From positions 124,001 to 188,000 of the forward strand of contig JAFTNZ010000021.1 in the NCBI GenBank assembly GCA_017451645.1: a DNA stretch of 64,000 nt, written 5' to 3'. This DNA is from Bacteroidaceae bacterium. Its GTDB lineage: Bacteria; Bacteroidota; Bacteroidia; Bacteroidales; Bacteroidaceae. Positions 1 to 64,000 of the stretch are shown piece by piece. Each line of letters starts with the position of its first letter. The stretch's first letter is position 1. The notes beneath the pieces were generated by a model. The model saw only the letters and a list, made by a program, of their open reading frames with translations, was not told the origin of the DNA and did not search any database. A program made the translations under genes and the position numbers.

Positions 1-277
1 ACAGGAACGTGGCTTGGTAGATTGTCTTGGAGGTATTGATGATGCCATCGCTGCTGCTGCAAATAAAGCGGGTGTGGAGAATTACACAGTGTTGGCTTAC
101 CCTGCGCAGGCAAGTTTCTTCGATAATCTGCTCAGTCAGGGTAAAGACAATTATATTAATGCTAAATTGAGAACTTCAGCGGGAGAATACTATGGCATCA
201 TCCGCTGTTTGAACAGCCTGAAAGAGATGACGCCCTTGCAGGCACGCATAGAGGCAGATCCGAACATCCGGCTTTAA
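1..277 (+). CDS. sppA: Signal peptide peptidase SppA, C-terminal fragment
   Basis: The gene enters from the left edge; the reading frame is open from base 2, so the true start lies outside the window. The visible ~91 residues contain the GLVDCLGGIDDAIAAAA stretch that ends the second protease repeat of the long (67K-type) SppA serine/lysine peptidases, which degrade cleaved signal peptides in the cytoplasmic membrane. The catalytic Ser and Lys are upstream of the window. The next gene (lpxK) starts about 60 bases after the stop on the same strand, so the two may be co-transcribed. Family assignment rests only on this C-terminal motif. Confidence 0.75.
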   Translation, partial: QERGLVDCLGGIDDAIAAAANKAGVENYTVLAYPAQASFFDNLLSQGKDNYINAKLRTSAGEYYGIIRCLNSLKEMTPLQARIEADPNIRL

Positions 278-336
278 TCAGGTGGTTATCTGCAGGAAAT
301 CGCCTTGGTGTTTGAAACAAAGAATAAGTTTTGTGT

Positions 337-1476
337 ATGGCAGAAGAAAATATCAAAATTTACAAATGGCTTTATCCTATAGCAGCACTCTATGGCGTGG
401 GAGTAAACTTTCGCAATCTGCTGTTCGATTGGGGTATCTTGCGCGAGCGCAGTTTTGATGTGCCGGTCATTTGTATTGGTAATATCACGGTGGGGGGTAC
501 AGGAAAAACCCCTCACACTGAGTACTTGATAAAACTTCTGCGGAAACACTTTCAAGTGGCGGTGTTGAGCAGAGGGTATAAGCGGAAATCACGCGGATTC
601 CTATTTGCTGGAGCAGAGACTCCTATGGCGCAAGTTGGAGATGAACCTTATCAGATAAAGCAGAAGTTTCCTGATGTGCATGTGGCTGTGGATGCCAACC
701 GCTGTAGGGGTATTGGGCGGTTGTGCAGCCGGGAAGTGTCTCCGGAAGTGGAAGTTGTCTTGCTTGACGACGCTTACCAGCACCGTTATGTGAAGCCAGG
801 CATTAATTTGTTGCTGGTTGACTACCATCGCTTGATTAAATACGATGCTTTGTTGCCTGCCGGTCGCTTGCGTGAGCCTGAGTCTGGAAAGAATAGGGCA
901 GACATCGTTATCGTTACCAAATGTCCACGCAACCTGAAACCTATGGATTACCGTTTGCTGAATAGTCAGATGTCTCTTTATCCTTACCAACAACTCTATT
1001 TTTCCACTATCTCCTATGGGGCGCTTCGCCCCTTGTCTGCAGAAGGATTGTGTGTGGATTCGGATGAAATACCACTCGCCTCTTTGGCAAAGGATACGAA
1101 AGTGCTACTGCTTTCTGGTATAGCATCGCCAACTTTATTGCAGGAGGAGTTGGAAAAATATGCAGGGGAAGTGGAGTTGTTGGCTTTCCCTGATCATCAT
1201 GATTTCTCTGCAGCTGACATCGGAACTCTCAGGCAGCGTCATGCCTCATTGGGAGATGGACCGAAGCTGATTGTCACCACAGAGAAGGATGCTACGCGTT
1301 TGGTCGGGCATCCGGCTCTCGATGAAGACTTGCGGTGCAATATTTATGTGTTGCCGATTGAAGTCGAATTCCTGCAAAGACAACAGGAAACTTTTAACGA
1401 ACAAATCATCAGATATGTTAGAGCTAATTCAAGAAACAGCATCCTACATAAGACACCGGATGCACACCGTACCTGA
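337..1476 (+). CDS. lpxK: Tetraacyldisaccharide 4'-kinase
   Basis: LpxK phosphorylates the 4' position of the lipid A disaccharide precursor at the inner membrane. The 379-residue product has the family's N-terminal membrane-associated segment followed by the P-loop GNITVGGTGKTP (about residues 48-59) and the LSRGYKR motif; the acidic LLDDAYQH motif comes later. The ATG at 337 is preferred; an in-frame TTG at 331 would add two residues. The C-terminus (YVRANSRNSIL) is typical for Bacteroidales LpxK, so the 62-base overlap with punA appears real and not a frameshift artefact. Length is normal for the family. Confidence 0.93.
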   Translation: MAEENIKIYKWLYPIAALYGVGVNFRNLLFDWGILRERSFDVPVICIGNITVGGTGKTPHTEYLIKLLRKHFQVAVLSRGYKRKSRGFLFAGAETPMAQVGDEPYQIKQKFPDVHVAVDANRCRGIGRLCSREVSPEVEVVLLDDAYQHRYVKPGINLLLVDYHRLIKYDALLPAGRLREPESGKNRADIVIVTKCPRNLKPMDYRLLNSQMSLYPYQQLYFSTISYGALRPLSAEGLCVDSDEIPLASLAKDTKVLLLSGIASPTLLQEELEKYAGEVELLAFPDHHDFSAADIGTLRQRHASLGDGPKLIVTTEKDATRLVGHPALDEDLRCNIYVLPIEVEFLQRQQETFNEQIIRYVRANSRNSILHKTPDAHRT

Positions 1477-2221
1477 AACAGCTATTATCCTTGGTTCTGG
1501 TTTGGGACGGCTGACTGAAGAAATAACGGAAACTTATGAAATTGACTACCGGGATATTCCAAATTTTCCTGTCTCTACAGTAGAGGGACATAGCGGGCGG
1601 CTCATTTTCGGAAAGTTGGGCGGTAAAGACATTATGGCCATGCAAGGGCGTTTTCATTATTATGAGGGCTACTCGATGAAGGAAGTGACTTTCCCTGTTC
1701 GGGTGATGCATGCCTTGGGTATCCGTACACTTTTTGTCTCCAATGCAGCCGGGGGAACTAATAGCTCCTATCGGATAGGAGATCTGATGATGATTACTGA
1801 TCACATAAACTTCTTTCCAGAGCATCCCCTTCGAGGAAAAAACGTGGGTGATGGCCCTCGCTTCCCTGACATGAGTGAAGCTTATGATCGCACCCTTATA
1901 TCTCAGGCCCGCAAAATTGCAGACCGTTTGGGAATATCTCTACGTGAAGGAGTCTATCTTGGAACTCAAGGACCCACCTACGAGACTCCTGCCGAGTACC
2001 GTATGTTCTACCGTCTGGGAGCTGATGCCGTAGGAATGTCCACAGTGCCTGAGGTTATCGTAGCCCGTCATTGTGGCATCCGTGTATTTGGAATTTCCGT
2101 TATTACCGACCTTGGTGTGGAGGGAAAGATTGTGGAGGTTACTCATGAAGAGGTACAACGGGCTGCTGACGAAGCGCAACCCCGTATGACTGCCATCATG
2201 AGGGAACTGATAGCATTTTGA
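1415..2221 (+). CDS. punA: Purine nucleoside phosphorylase
   Basis: Phosphorolysis of inosine and guanosine for purine salvage in the cytosol. The 268-residue product starts with MLELIQETASYI, the usual N-terminus of trimeric PNPs, and carries the phosphate-binding GSGLG loop, the VEGHSG segment, the SNAAGG motif and the purine-site region ending in DHINFF. The start lies inside lpxK, giving a 62-base overlap in a different frame. It is followed after 61 bases by thiL, so lpxK-punA-thiL is probably one transcription unit. An upstream start in the same frame would only add shadow sequence from lpxK and is rejected. Confidence 0.93.
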   Translation: MLELIQETASYIRHRMHTVPETAIILGSGLGRLTEEITETYEIDYRDIPNFPVSTVEGHSGRLIFGKLGGKDIMAMQGRFHYYEGYSMKEVTFPVRVMHALGIRTLFVSNAAGGTNSSYRIGDLMMITDHINFFPEHPLRGKNVGDGPRFPDMSEAYDRTLISQARKIADRLGISLREGVYLGTQGPTYETPAEYRMFYRLGADAVGMSTVPEVIVARHCGIRVFGISVITDLGVEGKIVEVTHEEVQRAADEAQPRMTAIMRELIAF

Positions 2222-2282
2222 GCAGGAAAACCGTTTATGGTGGGGAATTATCCCCACCTTATTATAGTATGTAAAAAAGACA

Positions 2283-3338
2283 ATGAACGAACAAAGCAGA
2301 ACAGAAATAGCCACCCTCGGTGAATTTGGCCTTATTCGCCGTTTGACCGAAAATCTCAAGGTTGTTAACTCATCAACCTGTTATGGGGCAGGAGATGATT
2401 GTGCAGTCATCGCACAGCCGGAAGGAATGCAGATGCTTGTTACTACTGATATGTTGATGGAGGGAGTGCACTTCGATCTTACTTATGTACCATTGAAGCA
2501 TTTGGGGTACAAGGCTGTGATGGTGAATCTCAGCGATATTTATGCTATGAACGGGCAACCTCGTCAGGTTACCATCTCGTTAGCCTTGAGTAAACGCTTT
2601 TGTATCGAAGATGTGAAAGAACTCTATGCCGGTATGCGTTTGGCTTGCGAACAACATGGAGTGGATATTGTGGGTGGAGATACTACATCAAGTCTTACAG
2701 GATTGGCCATCAGTATCACTGCCATTGGTGAGGCACGTGCTGAAGATATAGTTTACCGCAATGGAGCGAGAGAAACCAATCTTATCTGTGTCAGTGGAGA
2801 CCTTGGTGCTGCCTACATGGGGTTGCAATTGTTGGAGCGTGAGAAACTCGTTTTTAAAGGACAAAGTGATGTGCAACCTGATTTTGCCGGGCGCGAATAT
2901 ATCCTCGAAAGACAACTCAAGCCAGAAGCTCGGCGCGACATCATACAGAAACTGGCCGAAGCCGGCGTCAAGCCTACTGCCATGATAGACATTAGTGATG
3001 GAATTTCCAGCGAGTTGAAGCACATCTGTACGCAAAGTCATGTAGGGTGTCGAATCTACGAGGAACATTTGCCTATTGATTACCAGACTGCCGTAATGGC
3101 TGAAGAACTGAACATGAACGTTATCACATGTGCTCTCAATGGAGGGGAAGACTACGAGTTGCTCTTTACTGTTCCTATCGCTGATCATGAGAAAGTTTCC
3201 CGGATGGAGGGAGTCAAGATTGTGGGGCACATCACGCAAGAGGAGTTGGGGTGTGCGCTCATTACGCGGGATGGACAAGAATTTGAGTTAAAAGCGCAAG
3301 GATGGAATCCTCTGAAAGACGAAAACATGAAAGAATAA
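2283..3338 (+). CDS. thiL: Thiamine-monophosphate kinase
   Basis: Final step of thiamine pyrophosphate synthesis: ATP-dependent phosphorylation of thiamine monophosphate. The 351-residue product has the AIR-synthase-like ThiL motifs: GDDCAVI near the N-terminus (metal and ATP binding), GGDTTSS in the middle, the MIDISDGISSELKHI segment, and GGEDYELLFTV near the C-terminus. Start at ATG 2283. It lies downstream of punA on the same strand, and only about 30 bases separate its stop from the tRNA promoter that follows. Confidence 0.93.
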   Translation: MNEQSRTEIATLGEFGLIRRLTENLKVVNSSTCYGAGDDCAVIAQPEGMQMLVTTDMLMEGVHFDLTYVPLKHLGYKAVMVNLSDIYAMNGQPRQVTISLALSKRFCIEDVKELYAGMRLACEQHGVDIVGGDTTSSLTGLAISITAIGEARAEDIVYRNGARETNLICVSGDLGAAYMGLQLLEREKLVFKGQSDVQPDFAGREYILERQLKPEARRDIIQKLAEAGVKPTAMIDISDGISSELKHICTQSHVGCRIYEEHLPIDYQTAVMAEELNMNVITCALNGGEDYELLFTVPIADHEKVSRMEGVKIVGHITQEELGCALITRDGQEFELKAQGWNPLKDENMKE

Positions 3339-3367
3339 TGCTTTTTTCGAAAAAAACCGGTAAAAAG

Positions 3368-3399
3368 TTTGGTTAGAAGAAAAACTTTGCCTACCTTTG
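3368..3399 (+). promoter_or_regulatory. Bacteroidales promoter for tRNA-Phe
   Basis: TTTG at 3368-3371, a 20-base spacer, then TACCTTTG at 3392-3399. This matches the known Bacteroides -33/-7 consensus (TTTG and TAnnTTTG), about 20 bases before the mature tRNA 5' end. Confidence 0.75.
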
Positions 3400-3419
3400 C
3401 ACCCGCATTCGAAAAACAT

Positions 3420-3492
3420 GGTGCCATAGCTCAGTTGGTAGAGCAAAGGACTGAAAATCCTTGTGTCCCCGGTTCGATTCCTGGTGGCACCA
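3420..3492 (+). tRNA. tRNA-Phe (GAA)
   Basis: A 73-nt cloverleaf with a 7-bp acceptor stem (GGTGCCA / TGGCACC), D-arm with AGCTCAGTTGGTAGAGC, anticodon stem AAGGA/TCCTT around loop CTGAAAA (anticodon GAA), and T-arm with GGTTCGATTCC. Discriminator A at 3492. The 3' CCA is not encoded. A promoter precedes it and a strong hairpin follows, so it is a single-gene unit. Confidence 0.97.
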
Positions 3493-3508
3493 CAACCAAA
3501 ACTCTTAC

Positions 3509-3545
3509 AAAACGTTGTAACTATACGATGGTTACAACGTTTTTT
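3509..3545 (+). terminator. Rho-independent terminator after tRNA-Phe
   Basis: The arm AACGTTGTAAC pairs with GTTACAACGTT around a 9-base loop and is followed by a T run (3540-3545). It closes the tRNA unit before the fumarase gene. Confidence 0.85.
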
Positions 3546-3575
3546 CGTTTAAATTAAATAAACCAATTGATAAGT

Positions 3576-5210
3576 ATGGCTAATAACGTGACATTCAAGT
3601 ATCAGCATCCTTTTCCTATCGAGAAGGACGATACAGAGTATTATCTGCTGACTAAAGACTATGTGTCGGTCAGTGAGTTTGAGGGAACCCCTATTCTGAA
3701 AATAGAGAAGGAGGGACTGACAGCGATGGCAAATGCCGCGTTTCGCGATGTGTCATTCTTGCTTCGTCGGGCACACAACGAACAGGTTGCGAAAATCTTG
3801 TCAGATTCGGAGGCCAGCGACAATGACAAGTATGTGGCGCTGACTTTTCTGCGTAACGCAGAGGTAGCCTGCAAGGGTAAACTGCCTCTTTGTCAGGATA
3901 CTGGTACTGCCATCATTCACGGTGAAAAGGGCCAGCAGGTATGGACGGGTTATTGTGATGAAGAAGCCCTCTCGCTGGGAGTGTTCAAAACCTATACAGA
4001 GGAGAACTTGCGTTATTCGCAGAATGCACCGCTCAATATGTATGACGAGGTGAATACCAAATGTAACCTTCCTGCACAAATTGATTTGGAGGCCACAGAG
4101 GGGATGGAATACAAATTCCTCTGCGTTACCAAAGGAGGTGGTTCTGCAAATAAAACTTATCTCTTCCAAGAAACCAAAGCGTTGCTAAATCCTGCTACAC
4201 TCGTACCTTTCTTGGTTGAAAAGATGAAGACGTTGGGTACAGCGGCTTGTCCTCCTTACCACATTGCTTTTGTTATCGGTGGGACGTCGGCAGAGAAAAA
4301 CTTGCTTACTGTGAAGTTGGCATCGACTCACTATTACGATAATTTGCCCACTACGGGTAACGAAGGAGGACGTGCTTTCCGTGATGTAGAATTGGAAAAA
4401 CAAGTGCTTGAAGAAGCACATAGAATAGGTTTGGGAGCACAATTTGGCGGCAAATACTTTGCACATGATGTGCGCATCATCCGCTTGCCTCGTCATGGCG
4501 CATCTTGCCCTGTAGGTATGGGAGTAAGTTGCTCGGCTGACCGTAATATCAAATGTAAAATCAACAAAGACGGAATCTGGATTGAAAAACTCGATGATAA
4601 TCCCGGTAGCCTCATTCCCGAAGAATTGCGTCAGGCCGGTGAGGGAGAAGCCGTAAGAATTAACCTTAACCAGCCGATGAGTGAAGTGTTGAAAGAGTTG
4701 AGCAAATATCCTGTTTCTACCCGTCTTTCCTTGAATGGAACTATCATTGTTGGTCGTGATATCGCTCATGCCAAACTGAAAGAACGCCTCGACCGTGGCG
4801 AAGAGATGCCTCAATATATGAAAGATCATCCTATTTATTATGCCGGACCAGCCAAAACTCCCGCAGGAATGCCTTGTGGTTCGATGGGACCCACTACGGC
4901 CGGCCGAATGGACTCTTATGTCGATTTGTTCCAAAGCCATGGCGGTGGCATGGTGATGTTAGCCAAGGGTAACCGGGCACAGTGTGTGACTGACGCTTGC
5001 AAAAAGCATGGTGGATTCTACCTTGGTTCTATCGGAGGACCCGCTGCTATCCTTGCACAAAACAACATAAAGAGCATCGAGTGCGTAGAATATCCGGAGT
5101 TGGGTATGGAGGCTATATGGAAGATTGAGGTCGAAGATTTTCCTGCTTTCATCCTTGTTGATGACAAAGGTAATGATTTCTTCAAACAAATCACTCCGCG
5201 TTGCAGATGA
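3576..5210 (+). CDS. fumA: Class I fumarate hydratase ([4Fe-4S])
   Basis: Interconverts fumarate and L-malate in the cytosol. The 544-residue product is almost exactly the length of E. coli FumA. Cysteines C106 ([10 protein letters not shown]), C225 (GTAACPPYH) and C319 (GVSCSADR) fall at the spacing of the three iron-sulfur ligands known for this family. The N-terminal and C-terminal halves are fused in one chain, as in FumA. Start at ATG 3576; an in-frame TTG nine bases upstream is less likely. Flanked by terminators on both sides, so it is probably monocistronic. Confidence 0.96.
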
Positions 5211-5240
5211 AAGTAAAGAGGTTAGCTGCTAACTGAGATG

Positions 5241-5273
5241 AAGGACTATGCAAGGGCATAGTCCTTTTTTTTG
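5241..5273 (+). terminator. Rho-independent terminator after fumarase
   Basis: AAGGACTATG pairs with CATAGTCCTT around the 6-base loop CAAGGG, followed by eight T residues. Confidence 0.9.
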
Positions 5274-5325
5274 TTTTTAGATAAGATTTTTACTTTTTTG
5301 AATCGTTTGTTTATTGCATTTTGTC

Positions 5326-5333
5326 TATATTTG
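5326..5333 (+). promoter_or_regulatory. Probable -7 box (TATATTTG) for secreted gene cluster
   Basis: TAnnTTTG-type box 33 bases before the ATG at 5367. A TTTG lies at 5306-5309, but the spacer is only 16 bases, shorter than the usual ~20, so the -33 element is uncertain. Confidence 0.55.
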
Positions 5334-5366
5334 CACCTTCAAATCGAAAACGCTAAACTTTTGTAT

Positions 5367-8300
5367 ATGAAACGAAAACTTTTACTATTCAATCTTGTTT
5401 CCATTTATCTTTCTCTATTTTGTTTGCCGGCAGCAGCTGACGGTGTGGAAATCTATGGCTTTTCTACCAATATTGATGATGAGACGCAGTCGGGTCTGAT
5501 AAAGTTCAATAGTGACAATCCTGCCAACACAATGCAACGCATCAAAATCATGGAAGAGTGGGCTACGGCTGGAGCATGGGGAGGCGATGCCTACTACGCC
5601 ATCCTTTCGTATGCAACCTATCCGAAGGGACTTTATACTATTGATGTACAAACAGGAGAAACTAATCGGGTGGCTGATTATATGTACCGTGAGGATGTCA
5701 GGGCCGCTATCGAGATGAGTTACGACTTTACGACTGAAACGATGTATATGGTCACGGTGTCAGATGAAGATGAATATGCTACAGCCTTTGGTACCATAAA
5801 TCTGAGAACAGGAGAACAGCGCTTCATCAACACCAATATGGGCTGCTACGTGGTGGCTATGGCCATTAACAAAAGCGGACGGGTCTATGGAATTACCGAT
5901 AATGGAACCGTGATGAGTATCAACAAAACAACAGGAAAGTGCACCAACCTGTTTAATTTGGAAACTTATCCTTGGCGAAAGCAGTCAATGGAGTTTGATC
6001 GTGAAAACGGAGACTTATATTGGGCTTATTGTGACACTGATGACTTCGGATATCTGAAGAAAATAAAGATAAACACACGCAAGGTGACAGATATCGGTTA
6101 CATCGGTGGAGAGTCGAAAGAGCAGGTATTGGGACTCTACATTCCCTATAAACAGTGTGAGGATGATGCTCCTCATAAAGTGACCGATTTGCAACTAACC
6201 CCTGATAAGAGTGGAGAACTGACTGCTACATTCAGTTGGACTTGTCCTACGACTACTTATGTGGGTGAAACCTTGTCGGAAATAGAGAAAATTGAAATTT
6301 ATCGCGATGAATCGTTGGTGGCAACCCTCACTGAAGGTGTTGCTCCGGGAACTTCCGTGGTATGGAATGACCGAGTGACAACCTCTGGTGAATATGTTTA
6401 TAAAATAGTTCCTTGCAATACTGCAGGTTCAGGCTTGCCAGCTACCATTTCGGCTTTTATTGGTCGTGATGTCCCCAAAGCTACAACCTTTGCCTCTGTC
6501 ACCCGAGTGGGAAACAATGCTGTACGATTGGCTTGGCATCCCGTTACAACAGGAGCCAATAAGGGGTATCTTGACCTCAGTTCTATCGTTTACAAGGTGA
6601 CGCGCACGAGTGATGGAACTGTATTGGCTGAGAATCTGACAGATACCATTTTTACGGATTCCAATATTACAGCGTTGGATCGTTATCAGTATGAAGTGTT
6701 ACCATCGAATGCTGACGGAGTGGGTGAAGCTACCGCTACTGGATATATTGTTAATGGACCCGCACGTCAATTGCCTCTTGCTACGGATTTTACGGATGAA
6801 GCAGAGAGTCAGTTGTGGAGCATTGCAGATGCTGATGGCGATGGACAGACCTATTTTTGGCAATACAATCCCAACTTCAAGGATCAGGGGTTCTTTTATT
6901 ATCAGTGTAAATATGCTCCTACGGGTCATGCGGACGATTGGGTAGTTTCGCCCAAATACACTTTTGATGCGGGTGTGGCTTATAAAGTACTCATCACCGC
7001 GCGTCCTTGTAATATCTATCGTCCGGAGAAGATGATGCTCTACCTGATTAAAGATTATGACCTTGACAAAGCTATCAGCCTTAGCGATACCATTCATGTC
7101 AGTGGTGAAGAAGATGCTACGGGCGAGACTGTTCTCAGTCAGTTCCGTGTGAACATAGCCCCGTTGGTAGAGGCTGGCGAATATTCTCTTGGTATCCGTT
7201 GTGTCAGCGACTTCACCGAGGCTTATTGGTTGGCTTTAGCCAAGGTGGAAGTTTCTGCTAATCAAGAGGGGCATATCCGTGGTGATGTATATGACAATGA
7301 GGGAAATCCCGTGGAAGGGGTAGTGGTTAGTCTTGAAGGTACCGACTTTTCTGCTACAACTGATGCGCGTGGACAATTCGAGATAATGAATGTACCAGAA
7401 GGAACGTACACCACAGTACAGACCAAGTTGGGCTATACTTCTGTATCCAAAAACGTCACAGTAGAAGGACTTCAGACTGTGAACGTAGAGTTGGATGTCA
7501 ACATTATCGGAACCCTCGCAATGAAGGGGGAAGTGAGGGATGAATATGGTGAGCCTTTGGCTGGTGCAACTGTCTGCCTGACAGGCTACAATTGCTATCA
7601 GGTGCAAACCGATGCCACCGGTGCTTACCTTGTCGAAGGAATCTATCTTGTCGAAGAACCTTATAACGTGAGAGTTTCCAAAGATTTTTATTCCAGTGCT
7701 ACGGCTCAAGCCGAGATGGTGACGGTGAACGGGATTGTTTATCAGCAGGATTTTACACTGAATGACTCTATTTTGCCACCGGCATTGGTGAAAGGAGAGA
7801 TAATAACTGCTGAAGGAAATGTGGAGATTCCTGAAATCTCATGGACACAGCCGGGAGTGGAAAAACTGACGGAGGCATTCAGTAATCAAGGTTCATATAC
7901 GTTTGGAACAGATGAGGGAGACCATACCACGCTTATCGGACTTGTATGTCGTGAATCGATGGTGTTGAAAGAAATAGACTGGAGTGTCTTTATCGGTGAC
8001 TCTACCATCAATGTTACGATTCTGGCACTCGATGCAGCGGGCAATGCCACAGATGAAGTGCTTTACCAAGATTTGGATGCCCCCAACAAAGGATACAATC
8101 TCACTACTTATGCATTGAAGGAATCTGTTTATGCTCCCAACGGTTGTTTTATCGGACTCAGCTGCGACAAGGGTAATCTTTATCTCCTCACTACAACTCC
8201 TACAGCGGAAAAGCCTTTTGTGAAGAACTTCAATGCCTATATTGAAGATTACACAAAGAATACAAAATTGGAGTATGTTGAAAGTTTGGGTAAGGATTAT

Positions 8301-8777
8301 GAAGAGAATTTCTTCATCAGCTACACTGCTCTCAAGTTGGCTGTAGCTGATGCGCCTACTGTCAAATATATGATGGTGCCTCCTGCCAATGTGGGAGAGG
8401 AGTTGGAAATGATTGAAGTGGACGGACTGTCTTATACCGACTTGTATTGGAAGAATCTCAATGAAGGAGAATACTCCTATGTCGTGGAAGCTGTTTACCG
8501 TAACGGAAAAAGTGCAGGACAGACCATCAACCTCACCAAGATTACTCCTTCTGGAATAGAGGAGGGAAGGTCAGATACAGAGGCTTCCGTTTGGCTGCAA
8601 GGTAATGTGCTGATTATTCGTGCAGAAGCTGTACAGGTGGTGAATGTTTGTGGACAGGTTGTGGTGGCAGGCGAAGCTGTTAGCAGTCTCTCAACTGAAA
8701 ATTGGGAAAAAGGACTCTACCTCGTCCGTACACTGGAAGGTGGAAAGTGGAAGTCAAGTAAAATGTATATCAGGTAA
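5367..8777 (+). CDS. Secreted multidomain protein with FN3-like, anchor-J-like and Cna-B-like modules and a T9SS-like tail
   Basis: A 1136-residue exported protein. A hydrophobic signal peptide (MKRKLLLFNLVSIYLSLF) is followed by a beta-propeller-like N-terminal third (residues about 30-260), two fibronectin type III-like modules (about 275-470), a choice-of-anchor-J-like jelly roll (about 475-630, DDWVVSP motif), and two carboxypeptidase-regulatory-like beta-sandwiches (about 635-800, each beginning with a G-x-V-x-D/E signature). The last ~70 residues (VVNVCGQVV ... GLYLVRTLEGGKWKSSKMYIR) resemble a type IX secretion sorting domain. No catalytic motif is visible; the likely role is surface adhesion or binding, but the ligand cannot be inferred. 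The ATG at 5367 is chosen because the signal peptide begins there. The next gene starts 28 bases downstream. Confidence 0.75.
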   Translation: MKRKLLLFNLVSIYLSLFCLPAAADGVEIYGFSTNIDDETQSGLIKFNSDNPANTMQRIKIMEEWATAGAWGGDAYYAILSYATYPKGLYTIDVQTGETNRVADYMYREDVRAAIEMSYDFTTETMYMVTVSDEDEYATAFGTINLRTGEQRFINTNMGCYVVAMAINKSGRVYGITDNGTVMSINKTTGKCTNLFNLETYPWRKQSMEFDRENGDLYWAYCDTDDFGYLKKIKINTRKVTDIGYIGGESKEQVLGLYIPYKQCEDDAPHKVTDLQLTPDKSGELTATFSWTCPTTTYVGETLSEIEKIEIYRDESLVATLTEGVAPGTSVVWNDRVTTSGEYVYKIVPCNTAGSGLPATISAFIGRDVPKATTFASVTRVGNNAVRLAWHPVTTGANKGYLDLSSIVYKVTRTSDGTVLAENLTDTIFTDSNITALDRYQYEVLPSNADGVGEATATGYIVNGPARQLPLATDFTDEAESQLWSIADADGDGQTYFWQYNPNFKDQGFFYYQCKYAPTGHADDWVVSPKYTFDAGVAYKVLITARPCNIYRPEKMMLYLIKDYDLDKAISLSDTIHVSGEEDATGETVLSQFRVNIAPLVEAGEYSLGIRCVSDFTEAYWLALAKVEVSANQEGHIRGDVYDNEGNPVEGVVVSLEGTDFSATTDARGQFEIMNVPEGTYTTVQTKLGYTSVSKNVTVEGLQTVNVELDVNIIGTLAMKGEVRDEYGEPLAGATVCLTGYNCYQVQTDATGAYLVEGIYLVEEPYNVRVSKDFYSSATAQAEMVTVNGIVYQQDFTLNDSILPPALVKGEIITAEGNVEIPEISWTQPGVEKLTEAFSNQGSYTFGTDEGDHTTLIGLVCRESMVLKEIDWSVFIGDSTINVTILALDAAGNATDEVLYQDLDAPNKGYNLTTYALKESVYAPNGCFIGLSCDKGNLYLLTTTPTAEKPFVKNFNAYIEDYTKNTKLEYVESLGKDYEENFFISYTALKLAVADAPTVKYMMVPPANVGEELEMIEVDGLSYTDLYWKNLNEGEYSYVVEAVYRNGKSAGQTINLTKITPSGIEEGRSDTEASVWLQGNVLIIRAEAVQVVNVCGQVVVAGEAVSSLSTENWEKGLYLVRTLEGGKWKSSKMYIR

Positions 8778-8805
8778 TAGGTAAATATAAGTAATGCAAT
8801 AGACA

Positions 8806-10683
8806 ATGATTAAAAAGATGATTATAGGAGGAATTCTCCTCTTGGCCATTCAAGGACTTTGGGCACAGGATACTCTTTTTGTTTGTGATTTTGAGGGCGG
8901 TATCCCCGATTCTTTTTCTGTTTACGATCGAGATGGCAACGTTCCATCGCGTAGTATGAAGCGATATGGATTGGAACAAGGTGTGGCTTGGGCTGGATAT
9001 GCCGATGCCACGGTTGGCAATGTGGCTGTCAGCGGTTCGTGGTATCAGGAGGCGGCACAGTCGGACGATTGGCTTATAACTCCTGGTGTTATGGTGAGGG
9101 ATGCACGAGCCATCCTTTCTTGGAAGGCTTGTGCTACAGATGCAGAACATCCTGACGGATACAGCATCTATATATCCGATAAAGGTAATCGTCCTGAGGA
9201 TTTTGTCGGTGAACCTGTTTTTACCGTCAGTGCCGAGTCTGTGACGTGGCAGGATTATTACCTCCCGTTAGAGCAGTATGCCGGTAAAGAAATCTATGTA
9301 GCCTTTGTAAATAACAGTATCAATTGTAATCTGCTGATGTTGGATGACATCACTGTTTTTACCCGTAAACACACTTTCACCTTTACTAATCTTACTCCGG
9401 AAGCTGTTACTTCGGCTGGCGCTGTGGAAGTGACGGGTACTCTTGCTTCATCAGGTTTCCTTCCCGTAGAGGGGTACAAGTTGGAACTGACTCACGGTGG
9501 ATATACTTATATCATTGACCACACAGATGAATTGTTAGAACCGGATGAGACCGTCACCCTTACTTTTGACCAGGCAATCCCTGTAATGCTGAATACGACA
9601 GAAGACTATACCCTTGTTATCAGTAGTATGGGAGGAACTGATGTTGACACTATATACGGAAGTGTCACCTGTTTCGAACGTACTGTACTTATCGAAGAAG
9701 GGACGGGAACTTGGTGTATGTGGTGTCCGCGTGGACAATATGGATTACAGCAACTACATAAAAAACACTCCGGTGAATTCATTGACATAGCTGTGCATGT
9801 GAGCGATCCCATGATGGTGTATGATTATGCTATGGCTCTTTATGCTCCTTTTTTCTATGCCAACGGCTTGCCTTCTTGTGTGATGGATCGTAACTCTGCA
9901 CAGACAGGCGATCCCTACGTCGGTGTAGAAGAGATGCTCGATGAAGCCAAGAAGCAGGGAGCGATTGGCCGGTTTGTAGATTTGCAGGCTTCTGTTTATG
10001 AACAGGACTTTGGCCGTTTTGAAGTTTCAGGGTCTTACGAGTTCGGCAAAGCTGTTAACGAGGGTGAATATCGCCTCTCTTTTATCCTTGTCGAAGACAG
10101 TGTGACAGGATATGAACAGAGTAATGGTTATTCGGGCAGCAGTTCTGCTATGGGTGGACTCGATCTTTTGCCCGATCCTATTCCTGCCGGTGAATACTAC
10201 TTTGCCAATGTGGGTCGTGCGGTGTTCGACAGTGTGGTTGTAGATTTAGCCAATAAAGAACGACTGACAATTGAGGCACAACCTGAGCGGCATACACAAA
10301 CTGATTTTAATTACGAATTCAATTATCCGTCAAACATCAGTGATGTCAACAAAGTAAAACTCGTAGCTTTAATTGTTGATGAGCAGACAGGCCAGGTAGT
10401 AAATGCTGCAGAAACAAAATTGTCGTATTTTTCAGGCAGTTCAAGTATAAAAGGTGCAGAAACTTCTTCATCCATTCGTATGCGTACTACTTATGCCGGC
10501 ATAGAACTGACTGCAGTTTCTCCTATTTGCAACGTGGAAGTTTGGAGTGTTGAAGGGCAACTGCTCAGCCGCACTGCTCCTAACCTGCAAACTTATACAC
10601 TTCCAATTGCCGGCCATAATCATACGGTTATTGTAAAGGTGCAGACTACAACCGAGAATGCCACTTTCAAGACTCAATGGTGA
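8806..10683 (+). CDS. Secreted Omp28-related, thioredoxin-fold-like protein with anchor-J-like domain
   Basis: A 625-residue exported protein. A signal peptide ends near WAQD. Residues about 20-180 form a choice-of-anchor-J/cleaved-adhesin-like domain (QSDDWLITPGV; conserved W and D positions). Residues about 285-470 look like the Omp28 family, a thioredoxin-like fold; the segment EGTGTWCMWCPRG carries a CxxC pair (C-M-W-C) in the position of a redox motif. The C-terminal ~60 residues (VEVWSVEGQLLSRTAP ...) look like a variant type IX sorting tail. Activity is unproven; disulfide chemistry on the cell surface is an inference from the CxxC alone. It lies between two other secreted genes, with gaps of 28 and 43 bases, suggesting an operon. 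Confidence 0.75.
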   Translation: MIKKMIIGGILLLAIQGLWAQDTLFVCDFEGGIPDSFSVYDRDGNVPSRSMKRYGLEQGVAWAGYADATVGNVAVSGSWYQEAAQSDDWLITPGVMVRDARAILSWKACATDAEHPDGYSIYISDKGNRPEDFVGEPVFTVSAESVTWQDYYLPLEQYAGKEIYVAFVNNSINCNLLMLDDITVFTRKHTFTFTNLTPEAVTSAGAVEVTGTLASSGFLPVEGYKLELTHGGYTYIIDHTDELLEPDETVTLTFDQAIPVMLNTTEDYTLVISSMGGTDVDTIYGSVTCFERTVLIEEGTGTWCMWCPRGQYGLQQLHKKHSGEFIDIAVHVSDPMMVYDYAMALYAPFFYANGLPSCVMDRNSAQTGDPYVGVEEMLDEAKKQGAIGRFVDLQASVYEQDFGRFEVSGSYEFGKAVNEGEYRLSFILVEDSVTGYEQSNGYSGSSSAMGGLDLLPDPIPAGEYYFANVGRAVFDSVVVDLANKERLTIEAQPERHTQTDFNYEFNYPSNISDVNKVKLVALIVDEQTGQVVNAAETKLSYFSGSSSIKGAETSSSIRMRTTYAGIELTAVSPICNVEVWSVEGQLLSRTAPNLQTYTLPIAGHNHTVIVKVQTTTENATFKTQW

Positions 10684-10726
10684 AGGCTCTGAAATTCTTC
10701 AAGATAATTTAAAAAGATACTAAAAT

Positions 10727-12337
10727 ATGAAGAAACTATTAATTATGCTGTGCAGCCTGTTCGGATTTGCGAGTCTGAATGCACAGACTCAGTTGGCTGG
10801 TTCTGCTGCTGAGGCTCCCGTCATGTTGATGATAGGGGAAGAATATCTGTTCCCTACTGATTTTTCCATTGCAATCTTTGCTTATACGGCCGAGAAAGAC
10901 GGAGTGCTGACATTGGAAATGTCATCTCCCTTACGCATCTTCCGTACAGATGCTCAAGGTAATAGCTTTGATCCTCTTCCTCTTTTCGGTACAGATTGTA
11001 TGATAGGAGTGCAAGCTGGTGAAACTTACTATTTTCAGCACGCTACAACTTGGGGAAAAACAATCACGTTGAAGGTTGCCTTTGTTGAAGGAGCCCCTTA
11101 TCTTCCTATTGTATTGGAACAAGTAACGCCCGCTGATGGCAGTGTTTATCACACGACCACAAAAGAGGGTAGTGTCTCTTTTGAATTTAATGTAGCAGTC
11201 AATACTTCAAACCTTGTACCTGCACTTGTGCTGTCTGATGGTGAGCAAGTGTCATTGACGGATTACACCATAGCAGAGAATTATACCACCCAAGGAACTA
11301 TCTATACCCTACAGGTGGCCGCTACTTACAACTCCCTTCTTGCTGTCGGCAAACTCAAGCCTGGCGACACCTTCAGTATTGTGCTGACTAATGTGGCGGA
11401 TAAGGCTTATCCTGAAAATTGCTTTGCCGAAGGAATCTCTGTTTGTTACACAGCATCACCTGAAGCTGTCACTCTCACGGATGTGAATAAACAAGGAACT
11501 CTCAAATCTTATTATATGGAGGGAGATGAAGAGGGATTGGTTGTACTTACTTTTTCTGATGATGTTATGTGCTCTGCAGAGTCGGCGCTGTTGACTTACG
11601 GAGATCGTGAGGCCGGAACTTGGGTGGAGTTGCCTGTGCCTTATACGATACAGGGAAATACCATTGTTTGGAATATGCAGGGCATTCATATGAACAAGGC
11701 TCCTCTTGATGATGAGGGGCGCCGTATTGTTAATGTCAGTTTACGTGGTATTTGTGACACCTCGGGCAATTATATTGAAGGAAATACGAAAGGCAGTGCA
11801 GGAACAATTCATTTTTCCTATGCAGTAGAGACCATTGATGTAAATGTCTATTGTGACTTTATGCCGGCTATAGGTAGCAATATTGATGCTGTGGAAGAGA
11901 TAGAAATATGGATAGCCGAAGGAGTGTATGTAGCTTTTGATAGCGTAAAAATCTCTTTTATTAAGGATGGGGAAACTGTAGAATTGTTGCTTCCGAAGGA
12001 TTCATTGCGCATAGAGGCTGATCCGTATAATGCAAAGGATTTGTTGGTTTACGTTCCTCTTTCAGGATGCGTATCGGATGCAGGCGAAATAACAGTAGAG
12101 CTGACGGGTGTGATGACTGCAAGTGGTAGTGTCCCGGTGATTCGTGGTACATTCGTTTCTTCAGGGAAGGGCTCTTCTGCGGTTCTTCGGCACAATGTGT
12201 CGGCATTTGAAAAGCCTTTGGAAGTGTATGATTTGCAAGGGCGGCTGTTGCGTATTCTTTCTATTGGTGAAGGAGTGGAGGTTCTGCCTTCAGGTATTTA
12301 CCTTATCGACGGTAAAAGAATAATTGTTCATCAATGA
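10727..12337 (+). CDS. Secreted protein of unknown function with a T9SS-like tail
   Basis: A 536-residue exported protein not recognised as a named family. A signal peptide (MKKLLIMLCSLFGFASLNAQ) is followed by beta-rich sequence with repeated Ig-like/bacterial-adhesin-like segments (for example VTPADGSVYHTTTKEGSVSFEF, resembling the PADG-type Big modules that open many Bacteroidetes surface repeats). The C-terminus (LEVYDLQGRLLRI ... GIYLIDGKRIIVHQ) matches the pattern of type IX sorting tails. It is the third member of a co-directional secreted trio and ends at a bidirectional terminator. Confidence 0.65.
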   Translation: MKKLLIMLCSLFGFASLNAQTQLAGSAAEAPVMLMIGEEYLFPTDFSIAIFAYTAEKDGVLTLEMSSPLRIFRTDAQGNSFDPLPLFGTDCMIGVQAGETYYFQHATTWGKTITLKVAFVEGAPYLPIVLEQVTPADGSVYHTTTKEGSVSFEFNVAVNTSNLVPALVLSDGEQVSLTDYTIAENYTTQGTIYTLQVAATYNSLLAVGKLKPGDTFSIVLTNVADKAYPENCFAEGISVCYTASPEAVTLTDVNKQGTLKSYYMEGDEEGLVVLTFSDDVMCSAESALLTYGDREAGTWVELPVPYTIQGNTIVWNMQGIHMNKAPLDDEGRRIVNVSLRGICDTSGNYIEGNTKGSAGTIHFSYAVETIDVNVYCDFMPAIGSNIDAVEEIEIWIAEGVYVAFDSVKISFIKDGETVELLLPKDSLRIEADPYNAKDLLVYVPLSGCVSDAGEITVELTGVMTASGSVPVIRGTFVSSGKGSSAVLRHNVSAFEKPLEVYDLQGRLLRILSIGEGVEVLPSGIYLIDGKRIIVHQ

Positions 12338-12350
12338 GCCGTATTGTTGA

Positions 12351-12387
12351 AAATAAGGGTCAGTCCGATTGGGACTGACCCTTATTT
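12351..12387. terminator. Bidirectional terminator between convergent genes
   Basis: A 15-bp perfect stem (AATAAGGGTCAGTCC with its complement) around the loop GATTG, bounded by A and T tracts. It serves the secreted cluster on the plus strand and the glycosidase on the minus strand. Confidence 0.88.
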
Positions 12388-12432
12388 CCAATTTTTAGAA
12401 ATTCGGACGATACCGATTCTGAACGTCCTGTC

Positions 12433-15126
12433 TTATTTCTTTAGTTGTTTTTCTATTGTAACCTTTCCATTTGCATGGGTATGCTTGACAATGGTTATTC
12501 CTTTGACCGGGGCAGTGAGTTGTACGCCCGAAGTTGAGTAATATTCGGTGTTCACTATAGGTGCATCGTCTTCTGTTTGAATTTCCATGTGATCAGCTTC
12601 CAGATCTTGAGTGACATCAACAATCTCTTCAGGTGTGAGAGCATAGTTGTAGATACGGAAGTCATCAACAAATGCTTTCAATAAAGGGTCTGCATTGAAT
12701 TGGCTACGTCCGATATAGTTAAGTGTGGGGTGTATGTCATCGGGGCGTATGTTCATGGAAGTTGACCTTGCAGCCTCTTCTCCGTTGATATATAATATTA
12801 CAGCTTCGTTACTTATTGTGATGGCTACATGAGTCCATGTCGATTGCTTTATCGGGTTGGTAGCCAATATTTCTTCTTCACCTCCATTTTTCATCACGAA
12901 GCGCATTTCACTTCCATGGGTTGGTGTAAGGAACATGTATTGTTGGGTTCCATTTCCGAAGTCGAATATGCGTTGCCAACTTGTGGTTGCACGCATCCTT
13001 ACCCATGTGCAGATTGTCATTTCGTGCATATTTGCTATGGCATATGGCAGTTTCAGATAGTTGTCCGTTCCATTGAACATGAGTGATTTTGTTCCAGATT
13101 TGCAAACGGGGGTATATACGGCTGTGCCGTAGATTGTAGCATCCATTCTGTTGATAGTTGCATCGGCCAGTGTGTCGTCCATTTGTAATTGGCATACCAA
13201 TGCTTTTTCACTGATGGTTTGTGCCTCTGCTGTGTTGGAACTTTGTGAACGGTTACCGATTTTGTCGGTGGCCTTTATCTTATAGATGTATTTTATACCT
13301 TGACGTACGTCGTTGTCGAGGAAACCGTCTGTATTTACTTCACGGGCAATGGTGTTATAGAGAGTATCTTCTCCTTCCATTGGCAGTTCGGCTCTGAAGA
13401 TATCATAGCCTTTCAAGTCTGTTTCAGAACCCAATGTCCAGTTCAGAAGAATTGAAGCGGTCTGTGCTGTGGCCGTCAGATTCTCCGGTGCGGCTGGTGG
13501 TGTAGTCTCACTTTTGAGTCCGGCAGGTACAAAACGCCATTTTTGTTTGTCGCTTCCATTGATTCTTCCCTGAGTGACAACGGCATTTTCTCCCGCTCCA
13601 GTCACTTGCAGACACAGATTGCTGTGGCGGCTGATTATGTAGAAATAACCTTCTCCCGCATATTTCAGATACCATTGCTGCTGTGCTCCTAAGTTCTGTC
13701 GGTAGGCTATGATGTTCCCCCCTTCGTTGAGCGAATAATTAAGGACATCGAGGTTGTAACTGTTGTTGCCAAGTGATGTGATGGTATAGTAGCTGAAATC
13801 TCCTCCAATACGATTGCTGACAGGCATCACTTTCCATTGTTGGTAAGTCGCTTTCTGCACATGTTTTTTCTGCACAATGTTGGAACCTTCCGCAGTGTTG
13901 GCCAATGGTAGAGAAATGACTCTCTCCCCTGTTGCGGCACTTTGTATTACATAATTTCCGTTGATGTAAGGAGGAACATCTTCTCCCCAAGTGATGTCGG
14001 CCACATATTCGGCATTTGTTTGTCCTGTCTGATAACCTGTTCCTCCGGGCATATCCACGGTATATTCTCTAACGGGACCGTATCCATCAAAGTAGACATT
14101 GCGGTCAGTAGAGAGGAAACGGTAGGTAGAGTTGCCGGCTTGACGTTCTGATGAACCGATGAATGCTTGTACTGTCTGTTCCTTATTATTGCGATAAACG
14201 GCAGCTGCCGTCCAGTGTGCTCTGTCTTCGGTATACGCCAATCGGTCACCGTTGTTACTTGCTCGGCAGAATTCTCCACGTGCTCTGGCATCGAATCCCC
14301 ACCATATGCCAGTCTGCATTCCGTATTCCACTCCTACCATAGCTTCCATCACATTGTGCAATTCGTCTGCTGTGGCATGTTTCCCATCGGCTCTTACTGT
14401 GGTGAAAAAGTTGGCATATGTATCAAATTCTCCGGCCAGTTGGTGGGTATTCCCCTCATCAAGATATTCTTTTAACGCATTGTACCATGGTAATGCCTGG
14501 TCACAATTTAAAGTGTTTCCTCCGCAGATACGTATGTTGTCGAAGAGAGGGTTCTGTTTCAATAAGCGTGCTATATTATAGAAATCGCTGATGTTTCCTT
14601 CTCCCCAAGGTGTATAGTCCGGTTCGTTGAATGGTGCTACGGACACCACGTTGAATCCCTTTTTCTGACAATATATGACAGAGGCTTCTATCATTTTCAC
14701 CCACTCCTCCGGTTTCCCGTAATAGTTGTCCTTGTTCATCACTTCGTGGTCACAGTTGAGTGCAATATCCTTCACTCCGCTCAGTGCAACGATACGCAGG
14801 CGGTTGTCCAATGCTTGCTGTTGTGCCTTGGAAAGTTCTCCATTCACAATGAGGTCACTTGGTTGGAATGAAGCACGTGCCGTTCCCAAATTCTCAGTCC
14901 CGATGAAAGCGATACCCCGTTTCATGTTGTCTTCTGATGGCCATGCAGTGTCCATTCCCCAAATTACGGGAAACTGTTTTCCTTCAGCCTCCACACTGAA
15001 GGGAACAGCGTTCATTTCTTGCTTGATTTCGGCTGTTATCAGACTACTTGCAGTCTGCACTTGCGCTTGTACTGCCACAGTTGTTGCTGCCAGTACTGCT
15101 AATGTAAGTTTACAGTTCTTTTTCAT
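12433..15126 (-). CDS. Secreted clan GH-A-like glycoside hydrolase (GH30-like) with ricin-type, FN3 and LamG domains
   Basis: An 897-residue exported enzyme. A signal peptide (residues 1-22) is followed by a (beta/alpha)8-like domain with VAPFNEPDY at E168 and AGEFDTY at E233, plausible acid/base and nucleophile positions for a retaining GH-A enzyme; a beta-sandwich follows, as in GH30. Residues about 400-530 form a ricin-type (CBM13-like) QxW repeat, 545-640 a fibronectin type III module, and 660-830 a LamG/concanavalin-like domain (YLKLPYAIANMHEMTICTWV). A sorting-tail-like sequence ends the protein. The family number is an inference. Start at ATG 15126; an ATG nine bases upstream is possible. 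It is the last gene of the operon with the BadF kinase and uxuA, which suggests release of a uronic-acid-containing sugar. Confidence 0.7.
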   Translation of the reverse strand: MKKNCKLTLAVLAATTVAVQAQVQTASSLITAEIKQEMNAVPFSVEAEGKQFPVIWGMDTAWPSEDNMKRGIAFIGTENLGTARASFQPSDLIVNGELSKAQQQALDNRLRIVALSGVKDIALNCDHEVMNKDNYYGKPEEWVKMIEASVIYCQKKGFNVVSVAPFNEPDYTPWGEGNISDFYNIARLLKQNPLFDNIRICGGNTLNCDQALPWYNALKEYLDEGNTHQLAGEFDTYANFFTTVRADGKHATADELHNVMEAMVGVEYGMQTGIWWGFDARARGEFCRASNNGDRLAYTEDRAHWTAAAVYRNNKEQTVQAFIGSSERQAGNSTYRFLSTDRNVYFDGYGPVREYTVDMPGGTGYQTGQTNAEYVADITWGEDVPPYINGNYVIQSAATGERVISLPLANTAEGSNIVQKKHVQKATYQQWKVMPVSNRIGGDFSYYTITSLGNNSYNLDVLNYSLNEGGNIIAYRQNLGAQQQWYLKYAGEGYFYIISRHSNLCLQVTGAGENAVVTQGRINGSDKQKWRFVPAGLKSETTPPAAPENLTATAQTASILLNWTLGSETDLKGYDIFRAELPMEGEDTLYNTIAREVNTDGFLDNDVRQGIKYIYKIKATDKIGNRSQSSNTAEAQTISEKALVCQLQMDDTLADATINRMDATIYGTAVYTPVCKSGTKSLMFNGTDNYLKLPYAIANMHEMTICTWVRMRATTSWQRIFDFGNGTQQYMFLTPTHGSEMRFVMKNGGEEEILATNPIKQSTWTHVAITISNEAVILYINGEEAARSTSMNIRPDDIHPTLNYIGRSQFNADPLLKAFVDDFRIYNYALTPEEIVDVTQDLEADHMEIQTEDDAPIVNTEYYSTSGVQLTAPVKGITIVKHTHANGKVTIEKQLKK

Positions 15127-15155
15127 GATATACAAGTGATTTTTTCTTTTATACT

Positions 15156-15992
15156 CTACGTCGTCAATAATGTTTCTAAAGGTCTTCGCAGTATTCGTCC
15201 TGTGATGAGCCCGAGCGAAGTTGTCACCTTTGCCAATTCCTCTTTGAATACATATGCTACGGAGCCTACCATGTGCACCGGCAATGTAGTGTCATACGCT
15301 CGGATTACATTCTTTTGGAAGAATTTCTCGAACTCCTCTGCCAATAATTCCTGTATGGAAGGTTCTTCGCGGTATTTGCTCAAGAATGGTACGAATCCGG
15401 CCATATACCGTGCGGCCTGTGGTTGACTGTATATGCTATCAAGAACCTTAGATAAACTGATGTCGTATTCTTCTACAAATGCTTTACATAAGTGTTTGGG
15501 TAGCAGATTTTTCAAGACGTGGTTAAGCAGTGTGCACCCTAAAGTGGCTCCGCTTCCCTCGTCTCCAAGGATATAGCCCAATGAGGGAGTAGAAGTTACA
15601 ATCTCCTGTCCGTCAAATTGGCAAGAGTTTGAGCCTGTGCCCAATATACAACAGATTCCTGCCTCTCCTTGACATACAGCCTTGGCAGCCCCTTTCAAGT
15701 CACTTTCCACCTGAATGCGGCATCCGGCAGGTAGCAGGCTTTCCAATACCCTGCGTACGATTTCCTGTCTGTTCGGCAACGCACATCCTGCGCCGTAAAA
15801 TTCCACATCACATACAGTCTTTCCCCCGTTTGGCATAGACTCTACCATTGGTTGAAGGATGTCGAGCATCTGCTTCTTGTTCAGATGAAATGGATTCAGT
15901 CCTTCTGTTTCAGCGTGCCAATGTACAGCTTTGTCTTTCCCCGTCAGGACCCATTCAGTTTTTGTAGAGCCGCTGTCTGCTGTCAGTTTCAT
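15156..15992 (-). CDS. BadF/BadG/BcrA/BcrD-family ATPase, probable N-acetylglucosamine-type sugar kinase
   Basis: A 278-residue ASKHA-fold protein. The phosphate-1 motif LTADSGSTKTEW is at the N-terminus, a second glycine-rich motif (CCILGTGSNSCQFDG) is in the middle, and GYILGDEGSGATLG matches the acidic/adenosine region of N-acetylglucosamine kinase-like members of this family. The substrate is not readable from the sequence. Its start overlaps the end of uxuA by four bases (ATGA), so the two are translationally coupled, and the glycosidase follows after 29 bases. The context argues for phosphorylation of a sugar released by that enzyme, not for the benzoyl-CoA reductase role of the family name. 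Confidence 0.75.
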   Translation of the reverse strand: MKLTADSGSTKTEWVLTGKDKAVHWHAETEGLNPFHLNKKQMLDILQPMVESMPNGGKTVCDVEFYGAGCALPNRQEIVRRVLESLLPAGCRIQVESDLKGAAKAVCQGEAGICCILGTGSNSCQFDGQEIVTSTPSLGYILGDEGSGATLGCTLLNHVLKNLLPKHLCKAFVEEYDISLSKVLDSIYSQPQAARYMAGFVPFLSKYREEPSIQELLAEEFEKFFQKNVIRAYDTTLPVHMVGSVAYVFKEELAKVTTSLGLITGRILRRPLETLLTT

Positions 15993-17170
15993 AATTTCTT
16001 TTCCATTTGAGCCTTTATGGCAGCCATTACTCCTTCTATTTGTCCGAGGGCGAACATTCTTCCGAAAAATGAGTATCCGGGATTGTATCCTCTCTCTTCA
16101 TCTCCTAACATGGTTGGTCCGTGATCCACCCGCATGGGTAGGCTTGGATTTTCTTTTTCGAAGATGCTTGTCAGCTCTACGATATTTGCTCGTCCGGCCA
16201 AGTGGCTTGCTTCCTGAAAACTGCTGCCATCGGTGGCTACTTCTGTGCTACGCAGGTGCACAAAGTGAGTCCTTCGGGCAAAGGCTTGCGCCAATGCAGG
16301 TACATCGTTCTGTAAGCCTGCGCTCAGCGAACCTGCGCAGAAAGTCAGTCCGTTGTGCGGATTATCCACCGTTTCGAGCATCCATTGTATATCTTCTCCC
16401 GATGTGACGATGCGTGGCAGTCCGAGTATCTGCATGGGCGGGTCATCGGGGTGTATGCACATATTGATGTCGTATTCATCGCATATGGGCATGATGGCTT
16501 CGATGAAATAGCGCCAATTCTCCCGTAACTTCTCTCTGTTGATACCCTTATACAAATCCAACAGATGGCGGAATATGGTCACAGGTTCGCAATCGTTTCC
16601 GCTGATGTTTCCGTTGACAAATCCTTGTGTCTTTACGATGATGTTTTCTATCAATTTCAGGTCATCCTCATCGGTCATTTGTGCAGCCATCTGCTTTACA
16701 GCGCACATTTCCTCTTTTGTATAGTCTTTCTCCGCACCATCCCTTTTCAGAATGCAGCAGTCAAAGTATGCGAAGGTCTTGCGGTCGAAGTACAGTGAGG
16801 TGGTCCCGTTAGGGCATGGATGAGCCAGGTCAGTACGTACCCAGTCGATTACGGGCATGAAGTTGTAGCAGACGGTCTTTACACCGCATTGCCCCAAGTT
16901 CTTCAGGCTTTCTTTATAGTTCTCTATCAGTTTGTCCCTTTCGGCTCCTGCATATTTGATAGCTTCACTTACGGGCAAGCTTTCCACCACCGACCATTGC
17001 AGTCCGTGCTGTTCGATGTATTTTTTTAGACTCAAGATGGCTTCTTGGGTCCATATTTCCCCGTTGGGAACGTCATGAAGCGCAGTCACAATCCCTTCCA
17101 CTCCTATCTGCTTGAGCATAGACAGTGTGATTGGATCTTTTTTTCCAAACCATCTCCATGTTTTTTTCAT
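15989..17170 (-). CDS. uxuA: Mannonate dehydratase
   Basis: Dehydrates D-mannonate to 2-keto-3-deoxygluconate in the glucuronate branch of hexuronate catabolism. The 393-residue product has the xylose-isomerase-like TIM barrel of UxuA: MKKTWRWFGKKDPITLSMLKQ start, VKTVCYNFMPVIDWVRTDL, NMCIHPDDPP and HFVHLRS, which include the conserved His, Cys and Asp metal ligands. Length matches the E. coli enzyme (394). First gene of a three-gene minus-strand operon with a sugar kinase and a secreted glycosidase, and divergent from a propeller/AraC regulator 200 bases away. Confidence 0.93.
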   Translation of the reverse strand: MKKTWRWFGKKDPITLSMLKQIGVEGIVTALHDVPNGEIWTQEAILSLKKYIEQHGLQWSVVESLPVSEAIKYAGAERDKLIENYKESLKNLGQCGVKTVCYNFMPVIDWVRTDLAHPCPNGTTSLYFDRKTFAYFDCCILKRDGAEKDYTKEEMCAVKQMAAQMTDEDDLKLIENIIVKTQGFVNGNISGNDCEPVTIFRHLLDLYKGINREKLRENWRYFIEAIMPICDEYDINMCIHPDDPPMQILGLPRIVTSGEDIQWMLETVDNPHNGLTFCAGSLSAGLQNDVPALAQAFARRTHFVHLRSTEVATDGSSFQEASHLAGRANIVELTSIFEKENPSLPMRVDHGPTMLGDEERGYNPGYSFFGRMFALGQIEGVMAAIKAQMEKKL

Positions 17171-17212
17171 ACTGTGTTATATTTTTCTGTGAATGTTTGT
17201 ATGGTTATTTTG

Positions 17213-17220
17213 CAAAGGTA
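17213..17220 (-). promoter_or_regulatory. -7 box (TACCTTTG) for the uxuA operon
   Basis: A TACCTTTG box on the minus strand 43 bases upstream of the uxuA start. No TTTG is seen at a 20-base spacing, so activation by a regulator could be needed; that is inference. Confidence 0.6.
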
Positions 17221-17311
17221 AAGATTTATATTGATAAAGAAAGGAATTTGCTCTGTTTTTTTAGGATAACATTGCTTTCCTGAGTGAATTCTTGATAAAA
17301 CTGTTGAAAAC

Positions 17312-17343
17312 TTTGCATATTTATCTTTTTTTCTTTTCCTTTG
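17312..17343 (+). promoter_or_regulatory. Promoter of the propeller/AraC regulator gene
   Basis: TTTG at 17312-17315, a 20-base spacer and TTCCTTTG at 17336-17343, a one-mismatch TAnnTTTG box. The regulator ATG follows at 17371. The intergenic space of 200 bases is shared with the divergent uxuA operon. Confidence 0.6.
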
Positions 17344-17370
17344 TACCTCCAAATTGAATTACAGACAGTC

Positions 17371-20300
17371 ATGAATAAGTCTATGCATAGGATGAAATGT
17401 GTGATATGTTTGCTGGTGTTGCTGGCATTTCCTGTAGGAACTTTTTCTGAAGAATTGATGTTTCGCCATTTGGAGGCAGAAGAAGGACTCTCCAACAGTC
17501 AGATAAATACAATTTTTCAGGACTCAAGAGGTTTTGTTTGGTTCGGAACTTCATCAGGGTTGAATCGTTATGACGGTTATCGGATGCAGGTCTATCGCAG
17601 TCGGGTGAATGACGTCCGCTCCCTGCCAGACAGCTATATTCGTGAGATTTGTGAAGATGGTGAAGGTCAGCTTTGGGTGCGAACTTCTGTTGGGTACGCA
17701 CTGTATGAACCCGATACAGACAAATTCAATCGGGATATTCGTCAACATGTCTTTCAATATGGTTTGGATGCAGAACCCACCTCTGTCTATGTCGATAAGA
17801 AGGGAAACTTCTGGTTCTATGTTTCAGGAAAGGGATGTTATTGGTACAATGTCTCTCAGAAGATACTTTACCCTTTCCTGCAAGGCGAAAAGTCCGGGTC
17901 GTTGCCTATGGGGGAAATTACGGCCATAACGGAGTGCCAAGAGGGGGTACTGTTGGTCTATAATACTGGATTGTTGGCTTGTGTCAATGGGGATTTACGG
18001 CGCATTGTGTGGATGAATGACTACATTCCGGTATCTTCTTCCGTAACAACTTCTTATGCAGCCTTTGTTGACAAGAATGAGAATGTTTGGGTTTATGGAA
18101 TATCCGGACTCCGTGTCTACAACAAAGAGAAAAATTTGTGGGTTCCTTCCTTGCCGTCATTGGCTGAACAATGGGGAATACCTGTGATTCCTGAGATGGA
18201 AGATGCCATTGTTGGGGTAGCGCAAGATGTTCATGGTCGTCTTTGGTTGGCAACCCGTCATTATGGAGCTTTGGTCGTTGACCCTCAGAACAAGCATTTT
18301 GTTTGGGCACGGTCGGATAAGAGTAATCGCCGGGCACTCAAACATGACTCAATGCGTTCAATTTATGCATCGCCCGATAAGAACGTGATATGGTTAGGGA
18401 CGGCAAAGAGCGGGATCGCTTATTATGCAGAAAGTGCTTTTAAGTTCCATACGGAGGTGAAGGTGGATGTTACAGCTATTGCTCCTGATGGCGACGATGC
18501 CTATTGGGTAGGTACAAGTGCTCATGGCATTCTCCATTATTCTCCTTCTACAGGAGAGTGCTCTTCGTTGAAGACCACTGTCGATTTGTCAAAACATGAG
18601 ATATTCTCCCTGTTGTCGGCTCGTGATGGTTCGCTTTGGGTGGGAACAAACAAAGGTCGTCTTTTCCGGTTACATAGGGGAGGGGAAACTGCTTATCGTA
18701 TCGTCAAAGGAGTGGACAGTTATTTGCCGGCAGATTTTGCAATTACTTCTTTGTTGGAGGATGACCGTGGAATCATTTGGGTAGCCACATTAGGAGCAGG
18801 GTTGCAGCGGTTGGAACCCCAAACGGGTAAAATTCATGTCTATGGTATGGAGCGTCATCGCTTACCGTCAAACAAAGTCAACTCTCTTTCTTTGACGAAG
18901 GAGCGTCGGTTGTTGTTGGGTACTCCCAATGGTGTGGCTCTACTTGATCCTGTCAAAAATACGGTTGTTTCCTATACAGGTTGCCGAAGTGGAAATGTTC
19001 CTTTTACAAGTTTGTATGTCAATCAGGTAGTGGAAGACTACAGAGGGCTTTGGTGGATTGCCACGCGGGATGGGGTAAATGTCTATGATCCTGCAAACGA
19101 CCGTTTGGATGTGATAGGAGCCGCCGAGGGGTTGCGTAATGCTGTAGTGTGTGGCGTGGTGCCCAGTGGAGAACAGACGGTGTGGGCTTCTACGGCTGGT
19201 GGAGTGACTAACATTGTGGTTGACAAAAACGAAACGGGTACGGGCTATCTTTATCGGATTTATAATTATACAGAGGAAGACGGTCTTCAGGGTTATGAAT
19301 TCAATCAACGTTCTATCTGGGTGAAGCCAAATGGGGAAGTGGCTGTGGGTGGAATTCATGGGTTGAACGTGTTTCATCCGAATGAAATTGTTTATAATAA
19401 GAAGATGCCGCATGTCGTCTTTTCCGGTCTGCTCATCTTTGATAAGGAGGTTTCGGTTGGTGAGCGTGTGAATGGATTGGTGCCTCTTAAGAGTGGTATA
19501 GCTTCGGGGCATAAGGTAGAACTGGATGCCCGTCACCATTCTGTCTTTACGATTCTTTTTGGTTCTGATGATTATTGCGTACCTTTCAAAAACAGTTTCA
19601 AATACAAACTCGAGGGCTTCCATAACGACTGGCTCGATTGCCATCCTTTGCGCAGTGGCGTGACATTCACCAATCTGTCTCCGGGAAAGTATATCCTCAA
19701 GGTAAAGGCCATCAATAGTGACGGATACAGTAGTAACGAAGTCTCCCAATTAACCATTGTGGTCAATGGGTCCATTTGGTCCAGTTGGTGGGCATGGATG
19801 GTCTATGCTTTACTTTTGGTTGTGTTTGTCGTTGTCGCTTTATTGGTGTGGAGAAGACGTGAGTCTGTACGTATCCGTCGTACATTGTTGGCAGAGGGGG
19901 CACTTGTTGTTCCTGCCGTTTCCGAAAAGCAGGATGTCGCTGATGGAGCAGAAGAACAGGACGCAGTTGTGACACAAGATTTATCTTTGGCGGATACAAA
20001 AACTGTTCCCTCAATTGTCGTTGTGGATGAGAACCCGGAGTTCCTGTCTTATATTTGCGATAGTTTGGGCGGTGATTATCAGGTGCAGGCATTTACCGTG
20101 GCCGACCGGGCTTGGGAGTCTTTGCTTGAGAAACGTCCGACAGCAGTGTTGCTCAGTGTGGCAAGTCCTGATTCTGAGGTTTATGTTTTAGGATACCGTA
20201 TAAAGAATGACATCCGGATGTCCGCTTTGCCGGTGATGTCGTTGGTTTCGCGTGAGATGAATACTGCTCCCGTTAGTGGTAATGGGATTTCAGACGTTTG

Positions 20301-20781
20301 TCTGGAGAAACCGTTTACCCGTGAAATGTTGCAAAACTCTCTCCATAATCTCATAAGTGGTAATCATTTCCCTCTTCAGCGTCGCGCAGATAAGGAGTTG
20401 ATTGGAGAGGGCAGAACAGAAGCGGTTGAGCCTGTTTCCGATGCGGACGACCAGTTGGTCGCTAATGCTACACGCTATGTGGTGGAAAATCTTTCCCGTT
20501 CCGATCTGTCCGTAGAGGAGATGGCGCGTGAGATGGGGATGAGCCGGGCGCATCTTTATAAGCGACTGATGGCTGCATGTGGAAAAACTCCCATCGAATT
20601 TATCCGCAACATCCGATTGAAAAGAGCTTCGGAACTACTGAAAGATTCTCGTTATAATGTCAGTGAGGTTGCTTATCAGGTGGGATTCAACAGCCCTAAG
20701 TATTTTTCCAAATATTTTTCAGAAGCCTATGGCATATTACCTTCTGCATGGCAGGATAAATATCGGGATAAGAAGAACTGA
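17371..20781 (+). CDS. Membrane-spanning propeller / AraC regulator (HTCS-like, without histidine kinase)
   Basis: A 1136-residue protein. A signal peptide is followed by a long periplasmic sensor of two-component-propeller repeats (repeated IWVATxGAGLQR- and VWFGTSSGLNRYDG-type motifs, residues about 30-700), a Y_Y_Y domain ending near residue 795, one membrane helix (about 804-828), a receiver-like domain (about 877-985) and an AraC-type DNA-binding domain (about 1031-1130). Hybrid two-component systems of Bacteroides normally carry HisKA and HATPase domains after the helix; here only ~45 residues of linker are present and no H, N or G boxes are seen. The receiver keeps the acidic pair (VVDENPE) and the Lys (LEKPF), but the phospho-acceptor Asp position reads Ser/Val (LLSVASPDS). 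Signalling is therefore probably by ligand-driven conformation. Its divergent position suggests it controls the uxuA operon. Confidence 0.85.
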   Translation: MNKSMHRMKCVICLLVLLAFPVGTFSEELMFRHLEAEEGLSNSQINTIFQDSRGFVWFGTSSGLNRYDGYRMQVYRSRVNDVRSLPDSYIREICEDGEGQLWVRTSVGYALYEPDTDKFNRDIRQHVFQYGLDAEPTSVYVDKKGNFWFYVSGKGCYWYNVSQKILYPFLQGEKSGSLPMGEITAITECQEGVLLVYNTGLLACVNGDLRRIVWMNDYIPVSSSVTTSYAAFVDKNENVWVYGISGLRVYNKEKNLWVPSLPSLAEQWGIPVIPEMEDAIVGVAQDVHGRLWLATRHYGALVVDPQNKHFVWARSDKSNRRALKHDSMRSIYASPDKNVIWLGTAKSGIAYYAESAFKFHTEVKVDVTAIAPDGDDAYWVGTSAHGILHYSPSTGECSSLKTTVDLSKHEIFSLLSARDGSLWVGTNKGRLFRLHRGGETAYRIVKGVDSYLPADFAITSLLEDDRGIIWVATLGAGLQRLEPQTGKIHVYGMERHRLPSNKVNSLSLTKERRLLLGTPNGVALLDPVKNTVVSYTGCRSGNVPFTSLYVNQVVEDYRGLWWIATRDGVNVYDPANDRLDVIGAAEGLRNAVVCGVVPSGEQTVWASTAGGVTNIVVDKNETGTGYLYRIYNYTEEDGLQGYEFNQRSIWVKPNGEVAVGGIHGLNVFHPNEIVYNKKMPHVVFSGLLIFDKEVSVGERVNGLVPLKSGIASGHKVELDARHHSVFTILFGSDDYCVPFKNSFKYKLEGFHNDWLDCHPLRSGVTFTNLSPGKYILKVKAINSDGYSSNEVSQLTIVVNGSIWSSWWAWMVYALLLVVFVVVALLVWRRRESVRIRRTLLAEGALVVPAVSEKQDVADGAEEQDAVVTQDLSLADTKTVPSIVVVDENPEFLSYICDSLGGDYQVQAFTVADRAWESLLEKRPTAVLLSVASPDSEVYVLGYRIKNDIRMSALPVMSLVSREMNTAPVSGNGISDVCLEKPFTREMLQNSLHNLISGNHFPLQRRADKELIGEGRTEAVEPVSDADDQLVANATRYVVENLSRSDLSVEEMAREMGMSRAHLYKRLMAACGKTPIEFIRNIRLKRASELLKDSRYNVSEVAYQVGFNSPKYFSKYFSEAYGILPSAWQDKYRDKKN

Positions 20782-20806
20782 AATGTAGAATAAGGAGAAT
20801 AACATT

Positions 20807-22897
20807 TTGATTTCAATAGAGAACCTTCAGGTGGAGTTTGCCGCCAAGCCCCTGTTTGCTGATGTTACGTTTGTGGTCAACAAGAAAGACCGCATTGCTT
20901 TGGTGGGAAAAAATGGTGCAGGGAAAAGTACCTTGTTGAAAATATTGGCCGGTTTGCAATCGCCCACCGAGGGTAACGTTTCCATTCCTAAGGACATTTC
21001 GGTGGGCTATCTGCCGCAGGTGATGGTGCTCAGCGATTCGCGTACGGTGATGGAAGAGGCCGAGCAGGCTTTCGAGCATATCAGCGAATTGCAGGCAAGC
21101 ATCGAGCAGATGAACAACCAGCTGGCCGAGCGTACCGACTACGAGAGCGAGGAGTATCAGGCCCTGATAGAGAAGTTCACCCATGCCAACGAACACTATC
21201 AGATGATGGGCGGCAACAATTATCATGCCGAGATAGAGCGCACCCTGCAAGGATTAGGATTTGTACGGACAGATTTCGACCGGCCTACGTCGGAGTTCTC
21301 AGGCGGATGGCGTATGCGTATCGAGTTGGCCAAGTTGCTCTTGCGCCGTCCCGATGTGCTTCTGCTTGATGAGCCGACCAACCACCTCGACATTGAGAGC
21401 ATCCAGTGGTTGGAGAACTTCTTGGCTACACGGTGCAATGCCGTGGTGCTGGTGAGCCACGACCGTGCCTTCATTAACAATGTCACCACCCGCACCATTG
21501 AGATTTCTTGCGGACGCATCTACGACTACCGCGTAAAGTACGACGAGTTCATGCAACTCCGTGCCGAGCGGCGCGAACAGCAACTCCGTGCGTACGAGAA
21601 CCAACAAAAGGAGATTCAGGAGACGAAAGACTTTATCGAACGTTTCCGCTACAAGCCCACCAAAGCCGTACAGGTGCAGAGCCGCATCAAGCAATTGGAG
21701 AAGATTATCCCTATCGAGGTGGACGAGGTCGATAACTCTGCCCTCCGCCTGAAGTTTCCTCCTGCCCAACGTAGCGGTGACTATCCGGTCATTTGCGAGG
21801 AGGTAGAGAAAATGTACGGACAGACCCACCTAAATCCTCCCTGTGAGGGAGGACTTGGAGATAGTCAGAACCTCTCTACCCCCCTCCCTCACAGGGAGGG
21901 AGGGGGAGGGTCCGCCCATCTCGTCTTCTCCCACGTCAACCTTACCATCAAGCGTGGCGAAAAGGTGGCTTTCGTGGGAAAGAACGGTGAGGGGAAATCC
22001 ACCCTCGTCAAGTGTATCATGGGGGAAATACCTTTTGACGGCAACTTGAAGATTGGGCACAACATACAGATTGGCTATTTTGCACAAAACCAGGCACAAT
22101 TATTGGATGAGAATCTGACCGTCTTCGATACGATTGACCGCGTGGCCGTGGGCGACATCCGCACGCGCATCAAAGACATTCTGGGCGCCTTCATGTTTGG
22201 GGGCGAAGCAATAGAGAAGAAGGTGAAGGTGCTTTCCGGTGGTGAACGCAGCCGTTTGGCCATGATTCGTCTCCTGCTCGAGCCTGTCAACCTGCTTATC
22301 CTCGACGAGCCGACCAACCATCTCGACATGCGTTCGAAGGATGTGCTGAAGGAAGCCATCCGCGAGTTCGACGGAACAGTCATCGTTGTCAGCCACGACC
22401 GTGAGTTTCTCGACGGCCTTGTCACCAAGGTGTATGAATTCGGTGGCGGACAGGTGCGCGAACACTTGGGCGGCATTTATGACTTTCTTCAAAAAAAGCG
22501 CATTGACTCGCTCGACAAATTAGGTCGGCCCCTCTCCCTCACCCCTCCACAAGGGAGGGGAGTAGGTACTCCGGCTGCAGACAAGCAAAACACTTCACTC
22601 CCATCCCTTGGGAGGGGTAAGGGGGAGGGGCCGGCTAAAGTTGGTCTTCTCTCCTACGAACAACAGAAAGAGCAACAGAAACTTATCCGCCGTTTGGAAA
22701 AATCTGTGGCCGATTGCGAAGCCCGCATTGAGAAATTGGAGGCCGACATTGCCGCCCTTGAAGAGCAGATGGTCACCCCCAAAGGTGCAGCGGATATGAC
22801 GCTTTACGAGAAGCATGCCAACCTGAAGAAGCAACTTGATTCTGTAGTCGAGGAGTGGGAAACCGTTTCGATGGAGTTGGAGGACGCGATGGGATGA
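20807..22897 (+). CDS. ABC-F family ATPase (ribosome-associated type) with two in-frame repeat insertions
   Basis: A 696-residue protein with two ABC domains and no membrane segment, the ABC-F layout (Uup/EttA-like; translation-factor or antibiotic-protection roles are known in the family). First domain: Walker A GKNGAGKST, signature SGGWRMR, Walker B LLLDEPTNHLD. Second domain: GKNGEGKST, SGGERSRLAMIR, LLILDEPTNHLD. A C-terminal coiled coil follows. The start is the TTG at 20807: an AAGGAG sequence sits nine bases upstream and the residues after it (ISIENL) are the family N-terminus. Two C/G-rich inverted repeats are translated in frame as residues about 340-369 and 573-609, both at domain borders. 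Base composition is more GC-rich than the upstream gene. It overlaps the glycerate kinase start by four bases. Confidence 0.9.
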   Translation: MISIENLQVEFAAKPLFADVTFVVNKKDRIALVGKNGAGKSTLLKILAGLQSPTEGNVSIPKDISVGYLPQVMVLSDSRTVMEEAEQAFEHISELQASIEQMNNQLAERTDYESEEYQALIEKFTHANEHYQMMGGNNYHAEIERTLQGLGFVRTDFDRPTSEFSGGWRMRIELAKLLLRRPDVLLLDEPTNHLDIESIQWLENFLATRCNAVVLVSHDRAFINNVTTRTIEISCGRIYDYRVKYDEFMQLRAERREQQLRAYENQQKEIQETKDFIERFRYKPTKAVQVQSRIKQLEKIIPIEVDEVDNSALRLKFPPAQRSGDYPVICEEVEKMYGQTHLNPPCEGGLGDSQNLSTPLPHREGGGGSAHLVFSHVNLTIKRGEKVAFVGKNGEGKSTLVKCIMGEIPFDGNLKIGHNIQIGYFAQNQAQLLDENLTVFDTIDRVAVGDIRTRIKDILGAFMFGGEAIEKKVKVLSGGERSRLAMIRLLLEPVNLLILDEPTNHLDMRSKDVLKEAIREFDGTVIVVSHDREFLDGLVTKVYEFGGGQVREHLGGIYDFLQKKRIDSLDKLGRPLSLTPPQGRGVGTPAADKQNTSLPSLGRGKGEGPAKVGLLSYEQQKEQQKLIRRLEKSVADCEARIEKLEADIAALEEQMVTPKGAADMTLYEKHANLKKQLDSVVEEWETVSMELEDAMG
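21823..21913. repeat. REP-like inverted pair R1 inside the ABC-F gene
   Basis: The left arm (21823-21857) contains CCTCCCTGTGAGGGAGG, and the right arm (21872-21913) contains its complement plus GGGGGAGGGTCC. Each arm is itself a small hairpin. Translated in frame as a Pro/Gly-rich stretch between GQ and HLVF, the linker just before the second ABC domain. Confidence 0.85.
22523..22634. repeat. REP-like inverted pair R2 inside the ABC-F gene
   Basis: The left arm (22523-22574) contains CGGCCCCTC and ACCCCTCC-AC-AAGGGAGGGG, and the right arm (22591-22634) contains the inverted copy ending in GGGGGAGGGGCCGG. It is in frame and lies between the second ABC domain and the C-terminal coiled coil. 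Confidence 0.85.
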
Positions 22898-24051
22898 ACA
22901 CCATTCTTTTAGCTTTCGATTCATTCAAAGGTTCGCTCACTTCGCGCGAAGTGGCCGATGCTTTCGAAGAAGGAGTACTGAGCGTACTTCCCGATTGTGC
23001 GGTAAAAAAAGTGTGCCTGGCCGATGGTGGCGAAGGTACTGCCGAGGCGCTGGTCAGCACCCTTGGTGGCAAATGGATAGAGGTGGAAGTGTCCGACCCA
23101 CTGATGCGTCCCATCCGTACCCGCTATGGAGTGGTTGACGATGGACGTACGGCCATCATCGAAATGGCTTCGGCCAGCGGTCTCACCCTTTTGGCTGAAG
23201 AAGAGCGCAACCCTCTAAAGACCTCCACCTATGGCACCGGCCAACTGATAGCCGATGCGCTGAAAAGAGGGTGTCGGAAGTTACTCATAGGCATTGGCGG
23301 AAGTGCCACGAACGATGCCGGCACAGGGATGCTCAGTGCGCTTGGTTTCCGCCTCTTTGATGCAGAAGGAATGTCTCTTGCCGGATGCGGCGAATCTCTT
23401 GAACGGATTGCCACGATTGATTCTTCCCATATTCTTCCCGAACTGAAAACTGTTGACATCCGCGTGGCTTGCGATGTCACCAATCCCTTCTGTGGCCCTC
23501 AAGGAGCCGCTTATATTTTTGCTTCCCAAAAAGGTGCCGACAGGCAGATGGTCGAACAGCTCGACAGAGGGATGCATCATTTTGCCGAAGTCATCAGAGA
23601 ATATAATAAGGTAGATGTGACCAACATCTCTGGTGCAGGTGCTGCCGGAGGTTTGGGCGGAGCCTTCAGCTCCTTGTTGGGCGCCCGTCTTTGTCGGGGA
23701 GTAGAGCTAGTGCTCGATACCCTCCATTTCGAAGAACTTCTTGCAGGTTGCGACCTCGTAGTAACGGGCGAAGGCCGCATCGACCGTCAGACACTGATGG
23801 GCAAAGCCCCCATGGGAGTTTTGGAGGCTGCCACCCGTCAGGACATCCCCGTCATTGCCATTGGCGGTTCCATTGAACAATCCCCCGAGTTGGAGCAGAG
23901 CGGCTTTTCCTCCATCCTCTCCATCAACGAAGAGGGACTTCCCCTCCATCTCACCATGCGCCCCGATGTGGCACGTGAGAATGTCAGGCGGACGGGGAGA
24001 AAGCTGTTTCTTTCACTTTCACATACATCTTTAGCTAAAGATTCTTACTGA
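22894..24051 (+). CDS. glxK: Glycerate kinase (GlxK/GarK family)
   Basis: Phosphorylates D-glycerate, most members of this family giving 2-phosphoglycerate. The 385-residue product has the type 1 glycerate kinase N-terminus (LLAFDSFKGSLTSREVADAFEEG), the KKVCLADGGEGTAEAL motif, the glycine-rich LIGIGGSATNDAGTGML and the GEGRIDRQTLMGKAP segment. Start ATG 22894 overlaps the stop of the ABC-F gene (ATGA), which suggests coupling. The last ~20 residues (SHTSLAKDSY) are not conserved-looking. The gene converges on the PL11 gene across a 324-base spacer holding a repeat array. Confidence 0.9.
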   Translation: MNTILLAFDSFKGSLTSREVADAFEEGVLSVLPDCAVKKVCLADGGEGTAEALVSTLGGKWIEVEVSDPLMRPIRTRYGVVDDGRTAIIEMASASGLTLLAEEERNPLKTSTYGTGQLIADALKRGCRKLLIGIGGSATNDAGTGMLSALGFRLFDAEGMSLAGCGESLERIATIDSSHILPELKTVDIRVACDVTNPFCGPQGAAYIFASQKGADRQMVEQLDRGMHHFAEVIREYNKVDVTNISGAGAAGGLGGAFSSLLGARLCRGVELVLDTLHFEELLAGCDLVVTGEGRIDRQTLMGKAPMGVLEAATRQDIPVIAIGGSIEQSPELEQSGFSSILSINEEGLPLHLTMRPDVARENVRRTGRKLFLSLSHTSLAKDSY

Positions 24052-24084
24052 CATAGCCATAAAGAAAAACAAGAACTGCCTCTT

Positions 24085-24226
24085 AAAAAATCAAATGTGC
24101 CGATATATCCTTTATCCCAAGCTTTGGGATACTTAAACCAAGCTTAGAGATAGTTATCCCAAGCTTTGGGATAACTAAACCAAGGTTTGGGATAAGTTAT
24201 GTTTCGGCACTTTTATACAATTTGAT
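24085..24226. repeat. Four-unit 21-bp-period palindromic array (copy A) with inverted flanks
   Basis: This array explains most of the 324-base gap between convergent glxK and the PL11 gene. Four 17-base units start at 24114, 24135, 24156 and 24177. Units 1 and 3 are the perfect palindrome ATCCCAAGCTTTGGGAT; units 2 and 4 are variants. Four-base spacers ACTT, AGTT and AACT separate them, and AAGT follows the last. The array is bracketed by TCAAA...TGTGCCGA on the left and TCGGCAC...TTTGATT on the right. See copy B at 59919-60030. Confidence 0.9.
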
Positions 24227-24375
24227 TGCGCTTTGGACATTTAGGTTTGCCCATTTGCGTCATTACCTTTAGCTGTCCCTAAGAAGAAAGGAATCAGATA
24301 CTTATATTAAAGGCTGACAAACTTATGACCAAGAGGTGACCTACTGGCCATGATTAAACAGTTTCTTCATTATTG

Positions 24376-27300
24376 TCATTGTTTCAATATTTTCTGAACA
24401 GTACTACCATTCTTCCCCTCTATCTTCACGAGATAAATCCCTTGCGGCAAAGAAGTTGCCTCCAGCGTTTCTTGCATTTGATTATAGACACATCTGAAAG
24501 ACCCGACCTGTACACCATCTAATGTTACAATGGTCACACGAACCTCTTCATCCCAACTTTCCAAACGAATGCCTGCTGCATCTGTCACACGCAAAGTGCC
24601 CGTAGAGGTGAACAGTTCTGTCGTATCCCAAGCCAATCCTTCAGGAAGTTCCGGCAATTCCAACAGGGGGGCACTGGCTGCATCGACCTCTTCACAATTC
24701 CACAATTCAAAGCAATGGCCCAGTTCGGGGACAAAACCATCCTTCAATATGACACGTATAGTCCCGTTGAGCGCCATTTCTCCTACTCCGGTGACAGTAG
24801 CCACACTGGTCTTACTGTTCAAGCGCCATTCAATGACGCCACCTTTTTGAAGTTCCACATCAGAAGCAACGGTCAATCGGCCCATATAATTCAATCCGGG
24901 TCGGAAGGTTCCGCCATTGGCTATGACGACTTTCTTGTTACCAATATATCCCTTTCCTGTCAACTCGCTACCATCATAAACCGTCAGGTTGCCTGTACCT
25001 GTAGCACTGACACTCTTCCCTGTATTGGCCACAAGCAGAGTGCCACCCTTCACCTCCGTTGCACCCGTGAAGACATTGGCTCCCTCCAGGCGCAATGTAT
25101 TGCTTCCGACTTTGGTGAGCGACCCTTCTATCACACCTTCAAACGTGTTCGTCCCGGCATCATCCTTGCCGATTGTCCATCCATGGGTTCCGCCTAATGT
25201 GCCGCTCCCCGTGGCGGTGCCTATCCGCATATTGCCTCCCTTGTTATTGCGGACGGTGCATCCACTTTCTACATTCAGTGTAGCCAATGGCATACCATAG
25301 TTGTTGTCAAAAGTAAAATCGCCGTTGGTGCTTTGCGAACAGCTGACTGTCCCCTCAAACTTTGACCAATCTCCTTGCAGATAAGAACGCACATAGAGGA
25401 TATAGACGTTCAATGTGCCCGCACCAGTCAACGAACCGGTGTAATTGCATCGTCCGTCCATACGGATGGTGGCCGTTTTCCGGGCAGGTACGACAAGGTG
25501 CCACGAGGCTTTGCTGTAGGATGAGTTGCCCTCTTTGCATTGCAACGTACCTCCATTCAACACCACCGTATCACCCAACATGCCGTTGACCGTACCGTTA
25601 TACTCCTCGGCAATTTTCAAGATTCCCCCATTCAAGACGGTCTTCTTATAGGTGTTGGGTGTGGCATAGATATGGAGTGTGCCACCCCCATTCTTGGTCA
25701 ATGTGGAGCCTTTGATTTGCCCCTTCAGGTGGAGTGTGCCGCTCACGTTCAGTGTGCCTCCCCCTTCGCCCAAGGTCATCGGACTTTCTTGGAAAACCTC
25801 GCCACTGATAATCATCTGCGCACCGTTCTGTATCACGAAATTGGCGGCATCGTTGCTGAGAGCGCCCAACGAACCGGCGCTTTGTGCCGTAGCCAAAGAG
25901 GCAGGCTTGACGGTTCCGCCTGCAATGATGGTCTTTCCCGTATAGGGGTTGATGTTATTGATAGTCAACATGCCGTTGCCCTCTTTAGTGAAACTTGCAT
26001 CTCCTCCGATACCGCCATCACCATTGAACGTATATCCGGCACTTCCTATGACAGATACAGTTTCAGGCACCACCTCTTCATTTATCGTCACCGTATGGGT
26101 GGTGGCCGTCTCGTCAAACACCACGCGGTCGCCTGTCACAAAAGTGGCAGGCCCACCGCCCACCTTGAAGTTCTCTGTATGGAAGAGGTCCCATACATTG
26201 CCATTGGCACCACTCCATACCACATCTGTAGCCGTGCGCATGTCATGTATGACAAGGTACATTTTGCCTTCCGCAATCTTCAGTTCACAAGCAACGCCCT
26301 GCAAGCCTTCAACATGAATCTTTTCCACATTGGCATTCCATTCTGCAGCTTCGGCTATCAGATATTCCCCAGCCGCAGGCTTCTCTTCCCCAGCCCGATT
26401 ATGTGACACAAAGCGGAAGACTGCCTCGTCGGCAATCGCCAAAGTCCCCTCAGCCATCAGTCTGTCTGCCGTCAGATCTTCTGAATAGATGTCCATCTCC
26501 ACGACCGCACCTCTCTTCATGTTGAAGGAAGAGGCCGTGACTGTACCCTTGTGGCCGGCCTCTCCCACACGCAGGATGGCTCCATACTCCATCTCTATGC
26601 CTTTGTTGTATGTTGCTCCCGTATTGAGCTCGGCAAAGCGGTTCAGCCATACAGGACTCTGCATGGAACCCTCGAAATGGGTAATGCCCTCCCACAGTTC
26701 CGTCTTTCCCGTATAAGCCTGATTGCCACTGAACGTGAGTGCTCCTTGTCCCTGTTTGACAAGGCGCATATCTCCTGTGAATGGGGCGCCCTCCAATGTC
26801 CAGTTGTCTTTCAAGCTGTTCACCGTGAGAATATGGGGAGAGGCTCCCTCGGCGACATTGACGGTGCCTCCCTCAGCATCAGTCAGCAGGATGTGCTTGT
26901 CGTTGTGCATGGGGGTAATCTCGGTATCTACCAGCGTACGCCCGTTTGTCATCACAGGTGGAGGCGGCACAGTGATGCCTTCGGCATTTCCCAAAAAGTA
27001 ACTGACATGTGGCGGTTGGTTATAAGCCGTCATCTGCCAGTAAATGGCTTGCCGGTATTGCTTGTCGTGCATCAGAGTATAATTCCGGTGAGCCGTAGGA
27101 ATGATGGTGGTGTAGATGCGCAGCTTCTTGTCATCACTGGTGCGGAGCACTATCTCTTCGCGCCAATCTCCGAAGAGGTCGGTCTGGATGCAGGGATTGC
27201 CCTTCGTGTTGTTGTTGGTCATGCATCCATTGCTGACAAAGATGGGCGAGCTGTTGCCATACTTGTACACCGCCCCTTCAATGCCGTCTCCATTATCATT

Positions 27301-28821
27301 GCGACTGGCATAGTCAAACGATTCTTCCAGTATATCGCCATCCCAATAGATGCGGAAGTTCATCGTCACTCCCGGTGCCGATGATGCAACCGTTTCATCA
27401 GCTCCCCGGCTGAGTGTGGCACTCCATAGTTTTCCATCAGTTGTCCACAATTCTGCTCCCGGCCACTTGTCCGTAAAGTTTCCGGCCAGACATCGCCCAT
27501 TGTCATTGGCACGAAGCCAACGGAAAAGTATTTCATTGGTGGTTGCATCGACCAGTACGGCCCCGGGATTATCCTCCAAGCAACGAAAGCCTTCAAGTCC
27601 CTTACGATAGGGGTCGAGGTCGCCATAATGCTGGGCATCGCCATGTCCCAAACCTGTCGAACTGAGTTCTTTGCCATATTCATCAATGACCATATTGCCA
27701 TGGCATATTTCATCACGACCGTCTTCATCCACATCCACGATGGAAAAGTTGTGATAACCCTGTCCGTAAAACTTGCTGGCCGGATTGTCGTTGGCATAGG
27801 TCCACCGGAGCACCAGTTTGTTGTCCACCAGATCAAAAGTGGCCATGTGGATATTCGTATAGCATCCACGCCCCACATAGATGCTGGGGTTGCGGCCGTC
27901 CAGATAGGGAGCACCAAAATGGAACTTGTTGGCCCGGTGGCCATAGGCTTTGCTGTTTCCCTCCCACCAGAATGCGGCGTTGCGGATAGCCAGATTATTG
28001 GTTGTCTCATCAAATTTTACATAATCTATCAATGCCCCCGACTCGCCATTAAGCACGTAAAGTCATTCGTCATACTGCGTCTGATAGATGGTCAACCCGT
28101 CGTATTCACCTGCCGGTCGGTAATTGGCCAAAGGATTACCCACTACTGTGCCGTCGGGCAAGACACTTCCATCGGCCAAACGGATAACCACCTCGGCTTT
28201 CCCGTCCTGATTGAAATCATAGGCCATGCAATTGGTCTCGACATGTCTTGAGTTCATGATATTGGGCCCCACATCAATCGTCCACATCAATGTGCCGTCC
28301 AGTTTATAGGCTTGAAATAGCGTGTAAGCTGTATTCGCCTTCGAAAAGTCGGAATTCATGCGCTTCACGATGAGTTCATAGTCCCCGTCACCATCAAGGT
28401 CAGCGGCACTGGCATTGTTGAGCGAATATTGGTCCGTAATGTCCGTTCCTGATGCATCTGATATGAGTTGCATCGGTATGTCCAGGTATTGTCCTTTCCA
28501 GGGAGTGACCGTTTCCGAGCCCTCTTGCTCCACTCCACGCACTACTGCCCTGACGGAATAGGTTGAAGACTCCGTCCCCCCAGCATCCTGATAATTGGAA
28601 GTCTCCAACGGCTCGCTATTCACTCGCACACCATCGCGATAGACATTGTAGGTGACATCGTACCACTCTTGCCCCAACAGACGCCAACTGAGATAAACAC
28701 CCTCGGTGGTTTTCACCGCCACCAGCCCCCGGCTCAAGTTTTCCATCATGCGTTGGGCACCAGCCGTCATGGCCATTGACAACAATAAGATGCTGCATAT
28801 AATTGTTTTCTTTATTTTCAT
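24376..28821 (-). pseudogene. PL11 rhamnogalacturonan lyase, interrupted by an in-frame TGA
   Basis: One reading frame of 1481 codons broken once by TGA at 28065-28063. The first part (253 codons, from ATG 28821) has a signal peptide, the FN3-like YLSWRLL segment and the start of the eight-bladed propeller (AADLDGDGDYELIVKRM, YDFNQDGKAEVVIRLADG). After the stop the frame continues without shift (LYVLNGESGALIDYV) through the PL11 hallmarks GHGDAQHYGDLDP, NDNGRCLAGNFTDKWPGAELW and DLFGDWREEIVLR. Then come at least four autotransporter-associated beta-strand (PATR) repeats (for example GALTFSGNQAYTGKTELWEGI) and a T9SS-like tail. The enzyme family cleaves the pectin rhamnogalacturonan I backbone outside the cell. 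The second part could only restart at GTG 28056, without a signal peptide. A real nonsense mutation or a sequencing error are the main options. Confidence 0.82.
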
Positions 28822-28849
28822 GGTTCTACTCTTGTTATTTTACTTGACG

Positions 28850-28857
28850 GCAAAGGT
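28850..28857 (-). promoter_or_regulatory. -7 box (TACCTTTG) for the PL11 gene
   Basis: TACCTTTG on the minus strand about 28 bases upstream of the ATG at 28821. A minus-strand TTTG at 28877-28874 is 16 bases away, shorter than usual. Confidence 0.6.
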
Positions 28858-28932
28858 AGAGATTTATTCTTTTCAAACAGAATTTAAAGAAAGAAAACTT
28901 CCTGATTCATTGCATTTCTCCTTGAGAATATA

Positions 28933-28940
28933 TACTTTTG
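28933..28940 (+). promoter_or_regulatory. -7 box (TACTTTTG) for the small HTH gene
   Basis: TACTTTTG 37 bases upstream of ATG 28978, with the near-match ATTG exactly 20 bases before it at 28909-28912. Confidence 0.6.
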
Positions 28941-28977
28941 CATTTGTATTTATCAACCCAATAAAATAGAATTAGAC

Positions 28978-29157
28978 ATGGATACTGTAGAACTTGTATT
29001 GGCAAAGATGAAGGAGCTGGGTGCTCCTGTGAATGCCACCACATTGGCAAAGGAAACTGGACTTGACAAGAAGGAAGTAGATAAAGCTATGGCAACACTG
29101 AAGAAGGAGGAGAAAATCTTTTCACCCGTGCGTTGCAAGTGGCAGGCGAAAGAGTGA
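28978..29157 (+). CDS. Small winged-helix-like DNA-binding protein (59 aa)
   Basis: A 59-residue, Lys-rich cytosolic protein starting MDTVELVLAKMKELGAPV. The pattern of helix (EKMKELG), turn, TTLAKETGLDKKEVDKAMATLKKEEKI and a short beta wing (FSPVRCKWQ) is that of a minimal winged helix-turn-helix as in MarR- or DUF-type transcriptional regulators of Bacteroides. It has its own promoter. The stop codon (TGA at 29155) overlaps the left end of the downstream ACTAGT-rich repeat. The target is not inferable. Confidence 0.75.
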   Translation: MDTVELVLAKMKELGAPVNATTLAKETGLDKKEVDKAMATLKKEEKIFSPVRCKWQAKE

Positions 29158-29309
29158 CTGGTGATTAGTGACTAGCGACTAGTGAATAGAGACTAGTGGC
29201 CATGCGGCACAGAATGAGTGACTAGTGGCATGCGGCACGAAAACATATACTCATAGCCTGTAACTCGTAACTAGTAGTTAGTCACTAGTCACTCGTAGCT
29301 ATTGAACCA
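29152..29309. repeat. ACTAGT-rich inverted and direct repeat region
   Basis: The left arm (29152-29204) is built of GTGACTAGYGACTAGTGA-like words, and the right arm (29260-29300) is their inverted copy. Between them a ~20-base segment (GACTAGTGG(C)CATGCGGCAC) occurs twice as a direct repeat at about 29191 and 29220. No ORF. It fills the gap between the HTH gene and the TonB-receptor hairpin. A short relative (GTAGCTCATCACTCGTAACT) is seen at 57828-57850. Confidence 0.75.
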
Positions 29310-29313
29310 ACAG

Positions 29314-29370
29314 TCTCCTTATCTTGTTCCTATCATCGGATAACACGATGATGGAATGAAGATAAGGAGA
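29314..29370 (+). promoter_or_regulatory. Long hairpin enclosing the TonB-receptor start codon
   Basis: The arm 29314-29338 (starting TCTCCTTATCTT) pairs with 29346-29370 (ending AAGATAAGGAGA) in blocks of 12, 5 and 7 base pairs with two single-base bulges and a 7-base loop. The ATG at 29356-29358 lies in the 3' arm, so in mRNA the start region would be sequestered. Confidence 0.8.
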
Positions 29371-31725
29371 TTGTTTTTAGGATGTATGCTCCTCTGCTTG
29401 GCAGGGGAGCTTTTTTCTCAACAGAGTTATGCCGTACATGGCACGGTGATTGACAAGAAGAAACGCGAACCCGTGGTAGGGGCTGCCATCATGGTGGTGG
29501 GCCACTATGAGTTGCAGACGGCGACGGATACACTTGGGCGCTTCCGTATAGAAGGAGTACCGGCAGGTATCGTATCGCTATGGGTGACGGCTATGGGATA
29601 TCGGGGAGTACAGACTCCGTCGTTTCAGATGGCGGCAACGACGCCCGGTGTGAACGTAGAGTTGGAGGAATGGACAGCGGAGTTGGGCGAGGTGTCTGTC
29701 CGTCCCTCACCTTTCCGCAAGACGGTGGAGAGCCCGCTGAGCATGCACATCATCGGTGTGCGCGAGATAGAGAAGACGCCAGGTGGCGGACGCGATATGT
29801 CACGCATCGTAAGGATGATGCCGGGCGTATCATTCTCGCCTGCAGGATACCGTAACGATTTGATAGTGCGTGGAGGCGGGCCTTCGGAAAACCGTTTCTA
29901 CATGGACGGCATTGAAATACCGCACATCAACCATTTTGCCACACAAGGGGCCACGGGCGGACCAGTGAGCCTCATCAATGCAGACCTCATACGGGAGATT
30001 CAGTTCTATACGGGCGCTTTCCCTGCCGACCGGTCAGGGGCCATGAGTTCGGTGCTCGACTTCAGTCTGTGGGATGGTGATGCCGAACAGCAGACCTTCA
30101 AAGTCACCCTGGGAACAGCCGAGGCTTCGCTCAGCGGGAGGGGACACTTCGGTGAACGTACTACCTACCTCTTCTCGCTCCGCCAATCGTACTTGCAGAT
30201 GGTTTTCAAAATGCTTGACCTCCCCTTCCTGCCCAATTATACAGACGGACTCTTCAAGGTGGAAACGAAACTGTCGCGCTACAACACGCTGACACTGATA
30301 GCCCTTGGCGGCATTGACCGCATGAAGCTGAACATTGGTGTGGAGGACGATGAGAACGCGGCCTACATCCTCAGCTACCTGCCCAAGGTGACGCAGGAGA
30401 CCTTTACCGTAGGCGGCATCCTGCGCCACTATGCAGGGCCACACACCACTTCGCTCACACTGAGCCACAACTACCTGAACAACCGCAATGTGAAGTATCG
30501 CAACAATGACGAGTCGGAGGAGGAAGGGCTGATGTACGATCTGCGGGGACGCGAACAGAAGAGTACCCTGCGGGTGGAGAACCGCACCACGATGAACGAC
30601 CGCTGGACACTGAAGGAGAATGCAGAACTGGCCTATCACAACATGTTGGCTACCAGCCGGAGCCAAAACCTTATGGGCCGATGGGACAACTACCGCACAC
30701 AGTTGGGGTTCTTCAGCTATGGAGCCTCGCTGACGGCCGACTATACGGGCCAAGAAGACCGCCTGAAACTCTCCATGGGACTACGCACCGATGGAAATAC
30801 TTACTCCAGGCAGATGCAGGAGGTGTGGAAGCAACTGTCGCCCCGCGCCTCGGTACGTTATGCCCTCACGCCCGACTGGGCAGTGTCTGCCTCATCGGGC
30901 CTCTACCACCAGTTGCCTCCTTACACGGCCTTGGCCTTCAAGGAGCAGGGCCGCCTCGCAAACCACGACTTACGCTACATGAGTGTGTGGCAGAGCGCCA
31001 TAGGTGGCGAGTGGCAGGCAACGGACGACATTGCCCTCACGCTCGAGAGCTTCTACAAGCACTACTATCACATTCCCCTCTCCGTCACCGATGGTATTCC
31101 ACTGACCTGCAAGGGAGCCGACTATGGGATAGTGGGCAACGAGCGGCTGGCCTCCACGGCCACGGGACGTGCCTACGGCTTGGAGCTGCTCTTCCGCTGG
31201 CTCAAGCCCGACAGGCTGAACCTCACCGGCTCGTTCACGTGGTTCCGTAGTGCCTACCGGGCTTCTGACGAGGCCTCCTACATCAATTCTCCATGGGACA
31301 ATCGTTTCATTATCAATCTGTGCGGTACGTATGAACTGCCCCATCATTGGAGCCTCGGAGCCAAGGTGAGTATGCTGGGCGGCACACCTTATACGCCCTA
31401 CGATGAGGTGGCCTCGTCCTACGTTGCCTATTGGGATGCCAACGGCCGCTCCCTGCCCGACTACACACGCTACAATGCCGAGCGCAGCCCTCTCTACACA
31501 CAGTACGATGTGCGTATCGACAAGGAATGGTACTTCCGTCGGTGGCGCATGGGGCTTTTCCTCAACCTGCAGAATGTGCGCATCCAGCAACAAGATGTCT
31601 TTATGAGTACAGGCGAGGTGATGAACCCTACGGCGCCCCTTGCTGCCCAGCGCTACCGCATGAAGCGAGTGGGGCAGGATAGCAACACCCTTGTCCCCTC
31701 TATCGGACTGACTGCGGAGTTTTAA
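29356..31725 (+). CDS. TonB-dependent receptor with carboxypeptidase-like N-terminal domain
   Basis: A 789-residue outer-membrane receptor. A signal peptide (KIRRLFLGCMLLCLAGELF) is followed by a carboxypeptidase-regulatory-like domain (VHGTVIDKKKREPVVGAAIMV, about residues 25-105), a plug domain (SRIVRMMPGVSFSPAGYRNDLIVRGGGPSENRFYMDGIEIP, about 120-260) and a beta-barrel ending in the usual aromatic tail (SIGLTAEF). No SusD partner is adjacent and no long SusC-type signature is seen, so it is not part of a complete polysaccharide utilisation locus; an iron, vitamin or oligopeptide substrate is equally possible. Codon use is clearly GC-rich relative to the neighbours, a possible sign of transfer. 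Start ATG 29356 sits in a hairpin. Confidence 0.88.
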   Translation: MKIRRLFLGCMLLCLAGELFSQQSYAVHGTVIDKKKREPVVGAAIMVVGHYELQTATDTLGRFRIEGVPAGIVSLWVTAMGYRGVQTPSFQMAATTPGVNVELEEWTAELGEVSVRPSPFRKTVESPLSMHIIGVREIEKTPGGGRDMSRIVRMMPGVSFSPAGYRNDLIVRGGGPSENRFYMDGIEIPHINHFATQGATGGPVSLINADLIREIQFYTGAFPADRSGAMSSVLDFSLWDGDAEQQTFKVTLGTAEASLSGRGHFGERTTYLFSLRQSYLQMVFKMLDLPFLPNYTDGLFKVETKLSRYNTLTLIALGGIDRMKLNIGVEDDENAAYILSYLPKVTQETFTVGGILRHYAGPHTTSLTLSHNYLNNRNVKYRNNDESEEEGLMYDLRGREQKSTLRVENRTTMNDRWTLKENAELAYHNMLATSRSQNLMGRWDNYRTQLGFFSYGASLTADYTGQEDRLKLSMGLRTDGNTYSRQMQEVWKQLSPRASVRYALTPDWAVSASSGLYHQLPPYTALAFKEQGRLANHDLRYMSVWQSAIGGEWQATDDIALTLESFYKHYYHIPLSVTDGIPLTCKGADYGIVGNERLASTATGRAYGLELLFRWLKPDRLNLTGSFTWFRSAYRASDEASYINSPWDNRFIINLCGTYELPHHWSLGAKVSMLGGTPYTPYDEVASSYVAYWDANGRSLPDYTRYNAERSPLYTQYDVRIDKEWYFRRWRMGLFLNLQNVRIQQQDVFMSTGEVMNPTAPLAAQRYRMKRVGQDSNTLVPSIGLTAEF

Positions 31726-31744
31726 AAAATATTGCAACTGCTAA

Positions 31745-32743
31745 TTCGCACCATCTGTTCTCTCCCACCTGATTGCTGCTGCAGAAATAAACTCCACAAG
31801 CGACAAATTCATAGAATACCTCTCCACATGTAAAGCCACGGATATGACTTCATATATAGGTACTGCACGATTCGCAGGAAATGCCGGCAGTTGGACCTAC
31901 AATGAAGTGCGTGCACAAGAGTGGCAGCCTGCTTATGGTACAGACTTCTGCGAACTTTGGCAAGCAACAGGCAGTTATACGCAGACCATCAACGGACTTC
32001 CCAAAGGCATCTACAAAGTGACCATGCAGGGATTTGAGCGTTCAGGTGGTTGTACACAATGCAACGCCCTTGGTGAATACGGGTATGAGATTACAACTGC
32101 AACCTTGAAGGCCAACGGTGAAGAAGTCAATCTGAAATCGTGGTACAGTGGAAAGTGTGATATCTGCAATCCGAACAATACCACTGAGGCTGTTGCCAAA
32201 TTTGAGGCAGGTGAATATATGAACGAACTCTATACCTATGTGGGTGATGATGGCAAATTGACACTGACTGTCAACAAACCTTCGCACGTAGGTGACAACT
32301 GGGTGCTGTTCAACAATTTTACCCTCACTCTTTATGAGGAGGAAGTAAAAGTGACAGGGATAACTCTCGACAAAACAAAAGTAAAACTAACAGAATGGGA
32401 ATCTGTCATCCTGACAGCTACAGTATCACCCGAAAACGCAACGGACAAAACTCTAACGTGGACAAGTTCAGATCAAGCCGTTGCTGTAGTACAAGATGGA
32501 GTGGTGATTGCTATATCTGCAGGGACTGCAACCATCACGGCAAGGGCAGGAAACCACACTGCCACATGCACTGTGACGGTGATAGAGGCAGACGGCATTG
32601 AAAACTGCAAAGCAGAAGATGACACCTGGCCAGCCGACATCTACGATATCACCGGTTGTATGCTCAAGAAGAATGCCACATCGACAGATGATTTAGAAAA
32701 AGGCATCTACCTCATCAAAGGCAGAAAAGTGATAATAAAATAA
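31745..32743 (+). pseudogene. 5'-truncated secreted protein gene with Big_2 domain and T9SS-like tail
   Basis: The frame is open from 31745 (after TAA at 31742) and the first ATG is at 31844, but coding character (IAAAEINSTSDKFIEYLSTC) continues upstream of that ATG and no signal peptide exists. From 31844 there are 299 residues: a beta-rich N-terminal module (YTQTINGLPKGIYKVTMQGFERSGG), a bacterial Ig-like Big_2 domain (VTGITLDKTKVKLTEWESV ... GTATITARAGNHTATCTV) and a sorting-tail-like end (DIYDITGCMLKK ... GIYLIKGRKVIIK). This looks like the 3' end of a larger surface protein or glycosidase whose front was lost at the junction with the TonB receptor gene. It could still be expressed as a cytosolic fragment. 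Confidence 0.6.
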
Positions 32744-32761
32744 TTCAAGTTTCATAAGCGT

Positions 32762-32808
32762 CTCCGCCGGCCTCACCCATTCAAACGGAAAGGTCGGCGG
32801 AGTTTTTA
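32762..32808 (+). terminator. Rho-independent terminator
   Basis: CTCCGCCGGCC pairs with GGTCGGCGGAG (one mismatch) around a 19-base loop, followed by TTTTTATT. Confidence 0.8.
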
Positions 32809-32967
32809 TTACCCAATCATAGTTCAGAGATTTCCATCTATCTGCATATTGACAAATGAACCAATGTGAACTTGACCGGCATTGTTTTTACTCCTACTTT
32901 TGCACCCGATAGATGATGAGATTAAAAAAAAGCAGGAAAGTTTCTTGCCCAGTTGAATCCTTTTGGC

Positions 32968-32975
32968 TAACTTTG
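32968..32975 (+). promoter_or_regulatory. -7 box (TAACTTTG) for the PH-domain gene
   Basis: TAACTTTG with CTTG 20 bases upstream (32944-32947). A second candidate, TACTTTTG at 32895-32902 with CTTG at 32871-32874, lies further upstream, so two tandem promoters are possible in this 285-base spacer. Confidence 0.5.
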
Positions 32976-33028
32976 GACAATCTTTAAATAACAATAAGAA
33001 TACCATAACAAACCTAAATTGTATTATT

Positions 33029-33406
33029 ATGTCTTTTATCAATCATTTATTCGGCAATGCTACAGAAGTTAATGCCGACGAGTTGCAAAAAGAATTTGGC
33101 GACATTCTCATTGAAGGAGAAAATATCGAAACCGCTTTCCGAATTTTCCGTGACAAATGGGTCTTCACTGACAAGCGTCTGATTATGTTGGATGTTCAAG
33201 GAGTAACAGGAAGCAAACGCGAATATCGTTCCATTCCATACCGTTCTATCAATCAATTCAGCGTAGAAACAAGCGGAACCTTTGATGATGACAGCGAGAT
33301 GAAATTGTGGATAAAAGGGATGCACGAACCCCTGAAGAAAGAATTCAAACGTAGTGTGAACGTCAAACTCCTGCAAAAGATGCTGGCTACTCACATCCTT
33401 AAATAA
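33029..33406 (+). CDS. Bacterial PH-domain protein (bPH_1, PF08000-like)
   Basis: A 125-residue cytosolic protein matching the bacterial pleckstrin-homology-like family: an N-terminal helix (ELQKEFGDILIEGENI) followed by the beta strands ETAFRIFRDKWVFTDKRLIMLD, GSKREYRSIPYRSINQFSVET and FDDDSEMKLWIKGM, and a final helix (VKLLQKMLATHI). The molecular role of this family is not established. Start ATG 33029 is chosen because the family begins with a short helix there; an upstream start at 32963 would add untypical sequence. Monocistronic by context. Confidence 0.85.
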   Translation: MSFINHLFGNATEVNADELQKEFGDILIEGENIETAFRIFRDKWVFTDKRLIMLDVQGVTGSKREYRSIPYRSINQFSVETSGTFDDDSEMKLWIKGMHEPLKKEFKRSVNVKLLQKMLATHILK

Positions 33407-33502
33407 GCATCAATGAGCGGAAAAAATGAGAACTTTGCGTAGCCAAAAAACACCAATGAATTAAACTTTATTCATTAAAAAACGTCATAAACTTCTGAAG
33501 TG

Positions 33503-33510
33503 TAGTTTTG
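33503..33510 (+). promoter_or_regulatory. -7 box (TAGTTTTG) for the Cthe_2159-type gene
   Basis: A TAnnTTTG match 60 bases upstream of ATG 33571; no clear TTTG at 20 bases. Confidence 0.4.
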
Positions 33511-33570
33511 GTTAGTAATACCAAAGCCTGCTCATAATGGGGCGATGGATACCTATAAGTTAATGAAACA

Positions 33571-35670
33571 ATGAGACGAGTATTATTCACTTTTGTTGCA
33601 ATTGTCTTGGTCTTGACTGTTTATGCCGAACGTGACATCCGATTCTACATGAACACCGGAGAGGTGAAAAGTATTGCTGTGAGCCGCATAGACAGTATTG
33701 CTTTTGATACAGAAAATGATCTTTTGATGATGGTTCTGCAAGAAAACCGTACGGAAAGTCTTCCGCTTGCAGCGCTTGACAGCATACAATATGCCACATT
33801 GCCAACAGGGGTGTACGTGACATACGACCATGAGCGGGTTACGGTGTTGAATCCTTATGCCTTTGATGGTGTAGAGGTAGGAATTGATGGAGCCAAAGTC
33901 ACCATCACATCGGCCATGACCACAGAAATCGCTTATCACCTCACCGGAGAGAGTGATGCCGGAGCATTCAAGTTGTATGGAAACAAGAAATACGAATTAT
34001 ATCTTGACGGCCTGACTCTGACCAATAATCAAGGGGCTGCAATAAACATCCAATGCGGAAAGCGTGGACAAATATACCTTACCGAAGGTAGTAAAAATTT
34101 GTTAGCGGACAATCCGACCTACACTTTTGTTGAAGGAGAGGACCAAAAGGGGACTATCTTCAGCGAAGGGCAGTTGGTATTTCTCGGAGAGGGGACACTC
34201 GGTGTTGCCGGAAACTGCAAGCATGCTATCTGTAGCGACGACTACATAGCGGTGCGTAGCGGCAATATCAACGTAAGTAGCGCTACCGGCGATGCCCTGC
34301 ATGCCAATGACTCTATAGTTGTATATGGTGGCTATCTCACTCTGACTGCCAATGACGATGTGATGGATTGTGAAGGTCTTATAGCACTGTATGACGGCTA
34401 TGTGGAAATTCACTCAGAAGCCGATGCTTCCAAAGGCATAAAGAGTGAGACAGACATTCTGATAACAGGCGGGAAAATAGACATCACAATGAAAGGAAAT
34501 GCTGCCTATGATGACAGTGGGGAACTTTCGTATGCAACGGCTATCAAAAGCAACGGTCACTATCACCAACACGGTGGCATACTGACCCTGAACGCATACG
34601 GAACAGGCGGACAAGGGATTTCTGCAGACAGTACACTCAACATAACGGATGGACATACAACCATAACGATAGCCGGCACAGGTTCTTCGTACACAACCAC
34701 TTCGGGTACGACCGACTACTATTCTGTAAAAGCACTGAAAAGCGATGGAGCCATGAATCTGCTCGGTGGCACCATTGACTGCAAAGCCACAGGCAATGGC
34801 GGCAAATGTATCGTGTCTGACGGATTGCTCACAATTGGTACAACCGAAGGCAATGCTATTTATCCCATTATTACTGCCATTACCAGTGGCTCCGCACTTT
34901 CTGCAGGCTCTTCCAGTCAGGGTGGCAATAACCGGCCCGGAGGGAATCGGCCCGGTGGAGGAGGCTGGCCTGGAGGCATGGGTGGTGAAAGCGGATTCAA
35001 TGCTGCGCCTAAAGCTATTAAGGGAGCTGCAGATGTAGTGATAAATAGCGGCAGCATTTATGTAAAGACCCAAGCCGATGGCGGAGAAGGATTGGAGAGT
35101 AAAGCAAGGATGACCATTAATGGAGGGACGATAGAGTGTGCTACCTACGATGATGGCATCAATGCTGCAACCAGTCTGACCATAAACGGAGGAGCCATAT
35201 ACAGCCATGCCACAAACAATGATGGCATAGATTCGAATGGGACATTGGCCATTTACGGTGGGGTAGTACTCTCATCCGGCACTTCTGCACCTGAAGAGGG
35301 GTTCGATTGTGACAACAATTCCTTCATCGTCGCCGGAGGCACACTCATCGGTACAGGAGGAGCAACCAGTTCGCCCACATCAGCATCGCAATACTACGGA
35401 AAACTCTCTTCGGTTTCCGTATCGAGTGGCAAATATTTGGCGATAATGGATAGCAACGGTGACGTGATATGTTCGTATCGTTGCCCGAACACAGTAAGTG
35501 GAGCAACCATACTGGTCAGTACTCCCGAATTGACCCAAAGTAGCCATTCGCTGATGTACAATGTCTCTTCTGTATTTTCTCCATCTACAACCCTTTTTGA
35601 TGGGGTATTTACCACGGGAGGAACTCTGTCGGGTGGAACTACGAAAGCATTCACACCTTCAAAGAAATAG
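33571..35670 (+). CDS. Secreted Cthe_2159/DUF4353-type carbohydrate-binding beta-helix protein
   Basis: A 699-residue exported protein. The signal peptide (RRVLFTFVAIVLVLTVYA) is followed by a short Bacteroidales N-terminal module (DIRFYMNTGEVKSIAVSRIDSIAF, about residues 20-75), then right-handed beta-helix repeats of the Cthe_2159 type (LYLDGLTLTNNQGAAINIQCG, ISVDGYVEIHSEADASKGIKSE, GNGGKCIVSDG, GGEGLESKARMTINGG). A Gly/Pro/Asn-rich linker (GGNNRPGGNRPGGGGWPGG, about residues 450-475) interrupts the helix, a feature common in this family. The C. thermocellum founder binds cellulose and pectin-like polymers; binding here is inferred. Its 3' end faces GH127 across a terminator. Confidence 0.82.
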   Translation: MRRVLFTFVAIVLVLTVYAERDIRFYMNTGEVKSIAVSRIDSIAFDTENDLLMMVLQENRTESLPLAALDSIQYATLPTGVYVTYDHERVTVLNPYAFDGVEVGIDGAKVTITSAMTTEIAYHLTGESDAGAFKLYGNKKYELYLDGLTLTNNQGAAINIQCGKRGQIYLTEGSKNLLADNPTYTFVEGEDQKGTIFSEGQLVFLGEGTLGVAGNCKHAICSDDYIAVRSGNINVSSATGDALHANDSIVVYGGYLTLTANDDVMDCEGLIALYDGYVEIHSEADASKGIKSETDILITGGKIDITMKGNAAYDDSGELSYATAIKSNGHYHQHGGILTLNAYGTGGQGISADSTLNITDGHTTITIAGTGSSYTTTSGTTDYYSVKALKSDGAMNLLGGTIDCKATGNGGKCIVSDGLLTIGTTEGNAIYPIITAITSGSALSAGSSSQGGNNRPGGNRPGGGGWPGGMGGESGFNAAPKAIKGAADVVINSGSIYVKTQADGGEGLESKARMTINGGTIECATYDDGINAATSLTINGGAIYSHATNNDGIDSNGTLAIYGGVVLSSGTSAPEEGFDCDNNSFIVAGGTLIGTGGATSSPTSASQYYGKLSSVSVSSGKYLAIMDSNGDVICSYRCPNTVSGATILVSTPELTQSSHSLMYNVSSVFSPSTTLFDGVFTTGGTLSGGTTKAFTPSKK

Positions 35671-35707
35671 AGGAGACTGGAAAACCTGCGTTTGAGGGGG
35701 CCTGAAA

Positions 35708-35756
35708 ATACGATTTGTCACCCGTCCTGTGCATGTGGGCGGGTGACAAATTGTAT
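35708..35756. terminator. Bidirectional terminator between convergent genes
   Basis: ATACGATTTGTCACCCG (35708-35724) pairs with 35740-35756 with one mismatch around a 15-base loop. It separates the Cthe_2159-type gene and GH127. Confidence 0.8.
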
Positions 35757-35767
35757 AGTTATAGGGA

Positions 35768-37771
35768 TTATTTGGCGGGCGGTACGCTTACGGCACTCAC
35801 ATTGATGGGAAGCCATACTGCCATCTGGCCGCGTCCCCGGTGTGCCCAAGCATAATAGGGAATGAGGGTCAGAGGAGTGTCTTTAATCACGAGTGTGCCG
35901 TTGGGGGTGTAGCTGAGTGATTGGGCTTCAGTCATGAGTGTCTGTATCTTGCTGCCTTGAATATCCTTGTTCCCTAAAGAAAAAGCTGGTTGCTGATTCA
36001 ATAGTACAGAAGAAATGTTGCATTCATTGTCCGGCCATTCGGCACAATATACCAACGGACCCCGTTCTACTGCTACGCGTCCATGATTCTCAATCACCCG
36101 GTTGTGTGACTTCACTGTTCTGGCCTCCATGTCGAAATGTACGTGGATACGGTCTCCTTTCTTCCATTTCCTGTCGATGACGAAATAGCCATGTTGAAGT
36201 TCTCCGTCTGCTGGTTCTCCATTTATCATGATGCGGTAGCTTGGGTTCTTATTGTCTGCATAGGTGTAAAGGTCGCTGGGGACAACTTTTCCCTTCGCCC
36301 ATCCGGGGATGCGCACGTGGATGGCAAACTCTCCGCTTCCTTTCTTCAAATCGATGTTTATGTCACCTTCCCATGGGTAGTTGGTTGTCTGTTGCAGTTC
36401 GATGGTGCGACCGCCTACTTTAGTCCTTACTGTATTACCGGCAAAAAGATTGATGTATAGAGACCGGTCTTTTACTGCATAGATATATTGTGGTAAAGAA
36501 GGAATGAACCGGCTGGCATTGCTGGGGCAACAGGCACAGCCGAACCAGGGTTGACGCTCGTGTTGGCCTTCGGATGCCAATGGATTGGGATAGAAGAATC
36601 GTCCGCCATCTATGCTGATTCCAGAGATGACTCCGTTGTAAAGAGTCCTTTCCAGTGCGTCATAATATTTGGATTCTCCGTGCAACAGGAACAGACGATA
36701 GTTGAGATAGACTTGTGCGATGGCTGCGCATGTCTCACAATAGGCTGTCAGGTTGGGAAGCTGGTAGTTCCGCCCGAATGCTTCTCCATGATTGGTGGCT
36801 CCCACACCGCCGGTGATGTAGTATTTCTTCCCCACAATATTCTCCCAGATGGTGTCGATGGCGGCAATGTATCCCTTATCTCCTGTCAGGGCTGCCACAT
36901 CAGCCATACCGGCATACATATATCCGGCTCGTACGGCGTGCCCTACGGCTTCTTTTTGTTGTAATACAGGCAAGTGGCTTTGGCTGTATTCGTGACGGAT
37001 GGTAGTGTGTCCTCGTTTGTCGAGGAAGAATTTGGCTTGTTCGAGATACTTCTTGTCCCCTGTGGCCAAATAGAGTTTGGCTAATCCCATTTCTGCAATC
37101 TGGTGTCCCGGTACCACGCAAGCCTGTCCCGGCTTTTCGCCTACCTCGCGGCATACACAGTCTGCATATCGGATGGCAATGTCGAGCAGTGAACGTTTGC
37201 CTGTGGCCTGCCAATGTGCGACAGCTGCCTCACAGAGATGCCCCAAGTTGTAGAACTCATGGCTCAGGTCTTCCACTTTCGACCATCGTGTGGCTCCTGC
37301 CCAATGGTGGGGGGCGGCGGGGTTTTGTGTACGTGCGGTGTAAAGGTATCCGTCAGGCTCTTGCGCCGAGGCTATCACACTGATGACACTATCTACGTAT
37401 GCCTCCAATTTCTTGTCCGGATAGGTCTGTAGCAGGTAGCTGGCACCTTCGATAATTTTGTAGGGGTCGGTGTCATCGAACGAGTATCCCACACCGTTCA
37501 CCTTGAACACTTGGGTAGTGTCTTTCATGTGCAGGGCTGCATTGCTGAAGTTGGTGTATCGTCCCGTCTCTTCGCTCTTGCTGAAAGCCAAAGGTATGGT
37601 CACTTCTCTGCTGGCTTTCAGGCGTTCGCCCCAAAAAGTGTTGGCATCTACCTTCACGCTTGTGAAGGGCACTTGCGCGATGGGGTATCCGCTGTTGTCG
37701 TGTGATTGTGCTTCTGCCATCCGGCAGGTGGCAGTCAGGAGGGTCAGTGTGAAAAAGATTTTTTTCTTCAT
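35768..37771 (-). CDS. GH127 beta-L-arabinofuranosidase (DUF1680)
   Basis: A 667-residue exported enzyme. A signal peptide (residues 1-22) is followed by an (alpha/alpha)6 barrel and beta-sandwiches. The zinc/nucleophile site of the family is intact: E346 and C348 in YCETCAA, and C414-C415 in GCACCPSN; by comparison with HypBA1 the first of the CC pair is the nucleophile. The substrates known for GH127 are beta-L-arabinofuranosides such as plant hydroxyproline-linked arabino-oligosaccharides or pectin side chains. Together with the nearby PL11 gene this points to pectin-type plant glycans. A strong promoter lies upstream on the minus strand. Confidence 0.92.
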   Translation of the reverse strand: MKKKIFFTLTLLTATCRMAEAQSHDNSGYPIAQVPFTSVKVDANTFWGERLKASREVTIPLAFSKSEETGRYTNFSNAALHMKDTTQVFKVNGVGYSFDDTDPYKIIEGASYLLQTYPDKKLEAYVDSVISVIASAQEPDGYLYTARTQNPAAPHHWAGATRWSKVEDLSHEFYNLGHLCEAAVAHWQATGKRSLLDIAIRYADCVCREVGEKPGQACVVPGHQIAEMGLAKLYLATGDKKYLEQAKFFLDKRGHTTIRHEYSQSHLPVLQQKEAVGHAVRAGYMYAGMADVAALTGDKGYIAAIDTIWENIVGKKYYITGGVGATNHGEAFGRNYQLPNLTAYCETCAAIAQVYLNYRLFLLHGESKYYDALERTLYNGVISGISIDGGRFFYPNPLASEGQHERQPWFGCACCPSNASRFIPSLPQYIYAVKDRSLYINLFAGNTVRTKVGGRTIELQQTTNYPWEGDINIDLKKGSGEFAIHVRIPGWAKGKVVPSDLYTYADNKNPSYRIMINGEPADGELQHGYFVIDRKWKKGDRIHVHFDMEARTVKSHNRVIENHGRVAVERGPLVYCAEWPDNECNISSVLLNQQPAFSLGNKDIQGSKIQTLMTEAQSLSYTPNGTLVIKDTPLTLIPYYAWAHRGRGQMAVWLPINVSAVSVPPAK

Positions 37772-37819
37772 GATGTAAAATACTTTTAAGGTGGTTCGTT
37801 CTCTCGTTTTTTAATGGGG

Positions 37820-37851
37820 CAAAGGTAGTCACTTTTCCTCTTCCCGCCAAA
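37820..37851 (-). promoter_or_regulatory. Promoter of the GH127 gene
   Basis: Minus-strand TTTG at 37851-37848, a 20-base spacer and TACCTTTG at 37827-37820: a full match to the Bacteroides consensus, about 50 bases upstream of the ATG. Confidence 0.75.
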
Positions 37852-37924
37852 TGCCGGAAGTGTTTTTTATTCTGTGTGGTGATAAGTTCCTGCCCCAGTT
37901 TCGTATGTAGATATGCCATGCAGT

Positions 37925-38006
37925 CTTTGTCATCCTGAGTACCCATCACCCCTCGTCATCATCGAATTGTTTCACCGAAGGGTGATGGGTACTCAGGGTG
38001 ACAAAG
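37925..38006. repeat. 31-bp inverted repeat with 20-base loop
   Basis: Arms 37925-37955 and 37976-38006 match at 29 of 31 positions when inverted; they contain GTCATCCTGAGTACCCATCA and its complement. No ORF. It lies directly outside the left terminal repeat of the IS1595-like element, within the 374-base gap upstream of GH127. Confidence 0.85.
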
Positions 38007-38145
38007 AGATAAAAATAAGGGACTTATACGTTTCCAAACCTAAATAATCTTGCGGGATAAATCGGTTGATTATCTCGCAAGATTATTATTTTGCCAAGCA
38101 ATTTTTCTCACCAAAGTTATTAACACCAAATAATCGTTTGGTGTT

Positions 38146-38856
38146 ATGTTTGATTTTATCAATTTGACTCTACAAGAGTTCATTCGTAAATTCAATTGTG
38201 AGGATGTTTGCTTGAGTTATCTTGAGGAAAGATTTTGGAACAATGTTCCTGTTTCTCCTTTTGACCCATCCTCAAAAGTATATAACTATGGCAATCATAA
38301 GTACCGATGTCGAAACACGGGCAAAAACTTTAATGTCAAGACAAATACTCTGTTCCACGGAACGAAAGTATCACTTGACAAATGGTTTTACGCTATTTGG
38401 AAGATTGCTAATAGCACTAATGGAATATCCTCAATACAACTGAGCAAGGAAATTGGTATTAGACAGGCTACTGCTTGGTCTATGCTTCATCGCATTCGTA
38501 TGTGTATGAATGCAGAGAATGCCGCTAAATTGAGTGGCGAAGTTGAACTTGACGAAACGTATGTTGGCGGAAAGGAGAAGAGCAAGCATTCAAACAAGAG
38601 AATACCACATAATCAAGGTAGAAGTACAAAGACAAGAACGGCTGTATTGGGTATGCTTGAAAGAAACGGCAAAGTCGTATGCCGTGTAATCAAAGGTAGA
38701 GTTACCAAAAAGAAACTTACCGCACCAATTCTTACTACAATCAAACGAACCGCCACTCTATACACTGACGAATATAGTGGCTGTAATCTCGTTGGCAAAG
38801 TTTATAAGCGTGAGAAAGTAAACCATGGTGCGACAAGCATATTGACTATGGCATAA
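38146..38856 (+). pseudogene. IS1595 (ISXO2-like) transposase, C-terminally truncated
   Basis: The product of 236 residues starts at ATG 38146, preceded by a hairpin-rich leader. It has an N-terminal zinc-binding-like part with the cysteines partly lost (KYRCRNTGKNFNVKTNTLFHGT), a helix-turn-helix (SSIQLSKEIGIRQATAWSMLHRIR), the first catalytic Asp in ELDETYVGGKEK and the second in YTDEYSGCN. Sequence similarity ends after VNHG (about 38827); the remaining codons (ATSILTMA) are foreign, and the third catalytic residue (in the family motif HTNTIEGFW) is absent. It should be inactive. The break coincides with the start of unrelated DNA read on the other strand as a small membrane-protein start. 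Confidence 0.85.
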
Positions 38857-38906
38857 CCACAAGCACCAAAGAATCCAATGGAAAATGCATAGAGAATCTT
38901 TTTCAT
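38802..38906 (-). pseudogene. N-terminal fragment of a small membrane protein cut at the transposase junction
   Basis: The minus-strand ORF of 34 codons starts at ATG 38906 (MKKILYAFSIGFFGACGYA...) and looks like the first transmembrane helix of a membrane protein; after about 26 codons it runs into transposase DNA and stops. It lies downstream of a minus-strand promoter box (39168-39161) and a 250-base structured leader. No family recognised. Confidence 0.35.
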
Positions 38907-38908
38907 AA

Positions 38909-39111
38909 TGGCGAATTTTACAAGGCTCTCCGTGGGCAGACGATTGGAGAATTTTTACAATGTTTATTAGAGAAAAGAACGTGGACTGCCACCTTGCATC
39001 CTTGTAGGTATCGCCAAACACCTGAATACACGCACGGTAGGCAACCCACGTATATGAGCTGCTCCGTGCCTCGTGTATTCTTTGTTTTTGATTTGGCGAA
39101 TTTTTACAAGG
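38909..39111. repeat. Nested 112-base palindrome plus direct repeats (TTTGGCGAATTTTTACAAGG family)
   Basis: Three concentric stems: CCTTGTA 39000-39006 with TACAAGG 39105-39111; TCGCCAAA 39011-39018 with 39092-39099; GAATACACG+CACGG 39024-39037 with 39064-39068 and 39072-39080 (three-base bulge). The 20-base right-arm sequence recurs as direct repeats at 38909-38925 and 38945-38962. This occupies the 386-base spacer after the transposase. It could be a structured RNA leader (minus strand) or a DNA-level folding site. Confidence 0.75.
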
Positions 39112-39160
39112 AATGAGGCACATTCTCTATTATTTCCAAACATTGTCCCGAAAGACGATA

Positions 39161-39168
39161 CAAAGGTA
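39161..39168 (-). promoter_or_regulatory. -7 box (TACCTTTG) reading into the palindrome
   Basis: Minus-strand TACCTTTG directly after a terminator-like hairpin. A transcript from here would carry the nested palindrome as a 5' leader of about 250 bases. Confidence 0.5.
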
Positions 39169-39173
39169 CAAAG

Positions 39174-39217
39174 AAAATGTGTAACTCCACTTACTGAATA
39201 GTGAAATTACACATTTT
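39174..39217 (-). terminator. Hairpin after the Mtd-N-like ORF
   Basis: AAAATGTGTAA (39174-39184) pairs with TTACACATTTT (39207-39217), with inner CACT/AGTG pairs. On the minus strand it follows the ORF stop and ends in a TTTT run. Confidence 0.65.
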
Positions 39218-39242
39218 AATGTCAAACAAGTTTGCTTACTTC

Positions 39243-39425
39243 TTAAAATAAAACAAATCCGCCAGAAACTGTTATATATGGTAAATCATTCCAATTGTTT
39301 ATACCATCTCCCATTTTTGCCTTTCGGGTATCATTTTCCCAACCCATTTCTCCTTCCATCAAAAGCGGATTGATTTCAGTCCATCTTTCTGATGTATCTC
39401 TTCTTATTTGAATCCTATTAGCCAT
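39243..39425 (-). CDS. Orphan phage-tail N-terminal domain (Mtd-N-like), 60 aa
   Basis: A 60-residue product whose core (RIQIRRDTSERWTEINPLL-EGEMGWENDTRKAKMGDGINNWNDLPY) follows the pattern seen at the start of many phage tail-fibre and major tropism determinant proteins: I-x-x-R-R-x-T, W, N-P, E-G-E-x-G-x-E-x-D-T, K-x-G-D-G, W-x-x-L-P-Y. It ends soon after this domain, with no receptor-binding or variable domain. It starts 44 bases inside the right terminal repeat of the IS-like element and has its own terminator hairpin. Likely a captured fragment of a prophage tail gene; expression is unproven. Confidence 0.6.
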   Translation of the reverse strand: MANRIQIRRDTSERWTEINPLLMEGEMGWENDTRKAKMGDGINNWNDLPYITVSGGFVLF

Positions 39426-39516
39426 AGTTGTAAAATTAGAATTTACATATCTATAACTGCTAATTTATTTTTAGGTTTGAAAACGTATAAGTCCCCTTTT
39501 TAGGCTAAAACAATAT

Positions 39517-39562
39517 TATATCTCGCCAAATCTCTATTTTTTAAAAGTTTTGGCGAGTTATA
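39517..39562. promoter_or_regulatory. Inverted repeat upstream of DUF234 ATPase (possible operator)
   Basis: TATA-T-CTCGCCAAA (39517-39530) pairs with TTTGGCGAG-T-TATA (39549-39562), 13 of 14 positions, across 18 bases. It lies just upstream of a TACTTTTG box. A similar TATCTCGC-containing inverted repeat occurs at 38043-38087 ahead of the transposase. Confidence 0.55.
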
Positions 39563-39576
39563 TCGGATTTTTATCT

Positions 39577-39584
39577 TACTTTTG
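39577..39584 (+). promoter_or_regulatory. -7 box (TACTTTTG) for the DUF234 ATPase gene
   Basis: A TAnnTTTG match 22 bases before ATG 39606, immediately downstream of an inverted repeat. The short leader contains ACTTATACGTT, the same 11 bases found in the nearby IS terminal repeats. Confidence 0.6.
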
Positions 39585-39605
39585 TGACAGCAAAACTTAT
39601 ACGTT

Positions 39606-41021
39606 ATGATAATCGGTAGAAAAGAGGAGCAGAAAACATTGCTTTCTGCAGCACAGTCGGAGTATTCTGAACTAATAGCAGTCTATGGTCGTAGACGTGT
39701 TGGCAAGACTTACCTTATTCGTGAGACTTTTGGCTATAAGTTTACATTCCAACATACAGGTTTGGCTAAAGGTAAAACAAAAGAACAATTGTTTAGTTTT
39801 GCCATCTCACTTCGTGACGCCGGTTATGATGATTGTCCAATACCACAATCCTGGTTGGAAGCATTCAGCCTATTGTCACATTATTTAAAGAACTCTACTG
39901 ATGAAAAGAAGATTATCTTCTTAGACGAACTTCCTTGGATGGATACCCCTCGTTCTAATTTCCTATCTGCTTTTGAACATTTTTGGAATGGTTGGGCATC
40001 TGCTCGAAAGGATATTGTTTTAATTATCTGCGGTTCTGCCACATCATGGATTATCAATAAAGTAATTAACGATTATGGAGGTCTTCACAATCGTGTAACA
40101 CAGCGCATCGCCCTTCAACCATTTACCTTGCGAGAGTGTGAAATGTTTGTCCAGAATAAAGGTCTGGAAATGAATCGTTACCAAATTGCAGAGTGCTATA
40201 TGGTATTGGGAGGTATACCATTCTATTGGAGTCTTCTCGAAAAAGGATTAAGTCTGGCTCAAAATATAGATAAGATTTTCTTTGCAAAGAATGGGAAATT
40301 GGCCAATGAATTTAAACAGCTTTATGCATCGTTATTTAAATCACCAGAACAATATATAGATGTTGTAACAGCTCTTGGCCGAAAGAAAACAGGAATGACC
40401 CGAGAAGAATTACTAGAGATGATAGACAAGCAAAGCGGCGGAGCTTTGAGCAAAGTGCTTGACGAGTTGGAATATTGTGGATTTATCCGCAAATATAATG
40501 GCTACGGCAAAAAGTCAAAACAAGCCATCTACCAATTAATTGATAACTATACACTCTTTTACTTCAAGTTCATCAAGCAGAACGAGAACAATGACGAACA
40601 TTTCTGGTCAGCCTCAATCGATTCAGCCATGTATCGTGCTTGGAGCGGATTAGCTTTTGAACGTCTATGTTTGGCACACATACAACAAATCAAAGCCGGA
40701 TTAGGTATTACAGGTGTATTGAGTAATGTTTACTCTTGGCGAAAAGAAGCAGATGAAAACAGTGATGGCGCACAGATAGACTTGCTGATTGATCGTAATG
40801 ACCAAGTGGTAAATATCTGTGAAATGAAATATTCTTTGTCTGAGTTTTTTATAGATGCAAAATATGAACATAATCTACGCAATAAGAAGTCAGCTTTCAT
40901 TGATGCAACAAATACACGCAAAGCTGTGCATTTTACCATGGTGACAACTTATGGTATTCGTCAAAACTCACATTCAGGAATTATACAAAGTGAAGTTATT
41001 TTAGAGGACCTATTTGCATAG
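39606..41021 (+). CDS. AAA/STAND-like ATPase with C-terminal DUF234 nuclease-like domain
   Basis: A 471-residue cytosolic protein. Walker A is VYGRRRVGKT (residues about 26-35) and Walker B KKIIFLDELPWM (about 101-112). A sensor-like ICGSATSWI and a winged-helix region (GMTREELLEMIDKQSGGALSKVLDELEYCGFIRKY) follow. The C-terminal ~150 residues have the DUF234 pattern (WSGLAFERLCLAHI ... GAQIDLLIDRNDQVVNICEMKYS), where the D and ExK spacing resembles a PD-(D/E)XK nuclease core. This family is abundant and patchily distributed in Bacteroidales; its function is unknown, and defence or mobile-element roles are only suggested. It is AT-rich and next to an IS remnant. Confidence 0.85.
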   Translation: MIIGRKEEQKTLLSAAQSEYSELIAVYGRRRVGKTYLIRETFGYKFTFQHTGLAKGKTKEQLFSFAISLRDAGYDDCPIPQSWLEAFSLLSHYLKNSTDEKKIIFLDELPWMDTPRSNFLSAFEHFWNGWASARKDIVLIICGSATSWIINKVINDYGGLHNRVTQRIALQPFTLRECEMFVQNKGLEMNRYQIAECYMVLGGIPFYWSLLEKGLSLAQNIDKIFFAKNGKLANEFKQLYASLFKSPEQYIDVVTALGRKKTGMTREELLEMIDKQSGGALSKVLDELEYCGFIRKYNGYGKKSKQAIYQLIDNYTLFYFKFIKQNENNDEHFWSASIDSAMYRAWSGLAFERLCLAHIQQIKAGLGITGVLSNVYSWRKEADENSDGAQIDLLIDRNDQVVNICEMKYSLSEFFIDAKYEHNLRNKKSAFIDATNTRKAVHFTMVTTYGIRQNSHSGIIQSEVILEDLFA

Positions 41022-41342
41022 ATTGTATAGGAATGAAAATTGAAGAAGCTATACTATACTGCCTTGCAAGCCAGAACCGAGGATATTGCATAAATTAATT
41101 ATAAAAAAATGCAATTTTAAATCCACGACTGTCATTGAAAGTCACATTTTAATGTATGGAATTATTTTACGATACATGAATAATCATAAATAAATCTAAA
41201 AACGTTAAAAGTGAAAGGATTAGTATATAGAAAAAAGGAAAACAATTATTATTCAATCATTTAAATTTCAACAAACTGATTTACAAGAATATATAAACAC
41301 TGTATTGGAAAGTAATTATTATGGATAGATAAATCGGATTTT
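41022..41342. other. AT-rich spacer without recognisable content
   Basis: A 321-base AT-rich stretch between the ATPase and acetyltransferase genes. No ORF of convincing composition, no promoter box with a good TAnnTTTG match, and no strong hairpin were seen. Confidence 0.5.
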
Positions 41343-41882
41343 ATGGAAAAGAAGAAGTATTTCAATCGAGTGGAGATAAGTAAGGAGGTGCTGATGCAAA
41401 TGGCAAAAGTGTCGGCATTAACAAAACAACTAAACAGTCTCACGCTGGCAGAACTAGCACAAAAGCAGGAAATAATCTGTCAGTTGTTTGGTTCGGTGGG
41501 TTGCAACCCGTTTTTGGGTGACAATTTCCATTGCGACTTTGGTGTGAATATCCACGTGGGCGACAACTTCCATGCCGACTATAACTGTACTATGCTCGAT
41601 GTGGCAGAAATCCGCATCGGGCACAATTGTCTCATTGGTCCTGATGTCGGCATCTATACAGCAGGGCATCGTCTTCAACCCGAAGGGCGCATGCTCGACG
41701 GTTACGGAATGTCCATCATTATTGGTAATGACGTGTGGATAGGTGGACATTCGACCATTTTGCCTGGTGTGACTATCGGTGACGGTGCAGTCGTTGCAGC
41801 TGGTTCGGTTGTGACAAAGGACGTTGCACCACAAACTTTAGTTGGCGGAAACCCTGCAAAGCTGCTAAAAAGTATCGAGTAA
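41343..41882 (+). CDS. Sugar O-acetyltransferase (Maa/NodL/LacA-like, left-handed beta-helix)
   Basis: A 179-residue cytosolic acyltransferase using acetyl-CoA. The hexapeptide-repeat region ([42 protein letters not shown]) contains the catalytic His of the family (TAGH), followed by [34 protein letters not shown] and the GGNPAKLLK ending. The N-terminal ~45 residues ([26 protein letters not shown]) are shorter and unlike the usual Maa N-terminus (normally ~185-200 residues), which could reflect loss of the front in the AT-rich region upstream. The sugar acceptor is unknown. Confidence 0.82.
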
Positions 41883-41947
41883 ATTCGATTTTATCTAACA
41901 GCCTTGATACCGTTCAGCTAACGCTCACGAAGAATTATAAAGTTTAG

Positions 41948-41978
41948 GAGGGTGTGTTAAAATTTTTAACACACCCTC
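41948..41978. terminator. Bidirectional terminator between acetyltransferase and groEL
   Basis: GAGGGTGTGTTAAA (41948-41961) pairs perfectly with 41965-41978, with a 3-base loop and T/A tracts; it serves both convergent genes. Confidence 0.9.
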
Positions 41979-42010
41979 TTTCTGCTAAAATATAGTTTGT
42001 CGGGAACGGA

Positions 42011-43663
<1,653 letters not shown>

Positions 43664-43758
43664 TTATTGATTTATAATGTACAATTTTGCTTTTTTTACG
43701 ACTGATAGCCCCAGATACAAGTGCTGCATGGCCATTGCATCTAGCACATGATTTGTAC

Positions 43759-44028
43759 TTAGAGCGTAGCCAACACGTCGCTCTGACGCATGATGAGGTA
43801 TTTCTTTCCTTCCAACTCCAACTCTGTACCTGAATATTTTCCATAGAGTACAGTGTCTCCTACCTTAAGAATCATTTCCTCATCTTTAGTGCCATTACCT
43901 ACGGCCACAACTTCACCCTGAAGGGGCTTCTCTTTTGCTGTATCGGGGATGATGATACCACCGATAGTCTTTTCTTCTGCAGGAGCAGGTAGAATGAGTA
44001 CTCTGTCTGCTAACGGTTTGATGTTCAT
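43759..44028 (-). CDS. groES: Co-chaperonin GroES (Hsp10)
   Basis: An 89-residue lid of the GroEL chamber. It has the family's N-terminal [10 protein letters not shown], the mobile-loop region ([18 protein letters not shown]) with the GroEL-binding IIIP hydrophobic tripeptide, [52 protein letters not shown]. First gene of groESL. No CIRCE element (TTAGCACTC-N9-GAGTGCTAA) is present upstream; a TGACA/TGTCA half-site cluster lies about 170 bases upstream. Confidence 0.97.
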
Positions 44029-44195
44029 AGTCTTTTTTTGTTATTTAAAATTGTTTATTACTGTTCGTTTTTACTTTTTGTGTCTTCCTCCGCTCCGTGA
44101 CGGGTTGCACACACTACAGGGTATAACGAAAATCGTGCCAAACTTGTTTGTTCTGCCACCTCCTGCCATATTTTCATCCTCCTTCCGCCGTAAGG

Positions 44196-44218
44196 TGACA
44201 GTCTCTGTCAAAATGACA
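44196..44218. promoter_or_regulatory. Three alternating half-sites TGACA-N5-TGTCA-N3-TGACA
   Basis: Half-sites at 44196-44200, 44206-44210 and 44214-44218 form two overlapping palindromes in the 429-base gap between divergent groES and the Ctp gene. The rest of the gap holds a G-run-rich stretch (44307-44348) and no supported gene. A role as an operator is inference. Confidence 0.35.
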
Positions 44219-44414
44219 CAGTCGGCTGGGTTGTTGCCTCCTTTCGGCTCGCTAAAAATCTGCTTCAGGTCTCTTATAAGTCTTAATTCAAAAGAGGAGA
44301 AGAATAAGGGGGGAAGGGGTGTCAGAGGAGTGCTACATAGGGGGGGAGAAAGAAAGTAAAGGTTGAATAAAGTTAAATGTTTGTCTGATATGTGGAGGTT
44401 GGCGGATGTTTCAT

Positions 44415-44422
44415 TAATTTTG
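44415..44422 (+). promoter_or_regulatory. -7 box (TAATTTTG) for the Ctp gene
   Basis: A TAnnTTTG match 35 bases before ATG 44458; no TTTG at 20 bases. Confidence 0.5.
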
Positions 44423-44457
44423 TCGGCAGATTTAAGACAAGATAACAGCAAAACATT

Positions 44458-46131
44458 ATGAAAAGAAAGATACTTCCCATTGCAGTCGTTGTAGCGCTGA
44501 GCCTTTGTTGGGCAGGCTTCAAGGTTGACAAGCATCATTTCCTTGTTTCCAAAAACTTGGATGTCTTCAATTCCATATTCAAGGAATTGGATATGTTTTA
44601 TGTGGATACAATCAATCCGCAGGAGGTTATCCAAGCTGGTATTGATGCTATGTTGGACGAGATAGACCCTTATACAGCTTATTATCCGGAGGAGGATTTG
44701 GGAGAACTCAAGCAGATGACAACAGGGAAGTATGCAGGCATTGGGTCAATTATTCGTCTGTATAAAGCGCGCAACAGGGTAGTCATCTACGAACCGTATG
44801 AGGGTACACCGGCAGCTGAGGCCGGATTGAAGGTAGGAGATATTATTCTTACTATTGATGGAAAGGACGTGGAGGGACTGACTACGGACAAAGTAAGTGA
44901 TATGCTCCGTGGGGAAGCCGGGACAACCTTTGTGCTGAAGGTTGAGCGTCCGGGAGAAGAGTATCCTTTGGAATTCAAGATTACGAGGCGGAACATTCAG
45001 ATGCCTGCCGTATCTTATTCTGGTATGCTTCCGGATGGATATACGGGTTATCTGCAATTGACCAGTTTTACAGAAAAATGTTCGCGTGATGTACGTCGCG
45101 CGGTGATTGCATTGAAGGAGCAGGGGATGACCGGTATGGTACTTGATTTGCGTGGTAATGGCGGTGGTCTGCTTTCGGAGGCTGTGGAGATTGTCAACTT
45201 GTTTGTGCCTAAAGGGTTGGAAATAGTTTCAACCAAAGGTAAACTCCGGCAGGCTTGTCATGTGTATAAGACATCAAAAGAACCGCTTGATCTTGAAATA
45301 CCTTTGGTTGTCCTTGTAGATGGGGCAACGGCCTCAGCGGCAGAAATAGTATCCGGTGCTTTGCAAGATCTTGATAGGGCCGTAGTTGTCGGTGCACGCA
45401 CATTTGGTAAAGGATTGGTGCAAATACCTCGCGACCTGCCGTATAACGGTCAATTGAAGGTGACCACTTCGCGCTATTATATTCCCAGCGGTCGGTGTAT
45501 ACAGGCTATAGATTACCAGCATCGGGACAAGGAAGGGCGTGCCGGACGTATTCCTGATAGTTTGACAACGGTCTTCCATACAGCTGCAGGACGAAAAGTG
45601 CGCGATGGTGGAGGTATTCGTCCTGATGTGGAGGTGAAGCAGGAAAAATTGTCTAATTTGTTGTTCTATTTGCTGAATGATGATGTCTTGCTTGATTATG
45701 GCACCGATTATGCCCGTGCGCACGAAACGATTGCAGGACCTGAGTACTTTGTCATTACGGACGAAGATTATGCAGCCTTTAAGCAAAAGGTTCTTTCCAG
45801 TGATTTCAAATACGACCGTCAGAGTGTTGATGCATTGGAGAAATTGAAAGAGATTGCTGAATTTGAAGGGTATCTGGAGGATGCCAAACCGGAATTTGAG
45901 GCACTTGAAAAGAAATTGCAGCATAATTTGGAAGCAGACTTGGACAGAATGGCAGATGAAATTAAGCCACTGATAGCTGCCGAGATAGTGAAACGATATT
46001 ATTTCCAGCGTGGAGTGATAGCCTTAGAATTGAAGGATGACCCGGATTTGGAAGAGGCATTGAGAGTTTTAGAGGACAATGCCCGGTATGCATCCATTCT
46101 GTCGGTGACTTCAGCTGAAAGTGATAGGTAG
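44458..46131 (+). CDS. C-terminal processing serine peptidase (S41A, CtpA/Prc-like)
   Basis: A 557-residue exported or membrane-anchored periplasmic protease. An N-terminal hydrophobic segment (residues 4-21) is followed by a PDZ domain (about 88-175, YAGIGSIIRL ... VGDIILTIDGKDVEGL) and the S41 catalytic domain (about 190-385). The catalytic dyad is Ser293 in DGATASAAEI and Lys318 in ARTFGKGLVQ; GMVLDLRGNGGGLL is the family substrate-cleft strand. A ~170-residue C-terminal helical extension is typical of the Bacteroidetes paralogues. It has its own promoter and converges on a small membrane protein gene 18 bases away. Confidence 0.92.
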   Translation: MKRKILPIAVVVALSLCWAGFKVDKHHFLVSKNLDVFNSIFKELDMFYVDTINPQEVIQAGIDAMLDEIDPYTAYYPEEDLGELKQMTTGKYAGIGSIIRLYKARNRVVIYEPYEGTPAAEAGLKVGDIILTIDGKDVEGLTTDKVSDMLRGEAGTTFVLKVERPGEEYPLEFKITRRNIQMPAVSYSGMLPDGYTGYLQLTSFTEKCSRDVRRAVIALKEQGMTGMVLDLRGNGGGLLSEAVEIVNLFVPKGLEIVSTKGKLRQACHVYKTSKEPLDLEIPLVVLVDGATASAAEIVSGALQDLDRAVVVGARTFGKGLVQIPRDLPYNGQLKVTTSRYYIPSGRCIQAIDYQHRDKEGRAGRIPDSLTTVFHTAAGRKVRDGGGIRPDVEVKQEKLSNLLFYLLNDDVLLDYGTDYARAHETIAGPEYFVITDEDYAAFKQKVLSSDFKYDRQSVDALEKLKEIAEFEGYLEDAKPEFEALEKKLQHNLEADLDRMADEIKPLIAAEIVKRYYFQRGVIALELKDDPDLEEALRVLEDNARYASILSVTSAESDR

Positions 46132-46149
46132 GGACGGAATTTTTGTCGG

Positions 46150-46551
46150 CTACTCATCAATGGTCATGTATATACTGTCACCTTTTTCCTGGAAGGTGAG
46201 GGAAGAATTTTTCTCAGGTAGGGGAAAAAAGAATACTGGTGAATTGACCGTGTGGCTGATGAGAATGGTGTGGTCATCTGAGAATCGGGTAAAGCGTATG
46301 ACGGTACTGTCCGTAGTGGAAACGGGACCATTCCAAAGCAGGCTGTCGGCCACATAGATGACAGCAGAATCTCCGGGAAACCCTTCGGCCAGTTTTATGT
46401 GGTAATATGTTTTGGTACTGTTGGGGGCTTTCTCTTTCAGCTCTTTCAGACTTAAGGAGACGAAAATGAAGACTACGGCAAGGACGGCAAATCCCATTGC
46501 TACGGTGCCATAAAGGAATTGTTTGTTGCTGTTTTGTGCTCTTCTGCTCAT
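46150..46551 (-). CDS. Hypothetical single-pass membrane protein (133 aa)
   Basis: Not recognised. Residues 1-12 are basic (MSRRAQNSNKQF), residues 13-34 form one hydrophobic helix (YGTVAMGFAVLAVVFIFVSLSL), and the remaining ~100 residues are predicted periplasmic beta-rich sequence (YYHIKLAEGFPGDSAVIYVADSLLWNG ...). Topology suggests an inner-membrane anchored protein with an outward domain. Divergent from rimP; a TATTTTTG box at 46580-46573 on the minus strand could be its promoter. Confidence 0.75.
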   Translation of the reverse strand: MSRRAQNSNKQFLYGTVAMGFAVLAVVFIFVSLSLKELKEKAPNSTKTYYHIKLAEGFPGDSAVIYVADSLLWNGPVSTTDSTVIRFTRFSDDHTILISHTVNSPVFFFPLPEKNSSLTFQEKGDSIYMTIDE

Positions 46552-46622
46552 GTATTGAATGAATTTTTATTGCAAAAATACGCTTTTTTTTGATATTGCT
46601 TGGTGGTTATTGGGAATAATTG

Positions 46623-46630
46623 TATATTTG
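46623..46630 (+). promoter_or_regulatory. -7 box (TATATTTG) for the rimP-nusA-infB operon
   Basis: TATATTTG with CTTG exactly 20 bases upstream (46599-46602). It is 70 bases before the rimP ATG. Confidence 0.6.
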
Positions 46631-46700
46631 CACCGAAAAGATGATTGTGTGGGGCTTGATTGGGCCCCATTTTTTATTTTCTTTATTATCAAGAAAGCGC

Positions 46701-47168
46701 ATGATAGAAAAAAGCGTAGTGAGCCAGCTCGTGGACGAGTGGCTGAAAGGGAAAGACTATTTTTTAGTGGATGTGACTGTTTCATCCGATAATCGTATTG
46801 TGGTGGAAATAGACCATGCCGAAGGAGTTTGGATTGAAGATTGTGTAGAATTGAGCAAGTATATCGAGTCTCATCTTGATCGCGAACAGGAAGACTTTGA
46901 ACTGGAAGTCGGCTCAGCCGGCATCGGCCAGCCTTTTAAGGTTCTCCAACAGTACATCAACCATATCGGTCAGCCGGTAGAGGTGTTGCTTGCTGATGGG
47001 AAAAAACTGACGGGAATGCTGAAGAATGTTGATGAGGATAAGTTTACTGTCGGAGTGAGCAAAAAGGTGAAGCCGGAAGGAGCCAAACGGCCCAAATTGG
47101 TGGAGGAAGACGAAACCTATACGTACAATGAAATAAAATATACTAAATACTTAATCAGCTTCAAATAA
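46701..47168 (+). CDS. rimP: Ribosome maturation factor RimP
   Basis: Assists 30S subunit assembly. The 155-residue product has the N-terminal domain VVSQLVDEWLKGKDYFLVDVTVSSDNRIVVEIDHAEGVWIEDCVELSKYIESHLD and the SH3-like C-terminal part GQPVEVLLADGKKLTGMLKNVDEDKFTV. ATG 46701 is chosen because the family starts there; an upstream frame extension to 46620 crosses the promoter. The order rimP-nusA-infB is conserved across bacteria; nusA starts 8 bases after the stop. Confidence 0.93.
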   Translation: MIEKSVVSQLVDEWLKGKDYFLVDVTVSSDNRIVVEIDHAEGVWIEDCVELSKYIESHLDREQEDFELEVGSAGIGQPFKVLQQYINHIGQPVEVLLADGKKLTGMLKNVDEDKFTVGVSKKVKPEGAKRPKLVEEDETYTYNEIKYTKYLISFK

Positions 47169-47176
47169 AGGAATTT

Positions 47177-48433
47177 ATGGCTAAGAAAGAAGAAACAATC
47201 AGTTTGATTGATACGTTCTCTGAATTTAAAGAGACCAAGAATATTGATCGTGCTACCATGGTAAGTGTGTTGGAAGAGAGCCTTCGCAGCGTCATTGCCA
47301 AGATGTTCGGTACAGATGAAAACTATGATGTGATTGTTAATCCCGATAAGGGAGACCTCGAAATTTGGCGCAATCGTGAAGTGGTGGCAGATGAAGAACT
47401 GACCAATCCTAACATGCAAATACCCCTTTCTGAAGCACAGAAGACAGATGCATCGTATGAGGTGGGTGAAGAGGTGACGGACCAAGTCTTTTTTGAGAAG
47501 TTTGGGCGTCGTGCCATCTTGAATTTACGTCAGACATTGGCCGCCAAAATTTTGGAGCTGGAAAAAGACAGCCTCTATAATAAATATATAGAAAAAGTTG
47601 GTACGCTGATTAGTGCAGAGGTCTATCAGATATGGAAGAAAGAAATGTTATTGCTTGATGATGAGGGAAATGAATTACTGTTGCCCAAGACCGAGCAAAT
47701 ACCTTCTGACTTTTACCATAAGGGTGAGGCCGTTCGTGCCGTTATTGCCCGTGTAGATAACGTGAATAACAATCCGAAGATTATCCTGAGCCGTACATCT
47801 CCAATTTTCCTTCAGCGGTTGTTAGAGAACGAAGTGCCCGAAATCAATGATGGTCTCATTACAGTGCGCCGCATTGCCCGCATCCCTGGTGAACGTGCAA
47901 AAATTGCGGTGGAATCATACGATGATCACATCGATCCTGTAGGAGCTTGTGTCGGTATGCAGGGATCACGTATTCGTGGCATTGTGCGTGAGTTGCGCAA
48001 TGAGAATATTGATGTGATTCCTTATACAAACAACATAGAACTCTTTATCAAGCGTGCCTTGAGTCCAGCCACAGTGAGCAACATCGAACTGAATGAGGAA
48101 ACTCGTAAGGCTGACGTGTATCTGAAACCTGACCAGGTGTCTTTGGCTATTGGTAAGCAGGGTATGAACATCAAGTTGGCTAGTATGCTGACCGAATATA
48201 CCATTGACGTGTTCCGCGAATTGGAAGAAGGCGAAGGTGAAGAGGATATCATGCTGGATGAGTTTCGCGATGAGATTGACGGATGGGTTATTGATGCCAT
48301 CAAGAAATTGGGTATTGATACCGCCAAGGGTGTGTTGGGGGCACCACGTGATATGCTCATCGAAAAGGCAGACCTTGAAGAGGATACGGTGGATGAGATA
48401 CTGGATATATTAAGAGCAGAATTTGAAGAATAA
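47177..48433 (+). CDS. nusA: Transcription termination/antitermination factor NusA
   Basis: Binds RNA polymerase and nascent RNA to modulate pausing, termination and antitermination. The 418-residue product has the N-terminal RNAP-binding domain (about 1-130), an S1 domain (KGEAVRAVIARVDNVNNNPKIILSRTSP), and KH1/KH2 (RIARIPGERAKIAVESYDDHIDPVGACVGMQGSRI; DQVSLAIGKQGMNIKLASMLTEY). It lacks the two acidic AR repeats of E. coli NusA, as is usual in Bacteroidetes. RBS AAAGGAA precedes ATG 47177. Confidence 0.97.
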   Translation: MAKKEETISLIDTFSEFKETKNIDRATMVSVLEESLRSVIAKMFGTDENYDVIVNPDKGDLEIWRNREVVADEELTNPNMQIPLSEAQKTDASYEVGEEVTDQVFFEKFGRRAILNLRQTLAAKILELEKDSLYNKYIEKVGTLISAEVYQIWKKEMLLLDDEGNELLLPKTEQIPSDFYHKGEAVRAVIARVDNVNNNPKIILSRTSPIFLQRLLENEVPEINDGLITVRRIARIPGERAKIAVESYDDHIDPVGACVGMQGSRIRGIVRELRNENIDVIPYTNNIELFIKRALSPATVSNIELNEETRKADVYLKPDQVSLAIGKQGMNIKLASMLTEYTIDVFRELEEGEGEEDIMLDEFRDEIDGWVIDAIKKLGIDTAKGVLGAPRDMLIEKADLEEDTVDEILDILRAEFEE

Positions 48434-48445
48434 AAGCATTGACAA

Positions 48446-48554
48446 TTTTAGCAATTTACAATGTACAATTGGGCCGGTAACAGCTTTGCGTTGTACAAAG
48501 TAAATTAGGATGTGACGGATTGTAGATTGTACTTGGTAAATTGTAAATGAAATT
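48446..48554. repeat. Inverted TACAAT/ATTGTA-rich spacer repeat between nusA and infB
   Basis: CAATTTACAATGTACAATTG at about 48459-48478 and an imperfect inverted copy at about 48520-48550 (GATTGTACTTGGTAAATTGTAAATG). Similar words occur in the groES/groEL gap (43650-43692). No ORF; the 121-base spacer is otherwise empty. Confidence 0.6.
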
Positions 48555-51464
48555 ATGGCAGTAAGACTGAGTAAAGTAATAAGAGAATTGAATGTTGGAA
48601 TCTCGACTGTGGTTGAGTTCCTACAAAAGAAAAATTTAGGAACGGTAGATGCCGATCCAAATACGAAAATAACCGAAGAGCAGTATGCTGCATTGGTAGC
48701 GGAATTCGGTAAGGATGATGCTTTGCGTGGAAAACCTGTGAAGCCTGCACGCGATTGGATGAAGAAAAAAGAGGTAAAGCCTCAGAAAGTGGCGGAGAAG
48801 ACTGAAGAAGTTGTGCATTTGGGCGTATCGGATGATTTGCGACCGAAATTCAAACCGATAGGAAAGATTGATTTAGATGGATTGAATCGTAAGAAAAACA
48901 CTCCTATTGTACTCGAAGAACCTAAGCAGGAAAAAAGTGCAGAGGAAGTCGTACGAGAAGAATCAGCAGTTTCTGCACCTGTTGTAGAACAGCCTGTAGA
49001 GATGGTGGAAGAAAAGGTGCAACCAGTTCATCCGGAGCCAGTTCCTTCTAAAGAACAAGCAGAAGAGCCTGTGGCAGAAAAACGGCAGGAGGAGTCATCT
49101 GAAGGTGATGGTGATAAGGGAAGCGAGGTATTCAAAATACGAACCCCTGAATTTGTATCTAAAATCAATGTGGTAGGGCAGATTGATTTGGCTGCTCTTA
49201 ACCAATCGACTCGTCCCAAGAAAAAGACGAAGGAGGAGCGTAAGAAGGAACGTGAAGAAAAAGACCGTCAGCGGTTGGAACAACGCAAGCAGATGAAGGA
49301 TTCTATCATGAAGGAAATCCGGAAGGATGGAGATGTAGATAGTGTTGCTTCTGGTGAACCTGGAAAGAAGAAAAAACGTAATCGTATCAACAAAGAAAAG
49401 GTTGATATAGCCAAAGAAGGTGCCAAACAAAAGGAAAGTAAACAACAGCGCCAAGGGGGAAGCAAATCTGCTTACCCCGGAGCTGCCCCTGCTGACAAGA
49501 ATGACCGTAAGCGTAAGGATAAAGACCGTGACCGTAACAAAAAGGCTATCCTGAAGGCTGAGGTGAGCGATGAGGATGTGGCCAAGCAAGTGAAAGAAAC
49601 TTTGGCCCGTCTGACAGCTAAAGGTAAGAATAAGGGTGCGAAGTTCCGCAAGGAGAAACGCGAAAATGCCTTCAACCGCCAGATGGAACTGGAGAAGCAG
49701 GAGGAAATGGAAAGCAAAGTACTCAAGCTTACAGAATTTGTGACTGCCAACGAGTTGGCAAACATGATGGATGTGCCTGTGACAAAGGTTATCGGTACTT
49801 GCATGAGCATCGGTATCATGGTGTCTATCAACCAGCGCCTCGATGCTGAAACTATTGATATGGTGGCCGAAGAGTTCGGCTTCCAGACAGAATATGTGAG
49901 TGCCGAAGTGGCTGAGGCCATCACAGAGGAGGAGGACCGTGAGGAGGATTTGCAACCTCGCGCTCCGATTGTGACGGTGATGGGACATGTTGACCACGGT
50001 AAGACTTCGTTGCTCGACTATATCCGTAAGGCGAATGTGATTGCCGGTGAGGCAGGTGGTATCACCCAGCATATCGGTGCTTATCACGTGACATTGGACG
50101 ACGGACGAAACATCACCTTCCTTGATACTCCCGGTCACGAGGCATTTACTGCCATGCGTGCCCGTGGTGCCAAGGCTACCGATATTGCCATTATCATTGT
50201 GGCGGCCGATGATAGCGTGATGCCTCAGACAAAGGAGGCCATCAACCATGCTATGGCTGCCGGAGTGCCTATCGTGTTTGCCATCAACAAGGTGGACAAG
50301 CCTGCCGCCAATCCCGATAAGATTAAGGAGGAACTGGCTGCTATGAACTTCCTTGTAGAGGAGTGGGGTGGCAAGTACCAGAGCCAGGACATCTCTGCCA
50401 AGCAGGGACTCGGTGTGGAAGAACTTCTCGAGAAGGTGTTGCTGGAGGCTGAAATGTTGGAATTGAAGGCCAACCCCGACCGTAAGGCTACCGGTTCTAT
50501 CATCGAATCATCATTGGATAAGGGACGTGGTTATGTGGCCACTGTGCTCGTGTCGAATGGAACACTCCGCGTGGGTGATATCGTGTTGGCAGGTACACAT
50601 TATGGTAAGATCAAGGCGATGTTCAACGAGCGTAACCAGCGTGTGAAAGAGGCCGGACCGGCCGAACCGGTATTGATTCTCGGTCTGAACGGTGCGCCTG
50701 CTGCTGGTGATACCTTCCACGTGATAGAAACAGAGCAGGAGGCACGCGAGATTGCCAACAAGCGTGAACAGTTGCAACGCGAACAGGGCTTGCGTACCCA
50801 GAAGATGCTTACCCTTGATGAGGTGGGCCGTCGTTTGGCTTTGGGTGACTTCCATGAGTTGAACATCATTGTGAAGGGTGACGTGGACGGCTCTGTCGAG
50901 GCGTTGAGTGACTCGTTGATAAAACTCTCTACCGAGCAGATTCAGGTGAATGTGCTGCACAAGGGTGTGGGACAGATTTCCGAGTCGGATGTCGTACTGG
51001 CTTCTGCATCGGGTGCCATCATCGTAGGTTTTCAGGTGCGTCCTTCTGCTTCAGCCGCCAAGTTGGCCGAACAGAACGGTGTGGATATCCGCAAGTATTC
51101 GGTAATCTACGATGCCATCGAAGAGGTGAAGGCCGCTATGGTGGGTATGCTTGCTCCGGTGATGAAGGAAGAGGTTACCTCTACTATCGAGGTGCGCGAA
51201 GTGTTCCGTATCACCAAGGTGGGTACCGTGGCCGGTGCTATGGTGAAGGAAGGAAAGGTGAAACGTTCGGACAAGGCACGCCTTATCCGCGACGGTATCG
51301 TAATCTTTACCGGAAACATCAATGCCTTGAAACGTTTCAAGGACGATGTGAAGGAGGTGGGAACCAACTTCGAATGTGGTATCAGCCTTGTTGGCTATAA
51401 CGACATTCAGGTGGGCGATATCATCGAGTCCTTCCAGGAAATAGAGGTGAAACAGACATTATAA
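48555..51464 (+). CDS. infB: Translation initiation factor IF-2
   Basis: GTPase that places initiator tRNA on the 30S subunit. The 969-residue product has a small N-terminal IF2N module ([27 protein letters not shown]), a long Lys/Glu-rich low-complexity segment (about 60-380) common in Bacteroidetes IF-2, a second IF2N module ([30 protein letters not shown]), and the G domain with GHVDHGKTS (about 476), DTPGHEAF and NKVDKP (about 576), then domains II-IV. Codon usage in the G domain is GC-richer than in the linker. An inverted repeat separates it from cvpA. Confidence 0.97.
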
Positions 51465-51478
51465 TATTTATATTAATT

Positions 51479-51540
51479 GGTGCAGATTACGCGGATAACA
51501 CGGATTTTTACTCTCTGTGTAATCCGCGTAATCCGTGCCT
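51479..51540. repeat. Inverted repeat of the CGGATTAC/GTAATCCG family (copy 1)
   Basis: The left arm (GATTACGCGGATAACACGG, about 51485-51503) and right arm (GTGTAATCCGCGTAATCCG, about 51518-51536) form an imperfect hairpin. It fills the infB-cvpA gap; copy 2 is at 56000-56080. Confidence 0.75.
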
Positions 51541-51551
51541 AAAGAGTAACT

Positions 51552-52067
51552 ATGTCAGCAATAGACATTATCATATTGGTATTTATTGGTATCGGTGTTG
51601 TATGGGGAATGGTGAAGGGCTTTGTGCGCCAGCTCTCTTCTTTGATAGGATTGATTGTGGGATTGTTGGTGGCACGTGCTTTATTCTCCGAAGTTGGCGA
51701 ATGGATAGCTCCCAGTATAGGTGTGTCGGTAACCGTAGCTCGGATACTGGCTTTTTTTATGTTATGGATTGTTGTCCCCCTGCTTTTCTCCCTTTTGGCA
51801 TCGTTCCTGAGTAAGACGCTACAAATGATACATTTAGGATGGATAGACAGACTGTTGGGCGGTGCATTGGGGACTGTCAAATTCATGTTGCTCATCGGGT
51901 TGCTCATCCAATTGCTGGAGTTCGTTGATAAAGAAAAGGAACTGGTGCCTCAAACAACGATAGAAGGATCTGTGTTGTATGAACCAGTAAGAGATTTTGT
52001 GGGCATGTTCATTCCTGCAGTCAAACATGTGGGAGAACAGATTGTTGGACAGGGCCAGAAATCATGA
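51552..52067 (+). CDS. CvpA family membrane protein
   Basis: A 171-residue inner-membrane protein with four predicted helices (DIIILVFIGIGVVWGMVKGF, LIGLIVGLLVARALF, ILAFFMLWIVVPLLFSLLASFL, and KFMLLIGLLIQLLEF). The GxxxGFxRQL pattern near residue 20 is typical of CvpA, a family linked in E. coli to colicin V production but of broader, unclear function. It sits between infB and sufB, with sufB starting 6 bases after its stop, so it is probably co-transcribed with the suf genes. Confidence 0.85.
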   Translation: MSAIDIIILVFIGIGVVWGMVKGFVRQLSSLIGLIVGLLVARALFSEVGEWIAPSIGVSVTVARILAFFMLWIVVPLLFSLLASFLSKTLQMIHLGWIDRLLGGALGTVKFMLLIGLLIQLLEFVDKEKELVPQTTIEGSVLYEPVRDFVGMFIPAVKHVGEQIVGQGQKS

Positions 52068-52073
52068 TGCTGT

Positions 52074-53546
52074 ATGGAAGATATGGAGAAAAAGAAAGAA
52101 GAACCCAATAAATATGTCAAGGAACTGACGCAGGAGAAGTATAAATATGGCTTCACTACGGACGTTCATACAGAAATTATTGAAAGAGGATTGAACGAGG
52201 ATGTCGTCCGTTTGATCTCAATGAAGAAACAGGAACCGGAATGGCTTCTGGAATTCCGCCTGAAAGCATTCCGCCATTGGCAGACTATGGAGATGCCTAC
52301 ATGGGCGCACCTCCAGATTCCCGAGATAGACTATCAGGCCATCTCGTACTATGCTGACCCTACGGCAAAGAAGAAGGATGCACCGAAGAGCCTGGATGAA
52401 GTGGACCCGGAGTTGTTGAAGACGTTTGACAAACTGGGTATTCCCTTGGAAGAACAGATGGCTCTCAGTGGTATGGCGGTGGATGCCGTGATGGACTCGG
52501 TGTCGGTGAAGACAACTTTTAAGGAGACACTGATGGAGAAGGGCATCATCTTCTGCTCCATCAGTGAGGCGGTGCGCGAACACCCTGACTTGGTACAGAA
52601 ATATCTTGGTTCGGTGGTTCCTTATCGCGACAACTTCTTTGCTGCACTTAATTCGGCAGTCTTCAGCGATGGTTCATTCGTTTATATCCCTAAAGGTGTG
52701 CGTTGTCCAATGGAACTCAGCACCTATTTCCGCATCAATGCAGCTAATACGGGACAGTTCGAACGGACACTCATTGTGGCCGATGATGACAGCTACGTCT
52801 CTTATCTGGAAGGATGTACGGCTCCTATGCGCGACGAGAACCAACTTCATGCTGCCATAGTGGAGATTGTGGTGCATGACCGTGCCGAGGTGAAGTACAG
52901 TACTGTACAGAACTGGTATCCGGGTGATGCCGAGGGAAAGGGCGGTGTCTATAACTTCGTGACCAAACGTGGACATTGCAAGGGAGTGGACAGCAAACTA
53001 TCGTGGACACAGGTGGAGACAGGAAGTGCCATTACGTGGAAATATCCTTCGTGTGTCCTCTCTGGCGACAATTCTGTAGCAGAGTTTTACAGTGTGGCTG
53101 TGACCAACAATTACCAGCAGGCAGATACGGGTACCAAGATGATACACTTGGGGCGCAATACCCGTAGTACTATTATCAGTAAAGGTATCTCGGCAGGTAA
53201 GAGTCAGAATTCTTATCGTGGACTGGTGCGTGTGGCAGAGAAAGCCGATGGGGCACGAAACTACAGTCAGTGCGACTCGTTGTTGTTGGGCAGCAGTTGT
53301 GGTGCACATACCTTTCCTTATATGGATATCCGCAACGAGACGGCAGTGGTGGAACATGAGGCGACAACATCCAAAATCAGTGAAGACCAACTGTTCTATT
53401 GCAACCAGCGTGGCATTCCTACCGAGGAGGCCATTGGGCTGATTGTAAACGGATATGCCAAGGAGGTGATAAACAAACTGCCTATGGAATTTGCCGTCGA
53501 GGCACAAAAACTGCTCAGCATCTCGTTGGAGGGCAGTGTGGGATAA
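52074..53546 (+). CDS. sufB: Fe-S cluster assembly scaffold protein SufB
   Basis: Scaffold subunit of the SufBCD complex, which builds [Fe-S] clusters in the cytosol. The 490-residue product is full length (E. coli SufB is 495) with the family motifs [60 protein letters not shown], a [21 protein letters not shown] loop and the C-terminal [14 protein letters not shown]. The stop TAA (53544-53546) is directly followed by the left arm of repeat R3. It forms one operon with sufC and sufD. Confidence 0.97.
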
Positions 53547-53547
53547 C

Positions 53548-53743
53548 GGACCCTCCCCCTTGCCCCTCCCTGTAATGGAGGGGAGCGGATAGCCTGATAA
53601 TACGTGTACATAATATACATAATATAATAAGGAATAAGAAAAAGATATATCATCATGGATAAGGATAGTAAAGATTATAAGGAACAAATGCAAGCAGAAC
53701 ATTCTACTCCCCTCCATACAGGGAGGGGGCAGGGGGTGGGTCC
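53548..53743. repeat. REP-like inverted pair R3 at the sufB/sufC junction
   Basis: The left arm 53548-53585 (GGACCCTCCCCCTTGCCCCT...) and right arm 53704-53743 (CTCCCCTCCATACAGGGAGG...) are inverted copies. Between them lie 118 AT-rich bases and the annotated sufC start. The right arm is translated if sufC starts at 53655. Confidence 0.85.
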
Positions 53744-54512
53744 GATGGGTCCGCTTTTATCCATTAAAGATTTGCACGCCAGCATCAATGGCAAAGAGAT
53801 ATTGAAAGGCATCAATCTGGAGGTGAAGCCGGGCGAAGTGCACGCTCTGATGGGACAGAATGGAGCGGGTAAGAGTACGCTGAGCAATGTGCTTGTGGGG
53901 CATCCGGCTTACGAGGTGACCAAGGGAAGTGTGACCTATAATGGCAAAGACTTGCTTGCCATGAGTCCCGAAGACCGTGCACACGAGGGCTTGTTCCTCT
54001 CTTTCCAACACCCTGTGGAGATTCCCGGAGTGTCGATGGTCAACTTCATGCGTGCGGCAGTGAATGAGCATCGTAAGTATAAGGGACTGCCTGCCCTCAC
54101 AGCCAGTGAGTTCCTGAAACTGATGCGCGAGAAGCGTGCCATTGTGGAACTGGATGGAAAGTTGGCAAACCGCAGTGTGAACGAAGGGTTCAGTGGTGGA
54201 GAGAAGAAACGTAATGAGATTTTCCAAATGGCGATGCTGGAACCGACTTTTGCTATTCTTGACGAGACGGACTCCGGTCTTGATGTGGATGCTCTCCGCA
54301 TCGTGGCTGAAGGGTTCAACAAATTGCGTACTCCAGAGACCAGCGCCATAGTGATTACCCATTACCAGCGTCTGTTGGATTACCTCAAGCCGGATATAGT
54401 GCATGTCCTGTTGGACGGTCGTATCGTGAAAACCGGTGGTCCTGATCTGGCTCAGGAAATCGAACAACGCGGCTTCGACTGGATAAAGCGTGAGGTACAG
54501 ACCCTCCCCTGA
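53655..54512 (+). CDS. sufC: Fe-S cluster assembly ATPase SufC
   Basis: ABC-type ATPase of the SufBCD complex. Motifs: Walker A GQNGAGKST, Q-loop LFLSFQHPVEIPG, signature FSGGEKKRNEIFQM and Walker B FAILDETDSGLDVDAL. The longest frame (285 residues from ATG 53655) has a ~32-residue N-terminal extension partly translated from repeat R3; normal SufC starts with LLSIKDLHA. An in-frame ATG at 53745 (MGPLLSIKDL), directly after the repeat, would give 255 residues, the usual length, so the true start is uncertain. The stop TGA (54510-54512) lies inside the left arm of repeat R4. Confidence 0.93.
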   Translation: MDKDSKDYKEQMQAEHSTPLHTGRGQGVGPMGPLLSIKDLHASINGKEILKGINLEVKPGEVHALMGQNGAGKSTLSNVLVGHPAYEVTKGSVTYNGKDLLAMSPEDRAHEGLFLSFQHPVEIPGVSMVNFMRAAVNEHRKYKGLPALTASEFLKLMREKRAIVELDGKLANRSVNEGFSGGEKKRNEIFQMAMLEPTFAILDETDSGLDVDALRIVAEGFNKLRTPETSAIVITHYQRLLDYLKPDIVHVLLDGRIVKTGGPDLAQEIEQRGFDWIKREVQTLP

Positions 54513-54643
54513 CCCCTCCCTGTATGGAGGGGTATGAATACTTATTCCATCTATTACATTAAAGATTATAATGAACAGCAATCATAACAAGTCGGGACTA
54601 TCTACTCCCCTCCATTACAGGGAGGGGCAGGGGGGAGGGTCCG
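54500..54643. repeat. REP-like inverted pair R4 at the sufC/sufD junction
   Basis: The left arm 54500-54535 (GACCCTCCCCTGACCCCTCC...) contains the sufC stop codon, and the right arm 54602-54643 (CTACTCCCCTCCATTACAGG...) is translated near the sufD N-terminus. The 66 bases between hold the sufD start. Confidence 0.87.
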
Positions 54644-55977
54644 CTACTCAATATATAGAACTTTTTGCCCAGTGCGAGGCCATGATTAGCAAGCATAGTG
54701 CTGAGGTGTTGAACTCCCTTCGCGCAAAGGCTTTTGAGGATTTTAAGCGTCTGGGATTTTCTACCCGGAAGGACGAGGATTATAAATATACGGATGTCAG
54801 TAAAGCCTTTGAGCCGGATTATGGTCTCAATCTCAACAGGTTGGATATTCCGGTCAATCCCTATGACGTGTTCAAGTGCGACGTGCCCAATATGAGTACG
54901 GCTCTCTACTTTGTGGCGAATGATAGCTTTTATAATAAGGCATTGCCCAAGAGTAATCTGCCGGAAGGTGTATTGCTTGGCAGTCTTAAAGAATTGTCTG
55001 AGTCGTATCCCGAATTGGTGGGCAAATATTATGGGAAATTGGCAGAGACTTCCAAAGATGCAGTGGTGGCACTCAATACCATGTTGGCGCAAGATGGGTT
55101 GCTCCTTTATGTGCCCAAAGGTGTAGTGGTGGAGAAACCTATACAATTGGTGAATATCTTGCGTGCGGATGTAAACTTTATGGTCAATCGTCGGGTGTTG
55201 GTTATCTTGGAAGATGGTGCGCGAGCGCGTTTGTTGATGTGCGACCATGCCATGGACAAGGTCGATTTTCTGGCAACGCAAGTTATAGAGGCCTATGTGG
55301 GAAGCGGTGCTACACTTGATTTCTATGAACTGGAAGAGAATACTACAGCAACTCGTCGTTTCAGCTACCTCAATGTGTACCAAGAGGCTGACAGCAATGT
55401 GCTGGTAGGTGGGATAACCTTGCATAATGGCTTGACACGTAACACTACTCGTGTCACTCTTGCCGGGCAGGGGGCTTACATCAATCTCTCGGGTATGGCT
55501 ATTGCCGACAAAAATCAGCATGTGGACAATCATACTTTCATCGACCATCAGGTTCCTGATTGCACCAGTCGTGAATTGTATAAATATGTCCTTGACGATA
55601 GTGCTACAGGGGCTTTTGCTGGTAAGGTGCTTGTCCGTGAAGGGGCACAACATACTGCTTCTGAACAGACCAACCGTAACTTGTGCGTCACTCGTCAGGC
55701 ACGTATGTACACCCAGCCGCAGTTGGAAATCTATGCTGATGATGTGAAATGCAGCCATGGGGCAACAGTCGGACAACTTGATGAAAATGCCCTCTTCTAC
55801 ATGCGTCAGCGAGGTGTCAGCGAGCAAGAGGCCCGTCTGCTTCTGATGTTTGCTTTTGTTGGTGATGTGGTGGACAATATCCGCCTTGATGCCTTACGGG
55901 ACCGCTTGCACCTACTCGTGGAGAAACGTTTTCGTGGAGAGATGGGCAAGTGCCAAGGGTGTACTATGTGTAAATAG
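54571..55977 (+). CDS. sufD: Fe-S cluster assembly protein SufD
   Basis: Partner of SufB in the SufBCD scaffold. The 468-residue product has the SufD core (KYTDVSKAFEPDYGLNLN, LLYVPKGVVVEKPIQLVNILRA, VILEDGARARLLMCDH, LDFYELEEN), the beta-helix region and the C-terminal RDRLHLLVEKRFRGEMGKCQGCTMCK; a Cys-rich tail like CxxCxxC is common in Bacteroidetes SufD. Residues about 10-25 (LSTPLHYREGQGGGSA) are encoded by the right arm of repeat R4, and the conserved part begins only at TQYIELFAQCEAM; no alternative ATG precedes it, so the repeat probably is translated. Confidence 0.95.
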   Translation: MNSNHNKSGLSTPLHYREGQGGGSATQYIELFAQCEAMISKHSAEVLNSLRAKAFEDFKRLGFSTRKDEDYKYTDVSKAFEPDYGLNLNRLDIPVNPYDVFKCDVPNMSTALYFVANDSFYNKALPKSNLPEGVLLGSLKELSESYPELVGKYYGKLAETSKDAVVALNTMLAQDGLLLYVPKGVVVEKPIQLVNILRADVNFMVNRRVLVILEDGARARLLMCDHAMDKVDFLATQVIEAYVGSGATLDFYELEENTTATRRFSYLNVYQEADSNVLVGGITLHNGLTRNTTRVTLAGQGAYINLSGMAIADKNQHVDNHTFIDHQVPDCTSRELYKYVLDDSATGAFAGKVLVREGAQHTASEQTNRNLCVTRQARMYTQPQLEIYADDVKCSHGATVGQLDENALFYMRQRGVSEQEARLLLMFAFVGDVVDNIRLDALRDRLHLLVEKRFRGEMGKCQGCTMCK

Positions 55978-55999
55978 AAAAGAAGGGTAAAAATAATTT

Positions 56000-56080
56000 G
56001 GGCACGGATTACACAGATTAACGCGGAGCTATATTTCAGTTTTATTTTAATGATCCGTGTAATCCGTGTAATTCGTGCCT
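56000..56080. repeat. Inverted repeat of the CGGATTAC/GTAATCCG family (copy 2)
   Basis: The left arm begins GGCACGGATTACACAGATTA at 56001, and the right arm ends GTAATCCGTGTAATTCGTGCC at 56080. It lies between convergent sufD and the acyl-CoA ligase gene, a 150-base gap, and may act as a terminator; there is no T tract. Confidence 0.78.
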
Positions 56081-56127
56081 AAAAATTTAGTGGTGTCGTT
56101 TTATCCTTTATTTTGGATGACCTACTA

Positions 56128-57780
56128 TCAGATAATCTCTATACCTTGCTGTTTGCAAAGTTCCAATCCGAGGTCTTTCAATTTGAATTTCTGTATTTTC
56201 CCACTTCCTGTCATGGGGAATTCTTTGATGAAAAAGATATATTTGGGTATCTTGTAACGGGCAATCTTGCCTTCGCAGAACTCGCGTACATCAAATTCAT
56301 TCATCTCGACTCCTTCATGCAGAATAATGAATGCACCCACCGCTTCGCCATAACGCTTTGAGGGAATACCGGCTACCTGTACATCCTTGATACCTTCCAT
56401 TTGATAAAGGAACTCTTCTATCTCGCGGGGGTAGATGTTCTCGCCACCGCGGATAATCATATCCTTGATGCGACCGGTAATGCGATAGTTGCCATTCTCA
56501 TCCATTACACCCAAGTCTCCTGAATGCAGGAATCCGTTCTTATCGATAACTTCGGCTGTTGCTTCAGGATTCTTGTAGTAGCCTTTCATGGTATTGTATC
56601 CACGGTTACACATCTCACCTTGTACACCCACGGGGCATTCTTCACCTGTCTCGGGATCAAGCACTTTCACTTCGGTGAACTCGAAATCCCGCCCAACGGT
56701 GGTGCATCGTACCTCAAAGGGGTCATCGATGCGGGTGTGTGTCATGCCGGGCGATGCTTCTGTAAGGCCATATACACTGGTGACCTTCATGAACATCTTC
56801 TCTTCCACCTGGCGCATCAGCTCAATGGGGCAAAGTGAACCGGCCATGATTCCTACACGCAAGCTGGACATGTCGAACATGTCGAACATCGGATGATTCA
56901 GTTCGGCTATAAACATTGTGGGTACACCATATACAGATGTGCATCGTTCCTTATGAATGGAGGCCAATACGACTAATGGGTCAAAACGTTCGACCATCAC
57001 TTGGGTACATCCATGGGTGAGGCAGTTCATGGTAGCTAACACAACACCGAAGCAATGGAACAATGGTACGCATACGCACAACTTGTCATTTTGAGTAAAC
57101 TTCATGTGCTCGCCTGTGAGGAAACCGTTGTTGGCAATGTTGTGATGAGTCAGCATTACACCTTTTGGGAAACCTGTGGTACCAGATGTGTATTGCATAT
57201 TCACCACATCGTGGCAATCCACCTTTTTTTTGGCTTCTACCAAGATGTCGTCTTCTATATTGTTACCCAAAAGAAGAATTTCTGCAGTGTTATACATTCC
57301 TCGGTACTTTTCTTGCCCAATGTAAATGACATTCTTCATGCAAGGGAAACGCTTGCTTTTCAAATAACCGCGTTGGCAAGTCTTCAATTCCGGTAACATC
57401 GTATATACCATGTTCACATAGTCGTCGCTTCCACGATCACCGTTTACAATACACAACGTATGCATATCCGAATTTTGGCAAAGATATTCCAATTCGGCTT
57501 GCTTGTAGTTGGTATTCACCGTCACGGCTACAGCGCCGATTTTTGCACAGGCATAGAGGAATGTGAGCCAATCGGGGACATTACCAGCCCAGATGCCCAC
57601 ATGGGTACCACGCTCTACACCGATGGAGAGCAGGCCTTTGGCCATATTGTCCACCCGCTCGTTGAATTTGCTCCATGTAAAGCGCAGGTTACGGTCGCTA
57701 TATACAATATATTCTTTATCAGGTGTTGTCTCGGCCCAATGTTCCAACCAATCGCCGAGAGTTCTGTTTGATAATTCCAT
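56128..57780 (-). CDS. AMP-forming acyl-CoA ligase
   Basis: Activates a carboxylic acid as acyl-AMP and transfers it to CoA. The 550-residue product has the ANL-superfamily motifs: P-loop [18 protein letters not shown] (about residues 190-207), [23 protein letters not shown], the hinge region [37 protein letters not shown] and the C-terminal catalytic Lys in [10 protein letters not shown]. Overall it resembles medium/long-chain fatty acyl-CoA synthetases of the FadD/YngI type. An XRE-cupin regulator gene precedes it by 70 bases on the same strand, a pairing often seen in Bacteroides, so that protein may regulate it. Confidence 0.9.
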
Positions 57781-57850
57781 GTTGTCCTTTATCTTGTCTT
57801 GTTTTAGGGAAATAGGAGGAGTAGAGCTTGTAGCTCATCACTCGTAACTA

Positions 57851-58429
57851 TTAAATTGGAGTATATACTACGGCCAAAATCTTGGCGGCTTCTCCTTGAT
57901 AACCATGCAAGTGGTGGGGTACGATAGAGTCATAGTAAATGGTGTCGCCAGTCTTGATTACATACTTGTTTTTACCGTGGCATACTTCGATGGCACCCTC
58001 CATAACATAGACAAACTCTTCCCCTTCGTGAGAAGAGAGTTCATACTTATTCTCATCTGTAGCTTCAATGTCTATGATGAACGGTTCCATATGTCGGTCT
58101 GCTTTTGACTTCGACAAAGAATGGTAACGCATATGGGTACGGGCGTCTAAAGCGTTGTTAGAGAAACTGATGGTTGTGTCTGTCTCTTCTTGTTTGCGGC
58201 ATACTACAGCACCGGTCTCGTCCTGATCGTCTAAGAATGTACCCAAACGTACACCCAAAGCACGGGCTATCTTGATAAGTGGAGCCAATGAAGGTATGTC
58301 TATGTTATTTTCGATACGTGTAATTTGTTCTTCGGCAAGACCCGACCGTTCGGCTAATTCGGAGATGCTGATTTCACGGGTTTCTCGAAGTGATTTAATC
58401 TTTTCACCTACAATCTTTGTACTGTCCAT
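57851..58429 (-). CDS. XRE-family transcriptional regulator with cupin sensor domain
   Basis: A 192-residue cytosolic regulator. The N-terminal helix-turn-helix (residues about 8-65: IKSLRETREISISELAERSGLAEEQITRIENNIDIPSLAPLIKIARAL) is followed by a cupin barrel (about 105-190) with H-E metal-type residues in SSHEGEEFVYVMEGAIEV and SIVPHHLHGY. Proteins of this architecture (PuuR-like) sense small ligands; the ligand is not inferable. The adjacent acyl-CoA ligase, 70 bases downstream on the same strand, is the obvious candidate target or partner. Confidence 0.9.
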   Translation of the reverse strand: MDSTKIVGEKIKSLRETREISISELAERSGLAEEQITRIENNIDIPSLAPLIKIARALGVRLGTFLDDQDETGAVVCRKQEETDTTISFSNNALDARTHMRYHSLSKSKADRHMEPFIIDIEATDENKYELSSHEGEEFVYVMEGAIEVCHGKNKYVIKTGDTIYYDSIVPHHLHGYQGEAAKILAVVYTPI

Positions 58430-58498
58430 CTTTTCTTATATTCTTATGTGTGATTATTGTTTTTGTTATTTCCTGAACCTTTTTTGTGTATAGGGGGT

Positions 58499-58506
58499 CA
58501 AAGGTA
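58499..58506 (-). promoter_or_regulatory. -7 box (TACCTTTG) for the XRE-cupin / ligase pair
   Basis: Minus-strand TACCTTTG about 70 bases upstream of ATG 58429, with TTCG (near TTTG) at a 20-base spacing. It shares the divergent spacer with sufS. Confidence 0.55.
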
Positions 58507-58589
58507 AGTAAAAGTATCCAATTGGGCGAATATTTTAGTGGAAAAGTAAAAAGAACAGGTCAGAATGACGGGCATTTCGGTAAAAATTG

Positions 58590-58597
58590 TATCTTTG
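58590..58597 (+). promoter_or_regulatory. -7 box (TATCTTTG) for sufS
   Basis: TATCTTTG 20 bases before ATG 58618. sufS thus seems to have its own promoter, separate from sufBCD. Confidence 0.6.
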
Positions 58598-58617
58598 TGC
58601 CATCTAAATCGACAAAT

Positions 58618-59832
58618 ATGTACGATATATATAAGATTCGCGAAGATTTTCCCATCTTGGGGCGTGAGGTGTATGGTAAACCGTTAGTCTATTTGGACAA
58701 TGGAGCTACTACACAGAAACCACGTGTGGTAGTGGATGCGATGGTGGATGAATATTATAGTGTGAATGCCAATGTGCATCGGGGGGTACACTTTCTTTCC
58801 CAACAGGCCACAGAATTGCATGAGTCGAGTCGCGAGACGGTGCGCCGGTTCATCAATGCCCGTTCGGCCAACGAGGTGATTTTTACCCGAGGTACAACGG
58901 AGAGTATCAATTTGTTGGCTTCTTCGTTTGGTGAAGAGTTTATGTGCGAGGGTGATGAGGTGATAATCTCCACGATGGAGCATCATAGCAATATTGTGCC
59001 TTGGCAGTTGCTGGCAGCCCGAAAAGGAATTGCTATCAAGATTATCCCCATGAATGACAAAGGGGAATTACTGTTGGATGAGTATGAAGAACTTTTCAGC
59101 GAACGGACAAAGTTAGTCAGCGTGACCCATGTGAGCAATGTTTTGGGGACGGTGAATCCGGTGAAACAGATAATCTCTGTGGCTCACGCTCATGGGGTAC
59201 CTGTTCTTGTGGACGGGGCTCAGGGAGTTCCTCATGTGGCAGTGGATGTGCAGGATTTGGGCGCAGATTTCTATGCCTTTAGTGGACACAAAGTCTATGG
59301 GCCTACGGGTGTGGGAGTCTTGTATGGCAAAGAAGAGTGGCTCGACCGTCTGCCGCCTTATCAGGGGGGAGGAGAGATGATTCAGACCGTCACTTTCGAG
59401 AAAACGACCTTCAACGAACTGCCTTTCAAATTCGAAGCCGGTACCCCCGATTATATTGCTACCACCGCTTTGGCGCGGGCATTGGATTATGTGACTGCTC
59501 TTGGTATGGACAATATTGCCGTTCATGAACACGACCTTACACAATATGCCATGAATCGCTTGCGTGAGATTCCAGGTATGCGTCTGATTGGTGAAGCTGC
59601 CGAAAAGAGCGGTGTCGTCTCTTTCCTTGTGGGCGACATCCATCATTTTGATATGGGCACTTTGCTCGACCGTCTTGGTATTGCTGTGCGCACCGGACAT
59701 CATTGTGCACAGCCCCTGATGCAACGTCTTGGCATTGAAGGCACAGTCCGTGCCTCCTTCTGTCTTTACAATACCCGGGAGGAAGTGGATGCTTTAGTTG
59801 CTGGAGTGGAAAGGGTAAGCCGGATGTTTTGA
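58618..59832 (+). CDS. sufS: Cysteine desulfurase SufS
   Basis: PLP enzyme that supplies persulfide sulfur for Fe-S cluster assembly. The 404-residue product (E. coli SufS is 406) has the PLP lysine K225 in FYAFSGHKVYGP and the catalytic C363 in RTGHHCAQP, plus the group II features EVIFTRGTTESINL and STMEHHSNIVPW. ATG 58618 is chosen, since the ORF upstream runs through the promoter. It is separated from sufBCD by two oppositely oriented genes; no SufE or SufU gene lies in the window. Confidence 0.96.
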   Translation: MYDIYKIREDFPILGREVYGKPLVYLDNGATTQKPRVVVDAMVDEYYSVNANVHRGVHFLSQQATELHESSRETVRRFINARSANEVIFTRGTTESINLLASSFGEEFMCEGDEVIISTMEHHSNIVPWQLLAARKGIAIKIIPMNDKGELLLDEYEELFSERTKLVSVTHVSNVLGTVNPVKQIISVAHAHGVPVLVDGAQGVPHVAVDVQDLGADFYAFSGHKVYGPTGVGVLYGKEEWLDRLPPYQGGGEMIQTVTFEKTTFNELPFKFEAGTPDYIATTALARALDYVTALGMDNIAVHEHDLTQYAMNRLREIPGMRLIGEAAEKSGVVSFLVGDIHHFDMGTLLDRLGIAVRTGHHCAQPLMQRLGIEGTVRASFCLYNTREEVDALVAGVERVSRMF

Positions 59833-59918
59833 TTTGAAATGATATACTCTGCCATATAGATGTTAAGATTAAGATTAAAAGTTGATTTGCTTGTATGCAA
59901 AGTTAATAAGACTTGCTG

Positions 59919-60030
59919 AAAAATCAAAATTGCTTTGCATGAAACTTTAATCATCGTCGATGTTTATATAATCATCGACGATGACTATGTGATTATCGAC
60001 GATGTTTATATAGTTATCGTCGATGATTAA
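59919..60030. repeat. Four-unit 21-bp-period palindromic array (copy B)
   Basis: In the 301-base gap between convergent sufS and the TlpA-like gene. Units start at 59950, 59971, 59992 and 60013, each 13 bases of the form (A/G)TYATCG(A/T)CGATG, separated by 8-base spacers TTTATATA, ACTATGTG and TTTATATA. The core CATCGWCGATG is palindromic. An AAAAATCAAA word lies 21 bases before the first unit, as in copy A (24085-24226). Confidence 0.9.
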
Positions 60031-60050
60031 ACTTTTCTCTTTAGTCATAT

Positions 60051-60107
60051 AAAAAAAAGCAAGAGACAAACCGATTTTAGAGTGCGGCAAATCGGATTTA
60101 TCTCTTG
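60051..60107 (-). terminator. Terminator of the TlpA-like gene
   Basis: Stems CAAGAGA/TCTCTTG (60060-60066 with 60101-60107) and CCGATTT/AAATCGG (60071-60077 with 60089-60095); on the minus strand they are followed by eight T residues (60058-60051). Confidence 0.8.
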
Positions 60108-60133
60108 GCTGTTATGGGAAACGGTTCACCTGA

Positions 60134-61654
60134 TTACTCAGCAGACTTTACCTTCACCCCAATCATGCGCCAGCAATCGTTCGGTTTGTTCTCCTCTTCG
60201 TAGTAGCTGAACGAGGCTGCATTGGCCGGTAGGGCAGGGAAGTGAAGGGTAAATTCCATGACATTGCTTTCGGGTGTGTAGCATCTTTTGTTGAGTGTGA
60301 TGTTGGATGCCGAGCGGATGGGCAGTTTCTCATTGCCGTCGGTGATGAGGTGCGACTCGTCACTGATGCGGAACCATTGGCTGGAGGGATAGAACACACG
60401 GAAGGTGACGGCCGTCTCCTTGTCTGTCAGTTCCACACGGCGGATGTACATCGTGCTGATATGCTCTTCGGCCACCGTGGGATAGTCGATGATGCGCTTG
60501 TCTCCTTCGGTGCGGTAAGTGGGTTGCTTGCCGGCCTTTTCCATATTCAGCAGAACGAACGGTTTTAAGACACCCTTTCCGTAGCCACCTTTGTTTGCTA
60601 TCACCTTTCCTTCGGGTGAAACAAGGAAGTAATCGGGAATGCCCTGCACACCGAAGCGGGCAAAGATGCCGTTGTCCTTCTGTAGGTCGTTCCAGTTGTG
60701 CCACGTGATGTTGTGCTTGGCCGACGCTTTCTTCCAATGCTTTTCGCCATCCTGACTGATGCTGACCACCTCCAATGAGTCTGCCATCTGTTCGGAGAGT
60801 TCCTTCAGTTCTGGAAAGCTCATGATGCAAGGGCCACATCCGCTGCTCCAGAAGTCGAGCAAGAGATATTTCCCCCTTAACTCCTGCAGGTGGTGACTGT
60901 TACCCAACGTGTCCTTCAGTTCGAGGTTAGGGACCATGTCGCCCACCCTCATCATTTGGGGATACAGTTTGTTCATGATGCGTCTTCCCCGATACGATGT
61001 TCTTTGCTCCTCGCTCATGCGTTGGGCCAGTTCCTTTCCTTTGGCCAACAGTGTGGTGTCTTTCGATACCGCCAGATAATAGAGATGGTTCATCCAAGCC
61101 TCGTCCACAGGCAATGTCTCCAGCAGGGCGATGTCTTTCCGTGGAATGGCCATACACAACAGTGAGTCCGCTTGCCGATAATACTTCCCGTCGCCTGTCC
61201 GATAATATTCCGTGTAGGCGTGTGTAAATTCGCTCAGCTCCTTGTGGGCATTGTCCCGAAATTTGTTTTCCGTCTTTTGGGCAGGCACATTGCTCTCGAT
61301 TTTCCATGCCGAATAGTCCATCCCGTCGCCTGTAATCTTGATACGTGCCCCGGGCATTACCCACAAGGTGTGTTGGGTAAAGAATCCCGTTCCGGCATCC
61401 ATGAGGTGCCCCGGGTTCACTCCACCATCCTCCGAAACATCCTCAATACGGAACTTTCCGCCTAACACCGTATCTCCATTCAGCGTGGAGAGTTGTGCCC
61501 CCACATCCTCCAACAGGTTCAGGTACATGCTGTCCGGCACATTGGCCAGTTCGCCTTCAATCACGATTGTCTCTCTCTGTGGTGCATTAGTGCACGCCAT
61601 CAGGCTCACGGCGGCCATCATCAGTGCTGCCATCAGGAAACCTTTCTTTCTCAT
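60134..61654 (-). CDS. TlpA-like thiol-disulfide oxidoreductase lipoprotein
   Basis: A 506-residue periplasmic lipoprotein. The lipobox SLMAC places the lipidated Cys at residue 21. Residues about 30-130 resemble the DUF4369-type N-terminal beta domain (IVIEGELANVPDSMYLNLLEDVG), a helical linker follows, and about 240-370 is an AhpC/TSA-thioredoxin domain with the redox motif FWSSGCGPCIMSF, a cis-Pro loop (FGVQGIPDYFLVSPEGKVI) and a Trp before the motif. About 120 further C-terminal residues form a beta domain. The family is widespread and multicopy in Bacteroides; a role in periplasmic thiol reduction is inferred from the CGPC motif. Confidence 0.88.
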   Translation of the reverse strand: MRKKGFLMAALMMAAVSLMACTNAPQRETIVIEGELANVPDSMYLNLLEDVGAQLSTLNGDTVLGGKFRIEDVSEDGGVNPGHLMDAGTGFFTQHTLWVMPGARIKITGDGMDYSAWKIESNVPAQKTENKFRDNAHKELSEFTHAYTEYYRTGDGKYYRQADSLLCMAIPRKDIALLETLPVDEAWMNHLYYLAVSKDTTLLAKGKELAQRMSEEQRTSYRGRRIMNKLYPQMMRVGDMVPNLELKDTLGNSHHLQELRGKYLLLDFWSSGCGPCIMSFPELKELSEQMADSLEVVSISQDGEKHWKKASAKHNITWHNWNDLQKDNGIFARFGVQGIPDYFLVSPEGKVIANKGGYGKGVLKPFVLLNMEKAGKQPTYRTEGDKRIIDYPTVAEEHISTMYIRRVELTDKETAVTFRVFYPSSQWFRISDESHLITDGNEKLPIRSASNITLNKRCYTPESNVMEFTLHFPALPANAASFSYYEEENKPNDCWRMIGVKVKSAE

Positions 61655-61704
61655 AATTTCTATATCTTTGTTTGTCTTACTTTTCCTGGTACTCTTCTTT
61701 GTGG

Positions 61705-61736
61705 CAAAAATAGCTTTATTCTTCTTTTATTCCAAA
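61705..61736 (-). promoter_or_regulatory. Promoter of the TlpA-like gene
   Basis: Minus-strand TTTG at 61736-61733, a 20-base spacer and TATTTTTG at 61712-61705, about 50 bases upstream of ATG 61654. Full consensus match. Confidence 0.7.
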
Positions 61737-61969
61737 TTTATTGCCATATTTTTGGATTATACCATCTGTTTGCCTCCTTTCTTCTCATAGTTTTTCTTTG
61801 TGTCTAATTTATCTCACATTTCTTTCCTTCCTCATGATATGCAGGAACAGTATCGGGCAATTATCGCAGATAAACTTGCTGTGCTACGATGATGATTCTG
61901 ATTAAGTTGATAAGGATTCAGTTGACGGGGAATAGTCCGCATGATTCCGTCAACTCGTTGACTGAAGAC

Positions 61970-64000
61970 TCACCCCTTACAAACCTCATCCGCCGGATGG
62001 GCTGTAGCCGTCTTCCATACGCGCCAGCCGATGCAGAGGGCGACGAGCAAGGCGACACTAACGAAGATGGCAGGGCAGAGCCACAGGGGAATCTCCACCT
62101 GATGAATGTATCCCTCCAACCATGGTTTGACACAGACGTAGGCAATGGGGAAGGCTACTACAGCCGCTGCTAAGAGCACCACCACTTGCTCAGTGAAGAA
62201 GAGTCGCAGAATGTCGCCCACTTTGGCACCGAACACCTTGCGTACGGCTATCTCCTTGCGCCGCTGTTCGCAACTGATGGTTATGAGTGAATACACCCCG
62301 AACAGGGCTATCAGGATGCAGACGGCCGTCATCACGTGGAACAGATTCAGCAAAGTTTCCTCGGAATGGAGCAGGCGGTTGAAATCTTCATTAATATTCT
62401 CGGTGTACCAGCCCTCATAATCCCTGTCATTGAATCGGTTCTTGACCGAATCGCGTAGGGCTTTCCACGAACCGGGGCGATAGCTGAAACTGACATGTGA
62501 CTTCTCCAATTCTTTCAATTTTCTATCCGACTTGGGAATATAGAGCAACGGCTCCTGTGGCACAATGAGCGACTTGGCACTGACGTTACGCACCACCCCC
62601 TTGATGTGCAGCCGCAGATTATGTATAAAGGTATCCACCGGATGTGTCAGGTTCAGGCTTTTCACTGCTGCCTCGTTGGCTAAGGCTACATCCTTTTCAT
62701 GGTTTTCCATCCACTGCCCTTCCAACAGTTCCAATCCCCAAAAGTCGGTTTCCTCACGCGTAATCTCCTTCGTGCCGATTCTTACAATGTTTCCCTTTTC
62801 ATCGCGAATTATACGCTTAGTGCTAATGTATGCAATATTGTCGCATCCGGCCTTAACCTCTTCCACATCGGGATGATTGCGCAAATAATGCGCCAACGCT
62901 TCCGTAAATTCGGGATTGCTGTAACTGTAAATGATTGCACGGTTTTCGTAGTTGAAGCCAGCTGTGGTTTCAGAACGCAAGTAACGGAGTTGCAGGATGA
63001 TGACCGATGTGAAGAACACGAGTCCCATGCCTACCGCCAATTGCACCCATTGGCTCAAGGGACGGAACAGATTACGATGTACGGTGACCATGCCTTTGTG
63101 CAATGTCTCGTTCAGCGCCTGTCGCTGCATCCACCAGGTGACACCCACCAACAGGGGCAAGGTGCCCAATGCCACGACAAGCATGTAGATTCCCATCTCA
63201 GTAAGGAAGAAAGAGGCTTCTTCCTCGATATGGGCAATACCTTTGAACTCCGGGAGAGTCAGGTTCACAAACAAAATTCCCAAAATGCAGGATGCCAGAA
63301 GCAACAGGAGGAACTCGGTAGAGAGCAATGCTAACAATTGTTTGCGCGATGAACCACAAACCAGCCGTAAGGCCAGTTCGCGTGCTCGCATACGGATGCG
63401 GATAACGTATAGGGACAGATAATTGAACACGGCACATATCACAACAACCAATCCTAACAGCGCAAAGATGCGGATGTAGTCAACTTTGACAAGATGACCA
63501 AAAAAGTTCGGACATTCAGACCGGAAATCCTTGAGTGGGACAACCCGTGATTCCATATTACCACTTAGTCCTATCTTGTTGATAAGGGCCGAAACAGTAT
63601 CGGCATCGGCTAAGGCATGAAGGCGCATGACATTGTGATAGTCCATCAGGAGGTTCTCTTTATTCGAAGTCCGTTTTGCTATTTCTTCCGATTTGAACGG
63701 TATCAGGCAATCAAAGGGGAAAAAGGTGTGTTTCCCCCAATCCTTCACGACGGCAGCCACCGTGTAGATGCCGTTTTCCCACATTTCACCCCTATAAGTT
63801 TGGGGAAGTGCCAAGTTTATTCCATTGCCGATGCAGTTGGTAGTCCTGAACAGTTTCAATGCCAGTTTGTCCGTAATGACCACACCTGTCCCATTAGGAT
63901 GCATCAGCGGATAACTGCCAGCTATCAATTCAGGTTGGAATATGGGCAGAAACAGCGAGTCCACCACCATAATGTTTGCCGAAACACTGTCATTTACACT
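61970..64000 (-). CDS. MacB/FtsX-type ABC transporter permease, N-terminally cut by the window edge
   Basis: The frame is open through the right edge, so the start is outside; 676 residues are visible. The order is: periplasmic MacB core-like region (VVITDKLALKLFRTTNCIG...), a membrane helix near FALLGLVVVICAVFNYLSLYVI followed by the FtsX signature RIRMRARELALRLVCGSSRKQLLALL, two more helices, a helix at QWVQLAVGMGLVFFTSVIIL that begins a second half, another periplasmic domain, then LFHVMTAVCILIALFGVYSLITISCEQRRKEIAVRKVFGAKVGDILRLF and two final helices. The duplicated RxxxRxEIAxRKxxGA pattern is that of Bacteroidetes two-module permeases for efflux or lipoprotein/peptide export. No ATPase gene is visible in the window; the substrate is unknown. 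The 315-base gap to the TlpA-like gene holds that gene's promoter and nothing else recognised. Confidence 0.9.
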   Translation of the reverse strand, partial: SVNDSVSANIMVVDSLFLPIFQPELIAGSYPLMHPNGTGVVITDKLALKLFRTTNCIGNGINLALPQTYRGEMWENGIYTVAAVVKDWGKHTFFPFDCLIPFKSEEIAKRTSNKENLLMDYHNVMRLHALADADTVSALINKIGLSGNMESRVVPLKDFRSECPNFFGHLVKVDYIRIFALLGLVVVICAVFNYLSLYVIRIRMRARELALRLVCGSSRKQLLALLSTEFLLLLLASCILGILFVNLTLPEFKGIAHIEEEASFFLTEMGIYMLVVALGTLPLLVGVTWWMQRQALNETLHKGMVTVHRNLFRPLSQWVQLAVGMGLVFFTSVIILQLRYLRSETTAGFNYENRAIIYSYSNPEFTEALAHYLRNHPDVEEVKAGCDNIAYISTKRIIRDEKGNIVRIGTKEITREETDFWGLELLEGQWMENHEKDVALANEAAVKSLNLTHPVDTFIHNLRLHIKGVVRNVSAKSLIVPQEPLLYIPKSDRKLKELEKSHVSFSYRPGSWKALRDSVKNRFNDRDYEGWYTENINEDFNRLLHSEETLLNLFHVMTAVCILIALFGVYSLITISCEQRRKEIAVRKVFGAKVGDILRLFFTEQVVVLLAAAVVAFPIAYVCVKPWLEGYIHQVEIPLWLCPAIFVSVALLVALCIGWRVWKTATAHPADEVCKG

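Follow-up and report, generated by a model that had tools for sequence, protein, structure and literature searches.

The ABC-F ATPase gene at positions 20807–22897 (plus strand) of the window, the whole stretch of 64,000 nucleotides analysed here (G000:C12:124001-188000), carries two inverted-pair palindromic elements, R1 and R2, within a single reading frame that stays open through both for 696 aa. R1 and R2 are probably REPIN-like miniature palindromic dimers, members of a family that would have multiplied in the form of inverted dimers within a single clade of the genus and whose in-frame survivors would be tolerated as spacers. The source genome, G000, comprises 2.5 Mb in 38 contigs and is 72.6% complete.

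R1 extends from about 21818 to 21914 (GGACAGACCC ... GGGTCCG) and R2 from about 22523 to 22635. The arms of R1 are inverted over 35 nt with 77% complementarity, those of R2 over 44 nt with 75%, and every arm of both forms a hairpin of its own. The best 35-nt inverted arms of the gene reach 27 matches, more than any of 40 dinucleotide shuffles (mean 20.7, maximum 23), indicating that they did not arise by chance. The preliminary description had presented both elements as pairs of inverted arms, each arm a hairpin, that leave the frame unbroken, and it is borne out in these respects. The left arm of R1 (21818–21865, minus strand) is a diverged unit with its GGACAGACCC end outward, an inverted repeat too diverged for our covariance model. 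The model matches the right arm of R1, which bears the GGGTCCG end (21871–21916, plus strand; C12:145871-145916, E 3.4e-11), the left arm of R2 (22524–22570, minus strand; C12:146524-146570, E 4.0e-9) and its right arm (22590–22635, plus strand; C12:146590-146635, E 1.7e-10); these E values hold for one genome, and the units concerned went into model building or adjoin ones that did.

The repeat unit is a hairpin of about 46 nt with the consensus CATTCTACT-CCCCTCCCTTGGGAGGGG-CAAGGGGGAGGGTCCG. About 10 nt, usually ending in YYACT, are followed by a CCCCTCCC-loop-GGGAGGGG hairpin, whose apex is of several types, and then by CA(A)GGGGGAGGGTC[CT]. The 5′ foot of the hairpin reads YYAC in 35 of 45 units and not GT[AG]G, the mark of a GTAG-type tag. 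Of the 45, 27 contain a G-quadruplex motif. The covariance model was built from these 45 G000 units only, after removal of reverse readings of the same palindromes. Its RNAalifold structure pairs the C-rich arm with the distal G-run, and the model was hence used for detection only. It finds 78 matches in G000 at E≤0.1; at E≤1e-4 there are 62, the further genomic copies that the preliminary description had led one to look for, a count obtained under stricter filters with at most 102 candidates scored per genome. A pattern search of the same genome gave 38 matches versus 2 for a reversed-pattern control.

Among the 24 cases in which two units lie within 130 bp of each other, 23 are arranged minus-then-plus and one minus-minus, with no other arrangement. 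The repeating entity is thus an inverted dimer whose GGGTCC ends point outward, as the earlier comparison with REP-like inverted pairs had proposed. The loops of the 23 pairs measure 8–105 nt, six of them 8–9 nt, and in five of these six short-loop pairs one arm is of a second type, CCTTCCCC..GGGGAAGG. The long-loop pairs enclose locus-specific sequence together with the start codon of the next gene; a simple dimer with a short loop gives no account of this, which tells against the REPIN-like reading. Inspection by eye had suggested that the arms within a pair evolve in step; the shuffle test did not support this, as 867 of 5000 shuffles reach the observed likeness.

The units are confined to part of the genus and a few genomes beyond it. 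With the same scoring and E≤1e-4, the counts are 62 in G000, at least 101 in G002, 76 in G005, 34 in G006, 47 in G011, 31 each in G012 and G013, and 70 in G014; the seven remaining genus members examined, among them the 99% complete G008, yield none at this threshold. Outside the genus there are 51 in G034, 27 in G032, 10 in G030, 3 in G038, and one each in G020, G028 and G058, and 46 of the 61 genomes have no unit at E≤1e-4. An exact-pattern search found 13 of the 61, namely the same eight genus members plus G030, G032, G034, G038 and G055, and the reversed-pattern control gave zero matches in all 61 genomes. For the CCTTCCCC..GGGGAAGG arm type, an exact pattern matches those eight genus genomes and just one other of the 61, G038. 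The element had been called actively spreading; the part of this claim that the distribution supports is a spread during the radiation of this clade.

The ABC-F protein of the window aligns with YbiT, YheS and EttA chains, its YbiT match covering residues 4–305 and 373–566. R1 lies just N-terminal of residue 373, where the alignment with the second half of YbiT begins. It adds about 31 residues in the turn directly after the conserved Tyr of 'V.K.Y' (site I). The closest of 80 named orthologues is a Paraprevotella MAG with 75% best-segment identity, a relative ranking in that records of G000 or very near ones were possibly excluded from the set; one alignment set 30 of the 80 beside the window protein. 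Site I is 11–12 residues long in 76 of the 80 and 15 in L242, and only L261 and L205 have long inserts there; L234 was set aside from the length counts at sites I and II, the wrong frame having been chosen for it. Among 17 aligned relatives the site I insert is present in three (G000, G002 and, shortened, G005) and absent in 14, the inserts of G005 in this protein and in its paralogue being below the model threshold and assigned by eye from the DNA. When the flanks of filled and empty copies of site I were compared by eye, no clean target-site duplication could be named. In L261, a sheep MAG, site I is filled by a short STLNS-coding repeat.

R2 lies where the orthologues have a Ser/Pro-rich linker of variable native length (site II). 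The segment has 52 residues here and 30–40 in 56 of the 80 orthologues. Recognition of R2 by length alone was rejected, since 9 of 79 unit-free orthologues have at least 50 residues there, of other sequence. The net gain over the close relative G006 is about 17 residues; R2 is thus no clean insertion and replaces part of the native linker. The expectation of two orthologue gaps of about 30 residues exactly at domain borders therefore held for R1, its place now refined to the turn after the Tyr, and failed for R2 as a clean insert.

The turn at site I has been occupied repeatedly. The ABC-F paralogue (C12:38769-40451, 65% identity) carries different inserts of this kind in the same turn in three of seven species. 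The filled copies of paralogues A and B have identical left junction letters in G005 and nearly identical ones in G000 and G002, as gene conversion rather than independent insertion would leave them; such a transfer is possible if somewhat doubtful, as A and B carry differing inserted copies, and in Bacteroides sp. 224 this ABC-F turn is filled by a palindrome from another family. In that strain (L205) an inverted pair of this other sequence family is found at both site I and site II, and in Bacteroides sp. 51 (L206) an other-family pair is found at site II.

In-frame units occur in several further core genes, among them those for LeuRS, DnaG, CcsA/ResB-like proteins, LeuC, Ddl, SufC and SufD, each of which has unit-free orthologues. 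Pfam matches back the LeuRS, DnaG, CcsA and ResB types, Ddl, the ABC ATPase, SufBD and the aconitase family. A 408-aa protein, also a host, has no Pfam match and is taken by us for an acyltransferase; the names LeuA, LeuD, DPP-IV, TolC and YitT for other gene products are likewise our assumption. The hosts were compared over at most six other species, and matches below 38% identity were dropped.

LeuRS has about 30 extra residues in G000 only and none in six other species; in G006 and G014 units adjoin the end of the LeuRS gene instead. The protein matches a solved LeuRS in the pieces 2–143, 204–418 and 489–973, with the insert in the last gap. The LeuRS region is present on both C29 and C30 of G000 in opposite orientation, an apparent assembly duplicate. 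DnaG contains a unit in G000, G002, G005 and G014, in a linker that is variable across every species compared, and none was found in G006, G008 and G011. The CcsA- and ResB-like proteins contain units in G000, G002, G005, G011 and G014 but not in G006 or G008; these cases are less clean, G006 having other filler of some length in both loops and G008 a long CcsA loop, and the ResB piece of G008 was not recovered.

Several units lie directly after the start codon. Such a unit is present in Ddl of G000 and G005 and absent in G006, G008 and G011, the G002 gene being cut by a contig end; in the 408-aa protein it is present in G000, G002, G005 and G011 and absent in G006 and G008. SufC has it in G000, G002 and G005 and lacks it in G006, G008 and G011, and SufD has it in G000 and G002 and lacks it in G005, G006, G008 and G011. 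LeuC has it in G000 only, the G011 protein having a different N-terminal extension not matched by the model. At the leuD-leuA junction units are present in five of six species and absent in G008. The range from one species for LeuRS to five of the six compared for this junction suggests that the insertions differ in age.

Both suf junctions lie in the window. A unit at the 3′ end of the gene that precedes sufC (53545–53593, minus strand; C12:177545-177593, E 1.4e-12) is the left partner of a unit within the first 31 codons of sufC (53699–53746, plus strand; C12:177699-177746, E 2.8e-12). The sufC-like ORF (53655–54512, plus strand; 285 aa) thus has a unit in its first codons, and a later in-frame ATG follows. 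A second pair consists of a unit overlapping the sufC end (54496–54542, minus strand; C12:178496-178542, E 7.0e-9) and one in sufD codons 9–25 (54597–54645, plus strand; C12:178597-178645, E 5.0e-14). The start codon of the sufD-like ORF (54571–55977, plus strand; 468 aa, SufBD domains) lies in the loop of this pair.

A related palindrome is found inside genes of a second genus, represented by G034. Text-pattern matches in only 20 stretches of this genome gave 29 hairpins (51 copies by the model genome-wide), and 19 of the 29 lie inside ORFs of at least 80 aa, at least one of the 19 ORFs (L292:2395-3198) being doubtful. QueG, QueA and BirA exceed the curated cut-offs as hosts; CcsB-like and RlmL-like proteins are below theirs. 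The 478-aa QueA matches the solved 346-residue QueA in three separate pieces.

Insertion into proteins is one of several outcomes. At E≤1e-4, 58 distinct units were classified in G000, and 28 are intergenic and 30 overlap ORFs: 13 internally, 13 in the first 30 codons and 4 in the last 30. The ORFs are our own calls of at least 100 aa, by a method blind to copies that broke a gene. Matches on C29 (three at E≤1e-4) were left out of the 58 because C29 repeats a stretch of C30; two short ORFs were treated as spurious; and C12:39393 was merged with C12:39385, one palindrome read on two strands, which reduced 59 units to 58 and left 13 internal. ORFs make up about 90% of the sequence examined, and against this share units look underrepresented inside genes and overrepresented at gene ends. 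The earlier view that the element is tolerated only in linkers is too narrow, given the 28 of 58 units between genes and the 17 of 58 in terminal codons. The 30 overlapping units are read in the three same-strand phases 14, 7 and 2 times and on the opposite strand 7 times. This use of several phases and both strands points to a DNA-level element and not to a selected peptide.

By eye, units in L083:3043-5244, L078:6958-8484 and L094:3503-4456 of G000 precede the hydrophobic stretch of apparent signal peptides, and the same was seen in L291:2098-2772 and L295:2346-4421 of G034. Two similar ORFs of about 800 aa, L084:6889-9279 and L085:1976-4387, contain two units each; the one tested has no Pfam match. 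Both also carry a second repeat, of the GGAGTTCAGGAGTTGCAG kind, which was seen upstream of sufC in G002 as well.

The REPIN-like reading builds on the observed repeats, their orientation and distribution, their presence or absence in orthologues and the open frames. The dimer would be the spreading unit, its two arms of about 46 nt facing outward across a loop of variable length. Since the sense frames hold few stops, an in-gene dimer whose length is a multiple of three could be translated straight through as a spacer rich in Pro and Gly. Copies would persist in intergenic sequence or at protein positions that accept a flexible insert, such as inter-domain linkers, loops and termini, and R1 and R2 would be two such survivors in one gene. 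The units are presumably translated and would persist by tolerance, not benefit; movement may have been by a single-strand HUH/Y1 (RAYT-type) transposase. Three typed unit variants have a stop in one, two and three of six frames, with eight of nine sense frames open, so that read-through is not guaranteed, a point against this reading.

Where units follow start codons, the true start might lie after the unit, which would then be 5′ untranslated sequence; most N-terminal REPs of other species were argued to be such cases (PMC3733652). A later in-frame ATG does exist in SufC (of G000) and LeuA, which are weaker cases, and one of the 13 N-terminal units overlies the start called for its 529-aa ORF. 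Ddl, SufD, LeuC and the 408-aa protein, however, have no in-frame ATG, GTG or TTG from the unit to the first conserved residues, and translation of the unit is the simplest reading; the 13 internal units are unaffected in any case. Annotation artefacts are a very improbable explanation of the N-terminal cases. Alternatively, the dimers might be kept for a role at junctions, as stem-loops that insulate operon genes or hold a start codon in the loop, the in-gene copies being by-products. Pairs occupy three consecutive gene junctions in the leu cluster and the two suf junctions of the window, which would suit such a role, as would the downstream start codon found in the loop of at least 8 of the 23 pairs in our own reading, and the predicted RNA energies of the 23 pairs, −41 to −106 kcal/mol. 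Yet the same junctions are patchily occupied among sister species, and the same unit family lies inside unrelated proteins in several frames, which makes a retained junction function decidedly unlikely. A bolder proposal is that the element prefers the translation-initiation regions of operon genes and, together with the inserts in linkers, systematically rewrites core proteins across several genera of Bacteroidaceae, palindromes that differ in sequence repeatedly choosing the same turns. One unit would then sit at the upstream stop codon and one a few codons past the following start; a hairpin of great stability would hold that start codon in its loop, and the second unit would form an N-terminal tail. 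This we regard as rather unlikely.

The REPIN-like reading would call for a mobilising enzyme, and a RAYT-like protein is a candidate for it. The search of the 72.6% complete G000 for a RAYT-type Y1 transposase (PF01797), suggested in the preliminary description, found no gene. RAYT-like candidates of 336–379 aa with a long C-terminal part are present in G005, G012 and G014, three of the eight element-bearing genomes of the genus, and were not found in G000, G002, G006, G011 and G013 (65–91% complete). Motifs of the DH[VL]H and Y[IL]..NP type were recognised in them by eye; their best match is the REP-associated transposase model at 36–45 bits, the cut-off being 80. No unit at E≤1 flanks the genes of G005, G012 and G014. 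That no Y1 gene was found in G000, no candidate in five of the eight element-bearing genus genomes, and no unit beside the candidates of the other three counts against the REPIN-like reading. In G030 a RAYT-like gene (L131:1222-3065; G030:C13) has two related palindromes upstream and one downstream. Over 61 genomes, units and candidate co-occur in 4, the candidate alone is in 3, units alone in 9 and neither in 45 (Fisher p 0.03, kinship ignored).

Rickettsia palindromic elements are the best-known case of palindromes inside genes (PMC10969869). They are about 150 bp long and, in the portion of that account used here, are said to encode a conserved peptide (PMC10969869). The present units resemble them, as the preliminary description had suggested, in that an in-frame palindrome lies in unrelated genes with empty orthologues (ABC-F A and B, LeuRS, Ddl, SufC, SufD, LeuC), and they work in a like manner. 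In contrast, they occur in several frames and on both strands with no one conserved peptide, and the sequences are unrelated as far as seen, the comparison being by the description in PMC10969869. REPINs, in the extracts of PMC3116915 considered, are inverted REP doublets with a spacer and predicted hairpins, defined in extragenic space and beside RAYT genes. The shared features are short palindromic units repeated genome-wide as inverted pairs; unlike the REPINs of that description, the present ones are not mostly extragenic, and no unit-flanked RAYT was found in the genus.

The closest parallels come from the GTAG and CGTC intragenic REPs, for which the passages of PMC3733652 drawn on here describe dimers read as 20–30 residues in genes, sometimes two per gene, with tRNA synthetase hosts and nearly the same site used in two recB homologues. 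In-gene dimers in open frames, two in one gene, a tRNA synthetase host and the same site in homologues are all found here too. Those REPs belong to other phyla, and the present units differ from their description (PMC3733652) in having YYAC 5′ of the stem and a GT-tag on the 3′ side. Many of the N-terminal REP insertions in those phyla were discounted as potential misannotations (PMC3733652). In the present clade, empty orthologous sites and the want of a start codon beyond the unit make several N-terminal and internal insertions in core genes hard to dismiss. Among Bacteroidetes, the part of PMC6006769 concerned with TnpA-REP describes subclass 2.6, with atypical structures lacking a GTAG tag, and subclass 2.4, with REPs in frame inside the transposase gene. 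The Bacteroidetes setting, the atypical structures without GTAG and the in-frame REPs are similar, whereas our candidates, by their length, long C-terminal part and scores below the cut-off, differ from the subclasses as described there (PMC6006769).

No further report of in-gene repeats of such kind in Bacteroides, Prevotella, Paraprevotella or Bacteroidetes was found in the open-licence literature. The kind of element is thus already known from other phyla; the novelty lies in the family of sequences, its occurrence in Bacteroidaceae, N-terminal insertions for which empty sites exist, and the recurrent use of a single ABC-F turn. This repeated occupation lets one ask which positions naturally tolerate inserts of 20–35 residues.

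Three other repeats were noted in the window. Positions 24112–24194 hold three head-to-tail 21-nt copies and positions 59939–60035 an inverted repeat with 41-nt arms, both by eye unrelated to the 46-nt unit. A further inverted repeat, at 37924–38007, has 32-nt arms of 94% complementarity with 20 nt between them.
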